Both the position numbers and the translations under genes were made by a program. This document shows positions 1 through 38,549 of a stretch of DNA of 38,549 nucleotides, one piece after another; position 1 is the first letter of the stretch; every line of letters starts with the position of its first letter. The notes under the pieces were generated by a model. The model did not search any database. It saw nothing but the letters and a program-made list of their open reading frames with translations, and was not told the origin of the DNA. This DNA comes from Clostridia bacterium (GTDB lineage: Bacteria; Bacillota; Clostridia; Oscillospirales; CAG-272). The stretch spans positions 1 to 38,549 of the forward strand of contig JAFTKO010000010.1 of assembly GCA_017453205.1 (NCBI GenBank), written 5' to 3'.

Positions 1-34
1 AACGAGTTTCGTCAGTTTGCTGAAAGTTTTGGTC

Positions 35-164
35 GAGCTTTTTCAAAAGCTCGCGCAGTGGAGGGCGCGGAGCCCTCCTCGCGCTCCGCAGAGCGCGAAA
101 TTTCTCTTTCGGCGCTTTCTTTTTGCAAGCTTTTTCTTTGCACCTATATGGTCAAAGAAAAAGC
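35..164. repeat. Structured intergenic element made of four hairpins
   Basis: Four perfect inverted repeats follow one another in non-coding DNA: GAGCTTTT/AAAAGCTC at 35-52 (2-nt loop), GGAGGGC/GCCCTCC at 60-78, CGCGCTC/GAGCGCG at 80-97, and the 12-bp pair GCTTTTTCTTTG/CAAAGAAAAAGC at 129-164. The composite layout resembles dispersed intergenic repeats of gut Clostridia, but that is from memory and no second copy occurs in this window. The function is unknown. It is not read as a gene, because short open frames across it have no ribosome-binding site. Confidence 0.5.
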
Positions 165-219
165 GACTAAAGGATTTGTATAATTTGACTTTTTTCGCGC
201 CTTTCGTCTACACTCTGCA

Positions 220-250
220 CTGCCAACGAAAAATCGTTGGCAGTATTTTC
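220..250 (+). terminator. Hairpin, possible terminator
   Basis: A perfect 10-bp stem CTGCCAACGA/TCGTTGGCAG with an AAAA loop (220-243) is followed by TATTTTC on the plus strand. No T-run follows on the minus strand. It could end plus-strand transcription entering from the left, or belong to the structured element before it. Confidence 0.35.
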
Positions 251-287
251 ATTTTGGCACCAACAGCCTTTGATACGTGATCTTACC

Positions 288-953
288 CTATGTTTCTCCT
301 TCCTCCGGAGGGACGGGAGCTTCCTCCGGCGGTACTGCGGGTTCCTCGGGGGGTGCAGGTTCTTCCGTAGGCGGTATAGGTTCTTCCTCGGGCGGTTGGA
401 GCGTTCCTTCAAGTAAGGTCTCGTAGCAAATATCATCATTGATGTCGATCCGCACACCTTCGATATGCAAAAAACGCTTTTGCACAGCGTTGGTGTACGA
501 GGAAAGCGGACGGTCAAGTGCGTCATCAGACTGCGCACAAACCAATATCTCGTCGCCGTCAAATCCGCAGATGATGACCGTATGGTACCAATCCCCCGTG
601 CTGTTTGCATATTGGATCACGTCACCGAGCTCCGCCTCTTCTCGAGGCACTTCGCGTGCGTAGGGTCCCACACCGCCGTTTTGGGAAACAAACAGCGGTG
701 AACCTGTCATAAAATCATAAAAATATTCTACGCCGCTCCAAGCCGGCGCGCGATCGTCCACCGAGATGTAATACCACCCAAAGTCGGGTGTGTAATTCAT
801 CGTACAGCTCCCCGCCAACACTGCTTGCGAGATAAAATTGGTGCAGTTCCCTCCCCTGCCTGTAAAATCGGTGAACAGCGGGTTGCGGTCCAGCGCCCAC
901 CGCCGCGCATATTCTACCGCACGCTCCCGATTGTAGGGCTTTGTTACCAGCAT
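288..953 (-). CDS. Putative amidase domain protein (Amidase_6 family) with Pro/Glu-rich tail
   Basis: A protein of 221 residues. Residues about 1-150 match the putative amidase (Amidase_6, NlpC/P60-like papain fold) pattern. It has an N-terminal YNRERAVEYARRW helix, the probable catalytic cysteine in GRGGNCTNFISQ, and the probable histidine in DWYHTVII. The family is associated with amide-bond hydrolysis, possibly in cell-wall material; the substrate is unknown. The last 35 or so residues are almost only Pro, Glu and Ala in PPEE-type units, a surface-linker-like tail with no recognised anchor. The start at 953 is chosen because AAGGAGG stands 9 bp upstream; the frame runs open to 1007 without a better start. 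No signal peptide is visible, which is odd for a wall-acting enzyme. A TATACT -10-like box lies at 988-993 (minus), but no good -35. Confidence 0.75.
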   Translation of the reverse strand: MLVTKPYNRERAVEYARRWALDRNPLFTDFTGRGGNCTNFISQAVLAGSCTMNYTPDFGWYYISVDDRAPAWSGVEYFYDFMTGSPLFVSQNGGVGPYAREVPREEAELGDVIQYANSTGDWYHTVIICGFDGDEILVCAQSDDALDRPLSSYTNAVQKRFLHIEGVRIDINDDICYETLLEGTLQPPEEEPIPPTEEPAPPEEPAVPPEEAPVPPEEGET

Positions 954-1063
954 AAAATTTCCTCCTTTTTGATCCATGCTTCGATACAGTATATGCGTAA
1001 AAAGCAAAAAAGGAAATTTAATCGATCATATAAAAATTACATAGTCCACATTCCAAAAAAGAC

Positions 1064-1092
1064 TTGCAATTAACATTTGTTTGGTGTATAAT
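1064..1092 (+). promoter_or_regulatory. Sigma-A promoter of the gene at 1124
   Basis: TTGCAA (1064-1069), a 17-bp spacer and TATAAT (1087-1092). Transcription should begin near 1099, leaving a short leader with GGAGGAG at 1111-1117. This excludes the upstream TTG start at 1064 of the same frame. Confidence 0.8.
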
Positions 1093-1123
1093 GAACGAAA
1101 ACGACAATACGGAGGAGCCGATT

Positions 1124-2200
1124 ATGAAAAAAGAGATCCCAAACCGAATTTTTAGCGGAGATCACCGCGAGGGACACGTTCAAGGCATTGCCGTGGACAC
1201 GGAACGTGGGTTCGTCTACTATTCCTTTACCACAAGTTTGGTCAAAACCGACCTTGCGGGCAACTTGATCGGCAGTGTGGTCAAACTGGCGGGACACCTC
1301 GGCTGTATCACCTATGATGCCGACGCCAACGCTGTTTACGGCTCGCTTGAGCTCAAGCACGACGTCATCGGCGCGGGGATCATCAGCCGCACGGGTTGGG
1401 ATCCCTCCTCAGAGGATGCGTTCTATTTGGTCGCTTTTGATGTGGACAAGATCGACCGTCCCAACATGGATGCCGAGACAGATGGTGTCATGCGTGCCGT
1501 TTGGCTCGGTGACGTCGTTCGCGATTATCTTGCCACAGATGAAGCAAGCGGAAAAAAGCACCGTTACGGGTGCAGCGGCATTGACGGCACCGGTTACGGT
1601 CCCGTGTTCGGTGCCGATGCGGAAAGCGAAAAAAAGATCATGGTCTCCTATGGTGTTTACTCCGAAAACGACCGCGCGGATAACGATTATCAACTCATTT
1701 TGCAATACAGCAAATCAACGATCGACCGCTATGCCCTACCACTTAATCAAGAGAATCCACACCACAGCGGTCCCGAGACGGCAGAGCGACGCTATTTCTT
1801 CTACACGGGAAATACATCCTACGGCATTCAAAACCTCGAATATGACGCCCACAGCCGCAATTGGTTCGCCGCCGTTTACCGTGGCAAAAAAGAGACGTTT
1901 ACCAACTTTCCCATGTTCGTCATTGACGGTACCAAAGCCCCCGTTGTGCAACCTCTGCGAGGACGGAACGGTGAAACAGGCGCGGTTCTAACCTCTGCAA
2001 AGCTCGGCACCGTTGGTAAAAACAGTGAAATTTGGGGCGTGGAATTTCCCTACGGCTCCACTGGCATGGCATCGCTCGGTGACGGTACATTTTGCTTCTC
2101 CCAACAAAGCGCAAACAAGGTAGAAAAGACATTTTCCTCCACCGTGGTCAAGTACCGCTTTTCCCCCGTTTCCCCCCAACTGTTTACAGAAGAAAAATAA
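1124..2200 (+). CDS. Unrecognised cytoplasmic protein, possibly beta-propeller-like
   Basis: A protein of 358 residues with no signal peptide or membrane segment. I do not recognise the family. The N-terminal third reads like propeller blades, with strand-turn units such as VQGIAVDTERGFVYYSF, then LVKTDLAGNLIGSV, then GHLGCITYDADANAVYGSL. Aspartate- and glycine-rich turns recur to the end. It may be a sugar- or phosphoester-related propeller, but that is only a fold guess. The start at 1124 has GGAGGAG seven bases upstream and a consensus promoter before it. It is a single-gene unit that converges on the carboxypeptidase gene, and the two share a bidirectional terminator. Confidence 0.75.
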   Translation: MKKEIPNRIFSGDHREGHVQGIAVDTERGFVYYSFTTSLVKTDLAGNLIGSVVKLAGHLGCITYDADANAVYGSLELKHDVIGAGIISRTGWDPSSEDAFYLVAFDVDKIDRPNMDAETDGVMRAVWLGDVVRDYLATDEASGKKHRYGCSGIDGTGYGPVFGADAESEKKIMVSYGVYSENDRADNDYQLILQYSKSTIDRYALPLNQENPHHSGPETAERRYFFYTGNTSYGIQNLEYDAHSRNWFAAVYRGKKETFTNFPMFVIDGTKAPVVQPLRGRNGETGAVLTSAKLGTVGKNSEIWGVEFPYGSTGMASLGDGTFCFSQQSANKVEKTFSSTVVKYRFSPVSPQLFTEEK

Positions 2201-2249
2201 CCGATCAAGAAAAAAGGAACCTTTGCGGGTTCCTTTTTCTCTTGATCGG
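2201..2249. terminator. Bidirectional intrinsic terminator
   Basis: A long hairpin (outer arms CCGATCAAGA/TCTTGATCGG, inner arms AAGGAACC/GGGTTCCTT) fills the gap between two convergent genes. T-rich tracts lie on both sides, so it can end transcription from either strand. Confidence 0.85.
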
Positions 2250-2251
2250 AT

Positions 2252-3340
2252 TTATTTTGCATAAGTATTGTAAACCGTTTCGATATCGGTCATGGTGCCT
2301 TTCAGTTTTTCGGCGTCGCCAAGCACCAATATGTACTGTTCTTTGGATTGCAAGCCCGTTGCCGCGCATACGATGTAGGAAGAGGTGGTGTAGCCCGTCT
2401 TTTGCGCGCTCAAATTTACGGTGGTCAACCGAAACGAAGAATAGCTGTTTAAACGGCTTTGGAACGTGCTTGTAAAACCGCGGTTGTACGACTTTTCCAC
2501 ACCGTTTTCGGTGTAGTATCCTTGATAATTATAATACTCACGTACCGCGAGAATATCCTTGATCAAATTGCATTGCATCGCATATGCCATGATCGCTGCC
2601 ATCTCGCTTGCGGTCGTGTAATTCTCTACACTATCGTAGCCGATCGCGTTGTCAAAATGTGTGTTTGTCAGTCCCATTTCGGCGGCTTTTCGGTTCATCA
2701 AATCCACAAACGCCGTTTCCGAACCGCTAACCTCGAGCGCGATCATATAGGTGCAATCCGCCGCAGATGACACACCGATACCGTACAGCAGATCACGGAT
2801 GAGAAACTCGTCGTTCAGATATTTATCTCCGTCAATCAGCGCAACACTTGCGTCCGCATAGTTTCCGCTCTTGACGTAGTCGGTGATCTCCTGCGTCAAG
2901 ACCAATTTACGGTTCAAATCATCCTGTGTCAGATGTTCACATGCAACAATCAAGCTCATGACCTTGGTCAGCGATGCGGGCGAAAATTTGGTATCAGCGT
3001 TTTTGGAGGCAACGATCTCCCCTGTTTCGGCGTTCACAAGAACCGCATACTGAGAAGAGATACCCGTCAGCGTCTGTGTACTTGACGTCGCTGCGGGGAG
3101 CGTGGGCACTGTCCCGCCCGCAAATACAGGTACCGAGGGCACGGGATCGCCGGGCTGCTCACTGTCGGTGGTTGTCTCCTCCCCCGAGGGCGTTTCCACG
3201 GGTTTGTCGGCGGTCTTGAACGTCCGCGTCAGCACCACAATCACAAGCACAACTTCAAATATCATAAAAAGAATCAACCATAAGCAAAAGGCTTGTCCGT
3301 TGTCGCGTTTTTTCGTCTTCTTTTGGGGTTCTCTCTGCAT
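2252..3340 (-). CDS. D-alanyl-D-alanine carboxypeptidase (peptidase S11, penicillin-binding protein)
   Basis: A membrane-anchored DD-carboxypeptidase of 362 residues that trims the terminal D-Ala from peptidoglycan stem peptides. Residues 1-16 are basic and 17-38 form one membrane segment. Residues 40-90 are a Pro/Thr/Glu linker, and the catalytic domain follows. The SxxK motif is SLTK at 123-126 (nucleophile Ser123, Lys126), and KTG occurs in AQKTGYTTSS. The SxN motif appears as SAAD at about 192-195, with Ala in place of Asn, a variant of the SG(N/A)D type. Start 3340 is the first ATG before the basic, membrane-anchoring N-terminus; the ribosome-binding site GGAAAG is weak and distant, and the frame stays open upstream to 3409. 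It is a single gene, convergent with the gene at 1124. Confidence 0.9.
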   Translation of the reverse strand: MQREPQKKTKKRDNGQAFCLWLILFMIFEVVLVIVVLTRTFKTADKPVETPSGEETTTDSEQPGDPVPSVPVFAGGTVPTLPAATSSTQTLTGISSQYAVLVNAETGEIVASKNADTKFSPASLTKVMSLIVACEHLTQDDLNRKLVLTQEITDYVKSGNYADASVALIDGDKYLNDEFLIRDLLYGIGVSSAADCTYMIALEVSGSETAFVDLMNRKAAEMGLTNTHFDNAIGYDSVENYTTASEMAAIMAYAMQCNLIKDILAVREYYNYQGYYTENGVEKSYNRGFTSTFQSRLNSYSSFRLTTVNLSAQKTGYTTSSYIVCAATGLQSKEQYILVLGDAEKLKGTMTDIETVYNTYAK

Positions 3341-3464
3341 TTTCGCGCTGATCTTTCCTTTCAAAAAATACTCTATGAAAATTGTACCCGAAAAGCGTAA
3401 TTTTGTCAAGTCTTTTTCATAGATTTACATCTAAATTTTTTTCAAAAAATTTTGAAAAAAGTTA

Positions 3465-3493
3465 TTGACATATGTCAGAAACTATGATATAAT
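3465..3493 (+). promoter_or_regulatory. Consensus sigma-A promoter of the DUF134-rubrerythrin operon
   Basis: TTGACA (3465-3470), exactly 17 bp, then TATAAT (3488-3493). This is a perfect consensus promoter 66 bp ahead of the DUF134 start, in A/T-rich DNA. Confidence 0.9.
3466..3477. promoter_or_regulatory. 12-bp perfect palindrome over the -35 box, candidate operator
   Basis: TGACATATGTCA is a perfect palindrome overlapping five of six bases of the -35 hexamer and running into the spacer. A dimeric repressor bound here would block RNA polymerase. The DUF134 protein encoded just downstream has a helix-turn-helix and cysteines and is an obvious candidate, but this is inference. Confidence 0.5.
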
Positions 3494-3558
3494 AATAGCG
3501 TCAAAGGAAAACCGACAAAATTCGGGCTCTGAGACAAAAAACCGAAAGGCGGAATGTT

Positions 3559-3948
3559 ATGGCAAGACCCAAAAAAGCACGTGTCATCTGTTCCACCCCA
3601 CGGCATCGGCACTTTGCACCGATTGTTGAAGAAAACAACGATGCGATAATATTGGAGGCCGATGAATACGAGGTGCTTCGCCTGCACGATCTGGAGCATT
3701 TGAGCCAGGCAGAGGTGGCAAGCCAAATGCTGGTTTCCCGTCCCACCGTCACCACGCTGTTAAACACCGCGCATCAAAAAATTGCCGACGCACTGGTCAA
3801 CGGAAAACCCATCAACATTGTCACCGGCAACTGCTGTGTTTGCGAGATCGGCAGCTCATGCCCTCCCGAAAAAAAGGACAGTTGCACCAAAAAGCACCGT
3901 TGCGCCGCCTCCTGCAGGCACGCACGGGAGTGCCAATCACAAAACTAA
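3559..3948 (+). CDS. DUF134 family predicted DNA-binding protein with Cys-rich tail
   Basis: A protein of 129 residues. The N-terminus MARPKKARVI and the segment EADEYEVLRLHDLEHLSQAE are typical of DUF134. Residues about 55-90 form a sigma-region-4-like helix-turn-helix (LSQAEVASQMLVSRPTVTTL). The last 40 residues hold eight cysteines (CCVC, SSC, DSC, RC, SC, EC), suggesting an Fe-S cluster or metal/redox switch. The family is common in anaerobes and is predicted to regulate transcription. It is the first gene of an operon with rubrerythrin 31 bp downstream, so a role in oxygen or peroxide response is likely but not shown. The start follows AAAGGCGG. Confidence 0.85.
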   Translation: MARPKKARVICSTPRHRHFAPIVEENNDAIILEADEYEVLRLHDLEHLSQAEVASQMLVSRPTVTTLLNTAHQKIADALVNGKPINIVTGNCCVCEIGSSCPPEKKDSCTKKHRCAASCRHARECQSQN

Positions 3949-3979
3949 AAAAATTTTTATTTAAAGGAGAATTTTACTC

Positions 3980-4531
3980 ATGAAAAAATGGAGATGCACC
4001 ATCTGTGGAGAAATCGTAGAATCCGACGTTCGTCCCGACAAATGTCCCCTTTGCAAGGCTTCGGGCGAAAAATTTGAAGAGATCGTTGAAAACGGCGAAA
4101 TGACTTGGGCAACCGAGCATGTCATAGGCATCGCAAAGGACGCTCCCGCCGAGATCATCGAGGGTCTGCGCGCAAACTTCCAGGGCGAATGCACCGAGGT
4201 TGGTATGTATCTGGCAATGTCCCGCGTTGCCGCAAGAGAGGGTTACCCCGAGATCGCGCTCTACTGGAAAGAAGCTGCATTGGAAGAGGCTGAGCACGCC
4301 GCAAAATTTGCGGAGCTGTTGGGTGAGTGCGTATACGACTCCACCGAAAAGAACCTCACTGTCCGCGTAGAGGCAGAAAACGGCGCAACCGCAGGCAAAT
4401 TTGACCTTGCCAAGATGGCAAAGGAACATAACCTTGACGCCATCCATGACACCGTCCACGAAATGGCAAAGGACGAGGCGCGCCACGGCAGAGCGTTTGC
4501 AGGACTGCTGAAGAGATACTTCGGAAAATAA
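3980..4531 (+). CDS. rbr: Rubrerythrin with N-terminal rubredoxin domain ('reverse' rubrerythrin)
   Basis: A protein of 183 residues that reduces hydrogen peroxide in the cytoplasm of anaerobes. Residues 1-30 form a rubredoxin-like iron site, with CTIC and CPLC supplying the four cysteines. The ferritin-like di-iron helical bundle follows, with carboxylate/His ligands visible in [23 protein letters not shown] and [12 protein letters not shown]. Classical rubrerythrins have the rubredoxin domain at the C-terminus; this one has the reversed order known in clostridia. A strong AAAGGAG precedes the ATG. It is cotranscribed with the DUF134 gene and ends at an intrinsic terminator. Confidence 0.93.
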
Positions 4532-4540
4532 TGTAATTTT

Positions 4541-4574
4541 TATGGGGAAAACCTTTAAAAGGGTTTTCCCCATA
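4541..4574 (+). terminator. Terminator of the rubrerythrin operon
   Basis: Arms TATGGGGAAAACC and GGGTTTTCCCCATA form a long perfect stem 10 bp after the rubrerythrin stop, followed by GTGATTTT. Confidence 0.75.
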
Positions 4575-4618
4575 GTGATTTTAAAAAATCTTGATAAAAG
4601 GGTTATCATGCCCTATCG

Positions 4619-4647
4619 GGAACCGCAAATATCGCGGTTTCTTTTTT
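4619..4647 (+). terminator. Second plus-strand terminator
   Basis: Stem AACCGC/GCGGTT (4621-4639) is followed directly by TCTTTTTT. It is a back-up terminator in the same orientation. Confidence 0.7.
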
Positions 4648-4672
4648 ATAAATATTTTCCGAGATTTCAAAC

Positions 4673-4695
4673 AAAAAAGGCACCACACGGTACCT
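4673..4695 (-). terminator. Terminator of the CarD-like gene
   Basis: Read on the minus strand, AGGTACC/GGTGCCT (one G-T pair, 4678-4695) is followed by a T-run (plus-strand A-run 4673-4678), 36 bp after the stop of the gene at 4731. Confidence 0.7.
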
Positions 4696-4730
4696 CTTTG
4701 TTTCATGATTTTCAGTTAAAAGCGTCTCCA

Positions 4731-5240
4731 TTACGCCATTTTTTGAATGTGGTCGGTAATATATTGCTCCATGTCGGCGTCGGCAGAAAGACCGAGCGCC
4801 AATGCGAGCTCGGCGTGGAGATTGCGCTTGGCATTCTCGGCAAACGAGCGTTCGGTCTCGGAAATGCGTCCCGAGCGCGGAGGCTGTGCGGTGGTGCGCA
4901 GATAAACGGTTTTGATAACGCGAACCCACTCCACGGGATCGTGCGTGCGCATTGCCTCTTGATATTTGGCGCGCAAAAGCTTTGCGTTGCTCTCCTCAAT
5001 GGTGCGCACAAAAGGAATGCGGTCGAGCAGCTCCTCTGCCTCGGCACGGCTGAGCAGACGACGCAAAAAGATACAGTCGCTGTCGACAGGGATATAGATC
5101 ACGCTGTTTTGGTCATGCAGCGGGTGCATCACATAATAGCGACGGTCGGCGGGCATATTGTCCAACGGTGCCGTCTGAATATCGGCAATCTTGCAGATTC
5201 CTCCCGATTCGTGAAAAACGTATTCATCGCGTTCAAACAT
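4731..5240 (-). CDS. CarD/CdnL-like transcriptional regulator
   Basis: A protein of 169 residues. Residues 1-55 have the Tudor-like CarD_CdnL_TRCF pattern (DEYVFHESGGICKIADIQ, then RRYYVMHPL and SVIYIPVDSD). In this family the domain binds the beta subunit of RNA polymerase and stabilises open complexes. The remainder is helical and charged, as in the DNA-binding half of CarD. Start 5240 has AGGAGG about 9 bp upstream. A promoter is visible at 5300-5329 and a terminator at 4673-4695, so it is a single-gene unit. Its targets cannot be told from the sequence. Confidence 0.8.
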   Translation of the reverse strand: MFERDEYVFHESGGICKIADIQTAPLDNMPADRRYYVMHPLHDQNSVIYIPVDSDCIFLRRLLSRAEAEELLDRIPFVRTIEESNAKLLRAKYQEAMRTHDPVEWVRVIKTVYLRTTAQPPRSGRISETERSFAENAKRNLHAELALALGLSADADMEQYITDHIQKMA

Positions 5241-5299
5241 GTAAATGCCCTCCTATTCTCTTTTTTCGATAATATGATTGTCGCCAATCTTTCAATTAT

Positions 5300-5329
5300 A
5301 TTATACCACAAAATTAAAAAAAATGTAAT
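5300..5329 (-). promoter_or_regulatory. Promoter of the CarD-like gene
   Basis: On the minus strand ATTACA (5324-5329), an 18-bp spacer and TATAAT (5300-5305), 60 bp before the start. The -35 is a 4/6 match. Confidence 0.6.
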
Positions 5330-5347
5330 AGGCGAAATTGACAAAAA

Positions 5348-5677
5348 TTATTGTTGCGGGACAACAGCAAAAAATACCAAGTCCGTATCGCTGTCATTGA
5401 TGAGCGTGTGGAACTGCCCCTTTTCGCAATAGTGGCACTCGCCCGCCGAAACGCGCTCCTCCACACCATCGGTGACTGTTTTTCCATTGCCCTCCAAGAT
5501 ATAAATGATCTCGGACGAGGTCGCGTGTTGATGGTAACCGATGCTCGCCCCGGGCACAAGACGACCGCGTAGGATCTTGTTGCGCTCATCCACGACCATA
5601 TTGGCTTGCAGTTCCTTTTCCCCGCCGTTAAAATTGACAAGATGCGTTACGGGAAGTTGGTCAAAAACGATTTTCAT
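5348..5677 (-). CDS. Small single-domain cupin protein
   Basis: A protein of 109 residues, essentially one double-stranded beta-helix. Cupin motif 1 is GYHQHATSSEIIYILEG, with the two His and the Glu that bind a metal. Motif 2 is GECHYCEKGQFHTLIN, with the fourth ligand His. The family includes isomerases, dioxygenases and sugar-binding proteins, so the activity cannot be assigned. The start follows AGGAGA. The gene lies between the V-ATPase terminator and the CarD-like gene, and no strong promoter of its own was seen. Confidence 0.85.
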   Translation of the reverse strand: MKIVFDQLPVTHLVNFNGGEKELQANMVVDERNKILRGRLVPGASIGYHQHATSSEIIYILEGNGKTVTDGVEERVSAGECHYCEKGQFHTLINDSDTDLVFFAVVPQQ

Positions 5678-5734
5678 GATAGTTTCTCCTATGTGTTTTT
5701 TTATTTGAAATAATACTCTTCAATTTTTTGAAAG

Positions 5735-5782
5735 AAAAAGGTGCAGGGGGATGGAAAACCCTTTTCACGGCCTCCCTCACCC
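5735..5782 (-). terminator. Probable terminator of the V-ATPase operon
   Basis: On the minus strand an imperfect GC-rich stem (GGGTGAGGGAGG against CCATCCCCCTGCACC, 5740-5782) is followed by TTTTT, directly after the subunit D stop. Confidence 0.6.
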
Positions 5783-5791
5783 TTCAAAAAA

Positions 5792-6463
5792 TTATTCTTC
5801 TTCCTCGTCATCATGCTTTTGCGTCATCTGCGCTTGGAGCATCATGTCTTTGACTTTCATGAGTCTTGTGGTGTTGCCGCGCTCGTTTTCATCTAACTTC
5901 ATCTTAATGCTCTTGATGGTGGCAAGATACTGCGGCATTAGGATATATTCCAGCGCATTGACACGGCGGCGCGTTCGCTCGATCTCCTCCGCCAACAGTT
6001 GCGCGGTCTTTTCCAGCTCTGCCATGCGCAACAGGTCCTCGGTGATCCCGCTCAGCGCACGCAAAGATGAGTCCAGCTCGCCCGATGTGAACGCCATACC
6101 GTAGTTATAACTGTCGCTGCCGCCCTCGGACAGAACGCGCAATTGGAACACCGGCACTGTCACGCTCATGACATTTTTATAATCCACCTTAAGCTCGCAC
6201 TCCTTTTTCGGACAGATCAGCGCCTCCTCCAACATTTTGGGGCTGCTGACCGCGCTTGCTACGGTAAAGCCGCCGTAAACCTCGGCAAGCGCTTTTTCCA
6301 CACGCTCGCGCAATTGCTTATCCTCGCGCACCACGTCCAAAAATTGCTTCATCAGCTCGTCTCGCTTATCCTTGAGCAGCTTGTGTCCCTTCCGCGCCGT
6401 TTGGTAGCGCGTCTGTATCCGCTTCATCTCCATGCGCGTTGGGTTCACTCTCAATTCCGCCAT
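5792..6463 (-). CDS. ntpD: V-type ATPase subunit D
   Basis: Central-stalk subunit of 223 residues that rotates inside the A3B3 head. The start MAELRVNPTRMEMKRIQTRYQTA and the long N- and C-terminal antiparallel coiled-coil helices are diagnostic of V-ATPase subunit D. The length matches the family. AAGGAGGTGATATC precedes the ATG. It is the last gene of the V-ATPase operon, 36 bp after subunit B. The tail ends in a run of Asp/Glu residues. Confidence 0.95.
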   Translation of the reverse strand: MAELRVNPTRMEMKRIQTRYQTARKGHKLLKDKRDELMKQFLDVVREDKQLRERVEKALAEVYGGFTVASAVSSPKMLEEALICPKKECELKVDYKNVMSVTVPVFQLRVLSEGGSDSYNYGMAFTSGELDSSLRALSGITEDLLRMAELEKTAQLLAEEIERTRRRVNALEYILMPQYLATIKSIKMKLDENERGNTTRLMKVKDMMLQAQMTQKHDDEEEE

Positions 6464-6499
6464 GATATCACCTCCTTTTTTCCAGACTCTTTCGCGAAG

Positions 6500-7876
6500 T
6501 TATTCGTCCTTGGGCCAATATTTTTCGATCATTTCGGGCTTGATACGTTTGAGCTCGCTCTTGGGTAGAATCGAAAGGAGCTTCCAACCGAGGTCAAGCG
6601 TTTGCTCGATGGAGCGGTTCTCATAAAAGCCTTGGTTGATATACTTTGCCTCGAACTCATCGGCAAATTTTGCGTAGAGACGGTCGATGGGAGAGAGCGC
6701 CGCCTCGCCCAAAACCACCATCAGCTCCTTTGCCTCTTTTCCGCGCGCATAGGCGGAGAAAAGCTGGTTCATGGTGCTTGCATGGTCCTCACGCGTCTTG
6801 CCCTCGCCAATACCCTTATCCTTCAAGCGCGACAGCGACGGAAGAACATCCACGGGTGGCAGATAGCCCTTGCGGTACATTTCGCGCGAAAGAATGATCT
6901 GTCCCTCGGTGATATATCCCGTGAGGTCGGGGATCGGATGCGTCTTGTCATCCTCGGGCATGGTTAGGATCGGGATCATCGTGATCGAGCCGTCCGAGCC
7001 CATTTTTCTACCCGCACGTTCGTACATAGTGGCAAGGTCGGTGTACAAGTAACCGGGGTAGCCGCGGCGTCCGGGAACCTCCTTGCGTGCGGCGGAAACC
7101 TCGCGCAACGCCTCGGCATAGTTGGTAATGTCGGTGATGATGACCAACACATGCATGTTACACTCAAATGCCAAATACTCAGCGGCGGTGAGCGCCATAC
7201 GCGGGGTGGAGATACGCTCGATCGCCGCGTCGGATGCCAAATTGATAAACAGCACCGTGCGGTCAATGGCGCCTGTCTTTTTAAAGTCGGAGATAAAGAA
7301 GTCGGCTTCCTCAAAGGTAATACCTACCGCAGCAAAGACCACGGCAAATTTATCATCCTTGTTTTTGACCTTTGCCTGTCTTGCAATCTGTGCGGCGAGA
7401 TTGGCGTGCGGAAGTCCCGAGCCCGAGAAGATGGGCAGCTTTTGCCCACGCACAAGGGTGTTCAGACCGTCAATGGTCGAAATACCCGTTTGAATAAACT
7501 CGGAGGGATAGTAACGCGCCGCGGGATTGATGGGTGTACCGTTGATATCCAAGCTCTTTTCTGGAATCAAACGGACACCGCCGTCGATCGGCTCACCCAT
7601 GCCGTTAAAAACGCGTCCGAGCATATTGGGCGACACGGGCAACTCCACGCCGTGACCCGTAAAACGCACCTTACTGTTGGCAAGATTGATACCCGCGGCA
7701 GACTCAAACAACTGCACCAACACGTTACGTCCGTTGACCTCCAGCACACGGCAACGGCGCACCTCGCCATCGGGCAGCTCGATCTCGCCCAGCTCATCGT
7801 ATTTCACACCCTCGACCTGCTTGACCAACATCAAGGGGCCTGCAACTTCTTCAATGGTTCTGTATTCTCTGATCAT
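6500..7876 (-). CDS. ntpB: V-type ATPase subunit B
   Basis: Non-catalytic nucleotide-binding subunit of 458 residues in the peripheral A3B3 hexamer. It shares the Rossmann-like core of the rotary ATPases ([18 protein letters not shown] in place of a canonical P-loop, as expected for B). [21 protein letters not shown] near the C-terminus is typical. The start lies 16 bp after the subunit A stop with GGGGAAAGG ahead. Length and order are those of the ntp-type operon. Confidence 0.96.
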
Positions 7877-7892
7877 TTGCCTTTCCCCTCTT

Positions 7893-9665
7893 TCAGTCTT
7901 TTTCCGCTGCTTCGATCAAACGATCGACCTGTGCGCGGATATCCTTGAGGATCGCCGCAAACTCGGTCTGATAGCTTTCGTTGGGCACGGACTTGGCACG
8001 TCCGATGCTTTCGTGTACGGGAAGATTGCAGATCTCCTCGATGTCCGCACCTGCGGCAATCGCACGTCTCGCTTGATCCTCATAAGTGAAGATCAATTCC
8101 AACATCGCGTGCTGTTTGGCAAGCGGCGTGTAGCTGTCAATGTCGACAAAAGCATTCTGTTGCAGGAAGTCCTCACGGATCGACTGTGCCACGTCAAGCG
8201 TGAGACGGTCCTCGGCGGACAGCGCATCCATACCGACCAGCTTCACGATCTCCTGCAGGTCGGATTCAAGCTGTAAGGTCTTGAGACATCTGCCCGTGTA
8301 ATCCATAAAATTCTTTGAAACCTTCTCCGAGAACCAGCCCGACAGGCGGTCACGGTAAAGCGAATAAGAGTTGAGCCAGTTGATTGCGGGGAAATGACGT
8401 CGGTAAGCCAGCGATGCATCAAGTCCCCAAAACACCTTGACGATACGCAAGGTCGCCTGTGTAACCGGCTCGGAGATATCACCGCCCTGCGGAGAGACCG
8501 CGCCGATTGCCGAAAGCGCTCCCTCGCGCCCGTCGGAGCCAAGACAAACGACCTTCCCCGCGCGCTCATAGAACTGTGCCAAACGCGAGGTCAGATAAGC
8601 GGGATAGCCCTCCTCACCCGGCATTTCCTCGAGACGTCCCGACATTTCGCGCAATGCCTCGGCCCAACGCGAGGTTGAGTCGGCAATAACAGCCACCGAA
8701 TATCCCATATCACGGAAATACTCGGCAATGGTGATACCCGTGTAGATCGATGCCTCGCGCGCCGCAACCGGCATATCCGAGGTGTTTGCAATCAGCACCG
8801 TGCGTTCCATTAGGGATTTGCCCGTTTTGGGGTCGATCAGCTCTGGGAACTCACGCAATACGTCGGTCATTTCATTGCCTCGCTCGCCGCAACCGATGTA
8901 GACCACAAGATCCACATCGCTCCACTTAGCAAGCTGATGCTGTACCACGGTCTTACCGGAGCCGAAAGGTCCCGGTACACAAGCAGTTCCCCCCTTGGCA
9001 ATCGGAAACAGCGCGTCGATGACACGCTGACCTGTGATCATGGGATCGACAGGAGGCAGTTTTTCTTTATACGGACGCGACACACGAACGGGCCATTTTT
9101 GCATCAAAGTAATGTCTGCAATCGTCCCATCATCAAATTTGATCTTTCCGATGCGGTCGGTCACGCGGAAATCGCCCTCGCGCAGATCGACGATCGTTCC
9201 GTGCGTTTTGGGCGGCACCATGATCTTGTGCTCAATGACACTGTTTTCCTGTACCGTGCCGTAAATGTCACCGGAGTTGACCTTGTCACCGAATTTCAGA
9301 GCGGGCTTAAAATGCCACACCTTTGTGCGATCGAGCGCGGGTTCGTCAATGCCGCGCGTCAAATTGGCACCCACCTTGATGCGCATCGTCTCCAAGGGGC
9401 GCTGGATGCCGTCGTAAATATTGGTAAGCAGTCCGGGACCGAGCTCCACCGACAACGGGGCCCCCGTGGAAACCACCTTGTCGCCGCGTCCGATGCCCGC
9501 AGTCTCCTCGTAAACCTGGATCGACGCGCGGTCGCCGTGCATCTCGATGATCTCACCGATCAGCCGCTTTTCTCCGACGCGCACCACGTCAAACATGTTC
9601 GCCTCGCGCATTCCCTCCGCTACTACCAGAGGTCCCGATACCTTCAGTATTTTTCCTTCAACCAT
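7893..9665 (-). CDS. ntpA: V-type ATPase catalytic subunit A
   Basis: Catalytic subunit of 590 residues that hydrolyses ATP and drives rotation. The Walker A motif GPFGSGKT lies at 232-239. GERGNEM and the non-homologous insert (about residues 115-190), which separates A from F-type beta, are present. [27 protein letters not shown] is the signature segment. The length equals that of the E. hirae NtpA family. The start at 9665 follows an AAAGG about 12 bp upstream. It sits between subunits F and B. Confidence 0.97.
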
Positions 9666-9729
9666 AGTTTTTCAACCTTTCTTTTTCCTCCGAACCCTCT
9701 TGCGGGAAAGTTCCGAGAAAAACGCGTCC

Positions 9730-10050
9730 TTACTCTTTAAACAAAATATCTGCACCGACGGCGCGTTCGACAGCGGAGCGAATATTGTTCATACCGTAGC
9801 CGGTAGAACCGCCCTGCCCCGGGATCGAGACCACGGCGGGCAATGGAAGATCCTTATAGCGTGAGAGTTCTTCCTCAAGCTGCATCGCGTAATTTTCGGT
9901 CAAAAAGATGACCGCGTACTCGCCGGATTTGACGAGCGTGTGCAGTGTTTTGGCGGCGCTTTCGGCATCCGGTGCCTCATGCACCGAAAAGCCCAACGCC
10001 ATAAAGCCGAGGACAGAATCCCGCTCGCCGATAATTGCAATTTTATACAT
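9730..10050 (-). CDS. ntpG: V-type ATPase subunit F
   Basis: A stalk protein of 106 residues that binds subunit D and helps regulate coupling (called NtpG in E. hirae). MYKIAIIGERDSVLGFMALG is the conserved N-terminus, followed by a CheY-like alpha/beta fold with YAVIFLTENYA and VVSIPGQGGSTG. The start at 10050 is chosen because the family begins at MYKIAIIG; the open frame reaches upstream to 10137. The ATG overlaps the stop of subunit C by 8 bp, indicating translational coupling. Confidence 0.94.
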   Translation of the reverse strand: MYKIAIIGERDSVLGFMALGFSVHEAPDAESAAKTLHTLVKSGEYAVIFLTENYAMQLEEELSRYKDLPLPAVVSIPGQGGSTGYGMNNIRSAVERAVGADILFKE

Positions 10051-11038
10051 AGCTTTCACGGATCCTTTCGCGAATGGTTTCGGCGGAAAGCCCCGCCGCC
10101 TTTCCGGCAAGAATGATACGGAGATTGCGCACCTCATATTCGTGTGCTTGCAGGAAAGCGATCAGCACCTCGGGACCGTAGGAGACATACTTCGCCTCGC
10201 GGATATGCTCCATCAAAAAGTTGTCGGCGCTCCGTTCGACCGCGGTCAGACTGCGGTCGGTTGCCGCCACCGCCTCGGAAAGCTTGCCGTATTCGGTGTA
10301 ATAAACCCGATCCCACAGTACATCCTCACCCGCCTCAAAAAGGGAGAGAAGAAAATCCTGCGAAAATGCCCCGCCACTCAAAAGCGCTTCGCGGAGCAAG
10401 GTCCGTCCGCTCTCGCCGCTCTTCATGCGCAAAATGCGCACAATGATCTGTAAATTGGTCAAGTCAATCTTTTCCCGCACCAGCCTCTCGGCAAATGCCA
10501 CACGGCTGTTCCGTGCGGCGGCAAGCATGTCGGCATAGCAGGCGCGGTCAAGCAACAGATCGATCTGCTGCGGATTTTTTGTTTTCGCAAAAGCGCGCAC
10601 CGCTTCGTCGGCGGCAATTGCCATTGCGGGAGCAAGCCCTTCAAAATTTCCTATTTCCGCCATGCGGATCACGGTCTCGATTTTCTGTGTTCCGAAATCG
10701 AACATCATCGAGCGCGGATCGATCTCGCGTATAAAGCCCTTGATCGCCGCCTTGACATTATTGCAATCATAAGGATAGCGCCACAACAGGAGCACCGCCT
10801 CGTCGGGGGCGAGTGCCTTGATCTCGCCGTAAGCACGGTTCAATATGCCAAGGAGCGTTTCCTCGCGCAAAAGTCTCCCGCTTTCCGCGTCGGTCACGGG
10901 AGAAACACCGTACTCGCGTAACAACGCTAAAAGCTCTTCCTCGGAGCCCGCAGACAGGAGCCTGTCCAGCTTTTCACGTCCGAGGATGGCGCCCTCCAAG
11001 GTGCGAATACGGGCACTGTGATACAAATAGTCGGTCAT
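10043..11038 (-). CDS. ntpC: V-type ATPase subunit C (d-type, rotor-stator linker)
   Basis: A protein of 331 residues, all helical, forming the socket that joins the central stalk to the membrane ring. The pattern YHSARIRTLEGAILGREKLDRLL and repeated NVKAAIKG and LRNLRIILAGKAAGL segments fit the AC39/C family. The start at 11038 has GGGAGGG six bases ahead and lies 14 bp after the subunit E stop; a TTG at 11056 in the same frame is less likely. The end overlaps subunit F. Confidence 0.92.
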   Translation of the reverse strand: MTDYLYHSARIRTLEGAILGREKLDRLLSAGSEEELLALLREYGVSPVTDAESGRLLREETLLGILNRAYGEIKALAPDEAVLLLWRYPYDCNNVKAAIKGFIREIDPRSMMFDFGTQKIETVIRMAEIGNFEGLAPAMAIAADEAVRAFAKTKNPQQIDLLLDRACYADMLAAARNSRVAFAERLVREKIDLTNLQIIVRILRMKSGESGRTLLREALLSGGAFSQDFLLSLFEAGEDVLWDRVYYTEYGKLSEAVAATDRSLTAVERSADNFLMEHIREAKYVSYGPEVLIAFLQAHEYEVRNLRIILAGKAAGLSAETIRERIRESYV

Positions 11039-11052
11039 CGACACCCTCCCCG

Positions 11053-11742
11053 TCAAGGACGATCGGCAGTGCCAAACAGTGCGCGGCTGACCTCGGTCTC
11101 CAGCTCCTCACGCAGCTGTGCAAATAACAGACGCAGAGAGCAGTTGGATTCAATGCTCCCGCAACGCAGGATCAGCCCGCCGTCGATCGCCGCTGTTTTA
11201 TCGGACAGCGTCAGCTTTTCAAGCATCTCGGACGGCAGTTTTCCACCAAGCTTTTGTTTTGCTCCCGCAATCAGCACTTGGCCGCAACGGTCGCGGTCAC
11301 GTTGGTTTAAGAGCACCTCATAGGCGGCGGGTGCCATCGCATCCTCCTCACCGTACAGAGTACGGCTGGTCTTTTCGGCTGTATCCTGCTCGATCAGTGC
11401 CGCGCAAAGCAGACCGATCAGCGTCTCGGTATATTTTTCGGTGTCCAAATTGCGGATGCCCGTAAGCGCACCTTCAAACACCTCGTCCAAAAGCTCGCTT
11501 TGCGCCATCAGCATTGTATTGCGTTTTTGTGTTGCCGCCGTCGACTTTGCACGCGCGATCAAGTCGGTCGCCTCGCGCTCCGCCTCGGCGTTGAGGCGTT
11601 CGCGGATCGCATCGGCACGTGCGGCATAATCTGCGGTGATCCGCTCACACTCCGCCTCTGCCGCCGCAAGGATCCCCGCGGCTTCGTCCCGTGCCTCGGC
11701 AAGGATCTTTTCGGTGATCCTGTCAAGTCCGTTCATTGACAT
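11053..11742 (-). CDS. ntpE: V-type ATPase subunit E (peripheral stalk)
   Basis: A protein of 229 residues. The first 100 form a long Ala/Glu/Arg coiled coil (ILAEARDEAAGILAAAEAEC), and the rest is the globular C-terminal domain ending in LRLLFAQLREELETEVSRALF. It forms the peripheral stator stalk with the small H/G subunit. An AAAGGAG stands 11 bp before the ATG. It lies between K and C, as in ntp operons. Confidence 0.92.
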   Translation of the reverse strand: MSMNGLDRITEKILAEARDEAAGILAAAEAECERITADYAARADAIRERLNAEAEREATDLIARAKSTAATQKRNTMLMAQSELLDEVFEGALTGIRNLDTEKYTETLIGLLCAALIEQDTAEKTSRTLYGEEDAMAPAAYEVLLNQRDRDRCGQVLIAGAKQKLGGKLPSEMLEKLTLSDKTAAIDGGLILRCGSIESNCSLRLLFAQLREELETEVSRALFGTADRP

Positions 11743-11788
11743 TTCGGTCTCTGCTCCTTTCCGTAAGTATCGGCTTTAAGAACCGTTA

Positions 11789-12277
11789 TCAAAGGATCAG
11801 CAACAGAGAGATGAGCAATGCGAGAATTGCGTAAAGCTCAACAAAGGATGCGGAAATAACAGCTTTACCCACGGCATCGGGGCGCTTTGCAAGCACCGAG
11901 ATACCTGCGGCGGCAACCTCACCCTGCTTGATTGCCGAGAACCAACCGCCAAGCGCAATGGGAAGCGATGCGAACAGATAGTAAGCGCCCTCGGAGGTGG
12001 TCAGTGCGGCGGTGCCGCCCATAATGCCACTGCCGATCATAATGAGGAATGCGGCAACCATGCCGTAAATACCCTGCGTCATGGGGAGTGCCTGCAACAG
12101 CATGGATTTACCGTACTTGTTGGGATCCTCACTGATGAGCCCCGCAGTCGCCTTTGCGACCAAATTGACGCCCTTTGCCGAACCGACACCCGGCAGGATG
12201 GTTGCCAATGCCGCGCCGATGATGGCAAGATTGTTGCCCGAAAATACTTCTTTTAAAATTTCTCCAAAAATTCCCAT
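11789..12277 (-). CDS. ntpK: V-type ATPase subunit K (membrane rotor proteolipid), Na+-type site
   Basis: A protein of 162 residues with four membrane helices (two fused hairpins), forming the ion-carrying rotor ring. The Na+-coordinating residues of E. hirae NtpK (Leu61, Thr64, Gln65, Tyr68, Gln110, Glu139) have counterparts at Leu64, Thr67, Gln68, Tyr71 (LPMTQGIYG), Gln118 (IKQGEV) and Glu147 (SFVELYAI), with the same spacing within each half. This suggests a sodium rather than proton pump. Only the second hairpin keeps the carboxylate, as in NtpK. AAGGAG precedes the ATG. Confidence 0.95.
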   Translation of the reverse strand: MGIFGEILKEVFSGNNLAIIGAALATILPGVGSAKGVNLVAKATAGLISEDPNKYGKSMLLQALPMTQGIYGMVAAFLIMIGSGIMGGTAALTTSEGAYYLFASLPIALGGWFSAIKQGEVAAAGISVLAKRPDAVGKAVISASFVELYAILALLISLLLIL

Positions 12278-12315
12278 GGTTTCATTCTCCTTTTCATGTT
12301 TGTTTTTTATGGTTT

Positions 12316-14373
12316 TTATTGGATCTCATTGGATATATCTCCCGTGTCTTCCGAGTAGTTTTCCGCCGGAAGTGCGGGAGAGAACGGCTCGCCGCCGTCA
12401 TCGTAGAACTTGCCGAAAAACTCGATATACTGCAATCGTGCCGCATGCACAAAGGTACCGAGTAGGTTGATGGCAAGGTTGAGCACATGACCGAGGATCA
12501 TGACGATCAGCATAAAGACAAAACCGATCGGACCGCTCGCGCCCATGCCCGTAAGCATATTGATGACCTGTGCAATGACACCCGCCACCAAGCCGAGTGC
12601 CAAGATACGTGAATAGGACAACAGATCCGACGCGTAGCTGATGAGCGAATATAAGCCTCCAAGCCCCTTGGACAGCCAGCCGAAAAAGCTCCTCTGCCCC
12701 ACTCCCTTTAGGAGAAAGATCAAGCCAAAGCCCGCAAACATTAGGTATTTACCAACCAACGAAAGCAACGCAAACAACTCATTCGTCGCCGCCGACACGG
12801 CAGAGGGATCGGGCATCAGCATGTCCACATACAGCGCGGGGACCATAAGGTCAATGCCGGCAAACAGCACCCAGTACGGCACCGTCGAGCAAATTCCCTC
12901 CAACACCTTGCCCCGCTTGCAGGTCTCGATCATGTTGATCGCCATACCGGCAATGAGGTGGACTTCCCCCACACCCAGTGCCAATACCAAAAAGCTTGTG
13001 GAGGAATCAATGGGGTTAAAAATGAGACCGTTGTAGAAAAATTTTCCGATTGCCGTGGTCTCGGCAACGCCGTCGGCATGGTAGATAAAGCTGTTCATAA
13101 TAGCGGTGGGGAGATTGCCGAACCACCCGCCAAACAAAACACCCATGATCATACAGGAAATGCCGCAGTAGCCGAACATCGAGAGCATTCGCCGCATCCC
13201 CTCCTTGGGGTTGAGCAGCTTGATACCGCCAAAGCATCCGAGCACCAACAAAAGCCCGTAGCCCACATCGGCAAACATCATACCGAAGATGATGAAATAG
13301 AAGATACTCATAATGAATGTGGGATCAAACGTCCCGTATTTCGGGTAAGAATACATTCCGATCACCCACTCGAAATTTGCCGCAAAGCGGTTGTTTTTGA
13401 GCAGAACGGGAGGCTCCTCGTCCTCCTCGGGCTCGGACACCTCACAGGCGCACTCAAACGCCGAAAGCGTCCGTGCAATCCTTTCCTCCGCTTCAGCGGG
13501 GACCCATCCCGAAAGTACCGCGCAATTTCGCGTTGCCGCCAATTTTCGTTTCTGTACGCAAACGTTGAGCGTTGTTTCCTCAATATCCGCGAGAATCTCT
13601 ACGTCGTTGATCGCCTCCGCAAGGTCGCGCAAGCGTTCCTCGGCACCAAACATCTCGGTATCGATCTCACCCAGCCTTGCCTCCGCGGTCTCATAAGCAA
13701 CCCGCGCGGTAGAAGCTACCTCGGGGAATGCGGTCTTTGAAAATCCGCGTGCCGCCAGTAACCGCTCGGCAGAGTCTGCATCTGTACGCAAGAACGTCAA
13801 CACCACATAAACACCGTTGCCATCGTCGGAGACCTCCTCGAAATACACACCCGCATTCTCCATCTCCTCGCGCACCTCCAACACATCGGTCCCCGCAGGA
13901 TAGGCTCCCAAAAGGATCTGTGTTTTGGCAGAGCCATCAGTGTCCAGTGCCGCGTCATAACCGAGCCATGGCTCCACCGACACCATCAGCGACTCGTTCC
14001 TTGTGCGTTCGGCAATCAGCGCATCGATCTGTGCCACCGTCGCAAGCGTGTCACAAACGGTCTGCCATGCACGTGCATCGCGTCCCTCGCGGCAGAACTC
14101 GGCGCGGTCGACACGGTGGACGATCCGCCCGAGTCCCCCCTTACGCGAAGTGTACTTGGCAAGGGTAGGCAATGCCGCGCGGATATCGGCAAGCCGACGC
14201 TCCACTGTACTCTTTTGGGTGTCAATCTCCAGCGTGCTCAGCGGTGTCAGCCCCTCGCCTGCGGACGTATTGCGAATTTCCACGCATTTGAGGTTCATCA
14301 GCTTGCGTACAATGGCATCCGCGTCCCGTTCGTAAGACAGGACGGTGAGTTTTTTCATTGTACCTACCGACAT
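12316..14373 (-). CDS. ntpI: V-type ATPase subunit I (a-type membrane stator)
   Basis: A protein of 685 residues. The N-terminal half is soluble and coiled (stator arm), and the C-terminal half has about seven membrane helices from residue 340 on (PKYGTFDPTFIMSIFYFIIFG onward) that make the ion half-channels. YASDLLSYSRILALGLVAG holds the conserved arginine that faces the rotor ring. The start MSVGTMKKLTVL at 14373 parallels the family's usual MA(I/V)xKMKKL opening; an ATG at 14358 (MKKLTVL) is possible. It overlaps the upstream small subunit by 10 bp. The open frame extends further upstream, but only as a shadow of that gene. Confidence 0.93.
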   Translation of the reverse strand: MSVGTMKKLTVLSYERDADAIVRKLMNLKCVEIRNTSAGEGLTPLSTLEIDTQKSTVERRLADIRAALPTLAKYTSRKGGLGRIVHRVDRAEFCREGRDARAWQTVCDTLATVAQIDALIAERTRNESLMVSVEPWLGYDAALDTDGSAKTQILLGAYPAGTDVLEVREEMENAGVYFEEVSDDGNGVYVVLTFLRTDADSAERLLAARGFSKTAFPEVASTARVAYETAEARLGEIDTEMFGAEERLRDLAEAINDVEILADIEETTLNVCVQKRKLAATRNCAVLSGWVPAEAEERIARTLSAFECACEVSEPEEDEEPPVLLKNNRFAANFEWVIGMYSYPKYGTFDPTFIMSIFYFIIFGMMFADVGYGLLLVLGCFGGIKLLNPKEGMRRMLSMFGYCGISCMIMGVLFGGWFGNLPTAIMNSFIYHADGVAETTAIGKFFYNGLIFNPIDSSTSFLVLALGVGEVHLIAGMAINMIETCKRGKVLEGICSTVPYWVLFAGIDLMVPALYVDMLMPDPSAVSAATNELFALLSLVGKYLMFAGFGLIFLLKGVGQRSFFGWLSKGLGGLYSLISYASDLLSYSRILALGLVAGVIAQVINMLTGMGASGPIGFVFMLIVMILGHVLNLAINLLGTFVHAARLQYIEFFGKFYDDGGEPFSPALPAENYSEDTGDISNEIQ

Positions 14374-14684
14374 TTTTGATCGAACCCCCTGAGAATCATT
14401 TTTTCTGCCATTTTTCGACGCAAGGCAACCGTCTTTTTCAGCTCTGCCGCCTCTTCGACACTCTCGGCGCCAATGCGCTCCGAGGTCTGCGCAGTGCGCT
14501 CGCGGAGCTGTACCATCATGGCGGCAAGCTCGGCGGCGGTCTCCTTTTCGGTAGCCGCGCACATGGCTTGTCCGTCTGCCTCTGCCCGCGCGATCATTTC
14601 CTTGGCACGCTCACGCGCCTCGGCAACCATACGCGCGGCGGTCTCTTCGGTTTTCTTGATTTGAATTATCGATTCTCTTGACAT
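14364..14684 (-). CDS. ntpF: V-type ATPase small peripheral-stalk subunit (H/G-like, NtpF equivalent)
   Basis: A protein of 106 residues, nearly all one Ala/Glu/Arg/Met coiled coil (IIQIKKTEETAARMVAEA and so on), the usual first gene of ntp operons. It pairs with subunit E in the stator stalk. AGGAGG stands five bases before the ATG, and a consensus promoter lies 83 bp upstream. The assignment rests on position, length and coiled-coil nature, since this subunit is weakly conserved. Confidence 0.85.
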   Translation of the reverse strand: MSRESIIQIKKTEETAARMVAEARERAKEMIARAEADGQAMCAATEKETAAELAAMMVQLRERTAQTSERIGAESVEEAAELKKTVALRRKMAEKMILRGFDQKCR

Positions 14685-14711
14685 AAAACCTCCTGTGGTT
14701 CCCCGTCATTT

Positions 14712-14748
14712 CCACGGGACCGTCCTTTGCGGAGCGGTCCCCCTGTGG
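14712..14748 (-). other. Hairpin in the V-ATPase operon leader
   Basis: Arms GGGACCG/CGGTCCC (14716-14722 and 14735-14741) with inner TCC/GGA and outer CCAC/GTGG pairs form a stable stem between promoter and first start codon. No T-run follows on the minus strand, so it is a leader structure rather than a terminator. No known riboswitch was recognised. Confidence 0.5.
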
Positions 14749-14766
14749 ATAGAATTACCATTTTTC

Positions 14767-14795
14767 ATTATATCATAGTTTTTTGCAAAATGCAA
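14767..14795 (-). promoter_or_regulatory. Promoter of the V-ATPase operon
   Basis: On the minus strand TTGCAT (14790-14795), a 17-bp spacer and TATAAT (14767-14772). Confidence 0.8.
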
Positions 14796-14831
14796 GTTTT
14801 TTATGTCGATTTTCAACATTTTTTTGCAAAG

Positions 14832-15380
14832 TCAAATTTCGGCGCTTCTCGGTAATTTTTGCTCCAAAAACGCCATGTGATCGGTGACGTTGCGAAAAAA
14901 TACCATCTGCTCGCCCTCCGGGTAAATTCCGTCGGGACGGAACGGCAGCTTTCCTTGTGAGAGCTTGATGCCAAAGGTCTTTAAAATTTCGGAAAACGGC
15001 AAGAGTGTTTCCTCCTCGGTATTCCAAACATGCGAGATGCGGTGATAGCTTTTTTGCGGCTCCTTCCATTGTCCCGTCAGCTTGGATTCACACAGGATCG
15101 CCGCGTGGATCCCCTCCTCCCACGGAATACGCATTTTTAAATGATAATGCTGTGCGCGAAACTGTGATTTTTCCCGCACGCTCTCCAGTGCCAAAAACTC
15201 CTTACGCAACGACTCCCCATAGACCGATTGCGCCCAAGTCATGCAAGTCTGTGCAAGGTGGAGATAAAACTCCCGCATCAAGGGCTTCTCCTCGGGAAGC
15301 AGAAGCTCCGCATCGGCACGCAACAAAATTTGATACCCCTCTCTCACCGTTCCGTGCTTCTCGATTTTTTCTATCTTCAA
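14832..15380 (-). CDS. Unrecognised protein, faintly RsiV/DUF3298-like
   Basis: A protein of 182 residues with no signal peptide or membrane segment. It begins at a TTG codon with AAAGGAGG eight bases upstream; no ATG is better placed. The middle (QFRAQHYHLKMRIP) and the end (FRPDGIYPEGEQMVFF) recall the strand-rich C-terminal domain of RsiV/DUF3298 proteins found in clostridia, but the likeness is weak and no function is claimed. It lies between the terminator of the acyltransferase operon and the V-ATPase promoter, so it may have its own transcript. No clear promoter was found. Confidence 0.7.
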   Translation of the reverse strand: MKIEKIEKHGTVREGYQILLRADAELLLPEEKPLMREFYLHLAQTCMTWAQSVYGESLRKEFLALESVREKSQFRAQHYHLKMRIPWEEGIHAAILCESKLTGQWKEPQKSYHRISHVWNTEEETLLPFSEILKTFGIKLSQGKLPFRPDGIYPEGEQMVFFRNVTDHMAFLEQKLPRSAEI

Positions 15381-15452
15381 AGTGATCGCCTCCTTTTTAC
15401 CTTTTTATTCAATCAAAAAAGAAAATATACCATGGGACAAGATGCGAAAAAC

Positions 15453-15487
15453 AAAAAAAAGCGAAGAACCTCTGTCGGGTTCCTCGC
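15453..15487 (-). terminator. Terminator of the ACP-MBOAT operon
   Basis: On the minus strand GCGAGGAACC/GGTTCTTCGC (15461-15487, one G-T pair) is followed by a run of eight T, 11 bp after the lipoprotein stop. Confidence 0.88.
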
Positions 15488-15498
15488 CTTTTGTAAAA

Positions 15499-15993
15499 TC
15501 ATTCATATTTGAGATATTGAATATTGGTCACAACCCCGTCGCGAAGCAGGATTTGAAGCTTTGCATCATTGTCGTAATCAAAGTAAACGATCTGCTGTTC
15601 GGTTTGGACATTTGGGGTACCGTGCTTATTGAGCACATCCTCGGCACTGTCACCGATGCAAATGCCCTCGGGGGTAGCGATCGAGGTGTCGGCATCATCA
15701 AAGATCTCCACCGAGAGAATATAGTCCTTTCCCTCATTGGAATAAGTCTGAATTTTATAGGACGTGTATTGGTAGACCTTGTCCTTGTCGTCGCCGTAGC
15801 AGCTCCCCGTCTCGGCAAACGCCACATACGCACCGAGGGAGGCAATGATCGGCTCGGCTTCGGCGTCAAGCGTGACTGTCACGCCGCCCACGACAAACGG
15901 GCGAAAACCGGTGTTTTCCTCATTCCCGTTATCACAAGAAGCCATCGCGCAAAGCATCAACGCGCCAAGCAATAAAGCGATCAGTTTTTTCAT
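15499..15993 (-). CDS. Putative lipoprotein of the MBOAT operon
   Basis: A protein of 164 residues beginning MKKLIALLLGALMLCAMASC. This is a lipoprotein signal peptide with Cys20 as the probable lipidated residue. The mature part is acidic. Its last 60 residues (ICIGDSAEDVLNKHGTP, then LQILLRDGVVTNIQY) have the 'G-x-S-xxx-V-xxx-x-G-x-P' layout of small OmlA/BLIP-like binding domains, a fold guess only. The start at 15993 is 19 bp after the SGNH gene stop and follows GAAAGGA. As last gene of the operon it may assist the acyltransferase outside the membrane. Confidence 0.8.
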   Translation of the reverse strand: MKKLIALLLGALMLCAMASCDNGNEENTGFRPFVVGGVTVTLDAEAEPIIASLGAYVAFAETGSCYGDDKDKVYQYTSYKIQTYSNEGKDYILSVEIFDDADTSIATPEGICIGDSAEDVLNKHGTPNVQTEQQIVYFDYDNDAKLQILLRDGVVTNIQYLKYE

Positions 15994-16012
15994 TTTCAAG
16001 ATATCCTTTCTT

Positions 16013-17029
16013 TCAGTTGTTTCGTTCCGCGTAATACGCATCCAGCTTTTTCTGCCATGTCTCGGCAAGCGCGGTATCGTTTTTTCGGCTCTCCAACCCA
16101 AACTCATTCACCAAAAGCTCGCCAAAATACGAGGTCAGCTTTTCGGCTCCGTAAACATTGAGATGTACCCCCATGTCGTAAGTGTCGGTACTCCAATCGA
16201 TGCCGATCTCATCGGCAAGCGGAATAAAATTGTAATATTTCAACCTGTTTTCCTCGGCGTAAGCAACGATCTGCTCGTCCCATTCGTCGTACCAGTGGTA
16301 TTTCCAGTCATTGGTGGGCGCTTTGATCAACACAAACGCAATGCCGTTTTCCTCACACAGCGCACGCATTTTGTCAAGGTACTCCATCGAGGTCTCGGGC
16401 AAGGTATCATCGACAAGCGGCGAGGGAGTGATCTCGGCCTTGCCGCCGCGGATCTCGGTCTGCATCAAATACCCGTTGTGCGACACGGTATCGCGGCGGA
16501 AAAGGTAGGTAAAGTCCTCTTTTCCAAGCTCCTTCCATCGGCTGTGAAAGCGCAGAAGCGGGAAAAGATACGAAGCAAAGCTTTCCTCCTCTGTCATCGA
16601 AGCCGAGATCGCTTTGAGCTTGGTTACGGAAAGCTTCATTCCGTCCAGCGTCATGCGGTTGTATGCCTCATCTTGGGGTTCTCCGTACTTGAGCGCCAGC
16701 ACGTTGAATACCACGACCTTTGGAGTCTCATATTTCAAGATTTCCTCAAGCAGATAATAGGACTGCCACGTCAGTTGTTGCGCACTGCCGCGGATGTATG
16801 AGGTGATCCCGTACTCCTCCCACAGCGTGGGCGGGGTAAAGCTCTCGTAGACCTCACAGTCTCCAACAAACAGGACGTCGTGAGAGGTCTCCTCGCCGTA
16901 GTATTCGGCGATCAACGCCCCCTCGCGGGACGCCGACATATATTTGGGCTGCACCAACGCCTGTATAAAGCCGAGTAAAATCACGGTGACAAGTATCATG
17001 CAGATACATAAGATGATTCTCTTTTTCAT
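16013..17029 (-). CDS. Membrane-anchored SGNH-like protein paired with MBOAT acyltransferase
   Basis: A protein of 338 residues with an N-terminal anchor (residues 4-24), the rest outside. In the position of the SGNH/GDSL nucleophile block stands FVGDCEVYESF (residues 55-64, Cys58 where Ser is usual). The C-terminal Asp-xxx-His pair is seen in DMGVHLNVYGAEKL (Asp284, His288). Proteins of this type (DltD, AlgJ/AlgX-like) act with an MBOAT partner in esterifying cell-surface polymers. The start at 17029 lies 11 bp after the MBOAT stop; a TTG at 17044 overlaps that stop and is less likely. Confidence 0.85.
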   Translation of the reverse strand: MKKRIILCICMILVTVILLGFIQALVQPKYMSASREGALIAEYYGEETSHDVLFVGDCEVYESFTPPTLWEEYGITSYIRGSAQQLTWQSYYLLEEILKYETPKVVVFNVLALKYGEPQDEAYNRMTLDGMKLSVTKLKAISASMTEEESFASYLFPLLRFHSRWKELGKEDFTYLFRRDTVSHNGYLMQTEIRGGKAEITPSPLVDDTLPETSMEYLDKMRALCEENGIAFVLIKAPTNDWKYHWYDEWDEQIVAYAEENRLKYYNFIPLADEIGIDWSTDTYDMGVHLNVYGAEKLTSYFGELLVNEFGLESRKNDTALAETWQKKLDAYYAERNN

Positions 17030-17040
17030 ATCACTCTCTA

Positions 17041-18630
17041 TCAAAACTGATTATAAATAAATTGCGAAGCATCGTAGCCGATGCCGTAAGCGCCAAACAG
17101 CAAGATCACCACGGTCAAGGCACAAAGGCAAAGACACATCAGCACAGGTCGTTTTGCCAGTTTTTCGCGCACGGGTTCGGTCTTGCCAAGCCGGCTGACA
17201 AGAAATATGACCAATACACCGCCAAGGATCACGCACCAATCCGCAACGTCCAATCCAAATGACAACAACCCGCCACAAAAAAGCGTGCCCCATTGAAAAT
17301 CGGTAAACATCGTCCCCCACAAGCGGAAGGTCAGAGGTACATCGCGATAGCAATCGAGGGAACGGATCAGTCCCATGAGCAAAAAGGTACGTACCGCCTG
17401 CCACACACCCCAAGGCTTTGAGGCGGTCAAGCGCGGAAATTTTTGATGAAACCCGGTATACAGCGGCTGAAGCTCCTGGGATACAAGAATGACAAGGCAG
17501 TTCAACAGTCCCCAAACGATAAAATTCAGTCCCGCCCCGTGCCAAAGTCCCGTAAGGAACCACGTCACAATGGTAGCAAGATACACGGGAATGCGCTTAC
17601 CAACCTTGTCCCCCAGCTTCGCACGCGACCACTTGGAGAGCTTTTGCATCGAGTTTGACACCGACAGCGGATAAAATATGTAATCGGTAAACCACGTCCC
17701 CATGGTCATGTGCCAACGACGCCAGTATTCCTTGGTCGATTTGGAGGAAAAGGGACGGTCAAAGTTTTCCGCCAGCTTGATGCCGAGCATCTCGGAAAGT
17801 CCGATGGTAATATCGATACCGCCTGTAAAGTCGCCGTAGATCTGCACCGAGTAGAGCAAAATAAGCAAAAAGACGTACACACCCGTAAACTCCGCGGTAT
17901 TGGAGGTCAGTTCCTTGACCGCGATCATCGCGGTGTCGGCAACCACCAGCTTTTTAAAAAATCCCCATACCACGCGGCAAAGCCCCGCTCGGAATGAAAA
18001 GCCGTCAAAAGCATGGGGCTCAAACAGTTGATTTCCAAGGCTCGAAAAACGGCTGATCGGTCCTTGAATCAGCTGTGGGAAGAACGAAACAAACAATGCA
18101 AGCTTAAAAAAATCCCCCTCGGCACGCACGGACTTGCGGTATACGTCGATGAGATATCCCATCGATTGAAAGGTATAAAACGAAATTCCCAACGGCAACA
18201 GGAGCGACGGTATAGTCACCCGTGCCGTACCAAACAGCGAAAGGAACGAATTGACACCCGTAAGTACGAACGCCGTGTATTTGAGCACAGCCAGCATACC
18301 AAAGCCGAGAAGCAATCCCAAAGCCAAGATATGCAACCGTTTTTTCTTTTCCTTTGCGCGGTACGCCTTGCGTTCGGACTTTTCCATCGTGTCGCGGTTC
18401 GCGGCAACAAAAGCGTCCTCGGCATCGGCACGCTTTTGCATGAGTCGCGCGGTCAAATAAGTAACACAGGTCGTGTACAAAATAAAGATCAGATACTCCG
18501 CCCCCGCACAAAAATAGAACAAATAGCTTGCGGCAAGCAACACCCACCACTGCCGTTTGCGCGGAACGGAGAAATACAACCCCACCGTGACGGCCGCAAA
18601 CAACAGGAACGAAACCGATGTAAATTGCAT
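17041..18630 (-). CDS. MBOAT family membrane O-acyltransferase (DltB/AlgI-like)
   Basis: A polytopic protein of 529 residues that moves an acyl group across or onto an extracytoplasmic polymer. The family histidine lies in FLTGLWHGAGLNFIVWG (His364), with a second conserved block EYWRRWHMTMGTWF (His307). PLGISFYTFQSMGYLIDVYR and FFPQLIQGPISRF are AlgI/DltB signatures. It follows the ACP gene by only 9 bp. The acyl group may be D-alanine or acetyl; nothing in the window decides this. Confidence 0.92.
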   Translation of the reverse strand: MQFTSVSFLLFAAVTVGLYFSVPRKRQWWVLLAASYLFYFCAGAEYLIFILYTTCVTYLTARLMQKRADAEDAFVAANRDTMEKSERKAYRAKEKKKRLHILALGLLLGFGMLAVLKYTAFVLTGVNSFLSLFGTARVTIPSLLLPLGISFYTFQSMGYLIDVYRKSVRAEGDFFKLALFVSFFPQLIQGPISRFSSLGNQLFEPHAFDGFSFRAGLCRVVWGFFKKLVVADTAMIAVKELTSNTAEFTGVYVFLLILLYSVQIYGDFTGGIDITIGLSEMLGIKLAENFDRPFSSKSTKEYWRRWHMTMGTWFTDYIFYPLSVSNSMQKLSKWSRAKLGDKVGKRIPVYLATIVTWFLTGLWHGAGLNFIVWGLLNCLVILVSQELQPLYTGFHQKFPRLTASKPWGVWQAVRTFLLMGLIRSLDCYRDVPLTFRLWGTMFTDFQWGTLFCGGLLSFGLDVADWCVILGGVLVIFLVSRLGKTEPVREKLAKRPVLMCLCLCALTVVILLFGAYGIGYDASQFIYNQF

Positions 18631-18639
18631 TGAAAACGC

Positions 18640-18867
18640 TTATTCCTCGTCGAGACGCTCGATGAGCGCCCAAATGGCTTTGGCACTTGCAAAGTTCTCG
18701 GGGATCACTTCCTCGGCGGGAATCGCAACGTCAAAGGTACTGTTGACCTCGGTGATTAGAGTAACAATGTCAAGTGAATCGAGCACACCCGCGCCGATGA
18801 GATCGTCCTCGGCGGCAAAATCCACCTCGGGGTGCATTTTTTTTAGAATTTCAAGCAGTTGTTCCAT
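18640..18867 (-). CDS. Acyl carrier protein (DltC-like)
   Basis: A protein of 75 residues with the phosphopantetheine site GVLDSLDIV (Ser31) and an acidic helical fold. As the first gene of an operon with an MBOAT acyltransferase it probably carries the acyl group, as DltC does for D-alanine. However, the C-terminal half does not carry the DltC pattern I would expect, and no DltA-like AMP ligase or phosphopantetheinyl transferase is nearby. The start at 18867 has GGGAG upstream and a consensus promoter. Confidence 0.9.
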   Translation of the reverse strand: MEQLLEILKKMHPEVDFAAEDDLIGAGVLDSLDIVTLITEVNSTFDVAIPAEEVIPENFASAKAIWALIERLDEE

Positions 18868-18909
18868 GTCATTTTTCTCCCAACATACAATTTAAAACAC
18901 ATTATATTT

Positions 18910-18938
18910 ATTATACCTTTTTATGCCCGCCCTGTCAA
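18910..18938 (-). promoter_or_regulatory. Consensus promoter of the ACP-MBOAT operon
   Basis: On the minus strand TTGACA (18933-18938), 17 bp, TATAAT (18910-18915), 43 bp before the ACP start. Confidence 0.9.
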
Positions 18939-19015
18939 TGACAAAAATAAAAAAAGATAAATAAAAGATAAATAATTTACAAAGCGCAACAATTAGAATG
19001 ACAGGTTTGGGTTCT

Positions 19016-19061
19016 TAAAAAAGGATGTGGGAAAAACCTCTTGAAAAAAAGTTTTTCCCAC
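19016..19061 (-). terminator. Terminator of the XRE-kinase-APH operon
   Basis: A perfect 11-bp stem GTGGGAAAAAC/GTTTTTCCCAC (19027-19061) lies 14 bp after the phosphotransferase stop. On the minus strand it is followed by ATCCTTTTTT. Confidence 0.8.
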
Positions 19062-19075
19062 AAAAAAAGTAAATC

Positions 19076-19861
19076 TCATCCAAATACCTCAAACGCCGCA
19101 ACAAGCTTGAGCTTCTCCCGATCCACGGCATCGCGTCCGTAGGCATCAAAAAAGCGTTCGGTATACTGTTCTGTCTTTAGATTAAAATTCAGCGTCCACG
19201 CGCCCCAAAACAGGTCGATGTGTCGGTCGCCCGCACCACCGTTGCCAAGGTCGATAAAGCCGCTGAAGCGCCAACAGTCCAGCATCACATTGGGCAGACA
19301 ATAGTCCCCGTGGAGCAACGCGTCGGTTTTCATTAGATGCCGTCCCGCCTCAATCACCTGCCATGCCTCCTCCGCCGAGCGGTAACCCCAATGATCCGGA
19401 AACAGCGAGGTATCATAATGCCCGGCGCGGTAATTTCGTTCCGCGGTCTCATAATAGGTCTCATTGCGGTTTTGTACGGGACAATCGGAAAAATCAAGGC
19501 TGTGCAAATTTCTCAACAGCTCCGCAGTGGTATCACACAGCCGTTTGGGATCGGCAAGATACGCCGCGTGCGTGCAGTCCTCCCCTGTCACCCGTGCTGT
19601 CAGAAGCCAATCCTTTTCGGCACTGATATACGAAAGTACCTCAGACGCAAGCCCCTTGGTATGGAAGTACCGTGTCATATCGGCTTCACGCGCAAGCGTT
19701 CCTTTGAGTGCCGATTTGAGGTAATAACCGCCGTCTCGGTCGAGAAAAAGCACACGCGCCTCCGGGGAAGAGCTGCTGTCCCAAACCTCGGATGACCGAA
19801 GCAACGCTTGAAATTCCGCGGGATATCCGTCGATATTCGGTTGAATGCGTGTTCGTTTCAT
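19076..19861 (-). CDS. Aminoglycoside phosphotransferase family protein (APH(3')-like)
   Basis: A protein of 261 residues with the kinase-like fold. The catalytic loop is LLHGDYCLPNVMLD (His-Gly-Asp, with Asn four residues after the Asp), and the metal site is GFIDLGNGGAGDRHIDLFW. The spacing and C-terminal FFDAYGRDAVDREKLK are those of the APH(3') group, which phosphorylates kanamycin-type drugs with ATP. Chromosomal members often have other or weak activity, so resistance is not proven. GAGGAG precedes the ATG at 19861, 10 bp after the kinase stop. Last gene of a three-gene operon. Confidence 0.88.
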   Translation of the reverse strand: MKRTRIQPNIDGYPAEFQALLRSSEVWDSSSSPEARVLFLDRDGGYYLKSALKGTLAREADMTRYFHTKGLASEVLSYISAEKDWLLTARVTGEDCTHAAYLADPKRLCDTTAELLRNLHSLDFSDCPVQNRNETYYETAERNYRAGHYDTSLFPDHWGYRSAEEAWQVIEAGRHLMKTDALLHGDYCLPNVMLDCWRFSGFIDLGNGGAGDRHIDLFWGAWTLNFNLKTEQYTERFFDAYGRDAVDREKLKLVAAFEVFG

Positions 19862-19871
19862 AAAAATCTCC

Positions 19872-20366
19872 TCAAAGTGCGGCAATCATCTCCGCCGTCT
19901 CCTGCGGTGAAAGCTTTGACACATCAAGCTTTACGGTTTGCAGTTTTTCATACAGTGGGAGCCTTGCCAAGCTACGCGCGATCACATCTGGCTCACGGAT
20001 CCCCGCCCGTACATCATGCGTCAGCCGTTCGGTCAAAGCATCGGGGGACGCCACCAGCGACACCGCACAAACCTCACACGCACCAAGATCAAGACGCGAC
20101 AGAATGTCATCGATGATGCTTTGCTCATGCATCACCCAACAAAAAATGATATTTTTGTAAGCCGAACAGCGAATAAAATTCCCCAGCAAACAACAGATGT
20201 TGTCCATGACCATGGCACGCGTTTCCTCGGTCACTTGAAACGGGTGCGCGTCCCAACACCAGTCCCCGTCCAAAAAGACACTGTCGGGCAATCGTTTCTT
20301 TAAGATTTGACAAGCCGTGGTTTTTCCCACGCCCATTGTCCCACCGACAAGATACAGTTTTTTCAT
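19872..20366 (-). CDS. Small P-loop kinase/ATPase of unknown substrate
   Basis: A protein of 164 residues. The N-terminus MKKLYLVGGTMGVGKTT carries a Walker A motif, followed by VFLDGDWCWDAHPF (acidic substrate/Mg site) and NIIFCWVMHEQSIIDD. The size and order match nucleotide- or small-molecule kinases related to shikimate or chloramphenicol phosphotransferases. The substrate is not evident. The start at 20366 is uncertain: AAAGAGGA is 17 bp away inside the end of the XRE gene, and a TTG at 20384 overlaps that stop. It lies between a regulator and an APH gene. Confidence 0.82.
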   Translation of the reverse strand: MKKLYLVGGTMGVGKTTACQILKKRLPDSVFLDGDWCWDAHPFQVTEETRAMVMDNICCLLGNFIRCSAYKNIIFCWVMHEQSIIDDILSRLDLGACEVCAVSLVASPDALTERLTHDVRAGIREPDVIARSLARLPLYEKLQTVKLDVSKLSPQETAEMIAAL

Positions 20367-20380
20367 CTTGAAAATTGTTT

Positions 20381-20788
20381 TCAATCCTCTTTATGCTTTC
20401 CCACAAAAGAGTTCATTGCAAGCGCGGTCAATCCCAATCCGAGCATGGTGATCGCGGACGTAGGTTCAAGCTTTCCCAAAATCGAAAGTGCCGTTACACC
20501 GATCCCCATCGCCAATGCAACGGCTTTGCAGACCAAGAGCACAATGTCGCGCAACTCGCTTTTTTCGGGCTTTGCCGCCTCTCCGTTTGCAAACATCAAT
20601 TCGTCAATCGTCACACCCAAGATCTCGGCAAGTCGGGGCAAAGACGCCACGTCGGGACAGGACAGATCGCGCTCCCACTTGGAGACCGCCTTATCGGTCA
20701 CACCCATTTGCTCTGCCAGCTCGGATTGCGTCATGTTCTTCTCTTTTCGGAGCGATGCAATCGTTTTTCCGAATGTTTGTTGTTTCAT
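20381..20788 (-). CDS. XRE-family regulator with C-terminal membrane segments
   Basis: A protein of 135 residues. Residues 6-62 are a Cro/C1-type helix-turn-helix (LRKEKNMTQSELAEQMGVTDKAVSKWERDLSCPD). Residues 80-130 hold two hydrophobic segments (VLLVCKAVALAMGIGVTALSI and the TMLGLGLTALAM region), so it may be tethered to the membrane. GGAGG is nine bases before the ATG. The promoter is at 20906-20934 and a leader hairpin lies between. It is the first gene of the operon with the kinase and APH genes and may control them. Confidence 0.88.
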   Translation of the reverse strand: MKQQTFGKTIASLRKEKNMTQSELAEQMGVTDKAVSKWERDLSCPDVASLPRLAEILGVTIDELMFANGEAAKPEKSELRDIVLLVCKAVALAMGIGVTALSILGKLEPTSAITMLGLGLTALAMNSFVGKHKED

Positions 20789-20838
20789 TGTTTATAACCT
20801 CCAAAAACTTGATACGGTGATCTTAGCACAAAACCGAT

Positions 20839-20881
20839 CAAAAAACAACCCACCGACAGTCGAATTGCCTCGACCGTTGGT
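20839..20881 (-). terminator. Terminator-like hairpin in the XRE leader
   Basis: Arms 20870-20881 and 20852-20863 (ACCAACGGTCGA against TCGACTGTCGGT on the minus strand, 12 bp with one mismatch and one G-T pair) are followed by GGGTTGTTTTTT. It lies downstream of the XRE promoter and also downstream of citrate synthase. It may end citrate synthase transcripts, attenuate the XRE operon, or both. Confidence 0.55.
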
Positions 20882-20905
20882 TTCCCTCTCGGTTTACCTA
20901 TTTCA

Positions 20906-20934
20906 ATTATATCATATTGGGGGCAAAAAATCAA
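20906..20934 (-). promoter_or_regulatory. Promoter of the XRE-kinase-APH operon
   Basis: On the minus strand TTGATT (20929-20934), 17 bp, TATAAT (20906-20911). A weaker candidate, TTGTTT-17-TAAGAT, lies closer to the gene, after the leader hairpin. Confidence 0.65.
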
Positions 20935-21003
20935 TATTTATCAAAAAAGAAAGGCACGGCAACGGCACTTACTTTTTTAGGAAGTAGAATTATTGAAGAA
21001 AAG

Positions 21004-22380
21004 TCAAGCTCTATCCTCAAGCTTGCAATACTCGCGTCTCGGCTGAACATTGAGGTACGCGGGGCGAATGATCTTACTGCCGTTGATCAGCTCCTCCAAG
21101 CGGTGTGCGCTCCAACCCGCGATCCGCGCGATGGCAAAGATCGGCGTATAAAGCTCGGTGGGCAACCCCAGCATCTCGTAAATAAATCCGCTGTAAAAGT
21201 CGACGTTTGCGCTGACACCCTTGTACATCTTCCGCTCACGCGCGATCACCTTGGGGGCAAGCTTTTCGACCGCGGCGTAAAGCTGATACTCCTTGAGCAT
21301 CTTCTTTTCCTCGGACAGCTTTTTGACAAATCCGCGCAACACCGTGGCACGGGGGTCCGAAACCGAATACACCGCATGACCGATTCCGTAGATCAAGCCC
21401 GCGCGGTCAAATGCCTCCTTGTGGAGCAGACGGACGAGATAATTCTCGATCTCCTCTTGATCGCTCCAATCGCGGATATTCTCCTTCATATCTTGAAACA
21501 TTTGGCAAACCTTGATGTTGGCACCGCCGTGCTTGGGTCCCTTGAGCGAACCGAGCGCCGCCGCAATGGCAGAATAGGTATCGGTCCCCGACGAGGTGAC
21601 CACATGCGTGGTAAAGGAGGAGTTGTTACCGCCGCCATGCTCGGCATGAAGCACCAAGGCAAGATCCAGAATACGCGCCTCCAAACGGCTGTATTTGCTG
21701 TCGATACGGAGCATGTGCAACAAATTTTCCGCAGTGGAAAGTGTGGGATCGGGTTCATGAATAAAAAAGCTCTGACTGCCGTCGATATAATAATCGAACG
21801 CCTGATAGCCGTAGACCGCCATCATGGGAAAGGTCGCAATCAACTGCAAGCACTGGCGCAACACATTCGAGATCGAGGTATCGTCGGGGTTGCGGTCATA
21901 GGAGTACATGGTCAGCACACTGCGCGCCATCGAGTTCATCATATTTTCGCTCGGCGCTTTCATAATAAGGTCGCGCACGAACGAGGTCGGTAGCGAACGG
22001 TAGCTTGCCAACACCTTTTCAAAGCTTGCCAACTCCTCGCTTGTGGGGAGCTTACCAAACAGCAACAGATAGGTCACTTCCTCAAATCCGAAGCGTTTGT
22101 CGGCAAGAAATCCGCTTACCAATTCCTCCACATCATATCCACGGTAAAAAAGCTTACCCTTGCAAGGGACCTCCTTGCCGTTTACCATTTTAAAGGATTG
22201 AATTTCCGATATTTCGGTCAATCCCGTCAAAACCCCTTTTCCGTTTTTATCGCGCAAGCCGCGCAACACCTCGTAATCGGTATACATCGAGGGCTCGATC
22301 AGCGAATCGCTGATGCAAAGACGTGCAAGGCTTTCGATCTCGGGGGTGATCTCCGCGTAATTTCTTTTTTCCGTTGCCAT
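21004..22380 (-). CDS. gltA: Citrate synthase
   Basis: A protein of 458 residues that condenses acetyl-CoA and oxaloacetate to citrate. The catalytic triad is visible: His284 in GPKHGGAN, His335 in GIGHAVYS and Asp394 in ANVDFYSG. The HAEHGGGNNSSF block (His245, His248) is also conserved. In anaerobic clostridia it usually feeds glutamate synthesis through a partial TCA branch. The start at 22380 has AAAGGAG nine bases upstream. The FtsH terminator lies just before it, and no clear promoter was found in the 40 bp left, so read-through may matter. Confidence 0.95.
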   Translation of the reverse strand: MATEKRNYAEITPEIESLARLCISDSLIEPSMYTDYEVLRGLRDKNGKGVLTGLTEISEIQSFKMVNGKEVPCKGKLFYRGYDVEELVSGFLADKRFGFEEVTYLLLFGKLPTSEELASFEKVLASYRSLPTSFVRDLIMKAPSENMMNSMARSVLTMYSYDRNPDDTSISNVLRQCLQLIATFPMMAVYGYQAFDYYIDGSQSFFIHEPDPTLSTAENLLHMLRIDSKYSRLEARILDLALVLHAEHGGGNNSSFTTHVVTSSGTDTYSAIAAALGSLKGPKHGGANIKVCQMFQDMKENIRDWSDQEEIENYLVRLLHKEAFDRAGLIYGIGHAVYSVSDPRATVLRGFVKKLSEEKKMLKEYQLYAAVEKLAPKVIARERKMYKGVSANVDFYSGFIYEMLGLPTELYTPIFAIARIAGWSAHRLEELINGSKIIRPAYLNVQPRREYCKLEDRA

Positions 22381-22417
22381 AAAATCATCTCCTTTCGATT
22401 GTCTTTGGCATATCAAC

Positions 22418-22446
22418 AAAAAAATCCCACATCATCGGCGTGGGAT
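22418..22446 (-). terminator. Terminator after ftsH
   Basis: On the minus strand ATCCCAC/GTGGGAT (22424-22446) is followed by seven T. A second perfect inverted repeat GGGGAAGG/CCTTCCCC (22466-22491) lies between it and the ftsH stop but has no T-run. Confidence 0.85.
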
Positions 22447-22544
22447 CACTGCTGTTTTATTTTTAGGGGAAGGAACTTGCGTCCCTTCCCCGCCCCGTTT
22501 TCACGGGTAAAACCGGTTGGTCTTTCCAACACGACCGATCAATA

Positions 22545-24575
22545 TTATTCTTCTTTGGAGGAATGATCCTCTGCGCTTTCTGCGGAGTCTTCGCAGTTTT
22601 CATTCTGTGCGGCTTCGTCAGCAGCATGCTTTGCAGCCTCTTCCGCCTCTGCCTTTTGCCGTGCGGCACGCTCTTCATTGTCTCGGCGGCTCTTTTCCGC
22701 CTTTTCCTCGGCAATGGCGAGAAGTGCTTCCTCGGTTGCACCTTCCTCCATCGCGGCGGCAAACTGGTCGCCGTCCATGCTCTCATGCTTCAAGAGATAC
22801 TGTGCGACAAAGTGCAGCTTGTCGATATGCTCGGACAAAATCTGCTTGGCGTCGGCATAGCAATCGCCGATAATACGCTGAATTTCTTCGTCAATGGCTG
22901 CCGCAGTCTGCTCGGAATAATCCTTGCCCGTCCCGTAATCACGTCCCAAGAACACCTCGGAGTGACCGGAGCCGTACAGCACGGTACCCAGCTTATCGCT
23001 CATACCGTAGCGCGTTACCATGCCGCGCGCCAGCTTGGTCACCTGCTGAATGTCTCCCGAAGCCCCCGTGGAAATGTCATCCAGGATCAGCTCCTCGGCA
23101 ACACGCCCGCCAAGGCCCATACGAATGTCATCGAGCATCCCGCCCCGCGTCGCGTAATTTTTGTCATCCTCGGGACGGCTGACGGTTACACCGCCTGCTC
23201 TGCCCGCGGGAATGATGGTGATCAGCTTGACGGGGTCGGTATTCTTACAGTAGTGCGAAACCACCGCGTGTCCCGCCTCGTGATAAGCGGTCAGCTTGTT
23301 TTCCTTTTCGGTACGGATGCGCGACTTCTTTTGCGGGCCGAGAAGTGCCTTCATATAGGCATCCTCGATGTCCTCCATACCGATCAGTGTTTTGTTCTTC
23401 TTTGCCGCCAAAAGCGCCGCCTCATTCAAGAGATTTGCAAGATCGGCACCCGTAAAACCAACGGTGGACTGCGCCACCTTGCGGAAGTCGACCCCCGACT
23501 CCAGCGGCTTGTTACGTGCGTGTACTTTCAAAATTTCCTCACGTCCCTTGATATCGGGATAGTTGACAGTCACTTGACGGTCGAAGCGTCCGGGACGCAA
23601 CAGTGCGGGATCAAGGATATCGGGGCGGTTGGTCGCCGCCATGACGATGATGCCGTCATGTGAGCCGAAGCCGTCCATTTCCACCAACAACTGGTTGAGT
23701 GTTTGCTCACGCTCGTCGTGTCCGCCGCCAAGGCCCGCGCCTCTGTGACGTCCCACGGCGTCGATCTCATCGATAAAGATGATCGACGCGGGGGATTTGC
23801 GTGCGGTCTCAAACAGGTCACGCACACGCGACGCACCGACACCGACGTACATCTCCACAAAATCCGAACCCGAAATCGAGTAGAACGGAACGCCCGCCTC
23901 ACCCGCAACGGCTTTGGCAAGCAAGGTCTTACCCGTACCGGGAGGGCCTACGAGAAGTACACCGTGCGGGATCTTTGCCCCCAGCTTGGTGAACTTTGCG
24001 GGGTTTTTGAGAAATTCCACGATTTCGACCAGTTCTTCTTTTTCCTCATCGGCGCCTGCCACATCACGGAAGAGCACCTTGTTCTTTTCGTTGACATTGG
24101 GCACCTTTACACGCGCCTTGCCAAAGGAATTAAACTTTCCGCCGCCCTTGCCGCTCATCTGACGAACCGCAACAAAGTATATGACCACAAAAATGAGAAT
24201 GATCAAAATCATGGGGAGCCAACTCACCCACGCGGGAATTTTTGTAGCTGGCTGAGGCTCATAAAGTGTGATGGTACCGTCCTGTACCTGTGCCTCGATC
24301 TCCTCATGCAGATCATAATAGAACAGATCAAAGCTTCTGAGCTGATAGGTCACGGTCCTTGGGGTCCCGTTTTCCGTGACCGTCATCGTCAGAAGATTGT
24401 CCTCGCTGATGACGACCTCGCTTACCTGTTTGTTGTAAAAGAAGTTGAGCACATCGTCATAGGTCAGTGTCTCCTTTTGACTGCCGCCCGAAAAGAGCGT
24501 GGAGAGCACAATAACGATGACAACCAAAATGACAACATAAAACAGGATTTCATGAATAAAACTGCGCTTTTTCAT
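22545..24575 (-). CDS. ftsH: ATP-dependent zinc metalloprotease FtsH
   Basis: A membrane AAA+ protease of 676 residues that degrades misfolded membrane and short-lived regulatory proteins. Two membrane segments lie at about 10-28 and 117-137, with an extracytoplasmic domain between. Walker A GPPGTGKT is at 210-217, Walker B is IIFIDEID, and the second region of homology is [19 protein letters not shown]. The zinc site HEAGH lies near residue 430. The last 50 or so residues are an Ala/Glu-rich, Lys/Arg then Asp/Ser tail, longer than in many homologues. GGAGG is six bases before the ATG. Last gene of the yybS-ftsH block. Confidence 0.97.
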
Positions 24576-24607
24576 GGATTTCCTCCGTTTCGTTGATATT
24601 CTGCGTC

Positions 24608-25162
24608 TTACTTAGAGTATATTGCCGGTTTAAGAATACCGACATATGGAAGATTACGGTATTTTTCATCATAGTCAAGTCCGTAGCCGACCACAAACAC
24701 ATCGGGGATCTCCATTCCCACGTAGTCGGCGTTGAGGTTGACCTGGCGGCGGTCGGGTTTATCCAACAGGGTACAGCATTTTACACTGTGCGCACCGCGG
24801 TCGGCAAGCAAATGGGTCAGTTTTTCCAAAGTTCTGCCGCTGTCAATAATATCCTCAATGACAATGACGTCGGTATCCTTGACGTCGCGCTTGAGATCGA
24901 GATGTACTTGAATGAAGCCCGAGGTCTGCGTGCCCGAGCCGTAGGAGGAGACCTTCATAAATTCCATCTCGCATTTGAGAGGAATGCGGCTGATCAAGTC
25001 TGCCGCAAAAAATACAGAGCCCTTGAGCACGGTGACAAAGATCAGATCTCTGCCGCTGTCACGGTATTCCTCGGTGATCTGTGCCGCCAAACGGTCGCAG
25101 ATCTCATTCAGCTTTTCCCTGTCTGCCAAAACGCTTTCAATATCTCGGTCGATGCTATACAT
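24608..25162 (-). CDS. hpt: Hypoxanthine phosphoribosyltransferase
   Basis: A purine salvage enzyme of 184 residues that makes IMP/GMP from the base and PRPP. The PRPP-binding motif [14 protein letters not shown] lies at about 99-112, and the flexible-loop segment is [14 protein letters not shown]. Length and the tilS-hpt-ftsH order are typical of Firmicutes. The start at 25162 matches the family N-terminus; the longer open frame upstream overlaps tilS in another frame and is rejected. AAAGG lies about 12 bp ahead. Confidence 0.95.
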
Positions 25163-25199
25163 GATGTAAATACCTTTCTTGTTTTCCACTTTCCTGTTT

Positions 25200-26594
25200 T
25201 TACACTTTTTGCGGTTCGGTCGGTAGCTCCACGCGCAACAGGTAGGTCTCCCCCGCACAGGGAAGTCCGTCCCGCAATCCGACAAAGGGAGCCCAAACGA
25301 TCCCCTCTCGGTCACATAGCAACGGCATCGCGTCCCGCCACCGCGGCGGAATGCCCGCCTCACGGTAAAGCCTGCGGAGCCTCCGGTGCATACCGCGCAT
25401 CAAAAGGACGTCGCCATCCTTGCGGGAGCGCCAAAAAAACTCTTTTTCTATTATATCAGAAACCGCATTTAAATTTAAATAAGAGTGTGTAGATAAATTG
25501 TTAACTTTTGTCAGTTTGCCGTTTTTTTCCGTACACACACGGATTCCCGACGGCAACACAAGTGTTTCGCCGCATCGGAACGGCAAGCAAAACGGGGCTG
25601 TTTCACTTTTGCCTTTTTGATACAACCGCAACAAGCCAAACTCGCGCACAGCAACCCAATCGCCCGGCAAAGCCGCCTCACAGGAGGTCTCCGCCGCCAA
25701 CAGCAGCATCAGCGCCTCCAAATGCACACGCTCCGCCTCGCATCCCGTGCCCTGCTTTACCCACTTTGCCAACGCACGTTTACAAAGAGACACAGACGCG
25801 TTCCGCAAGACCGCAACATCAAGCCCCGCTTCGGCGGTGCTGTCCCGCAACAGCTGCTCGGCAAGCGAGGAAAGAAGCTTCTCATCCTCACGAAGCAGAT
25901 CGGCCGTTGCCGTGATACGCTTTGCGGCTCCCGGGTAAAGCGCATCCAACACGGGAAGAACATCGGCGCGGATACGGTTGCGCGCATAGGCAGTATCGGC
26001 GTTGGTGCTGTCGGTGACATAGTCCAAGCCGTTTGCGGTACAAAAATCAAGAATTTCTTTCCTTGACATTCGCAACAGCGGGCGTGTCAGACTTCCGCAG
26101 GAAAACTCCCGCACGGGCGCGATGCCCGCAAGCCCGCCGAGTCCCGTCCCGCGGCAAAGCCGAAAGAGCACGGTCTCGGCTTGGTCATCGGCGTGATGTG
26201 CCGTGGCAAGCAGGGGGATCCGGCGCTCACGCATGAGGCGGTCGAAATATTCGTACCGTACCGCGCGCGCCTCTTCTTCCAATCCTCTGCCGCCCGCCCG
26301 TGCCAGTGCGGGCACGTCGGCTTCCAGCACACAGATCTCAAATCCGTAACGGGCGGCAAGGGATACGCAAAAATCTCGGTCGCGACGTGCCTCTTCCCCG
26401 CGGATGCCGTGATCGACATGCGCCACGGTCAAGGGAAAGCCCTGTTCTCGGGACAGCGTGGCAAGCATATGCAACAGCGCCCGCGAATCGGCACCGCCCG
26501 AAAGTGCCAACAGCACCGGAGTGTCCGGCGGCAAATGCGCCAATTCCGCCGGTGCGCAAAAGGCGCTTGGCAAACGGAAGCTTTCTTTTGTCAT
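25200..26594 (-). CDS. tilS: tRNA(Ile)-lysidine synthase
   Basis: An enzyme of 464 residues that converts C34 of the CAU-anticodon tRNA(Ile) to lysidine with ATP and lysine. The N-type ATP pyrophosphatase P-loop is LSGGADSRALL (residues 31-41), followed by VAHVDHGIRGEEARRD and HHADDQAETVLFRLCRGTGLGGLAG. The C-terminal domain (RRLYREAGIPPRWRDAMPLL) is present. The ATG at 26594 overlaps the dnaB stop by one base (TGATG), so the two are translationally coupled. Confidence 0.95.
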   Translation of the reverse strand: MTKESFRLPSAFCAPAELAHLPPDTPVLLALSGGADSRALLHMLATLSREQGFPLTVAHVDHGIRGEEARRDRDFCVSLAARYGFEICVLEADVPALARAGGRGLEEEARAVRYEYFDRLMRERRIPLLATAHHADDQAETVLFRLCRGTGLGGLAGIAPVREFSCGSLTRPLLRMSRKEILDFCTANGLDYVTDSTNADTAYARNRIRADVLPVLDALYPGAAKRITATADLLREDEKLLSSLAEQLLRDSTAEAGLDVAVLRNASVSLCKRALAKWVKQGTGCEAERVHLEALMLLLAAETSCEAALPGDWVAVREFGLLRLYQKGKSETAPFCLPFRCGETLVLPSGIRVCTEKNGKLTKVNNLSTHSYLNLNAVSDIIEKEFFWRSRKDGDVLLMRGMHRRLRRLYREAGIPPRWRDAMPLLCDREGIVWAPFVGLRDGLPCAGETYLLRVELPTEPQKV

Positions 26595-27934
26595 CAATCT
26601 TGATCCTGTTCCTTATCAATGGTAATGAACTTGGTAAATTGACCGTTCCAGCCCATTTCCACGGTCCCTTGCGAGCCGTGGCGGTTCTTTGCAATAATGA
26701 CCTCGGCAATACTGGTATCTTGACTGCCTTGCTCATCGGTTTTATAATATTCGCTTCGGTACAAGAAAATGACCGTATCGGCGTCTTGCTCGATGGCACC
26801 CGAGTCACGCAGGTCGGAAAGCATCGGTTTTTTATCGGTTCTCGACTCGGGACCGCGCGACAGCTGTGCACAGCAGACCACGGGAACCATCAGCTCCTTT
26901 GCCATGATCTTGAGCGAACGCGAGATCTCGGAGACCTCCTGTACGCGGTTGTCCTTGTGACCGTCGCCCTGCATAAGACCCAAATAGTCGATGACGACCA
27001 AACCGAGATTTTGCACACGGCGCAGCTTTGCCTTCATGGCGGTGACCGTCATGCCCGACGTGTCGTCGATCAGAATGTCACAGCCCGCAAGCTCTCCCGC
27101 GGCAACTGCTAAATGCTCCCAGTCCTCAGGCTGGAGCTCACCCGTGCGGAGCGCGTAGCTGTTGACCAGCGCCTCGCTCGCCAGCACACGGTTGACAAGC
27201 TGTTCGGCAGACATTTCGAGGGAGAAGATACAAACGGCTTTTTTGGTCTGCTTTGCCACATTGGTGGCAATATTGAGCGCAAACGAGGTCTTACCCATAC
27301 CGGGGCGCGCACCGATCAAAATAAGGTCACTCTTCCCCATGCCCGCAAGCACGCGGTCAAGTGCCGAAAAGCCGGTTTGCGTTCCCTGGGTCGCCTCTTT
27401 GTTGGTATTGAGCTCATGCAAGTGGTTGTAAACATCGCCGAGGACCTCGCGAATATGGCGGAAGTTTTTGGTGTCACGTCCCTGCGCAATGTTGAAAATG
27501 AGGTGTTCCGCGTGGTCGAGAATACTTGTCACCGACTCTTGTTCGGAGTACGCCGATTCCGAAATCTCGCCGCATGCAGCAATGAGCTGACGCAAAATAC
27601 TCTTTTCCTTGACGATACGGGCATAGTCCTTGACGTTGAGCGCGTCGGGAACCGCCTCGGTCAACGTGCGGATATAGTCCTCACCGCCCGATTTGTCATA
27701 AATGCCCTTGACGACCAGCATATCGATCAGTGTGACCACGTCGATCTCGCTGTTGGTCAAAAAGAGCTCATGCATGGCAAGATAGATCTGCTTATGCTCG
27801 GAAAGGTAAAAATCCTCGGCGTTTAGCAGATCCGCCACTTCATTCAGCGCCGCCGGATCGATCAGCACCGAGCCGAGCAAGGATTGCTCAGCGGGCATCG
27901 AAAACGGCAGTTTTCTGATCATTTCATCTTGCAT
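26594..27934 (-). CDS. dnaB: Replicative DNA helicase DnaB
   Basis: A hexameric 5'-3' helicase of the replication fork, 446 residues. The N-terminal DnaB domain starts KLPFSMPAEQSLLGSVLIDP, and the RecA-like domain carries Walker A IGARPGMGKTSFA and Walker B LVVIDYLGLM. The arginine-finger region HGSQGTVEMGW is near the end. The start at 27934 is six bp after the rplI stop with no evident Shine-Dalgarno sequence; an ATG at 27922 is an alternative. Order rplI-dnaB is standard in Firmicutes. Confidence 0.96.
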   Translation of the reverse strand: MQDEMIRKLPFSMPAEQSLLGSVLIDPAALNEVADLLNAEDFYLSEHKQIYLAMHELFLTNSEIDVVTLIDMLVVKGIYDKSGGEDYIRTLTEAVPDALNVKDYARIVKEKSILRQLIAACGEISESAYSEQESVTSILDHAEHLIFNIAQGRDTKNFRHIREVLGDVYNHLHELNTNKEATQGTQTGFSALDRVLAGMGKSDLILIGARPGMGKTSFALNIATNVAKQTKKAVCIFSLEMSAEQLVNRVLASEALVNSYALRTGELQPEDWEHLAVAAGELAGCDILIDDTSGMTVTAMKAKLRRVQNLGLVVIDYLGLMQGDGHKDNRVQEVSEISRSLKIMAKELMVPVVCCAQLSRGPESRTDKKPMLSDLRDSGAIEQDADTVIFLYRSEYYKTDEQGSQDTSIAEVIIAKNRHGSQGTVEMGWNGQFTKFITIDKEQDQD

Positions 27935-27940
27935 AACGGC

Positions 27941-28387
27941 TTATTTTTCGCAAACCAGAACGTAAACTTTTCCCGTGACCTCGGTATAAAGCTTCACTTC
28001 CACTTCATATTTTCCGTATGCCTTGATGGGATCGTTTAACACCAGCTTGCGTTTATCAATGGTGATACTGTGGTCGGCTTGGAGCCTCTCGGCAATGTCC
28101 TTAGACGTGATGGAGCCGTACAGTCTGCCGTCGGCACCCGAGGACGCGGTAATCTTGACTTGCAAGCTCTTCAGCTTTTCGGCAAGCGCCTGTGCCTCTT
28201 TCCTTTCGGTCTCGATGCGGTAAATTCTTGCCGCCTCCTTGACCTTGACATCGTTGAGCGACTGCGCATCGGCTACCTTTGCCAGCTTGCGCGGAATCAA
28301 AAAGTTTTTGCCGTATCCGTCGGATACCTCGATCACATCATTCTTTTTTCCCTGACCTTTGACGTCAGCAAGTAAAATCACTTTCAT
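27941..28387 (-). CDS. rplI: 50S ribosomal protein L9
   Basis: A protein of 148 residues of the large subunit. The N-terminal domain MKVILLADVKGQGKKNDVIEVSDGYGKNFLIP is diagnostic, followed by a long connecting helix and the C-terminal domain (YGSITSKDIAE, then VEVKLYTEVTGKVYVLV). A good AAGGAGA precedes the ATG, 20 bp after gdpP. Confidence 0.97.
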   Translation of the reverse strand: MKVILLADVKGQGKKNDVIEVSDGYGKNFLIPRKLAKVADAQSLNDVKVKEAARIYRIETERKEAQALAEKLKSLQVKITASSGADGRLYGSITSKDIAERLQADHSITIDKRKLVLNDPIKAYGKYEVEVKLYTEVTGKVYVLVCEK

Positions 28388-28407
28388 CCTTTTATTGTCT
28401 CCTTTGA

Positions 28408-30528
28408 TTATCGTTTCATACCTTTTTCATTTTCGTACTCATTGTCCATATAGTCATCAAGCACGGTTTTGAGCTGTACACAGGCAGCTTCCAGCGTGGT
28501 GTGCGTCAAGCGCGCGCCCGCCATATCGTAATGACCGCCGCCGCCAAGGCGTTGCATAATAATTTGCACATTGATCTTATCGTGTGAACGCGCCGAGATG
28601 GTCACGGTGTTATCGGCACGCAAAAGCGCAAACGATGCCTCTATTCCGGCAATGGTCATCAGCTTGTCCGCCGCTTTTGCCACAGCAATGTTATCCTCCT
28701 CGGTTGCGGGATGATCCACGCTAAGCCAAGTAAGGGCGATCTTTTCGCGGTAAGTACGCGTGCGGCTGTCGATATCGCAAGCCGTAAAGAGATTGGACAT
28801 CGACTCGGCAAAGAAGCCGCGCACCGAATTGGCATGTGCACCTCTGCCGTACAGGTAGTGCACCGCAGAAAAGGTTTGCATTCCCGCGCCTTGCGTAAAG
28901 TTTTTGGTGTCCAGCATCAGTCCCGCCAACATCAGATTGGCTTCCTCTTTGAGCAGTCGGTCGTGATAAGGGCTGTACTCCAGCATCTCGCTGACAAGCT
29001 CGCTCGCCGCCGCAACTGCGGGACGAATATAGGTCATCAGCGGTTTGAACTCGTAAAGCTGATCCTGACGGCGGTGATGGTCGATGATCACCACGTTTTT
29101 GACGCATTTGAGCAGACGCGGCGTCTCGGTATTAAACACGTTGTTCACGTCGCTCATGATCAAAAGCGTATCCGAACGTACCGCATCAAGAGCGGTATCG
29201 CCGCTGATAAACATGGAACGGTACTCGGGCAGGTTCGCCAACAGATCGTAGCAAATGCGGAAGTTGATGTGATCGCGATTGACCACAATGCGGATCTTGG
29301 AGGCATCGCCGCCGCGCGCGCAAATGGCAAGACGCGCAAGACCGACACAGGAGCCGATCGAGTCGTAGTCGGGTGCACGGTGCCCCATGATCAGAATATT
29401 CCCCGCCTCCTGCATCAGCTTGCAAAGGTGAGAGGAATTGACACGCGAGGTAATGGTGGTGGAGCCGTACATGGTGTTGACACGTCCGCCGTAAGGAGTG
29501 ACCGACTTTCCGTCATTGACCGCCGCTTGGTCACCGCCCTTTTGCAGAGCAATGTCCAACGCGTCACTGGCGGCGCGCTCCTTGTCCTCAAAGCTACCGT
29601 CAATGGCACCCACGCCGATCGAGATCGTCACGGGAAAGCTGTTGTCACCCAATTGAATGTTACGAATGGTATCAAGAATACGGAATTTGTTACGGATGCA
29701 CTTATCCAATGCGGCACGGGTAAAGACCAACAGATATTTTTCGCGCTCGTATTCGCGGAGCATCCCGCCAAAGCTCGCCGCCCACTCTTTGAGCTTGTTC
29801 TCGATCTCATTGACCGCGGTTCGGTAGCTGACACGAATGTACTGTGCAAGCTCCTGCAAGCTGTCGATTACGATGTACGCCACCACAGGCTCATCGTTAT
29901 ACATCTTCTTGCGCATGGCAAGCACCTCGGTGATGTCCTCAAACACAACAAAGAAATAATCCTTGCCGCGCGAACGCATTACATAGCAACGCAGCTCGTA
30001 CTTTTTGCCGTCGATCTCGGTGACCATGGGCTGGGTGTTATCGATCGGCACGCCGTCCTCATTCACCGTAATATCCTTCACGGGACCGCCGTTTTTGGCA
30101 TAGGCAACAATGTCCTTCATGGGAACAGTACAAAACGTGGAAAGCGGTACATTGCAAACCGGCGAACGGTACTGCAAAATGTCCTGCAAGGCGCCGCTGA
30201 CGATCTTGACCACACCGTCCGCGCCGATGATGGCGTAAGGGATGTCCACCACATAGCGGAACATATCGCTGACCTCGGTGGTCATCAGCTCGGCGGCATC
30301 ATTTGCCAGTGTAATACGGCGATAGCGCACCAAATACGGGAACAGGATACAGCCAACCGACAGTACGTAAATGCCGCAAAGCACCAGACCGTACAGCGTC
30401 AGATCCTCGGGTACGGCGATCAACGTAATTGCAGTGAATACACCGAGCAAGGCAACTCCGATCACCGCGGCGGCGATCAGCGGCGGCCGCAGATCGGTCC
30501 GAAATGCGTTATGCTTCTTTTTTTGCAT
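28408..30528 (-). CDS. gdpP: Cyclic-di-AMP phosphodiesterase GdpP (DHH/DHHA1)
   Basis: A membrane protein of 706 residues that hydrolyses the second messenger c-di-AMP, which controls potassium, osmotic balance and wall stress. Two membrane helices (about 18-37 and 44-66) lead into a PAS-like domain (about 85-200), a degenerate GGDEF domain (about 210-330), then DHH with GHRAPDYDS (382-390) and IIDHH (about 471-475). A C-terminal DHHA1 domain has GGGGHYDMAGA. All metal-ligand motifs look intact. AGGAGG is seven bases ahead of the ATG. It lies between yybS and rplI, the classical order. Confidence 0.95.
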   Translation of the reverse strand: MQKKKHNAFRTDLRPPLIAAAVIGVALLGVFTAITLIAVPEDLTLYGLVLCGIYVLSVGCILFPYLVRYRRITLANDAAELMTTEVSDMFRYVVDIPYAIIGADGVVKIVSGALQDILQYRSPVCNVPLSTFCTVPMKDIVAYAKNGGPVKDITVNEDGVPIDNTQPMVTEIDGKKYELRCYVMRSRGKDYFFVVFEDITEVLAMRKKMYNDEPVVAYIVIDSLQELAQYIRVSYRTAVNEIENKLKEWAASFGGMLREYEREKYLLVFTRAALDKCIRNKFRILDTIRNIQLGDNSFPVTISIGVGAIDGSFEDKERAASDALDIALQKGGDQAAVNDGKSVTPYGGRVNTMYGSTTITSRVNSSHLCKLMQEAGNILIMGHRAPDYDSIGSCVGLARLAICARGGDASKIRIVVNRDHINFRICYDLLANLPEYRSMFISGDTALDAVRSDTLLIMSDVNNVFNTETPRLLKCVKNVVIIDHHRRQDQLYEFKPLMTYIRPAVAAASELVSEMLEYSPYHDRLLKEEANLMLAGLMLDTKNFTQGAGMQTFSAVHYLYGRGAHANSVRGFFAESMSNLFTACDIDSRTRTYREKIALTWLSVDHPATEEDNIAVAKAADKLMTIAGIEASFALLRADNTVTISARSHDKINVQIIMQRLGGGGHYDMAGARLTHTTLEAACVQLKTVLDDYMDNEYENEKGMKR

Positions 30529-30582
30529 AGTCAATCCTCCTAATATCGTTAAAAAACCGAAATCGGTTTGATATGATCAAAA

Positions 30583-31818
30583 TCAATCTTCCTTGTCCTC
30601 TCCGTCGGAATCATCACCGCGCATCTGCTTGAGCTTTTCCGTCAGTTTTCTTTGGAGGGCCTCCATCACACGGCAGTAAGCGCCCCACATGGCAAGCAAA
30701 TAGAGCCCGCCGCCCGAGCAACACAGCATGGCAAAAACCAAAAACACAAACAAAACCCGCATAGCGCCCCGCGCTCTCGCGATCGTCATCACCAAGCTCT
30801 GCACACCAAGAATGGCAAATCCAGGCAACAGGATGAGGCAAACATTTTGAATGACGGCAACCGCCATGGAGGTTGTAGGGGCAAAGAGCATGACAAGGAA
30901 TGACAGCGTATAAAGAACCGCCGCCGTAACACTCATGGTAAAAATACGCGCCTCGCGCGGCAGAAGCGCGGAAAGCCCGGTATTGAAATAGGTCACACCC
31001 AGGAGAAGCTGTGACTCAAAAGCAAGAATACTGCAAACCACCACCGTCACTGCGGGAAGAAGATTAAATATTTGTGCAACAACATCCTCGCTAAACATCG
31101 AGGCAAACATTTCCGCAACGGCTTTGGATTGTTCGTTGGACACCTCTGCCGCAATCTTCAAGAACTCATCACGCACAGAGAGAAACTCTTGCGTGATCCC
31201 GTCACGAATACCGTTAATATAAGCAAGGATCTGCCCGCGTCCCAATCCGCCGGTCGCATCGTAGATCAAAAACGCGATCAACACCAGCACCGAGATCAAA
31301 AAGCCGACTTCCGCAAAGCAAATGGCGGAGGTGCGGTTCTTCCCTTTTACGGTCGCCAGCGAAAGCAAGAGCCCCGCGGGCAAAAAGGAGAACGAAAAAA
31401 GTGAGACACGCCAATCTCTTGTAACCGCAAATGCAACGGCAAAGCCCGCAATCGGAAGCAAGAGCGCAAGGTAAGCCATTTTAAGTGTCGTAAAAAGATA
31501 TGCCAACGTCATGCTCCCCGCGATCAGTGCGAGAATAGCGGCAACACCGCCAAAGCCCATGCCAAACATCATTGCCGAAAACGCCGTAAGCAGGATCAGT
31601 AAAATCGTAAACGGCGAGCGCGCGGCATATGCCACATAACCGCACAAAAGAAGCATGAGAACGGGCGCGATCCACACATTTCCGCACAGCGGGAGCCCCG
31701 CGGAACAAAGCAGGCAAATCAACGCCGCCAAGATCGTATGTTTTTTGGAAACCTCGGGGAAAAGTGATCGGTTCTCCCAAGGATTTACAAATTCGTTTTC
31801 GGTTGATGTCTCGTTCAT
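30583..31818 (-). CDS. DUF2232 (YybS-like) polytopic membrane protein
   Basis: A protein of 411 residues with about eight to nine hydrophobic segments and a charged C-terminal tail (KQMRGDDSDGEDKED). The position just upstream of gdpP-rplI-dnaB and the topology identify it as the DUF2232/YybS family, related to substrate-binding S components of ECF transporters. Its function is unknown. The ribosome-binding site AAAGGAA is distant (about 14 bp). First gene of the operon, 70 bp below a consensus promoter. Confidence 0.85.
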   Translation of the reverse strand: MNETSTENEFVNPWENRSLFPEVSKKHTILAALICLLCSAGLPLCGNVWIAPVLMLLLCGYVAYAARSPFTILLILLTAFSAMMFGMGFGGVAAILALIAGSMTLAYLFTTLKMAYLALLLPIAGFAVAFAVTRDWRVSLFSFSFLPAGLLLSLATVKGKNRTSAICFAEVGFLISVLVLIAFLIYDATGGLGRGQILAYINGIRDGITQEFLSVRDEFLKIAAEVSNEQSKAVAEMFASMFSEDVVAQIFNLLPAVTVVVCSILAFESQLLLGVTYFNTGLSALLPREARIFTMSVTAAVLYTLSFLVMLFAPTTSMAVAVIQNVCLILLPGFAILGVQSLVMTIARARGAMRVLFVFLVFAMLCCSGGGLYLLAMWGAYCRVMEALQRKLTEKLKQMRGDDSDGEDKED

Positions 31819-31866
31819 GAACTTGTTTCGGTTCCTTTCATTTTCGCATAAATGCCCTATTGTAAT

Positions 31867-31895
31867 AGTATATCATACTTTTTGCTTTTTGTAAA
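31867..31895 (-). promoter_or_regulatory. Promoter of the yybS-gdpP-rplI-dnaB block
   Basis: On the minus strand TTTACA (31890-31895), 17 bp, TATACT (31867-31872). Confidence 0.85.
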
Positions 31896-32063
31896 CACTT
31901 CCTTATATATTTTACAATTTTTTTACTGTTCTTTTCACTCACGGTCCGATTTTTTCAAAGAACATTCACAATCCAAGCTGAAAAAACGCGAAATCGGAGG
32001 AAATACGGAACTCGCTTGATGATAAACGGTTCCGCTCGCCTTTGCGCATTGTTCCAAGAGAAA
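31896..32063. other. Gene-free stretch between divergent-end genes
   Basis: No supported gene. The only structures seen are CGGAAC/GTTCCG arms near 32007-32035 and distant CCGATTT/AAATCGG arms. Nothing matches a known RNA. Confidence 0.4.
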
Positions 32064-32095
32064 AACAGCCCAAGCAAAAACGCATTTGAGCTGTT
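32064..32095 (-). terminator. Terminator of the exonuclease gene
   Basis: Arms AACAGCCCAA (32064-32073) and TTGAGCTGTT (32086-32095) form a 10-bp stem with one G-T pair. On the minus strand TTTCTC follows, 18 bp after the stop. Confidence 0.75.
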
Positions 32096-32112
32096 CTATT
32101 TTCTGTCATTGT

Positions 32113-32781
32113 TTATGTTGACGCGGTAGGTTCCTCCGTCTGCCGCTTTTTCTTTCGGGGCTTGGCATACGGACGTTTTTGGGCGGGACGCACTTTTTTG
32201 GCTTTGGGCGAAGGCAATGAGCTTGCACAGCACTCGGGGTATGCCTCCACCATCATCTCGGGTGTTGCATGCTTGGCTTGGCATATGGCGCGGAGCAACA
32301 GCATGGTAGCATAGGCATCACCGTCACTGCGGTGGCGGTTGTCGGGCTCCTCGCCGCACCATGCCTGTACATAGCCGCCCAGACCGTGTGCTTGCTTATG
32401 TTCCTCCATCTTGCGGCAGAGCTTTTCCATATCCAAGGTGCGGAAGCGGAACGGAGCCAACCCATAGCGCTCACAGTCCTTTTTGAGCGCACGTGTGTCA
32501 TTATTGACCGCAAATCCGACCGCGATATCCGCCCGAGCAAACAGCTCCCCCAGGGTGTCATACAGCTCCGGGAACTTCGGCGCCGCCTCGACCTCCTCCT
32601 TGGGATATGCAAGGATATGCGTTTCCACATACTCATTCCAAGTGGAGTCGGGGTTGATCAAAATATCGGTCTGCGGGCAGATCACTTCAAAATTTTCATC
32701 GGTCATCAAATATCCGAACGAGTAAATGGAGCCGGGCACACGTCCGTCTGCAAACTCCATATCAAAAAACAGCATTTTCAT
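32113..32781 (-). CDS. DEDDh 3'-5' exonuclease (DnaQ-like)
   Basis: A protein of 222 residues. Exo I is LFFDMEFAD (Asp, Glu), Exo II lies in GFAVNNDTRALKKD, and Exo III is HRSDGDAYAT with the DEDDh histidine and aspartate. It probably trims DNA or RNA 3' ends. After residue 185 comes an unusual Lys/Arg/Pro-rich tail (PKAKKVRPAQKRPYAKPRKK), suited to nucleic-acid contact. AAGGAGA precedes the ATG, and an extended -10 (TGTTACAAT, 32839-32847) lies upstream. Single-gene unit. Confidence 0.88.
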   Translation of the reverse strand: MKMLFFDMEFADGRVPGSIYSFGYLMTDENFEVICPQTDILINPDSTWNEYVETHILAYPKEEVEAAPKFPELYDTLGELFARADIAVGFAVNNDTRALKKDCERYGLAPFRFRTLDMEKLCRKMEEHKQAHGLGGYVQAWCGEEPDNRHRSDGDAYATMLLLRAICQAKHATPEMMVEAYPECCASSLPSPKAKKVRPAQKRPYAKPRKKKRQTEEPTAST

Positions 32782-32936
32782 TATACGCAGGTCTCCTTTT
32801 CCGCGTTGATCGTTGGGAAAGTCATATTCATCCTAACTATTGTAACACATTGCCGTGCAAAATTCTATCAGATTGTGTGAACAAATTCCCGAAAAAAACA
32901 AAGTTTCTCCAAAAAGGACTTTTTTCGCAAAATCTA

Positions 32937-32965
32937 TTTACAAACAGCAAAAAATATTGTATAAT
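32937..32965 (+). promoter_or_regulatory. Promoter of the DeoR-family gene
   Basis: TTTACA (32937-32942), 17 bp, TATAAT (32960-32965). The predicted transcription start, near 32972, lies within the first of three tandem 10-bp repeats. Confidence 0.85.
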
Positions 32966-32969
32966 AAAA

Positions 32970-32999
32970 GTGCAACAAAGCGCAACTTTGCGCAAAAGG
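32970..32999 (+). promoter_or_regulatory. Three tandem 10-bp direct repeats, candidate DeoR operator
   Basis: GTGCAACAAA, GCGCAACTTT and GCGCAAAAGG stand end to end with a 10-bp period (consensus GYGCAA), about one helical turn, right after the -10 box. Helically phased direct repeats are a known operator layout for DeoR-family proteins, so autoregulation is likely. Confidence 0.55.
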
Positions 33000-33051
33000 T
33001 GTACTCCAAGCGTTTTCATTCCATACTTTTTTGCACATTTGGAGGAAGATC

Positions 33052-33804
33052 ATGTATAAATGTGAACGTGAAGACGAAATATTGGCATTACTGAATGAGA
33101 CCGAATACGCCACGGTGGAATATCTTTCCAGAAAAATGAATATCAGCTCATCCAGCATTCGCCGCGACCTCAAAAATTTGGAGGAGCGAGGGCTTGTCAA
33201 CCGCAGCTACGGCGGTGTGAAGATCGCCGATGCGACGGGAAAACGGATCCCGTTCTCTTTGCGCAGTCATGAGAACAGCCCGCAAAAAAAGCAGATCGCC
33301 AAAGCGGCAACTACGCTGATCAATGTAGGTGACGTGGTCTTTTTGGATGGCTCGAGCAGTGCGTATTTTGTCGCGGAGCTGCTCCCCTCAATCAGCGGTG
33401 TGACCGTTGTGACCAACAGTATCGATATTATGAGCTGTCTCTCGCACTATGACATCAAGGCATACTGCACCGGCGGAAACCTTTCCGCCGAGAACAAAGC
33501 CGTGCTTGTAGGCGGCTACGCACAAGACTTTTTGCGCCGTATCCAAGCCGACATTGCCATTTTTTCGGTGCAGTCGGTCAATGCCGACGGTGACTTTTTT
33601 GACTGCTACTCCGAGGAGGTTGCGATCCGCAACGTCATGATGCAAAACGCGCGGCGCCGTGTCCTCCTCTGCGACAGCAGTAAATGGAACCGCACCTCCA
33701 CCTTTTATCAAGGGAATGTCCGCGACATCGAATATATCGTCAGTGACCGCGACCTCAATACCCTCTTTACCGACCCTATGCCCGAAAAATATATTTTGGC
33801 GTAA
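33052..33804 (+). CDS. DeoR-family transcriptional regulator
   Basis: A protein of 250 residues. The N-terminal winged helix is ILALLNETEYATVEYLSRKM followed by SSSSIRRDLKNLEERGLVNR, the DeoR signature. The DeoR C-terminal sensor fold follows (NVGDVVFLDGSSSAYFVAELL, VVTNSIDIMSCL, VLLCDSSKWNR), usually binding a sugar phosphate. GGAGGA precedes the ATG at 33052. No sugar-use gene is adjacent, so its regulon is not evident. It is a single plus-strand gene ending at a terminator. Confidence 0.93.
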   Translation: MYKCEREDEILALLNETEYATVEYLSRKMNISSSSIRRDLKNLEERGLVNRSYGGVKIADATGKRIPFSLRSHENSPQKKQIAKAATTLINVGDVVFLDGSSSAYFVAELLPSISGVTVVTNSIDIMSCLSHYDIKAYCTGGNLSAENKAVLVGGYAQDFLRRIQADIAIFSVQSVNADGDFFDCYSEEVAIRNVMMQNARRRVLLCDSSKWNRTSTFYQGNVRDIEYIVSDRDLNTLFTDPMPEKYILA

Positions 33805-33867
33805 AAGCTTTATGTAGAAGCTTTTGGTAAAGTTCCCTATACTCCCACAAAGCTCGAAACACGAAGA

Positions 33868-33908
33868 AAAGGAAATCGACCTGCAAACAAGATCGATTTC
33901 CTTTTTCT
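33868..33908 (+). terminator. Terminator of the DeoR-family gene
   Basis: A perfect 12-bp stem AAAGGAAATCGA/TCGATTTCCTTT (33868-33904) followed by TTCTG. A further small hairpin TTCAAACTT/AAGTTTGAA lies at 33910-33932. Confidence 0.8.
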
Positions 33909-34194
33909 GTTCAAACTTCTGCAAAGTTTGAAAGCAATTTCAAAAAACGCTCTTTTTCACCTTACGGTAGACAAAAGGCTGCCATCACTTGAAACAAACA
34001 ATTTAAAGGGATCCCGAAAGGCTCCCCCAAAATTTATTTTTTCTTGCAATTTTTATCAAACGCAGGATTGATGGCATAAAAATTTTTGCTGTCCAAATGA
34101 TCCTGTGTGATACGGAGTGCATCACCGATATTACTCTTTCAAACAATCTCTGTTTTACCTTATGCCTTATCAATTTTTGCGCGTTTGTATGGGA
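33909..34194 (-). pseudogene. Gene remnants downstream of the decayed Rhs fragment
   Basis: No intact gene. Two short minus-strand stretches read like protein C-termini in different frames: 34160-34216 (GYVWLIPYKRAKIDKA) and 34034-34138 (GDALRITQDHLDSKNFYAI), each closed by a stop. They may be what is left of a toxin tip or immunity gene that followed the orphan Rhs core. A weak GC-rich hairpin (34008-34028) follows on the minus strand. The family is not recognised. Confidence 0.35.
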
Positions 34195-34740
34195 TCAACC
34201 AAACATAACCGTCCCGTCACTGCAATAAACGCTACAATTCTCCAAGACGCAATTATTCCGGCCCCCCCGAAACACATATGAAACGATCACGGTTACGGAT
34301 TTCGGAATTTGGTAACCATAGTAACGGAACGGGTTATAGCTTTGCACAATGCTATTCTCCAGCGTTGTGTTTCCGCTTGTAACGCTTGTAGTGCATACGC
34401 CCCAAGCATCATAGATATAACCACCTATCTTGGTTCCGCTTGCGTTGTAAACCGCAATAATATCTCCTTGCAGGTTCTTTTCAAAGAAGAAGTAATCATA
34501 CTCATTGGCGGCATACGCATTGGTACGGTACTTTAGTCCCATGGGGAAACCGTTTTCGTCATACAGATATACCAGTGTATACACCACGCTACCCGACTTC
34601 CAACGCTCTCCCATAACTTGACTACCATTGAGCGGATACTCATGCTTAACGCCGTCCACGGTTTTGCTTGTACGGATACCATCGACATTGTACGTAAATG
34701 CTATGTAGAAATAAAAATAACCAAGCTTGTCCTGTACCAT
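34195..34740 (-). pseudogene. Orphan Rhs core fragment, truncated (copy 3)
   Basis: A frame of 181 codons whose residues about 14-140 are Rhs/YD-repeat core, nearly identical to the copy at 35305 (only two differing residues between VVYTLVYLYDENG and NPFRY). It breaks off after NPFRYYGY, where intact copies continue into the LYYLQSRYYNPxWGRF signature, and ends in about 40 unrelated residues. A run of seven G at 34261-34267 (C on plus) marks a possible frameshift. Unlike the second copy it has a start ATG with AAGGAGGTGACAT ahead, so a truncated product could be made. Confidence 0.7.
34321..34701 (-). repeat. Rhs core direct repeat, copy 3
   Basis: DNA matching 35998-36267 and part of 38039-38420 with few base changes. 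It begins at the GTAACGGAACGGG block and ends near GTACGTAAATGC. Confidence 0.8.
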
Positions 34741-34763
34741 ATGTCACCTCCTTGATAAAAGTA

Positions 34764-34813
34764 ACAGACAAGTTTTTTTCTCGGAGGCACCGAAAGCCAA
34801 CATTCGGTGCCTC
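34764..34813. repeat. Cassette-junction element, copy A
   Basis: ACAGACAAGTTTTTTT (34764 on) followed by an 11-bp perfect hairpin GAGGCACCGAA/TTCGGTGCCTC (34784-34813). The same block recurs at 36276-36332, again between an immunity-type gene and the next Rhs fragment. On the minus strand the hairpin is followed by A-rich, not T-rich, sequence, so it is not a usual terminator. Confidence 0.6.
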
Positions 34814-34827
34814 AATAATATTAACAA

Positions 34828-35289
34828 TTAAAAATCACTTTTCTTTGATGAAAGAAGTTCGCCTAACAAATTAAAATTTTTATAAAATGATGCATTCAAT
34901 CGATTTTCACTAGGAATATGAAGTTCTTTCATCTTTGCAACAATCAAACTCGCCGTCTCAAAAAGAACTTGTTTTAATTCTGAAAACGTGATTTTTTCTA
35001 AAAAAGCATTTTCAAAAATTCCGTCCTCTTTATTTCCACTGATAATAACCCAATCTTCTTTTTTTTCAAGTAACAAATAATAAGGACCTTCCATAAAATG
35101 AACAGAAAAAGCCGCATTGCAACAATCATTATTGTCTATTACTTCTGAAATCCAATAATTCAATATTGACAAAGAAAAATCATTCCAAAGTTTATATGGA
35201 AAAAATTTTTCCCCAGATTTGATATAAAACATTCCAAAATCAACCTTCTGTATACTATTATACAAATCAATATCACAATATATTTTCAT
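34828..35289 (-). CDS. Putative immunity protein for the Rhs tip at 35305
   Basis: A protein of 153 residues, AT-rich DNA, no signal peptide, family not recognised. It opens MKIYCDIDLYNSIQKVDFGM and has an acidic/aromatic middle. It starts 15 bp after the stop of a toxin-tipped Rhs fragment with AAAGGAAA ahead, which is where immunity genes of polymorphic toxins lie. The cytoplasmic location fits neutralising an intracellular RNase-like toxin. Function is inferred from position only. Confidence 0.65.
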   Translation of the reverse strand: MKIYCDIDLYNSIQKVDFGMFYIKSGEKFFPYKLWNDFSLSILNYWISEVIDNNDCCNAAFSVHFMEGPYYLLLEKKEDWVIISGNKEDGIFENAFLEKITFSELKQVLFETASLIVAKMKELHIPSENRLNASFYKNFNLLGELLSSKKSDF

Positions 35290-35304
35290 TTGAAATTTCC
35301 TTTC

Positions 35305-36318
35305 TTATTTAGGAAAAGCGGTTTTTATTAGATTTTCAGCATAATCATACCAAATTCTAATTTTCTGCCCATCAACCAATCCTTCAAAATAGTATCTTGA
35401 TTCTTGAATCTTTATAACTGTATTAGGATAATTTTGAACCGCATAATCATAGCCTTTTCTTACAAGTTCTTCGATAAAAGGAGCTGTCATCCAACCTGGA
35501 AATTTATCTTTATTAGGTCCTTTACCACCACTAGGATGATGATTTTCCATTATATGATCCATATCAATATCAACATCTTCACTATTTGGAAAAGGATTTT
35601 TTTCAGAAAGACGTGGTTTGGAATATACGGAATTTTTTATTGATTTAGCTGACTGAATTGAGTCAACCAACTGTTTGGTTGCCAAAGCAGATTCAACTGC
35701 TACAGCTCCCGCCAAAATCACATAGCCGCCAATATATATAATTTCACCAACTATTGTAGGCTCAGTAGATGCCACCGGTAAACCAATTGAAGTCCACCAT
35801 TTCAATGCTTCCGTTGCACTCTCTCCATAGGGATCAATAAACCGTACAGGATTATTATTACAATAAGCAAATAAATTAAAGCCAAACAAATTGTTGTAAA
35901 AAGCCCCATCTGCATTAACAAACCTACCCCAGTAGGGATTATAATATCTACTTTGCAGATAATACCAACCGGATTGAGTGTCACAATAGTACCCACGGTA
36001 ACGGAACGGATTGTAGCTTTGCACAATGCTATTCTCCAACGTAGTATTTCCACTTGTAACGCTTGTAGTGCATACGCCCCAAGCATCATAGATATAACCA
36101 CCTATCTTGGTTCCGCTTTCATCGTAGACCGCAATAATATCGCCTTGCAGGTTCTTTTCAAAGAAGAAGTAATCATACTCATTGGCGGCATACGCATTGG
36201 TACGGTACTTTAGTCCCATGGGGAAACCGTTTTCGTCATACAGATATACCAGTGTATATACCACGCTTGAAAGCGACAGACAAGTTTTTCGTTTCTTCTC
36301 AGAGGCACCGAAAGTCAA
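35305..36318 (-). CDS. Orphan Rhs C-terminal module with BECR-type RNase-like tip (copy 2)
   Basis: The frame encodes an Rhs core from about residue 19 (VVYTLVYLYDENG) to RYYNPYWGRFVNADG and NPVRFIDPYGES. A membrane-like stretch follows, then a tip of about 110 residues with DMDHIMENHHPSGGKG, FPGWMT and a final IRIWYDYAENLIKTAFPK. An N-terminal His block and a closing I-x-T-A-F/Y-P are seen in BECR-fold RNase toxins (EndoU/barnase-like), so that is the best guess. The 5' end has no usable start: the only candidate, TTG at 36318, lies inside the junction hairpin and the homologous part begins at 36267. It looks like a displaced tip, silent until recombined. Confidence 0.7.
   Translation of the reverse strand: MTFGASEKKRKTCLSLSSVVYTLVYLYDENGFPMGLKYRTNAYAANEYDYFFFEKNLQGDIIAVYDESGTKIGGYIYDAWGVCTTSVTSGNTTLENSIVQSYNPFRYRGYYCDTQSGWYYLQSRYYNPYWGRFVNADGAFYNNLFGFNLFAYCNNNPVRFIDPYGESATEALKWWTSIGLPVASTEPTIVGEIIYIGGYVILAGAVAVESALATKQLVDSIQSAKSIKNSVYSKPRLSEKNPFPNSEDVDIDMDHIMENHHPSGGKGPNKDKFPGWMTAPFIEELVRKGYDYAVQNYPNTVIKIQESRYYFEGLVDGQKIRIWYDYAENLIKTAFPK
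35998..36267 (-). repeat. Rhs core direct repeat, copy 2
   Basis: Nearly identical to 34321-34590 and similar to 38039-38310. Homology stops abruptly at 36267 (CACGCTT) next to the junction element. Confidence 0.8.
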
Positions 36319-36332
36319 CCATTCGATGCCTC
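36276..36332. repeat. Cassette-junction element, copy B
   Basis: ACAGACAAGTTTTT (36276-36289) and hairpin GAGGCACCGAA/TTCGATGCCTC (36302-36332, one mismatch), the second copy of the element at 34764-34813. Confidence 0.6.
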
Positions 36333-36441
36333 CGAAAAAATGAGATTGAAATGTGTGTTTAAAACCAATCAGAAAAACTCGGATTTAATATTACCTACAA
36401 ATAGAAATTATAGGCGCTCTGTTAATTATAAATAAAAAGAT

Positions 36442-37290
36442 TTAATTGATATGAAAGCCAAAAAGAATTTGAAAATTATTATCAAAATATATCAAAGCAG
36501 CAGCTTCACTATTCAAATCATAATACTCAATTCTCCAGTATCCCGTTAGAATATCATCCGCTACATAAGCATCAAAGCCTTGATATCCAAGAGCGGTACC
36601 GCCATTTAGAATCATTTCTTCCATACTTTCTGCAGTATATGATTCCATGGTGAAAAAATCACCTTCTTTTGGCTCACAATCCAAGCACCAAAATCTTTCA
36701 TACCGGAATGAGAAATTCCAATGATATTTACCAATACTGTTATCATCACTCTTTATCAATTCTTCCCTAAAAGCATCGGCTTTTCCCCAAAAGAATTTAG
36801 TATCTGAATAAATACCGCTTTGTGAAAATATTTCCCCAATTTCATTTTTTAAATAATCAGAGGATTCTACCAAATAAATCTTTTCATCTTGAAATAAAAA
36901 CACCTCTTTTGTATCAAACGAATACGCTAAAGCAAATAGAACCGAAACATCTTCTATACTGCCATTCTGCACAATTGAATAATATTCACTTTCATCAACC
37001 GCGATTACCATTTCATAATCATACTTTCTGCTATTAAAAGAAGTTTCTTTTAATAACAACTTTTCGTCATTTAAAATGTCAGTAATATCACTCAATTGGC
37101 ACCTTGCATCTGATCCTCCGGTAATTTGAGAACAGTTTGGTACGCCGGCGGGATCATAATAAACAAGAACGCCGGAAAGCAAAAGAACAGTTTCGTCTCC
37201 TTTGGTAACTTCTTTTGATACGCAAGCACATAAAGAACCAACCAAAGATAAAACAATTAGTAAACAAAGTAACCGATGTTTAATTTCCAC
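36442..37290 (-). CDS. Lipoprotein, putative immunity partner of the Rhs tip at 37280
   Basis: A protein of 282 residues. A signal peptide MEIKHRLLCLLIVLSLVGSL ends in a lipobox (LCAC), with Cys23 probably lipidated. The mature part is acidic and aromatic and of no family I recognise. It starts at GTG, overlapping the last 11 bp of the Rhs gene, with AAAGGAG 12 bp ahead. This tight overlap suggests co-expression with the toxin tip. An immunity lipoprotein would act at the outer membrane face; this role is inferred from context. DNA is AT-rich. Confidence 0.7.
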   Translation of the reverse strand: MEIKHRLLCLLIVLSLVGSLCACVSKEVTKGDETVLLLSGVLVYYDPAGVPNCSQITGGSDARCQLSDITDILNDEKLLLKETSFNSRKYDYEMVIAVDESEYYSIVQNGSIEDVSVLFALAYSFDTKEVFLFQDEKIYLVESSDYLKNEIGEIFSQSGIYSDTKFFWGKADAFREELIKSDDNSIGKYHWNFSFRYERFWCLDCEPKEGDFFTMESYTAESMEEMILNGGTALGYQGFDAYVADDILTGYWRIEYYDLNSEAAALIYFDNNFQILFGFHIN

Positions 37291-38549
37291 TGTAGAACTT
37301 CACTCCTTTCCCAAAACTAAAATCATACTTAAATACATGATAGTTAGCAGTAGAATTCGGAATTGTTCTACCTAATACCATAACATAAAAGTTGCTACAA
37401 ACACCCTTTTGACTGTCAGCAAGTATACTCTTAATATCCTTACCTGAAAAACCACCATTAGCTTCTCTGCTGTCATTATCAACATGAATATGGGCAATTG
37501 AAATTATTGTTACACAATCCCATGGTATAGTTACATTGTTAGGATTCCAATCAGAGGTTGAACCTGGAGTAACAACAGAGGTCCAATAATAATCGGAACT
37601 TTCACCATATTTATTTCCTTCATTGTATTGATAAATTATAAATCCATATTCCCTGTCAAAACCAGCATCCTTGGCAGTATTGTATAAATTTTCAAATCCA
37701 GCAATTGCAGCCTCAGCTTCGGTAGCCGATTTTATGTATCCTCTATCTTCCGAATATTTATTTTCATACACAGTTGAGGAAACCGGAGCAGATGAACTCT
37801 CACAAGATGTCATACATAATAGACCTGCTCCAATTACAACAAAGAGCCACGGAAAATCCCCTGTCGGGTCTACCAACATCACCGGATTATTATTACAATA
37901 TGCAAACATATTGTAGCCTAACAATCCAGTACCCGTAGAAACATACCCATCCGCACTGATAAATCTGCCCCAAGTGGGATTGTAGTAACGGCTTTGCAGG
38001 TAGTACAGACCTGTTTGTGTATCATAATAATATCCACGGTAACGGAACGGGTTGTAGTCTCGCACAATACTATTCTCCAGCGTTGTGTTTCCACTTATAA
38101 CGCTTGTAGTGCATACACCCCAAGCATCATAAATGTAACTACCTATTTTTGTTCCGCTTTCATCGTAGACCGCAATAATATCGCCTTGCAGGTTCTTTTC
38201 AAAGAAGAAATAGTCATACTCATTGGCGGCATACGAATTGGTACGGTATTTCAGCCCCATCGGTGAACCATTCTCATCGTATAAATAGATTAATGTATAC
38301 TTTACACCGCCCGATGTCCAACGTTCTCCCAAAATCTGACTACCGTTGAGCAAATACTCATGCTTGATACCATCCACAGTTTTGCTCGTGCGGATACCAT
38401 CGGCATTGTACGTAAATGTGAGCGTTGTGCTCATATCATAATACCGACCGTTTCCGTCACCCTCGTCAAGGAACCCACGATACTCCATCAATTGTCTACC
38501 CTGCCACTCCAACTCGGTTCCTGCCATGTAATAACCGGCACCGTCTAAG
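37280..38549 (-). CDS. Rhs/YD-repeat protein, C-terminal part, with JAMM/MPN-like tip (partial)
   Basis: The gene runs off the right edge; the frame is open to the last base and the ATG at 38527 is internal. The visible part holds YD repeats (FTYNADGIRTSKTVDG), the Rhs core end GLYYLQSRYYNPTWGRFISADG and NPVMLVDPTGDFPW, then a short hydrophobic stretch. A tip of about 150 residues follows, with SIAHIHVDNDSREANGGFSGKD (His-x-His at 37484-37492, Ser and Asp at 37436-37447). His-x-His followed by Ser-xx-Asp is the JAMM/MPN metalloprotease zinc pattern, also seen in DUF4329-type Rhs tips. A secreted or wall-associated polymorphic toxin is likely. Confidence 0.82.
   Translation of the reverse strand, partial: LDGAGYYMAGTELEWQGRQLMEYRGFLDEGDGNGRYYDMSTTLTFTYNADGIRTSKTVDGIKHEYLLNGSQILGERWTSGGVKYTLIYLYDENGSPMGLKYRTNSYAANEYDYFFFEKNLQGDIIAVYDESGTKIGSYIYDAWGVCTTSVISGNTTLENSIVRDYNPFRYRGYYYDTQTGLYYLQSRYYNPTWGRFISADGYVSTGTGLLGYNMFAYCNNNPVMLVDPTGDFPWLFVVIGAGLLCMTSCESSSAPVSSTVYENKYSEDRGYIKSATEAEAAIAGFENLYNTAKDAGFDREYGFIIYQYNEGNKYGESSDYYWTSVVTPGSTSDWNPNNVTIPWDCVTIISIAHIHVDNDSREANGGFSGKDIKSILADSQKGVCSNFYVMVLGRTIPNSTANYHVFKYDFSFGKGVKFYSGN
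37980..38549 (-). repeat. Rhs core direct repeat, copy 1 (parent gene)
   Basis: The longest copy, continuous with the rest of the Rhs gene beyond the window. It is more diverged from copies 2 and 3 than those are from each other. Confidence 0.75.

Follow-up and report, generated by a model that had tools for sequence, protein, structure and literature searches.

The analysed stretch of DNA, here called the window, is the entire contig C1 (38,549 nt) of a Clostridia assembly that comprises 2.29 Mb in 44 contigs and is 73% complete. Within positions 34195–38548 it carries three Rhs core ends, all on the minus strand. Read from the contig end, the order is copy 1 with tip 1, partner gene 1, a hairpin, copy 2 with tip 2, partner gene 2, a second hairpin and copy 3:

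37280..38548, minus strand: copy 1, Rhs core end plus predicted toxin tip, 422 aa, 5' side open at the contig end (ORF list; TIGR03696, E = 7e-21)
37283..37780, minus strand: tip 1, which weakly matches DUF4329 (named Tox-JAB-2 by Zhang 2012; E = 2.1e-4, 21.7 bits)
36442..37290, minus strand: 282-aa partner gene 1, immunity-type, with a lipobox-like start (ORF list)
36302..36332, minus strand: hairpin at the junction to copy 2, with GAGAAGAAACGAAAAACTTGTCTG between it and the core; lacks a T-run (131-nt fold, z = -4.4)
35818..36270, minus strand: copy 2 core, read as displaced, 80% identity to copy 1 (TIGR03696, E = 1.2e-18)
35305..35811, minus strand: tip 2, unassigned to any family (ORF 35305–36318; ORF list, profile searches)
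34828..35289, minus strand: 153-aa partner gene 2, immunity-type; no signal seen at the N-terminus (ORF list)
34784..34813, minus strand: hairpin at the junction to copy 3, with CGAGAAAAAAACTTGTCTG next to it; lacks a T-run (111-nt fold, z = -4.1)
34195..34740, minus strand: copy 3, truncated core plus 41 unrelated residues after NPFRY (ORF list, core alignment)

Three core ends, two tips

A 300-nt direct repeat was found at 34313, 35990 and 38031, with 89% and 84% identity of the second and third occurrences to the one at 34313; its length and identity rule out chance. Together with the base-level alignment, this repeat confirms the claim of the first-pass annotation that three Rhs core ends follow each other on one strand, and the ORF list agrees with its placement of an immunity-type gene ahead of copy 2 (36442–37290) and of copy 3 (34828–35289). 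Copies 1 and 2 scored 74.5 and 67.3 bits against Rhs_assc_core (TIGR03696, cut-off 32.5 bits), while no match to this model was listed for the truncated copy 3.

The annotation had further described an Rhs gene with an intact tip. The ORF of tip 1 is indeed intact, but the gene itself is cut by the contig end at 38549. Since the contig ends inside copy 1, we can only infer a full-length first gene; its large repeat body and export signal, both present in relatives, would lie beyond the contig. Using the 1,836-aa full-length Rhs body of a relative as query, we obtained no match in the window's 73%-complete assembly. The head of the array is thus unseen, and copy 1 could itself be a displaced orphan. 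A second, divergent Rhs piece of 249 aa occurs in the same genome near the end of contig C24 (L006, 3982–4731) and shares 39% identity with copy 1.

Three unrelated tips had also been proposed, of which two were recovered: those of copies 1 and 2 are unrelated to each other, whereas copy 3 is tipless. Its core match stops near 34303–34312, and 41 unrelated residues lead from NPFRY to the stop at 34195. Copy 2 shows the arrangement of an orphan module, that is, a core fragment homologous to that of the main gene, an unrelated tip and then its own partner gene (34828–35289), a putative immunity gene by its position; copy 3 does not show it.

Tips and partner genes

Searches of Pfam, PHROGs, NCBIfam and PADLOC with tip 1 returned the DUF4329 match alone, which at 21.7 bits is below the Pfam cut-off of 28.6, and a PDB sequence search gave no match. 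In the translation an H-I-H motif precedes S-x2-D, an order known from JAB peptidases and given for Tox-JAB domains by Zhang 2012 (PMC3482391). Partner 1, whose ORF overlaps that of tip 1 by 11 nt, had no match in Pfam, NCBIfam, PADLOC or PHROGs. By these features the pair resembles a Tox-JAB-like peptidase with a lipoprotein partner. The weak Tox-JAB-2 match and the lipobox recall Imm65, the partner of Tox-JAB-1 and the only lipoprotein immunity protein in the set described by Zhang 2012 (PMC3482391); unlike this system, however, tip 1 points to Tox-JAB-2, with which Imm65 does not pair, and partner 1 falls outside the Pfam families.

Tip 2 matched nothing convincing in Pfam, PHROGs, NCBIfam or PADLOC; the sole PDB sequence match, a designed helix bundle, was rejected as chance. 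Judged by eye, it may resemble small nuclease tips. AlphaFold single-sequence models used in tip assignment were poor, with mean pLDDT values of 32.8 and 45.6. Partner 2 had one relative among 97 other genomes searched (29% identity, in G056), and no Rhs piece was noticed within the 3.3 kb seen around it. Neither tip had a relative among 393 other genomes of the order; tip 2 had none in plasmids or viral contigs either.

Divergence of the cores

Alignment of the three cores base by base, from VVYTLVY to NPFRY, confirmed that exactly 2 of 89 residues separate copies 2 and 3, with 12 of 267 nt changed. The distance from copy 1 is 38 nt and 8 residues for copy 2, and 40 nt and 10 residues for copy 3. 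Synonymous divergence (dS) was 0.20 between copies 2 and 3 and about 0.79 between copy 1 and either of them; dN was 0.01–0.06 among the three copies and 0.05–0.06 for copy 1 versus copies 2 and 3. With 10 synonymous against 2 nonsynonymous changes, copies 2 and 3 depart from neutrality (P = 8e-6, in a test that ignores transition bias). Across loci, 20 of 21 neighbouring orphan-core pairs showed the same synonymous excess (P < 0.01 each; pairs with fewer than 5 changes or 40 codons were omitted), and the cores therefore parted while under selection. This pattern fits a divergence of the cores inside working genes before displacement, although conversion from an active gene would look similar, as it would likewise leave the cores synonymous-rich.

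Among 45 informative sites, 33 unite copies 2 and 3, seven unite copies 1 and 2, and five unite copies 1 and 3. The latter two classes are partly clustered, which may hint at conversion. About 170 nt of core, between spacer and core, are present in copy 3 and absent from copy 2. In another locus, L067 (13426–14917), two orphan cores in different cassettes have one internal deletion in common, and since they share it, copying or conversion also acts on displaced cores at times.

One could explain the locus by tandem duplication and decay of a single gene end in place, with no exchange with other strains. Such a history would account for the identical order and strand of the copies, for the hairpin and spacer common to copies 2 and 3 (81% identity over 63 nt) and for the deletion common to the L067 orphans. 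But it leaves the unrelated tips of copies 1 and 2 unaccounted for, and the divergence of copy 1 from copies 2 and 3 (high dS, low dN) speaks for selection rather than for silent copies. We consider duplication in place very unlikely.

Copies 2 and 3 might instead be small expressed genes with a job of their own, for instance in toxin-antitoxin-like regulation, and not stored spares. An orphan Rhs is described to act in this way in Salmonella (PMC7043789), and a strong ribosome-binding sequence, AAGGAGGTGA (34745–34755), precedes the ATG of copy 3, setting this copy apart from typical silent orphans. Yet copy 3 has neither a toxin domain nor a partner gene behind it, the ORF list containing no minus-strand ORF of at least 60 aa between its stop at 34195 and position 33924; copy 2 begins within the core, without a clear in-frame ATG plus ribosome-binding site. 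A role of this kind appears highly improbable to us.

Rhs arrays in relatives

The copy-1 query matched 20 of 60 genomes, including the window's own. A scan with one genome per species confirmed 455 stretches, of which the best 80 were kept, representing 76 loci; nearly all are titled Clostridia, Oscillospiraceae or Lachnospiraceae MAGs, many of them from ruminant gut. Two or more core pieces were present in 44 of 88 distinct Rhs loci (the window counted in, seven duplicates of other records dropped), a proportion that is no population estimate, as the loci were picked for similarity to the window. At 13 of these 88 loci shorter core pieces come after an ORF that is 1,800 residues or longer, and relatives show the full pattern: a full-length Rhs gene, its partner gene and then cassettes of core, tip and partner. 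The longest series that we describe, L083 (6335–20356), contains eight Rhs core pieces with shortening ORFs and T-run hairpins repeated at several junctions. At L109 (1675–14085), an element of ~150–200 nt occurs in about ten copies around and beyond the Rhs array. Eight contigs from viral collections (L154–L161) encode relatives of the Rhs core. A closed genome, G044 (L046), was unhelpful as a control, its Rhs pieces being interrupted by transposase-like genes, as judged by eye.

Among 133 partner slots in relatives, a rough script found a lipobox-like start in 19 and another N-terminal hydrophobic segment in 53. Lipobox or N-terminal membrane segments were seen in many partners, among them those of L035, L038, L040, L091 and L098, suggesting toxins that may act on the envelope, or immunity at the cell surface.

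The arrays in relatives also bear on an artefact of assembly, by which separate full-length Rhs genes were collapsed or joined in the MAG; a split of the copies by assembly error was the alternative considered in the first-pass annotation. Contigs often stop within Rhs cores, and the window's does so too. Its copies are separated by different partner genes and hairpins, however, and similar arrays recur in MAGs of other projects, which makes an artefact extremely unlikely.

Shared tips and cassettes

Comparing 134 tips, we found 12 pairs that match to the C-terminal end between a full-length gene and a short gene in another locus; in 6 of the 12, the short member is at array position 2 or later. 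Two loci from other MAGs, L074 and L079, share a stretch that runs from one core through its tip and partner into the next core (1717 of 1785 columns, 96% identity), and the 160 residues of the common tip are identical. Identity drops to 53 of 97 in the remainder of the next core, and the tips that follow are unrelated. This breakpoint inside a core is what exchange through core homology predicts. The left edge of the match is uninformative: the L074 contig extends 66 nt beyond it, and the L079 core differs there. No tip switch was seen in the window's species, and with no relative of tip 1 or tip 2 among the 393 other genomes of the order, a swap of the window's own tips could not be demonstrated.

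Junction hairpins

The exact pattern of the window's hairpins, a feature absent from the first-pass annotation, occurred at just two places in the 2.29-Mb assembly, namely its two cassette junctions. Intrinsic terminators combine a GC-rich stem with a T-run, and both hairpins are devoid of a T-run on the cassette strand. An Rfam match at the copy-2 hairpin was dismissed as chance (E = 0.16). In 34 further genomes of the genus, the window's hairpin turned up in G009 alone, twice at an Rhs cassette and once, terminator-like, behind an unrelated gene. Array hairpins of their own were found in G005 (five places) and G019 (four), all within Rhs arrays, and in G029, with three places in its array and one elsewhere, in G030, where a T-run follows. 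In five genomes of the genus, 16 of 18 places are within Rhs arrays, for patterns that were designed from the arrays themselves; the other two resemble ordinary terminators. Between copies of the G019 hairpin, the stem is altered on both sides with pairing kept. One unit in G005 is bounded by hairpins and has no core. A unit between two array hairpins at L066 (14396–15132) contains a lipoprotein-like gene and no Rhs core. In L083 and L101, T-run terminators take the place of array hairpins.

Hairpin k-mers were in common in 10 of 19 within-array pairs versus 20 of 722 pairs between arrays. Junctions had strong hairpins modestly more often than other gene ends did (28 of 93 versus 155 of ~888, P = 0.005), a ratio that is approximate since the 155 were counted under a slightly stricter edge rule than the 888. 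The 93 junctions are tblastn block starts, and some of these, such as those of pieces within L038 and L088, do not mark a real join between cassettes. T-runs accompanied strong hairpins about equally often in both classes (10 of 28 versus 64 of 155, P = 0.68). Seven loci repeating other records were left out of the junction, tip-pair and orphan-core counts.

These gene-end controls weaken the idea of hairpins as a general mark of exchange. Given the modest excess and the equal frequency of T-runs, the plainest reading is that the hairpins are terminators, or remnants of them, at the end of each partner gene. The part left unexplained by terminators is the array-specific reuse. An array-specific hairpin might be a functional boundary at which cassettes are cut, copied or circularised; we regard this as unlikely, and an unsystematic look noticed no recombinase beside the window's array.

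Discussion

We conclude that the window very probably holds the 3' end of an Rhs polymorphic-toxin locus after C-terminal displacement. Incoming pairs of tip and partner would recombine into the conserved core of the large Rhs gene and push the earlier tip and its partner downstream. Copy 2 would then be a tip that was displaced along with its partner gene and is probably silent, and copy 3 an older displaced core, presumably also silent, that has lost its tip. Copy 1 would be the end of a full-length gene whose product is presumably exported through Sec, the tips and partners acting as putative toxins and immunity proteins. Recombination between the cores of copies 1 and 2 could join tip 2 to the main gene.

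Both displacement and orphan modules are already well documented in Proteobacteria (PMC2935791, PMC3150448, PMC3967940) and for WapA of Streptococcus suis (PMC12704120). Dissociated tips were reported for enterobacterial rhs loci by Jackson 2009 (PMC2935791), where, as here, strings of core fragments that vary in length and bear unrelated tips lie downstream of an rhs gene; displacement via core homology and circular intermediates was proposed. In contrast to these loci, the host here belongs to the Clostridia and the junctions carry hairpins, while the main text of Jackson 2009 (PMC2935791) makes no mention of hairpin, palindrom, terminator or Firmicutes. In addition, full-length Rhs proteins of relatives have a signal-like segment at their start, whereas enterobacterial rhs genes are described with a T6SS beside the gene.

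With the orphan rhs-CT/rhsI and cdiA-CT/cdiI modules (Poole 2011, PMC3150448; Koskiniemi 2014, PMC3967940), the arrays have in common pairs of tip and partner without export signals, orphan tips akin to tips of full-length proteins elsewhere, and an orphan tip that recombination could load onto the main gene. Activity, immunity and recombination were demonstrated experimentally in those systems and are predicted from sequence here. The closest parallel among Gram-positives is S. suis, where an Rhs/WapA gene is followed by truncated copies with other pairs of tip and partner, named Rhs orphans (PMC12704120, 2025); these belong to Bacilli and their tips and partners were tested, while our locus is clostridial and known from its sequence. 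The orphan-module layout that the first-pass annotation recognised therefore holds, and its full pattern is present in relatives, but it comprises two tips only and was already known in Firmicutes through S. suis WapA. In the open-access literature we found no paper on tandem orphan Rhs genes with immunity genes in Clostridia, and among the matches listed there none dealt with hairpins or palindromes at orphan cassettes; array-specific junction hairpins are possibly new.

Our findings extend displaced Rhs tip arrays to Clostridia of the ruminant gut, where such arrays look common and long, reaching eight core pieces in L083. They offer a natural data set on how tips move. If hairpins do act in exchange, they would provide a testable step that the displacement model of 2009 left open.
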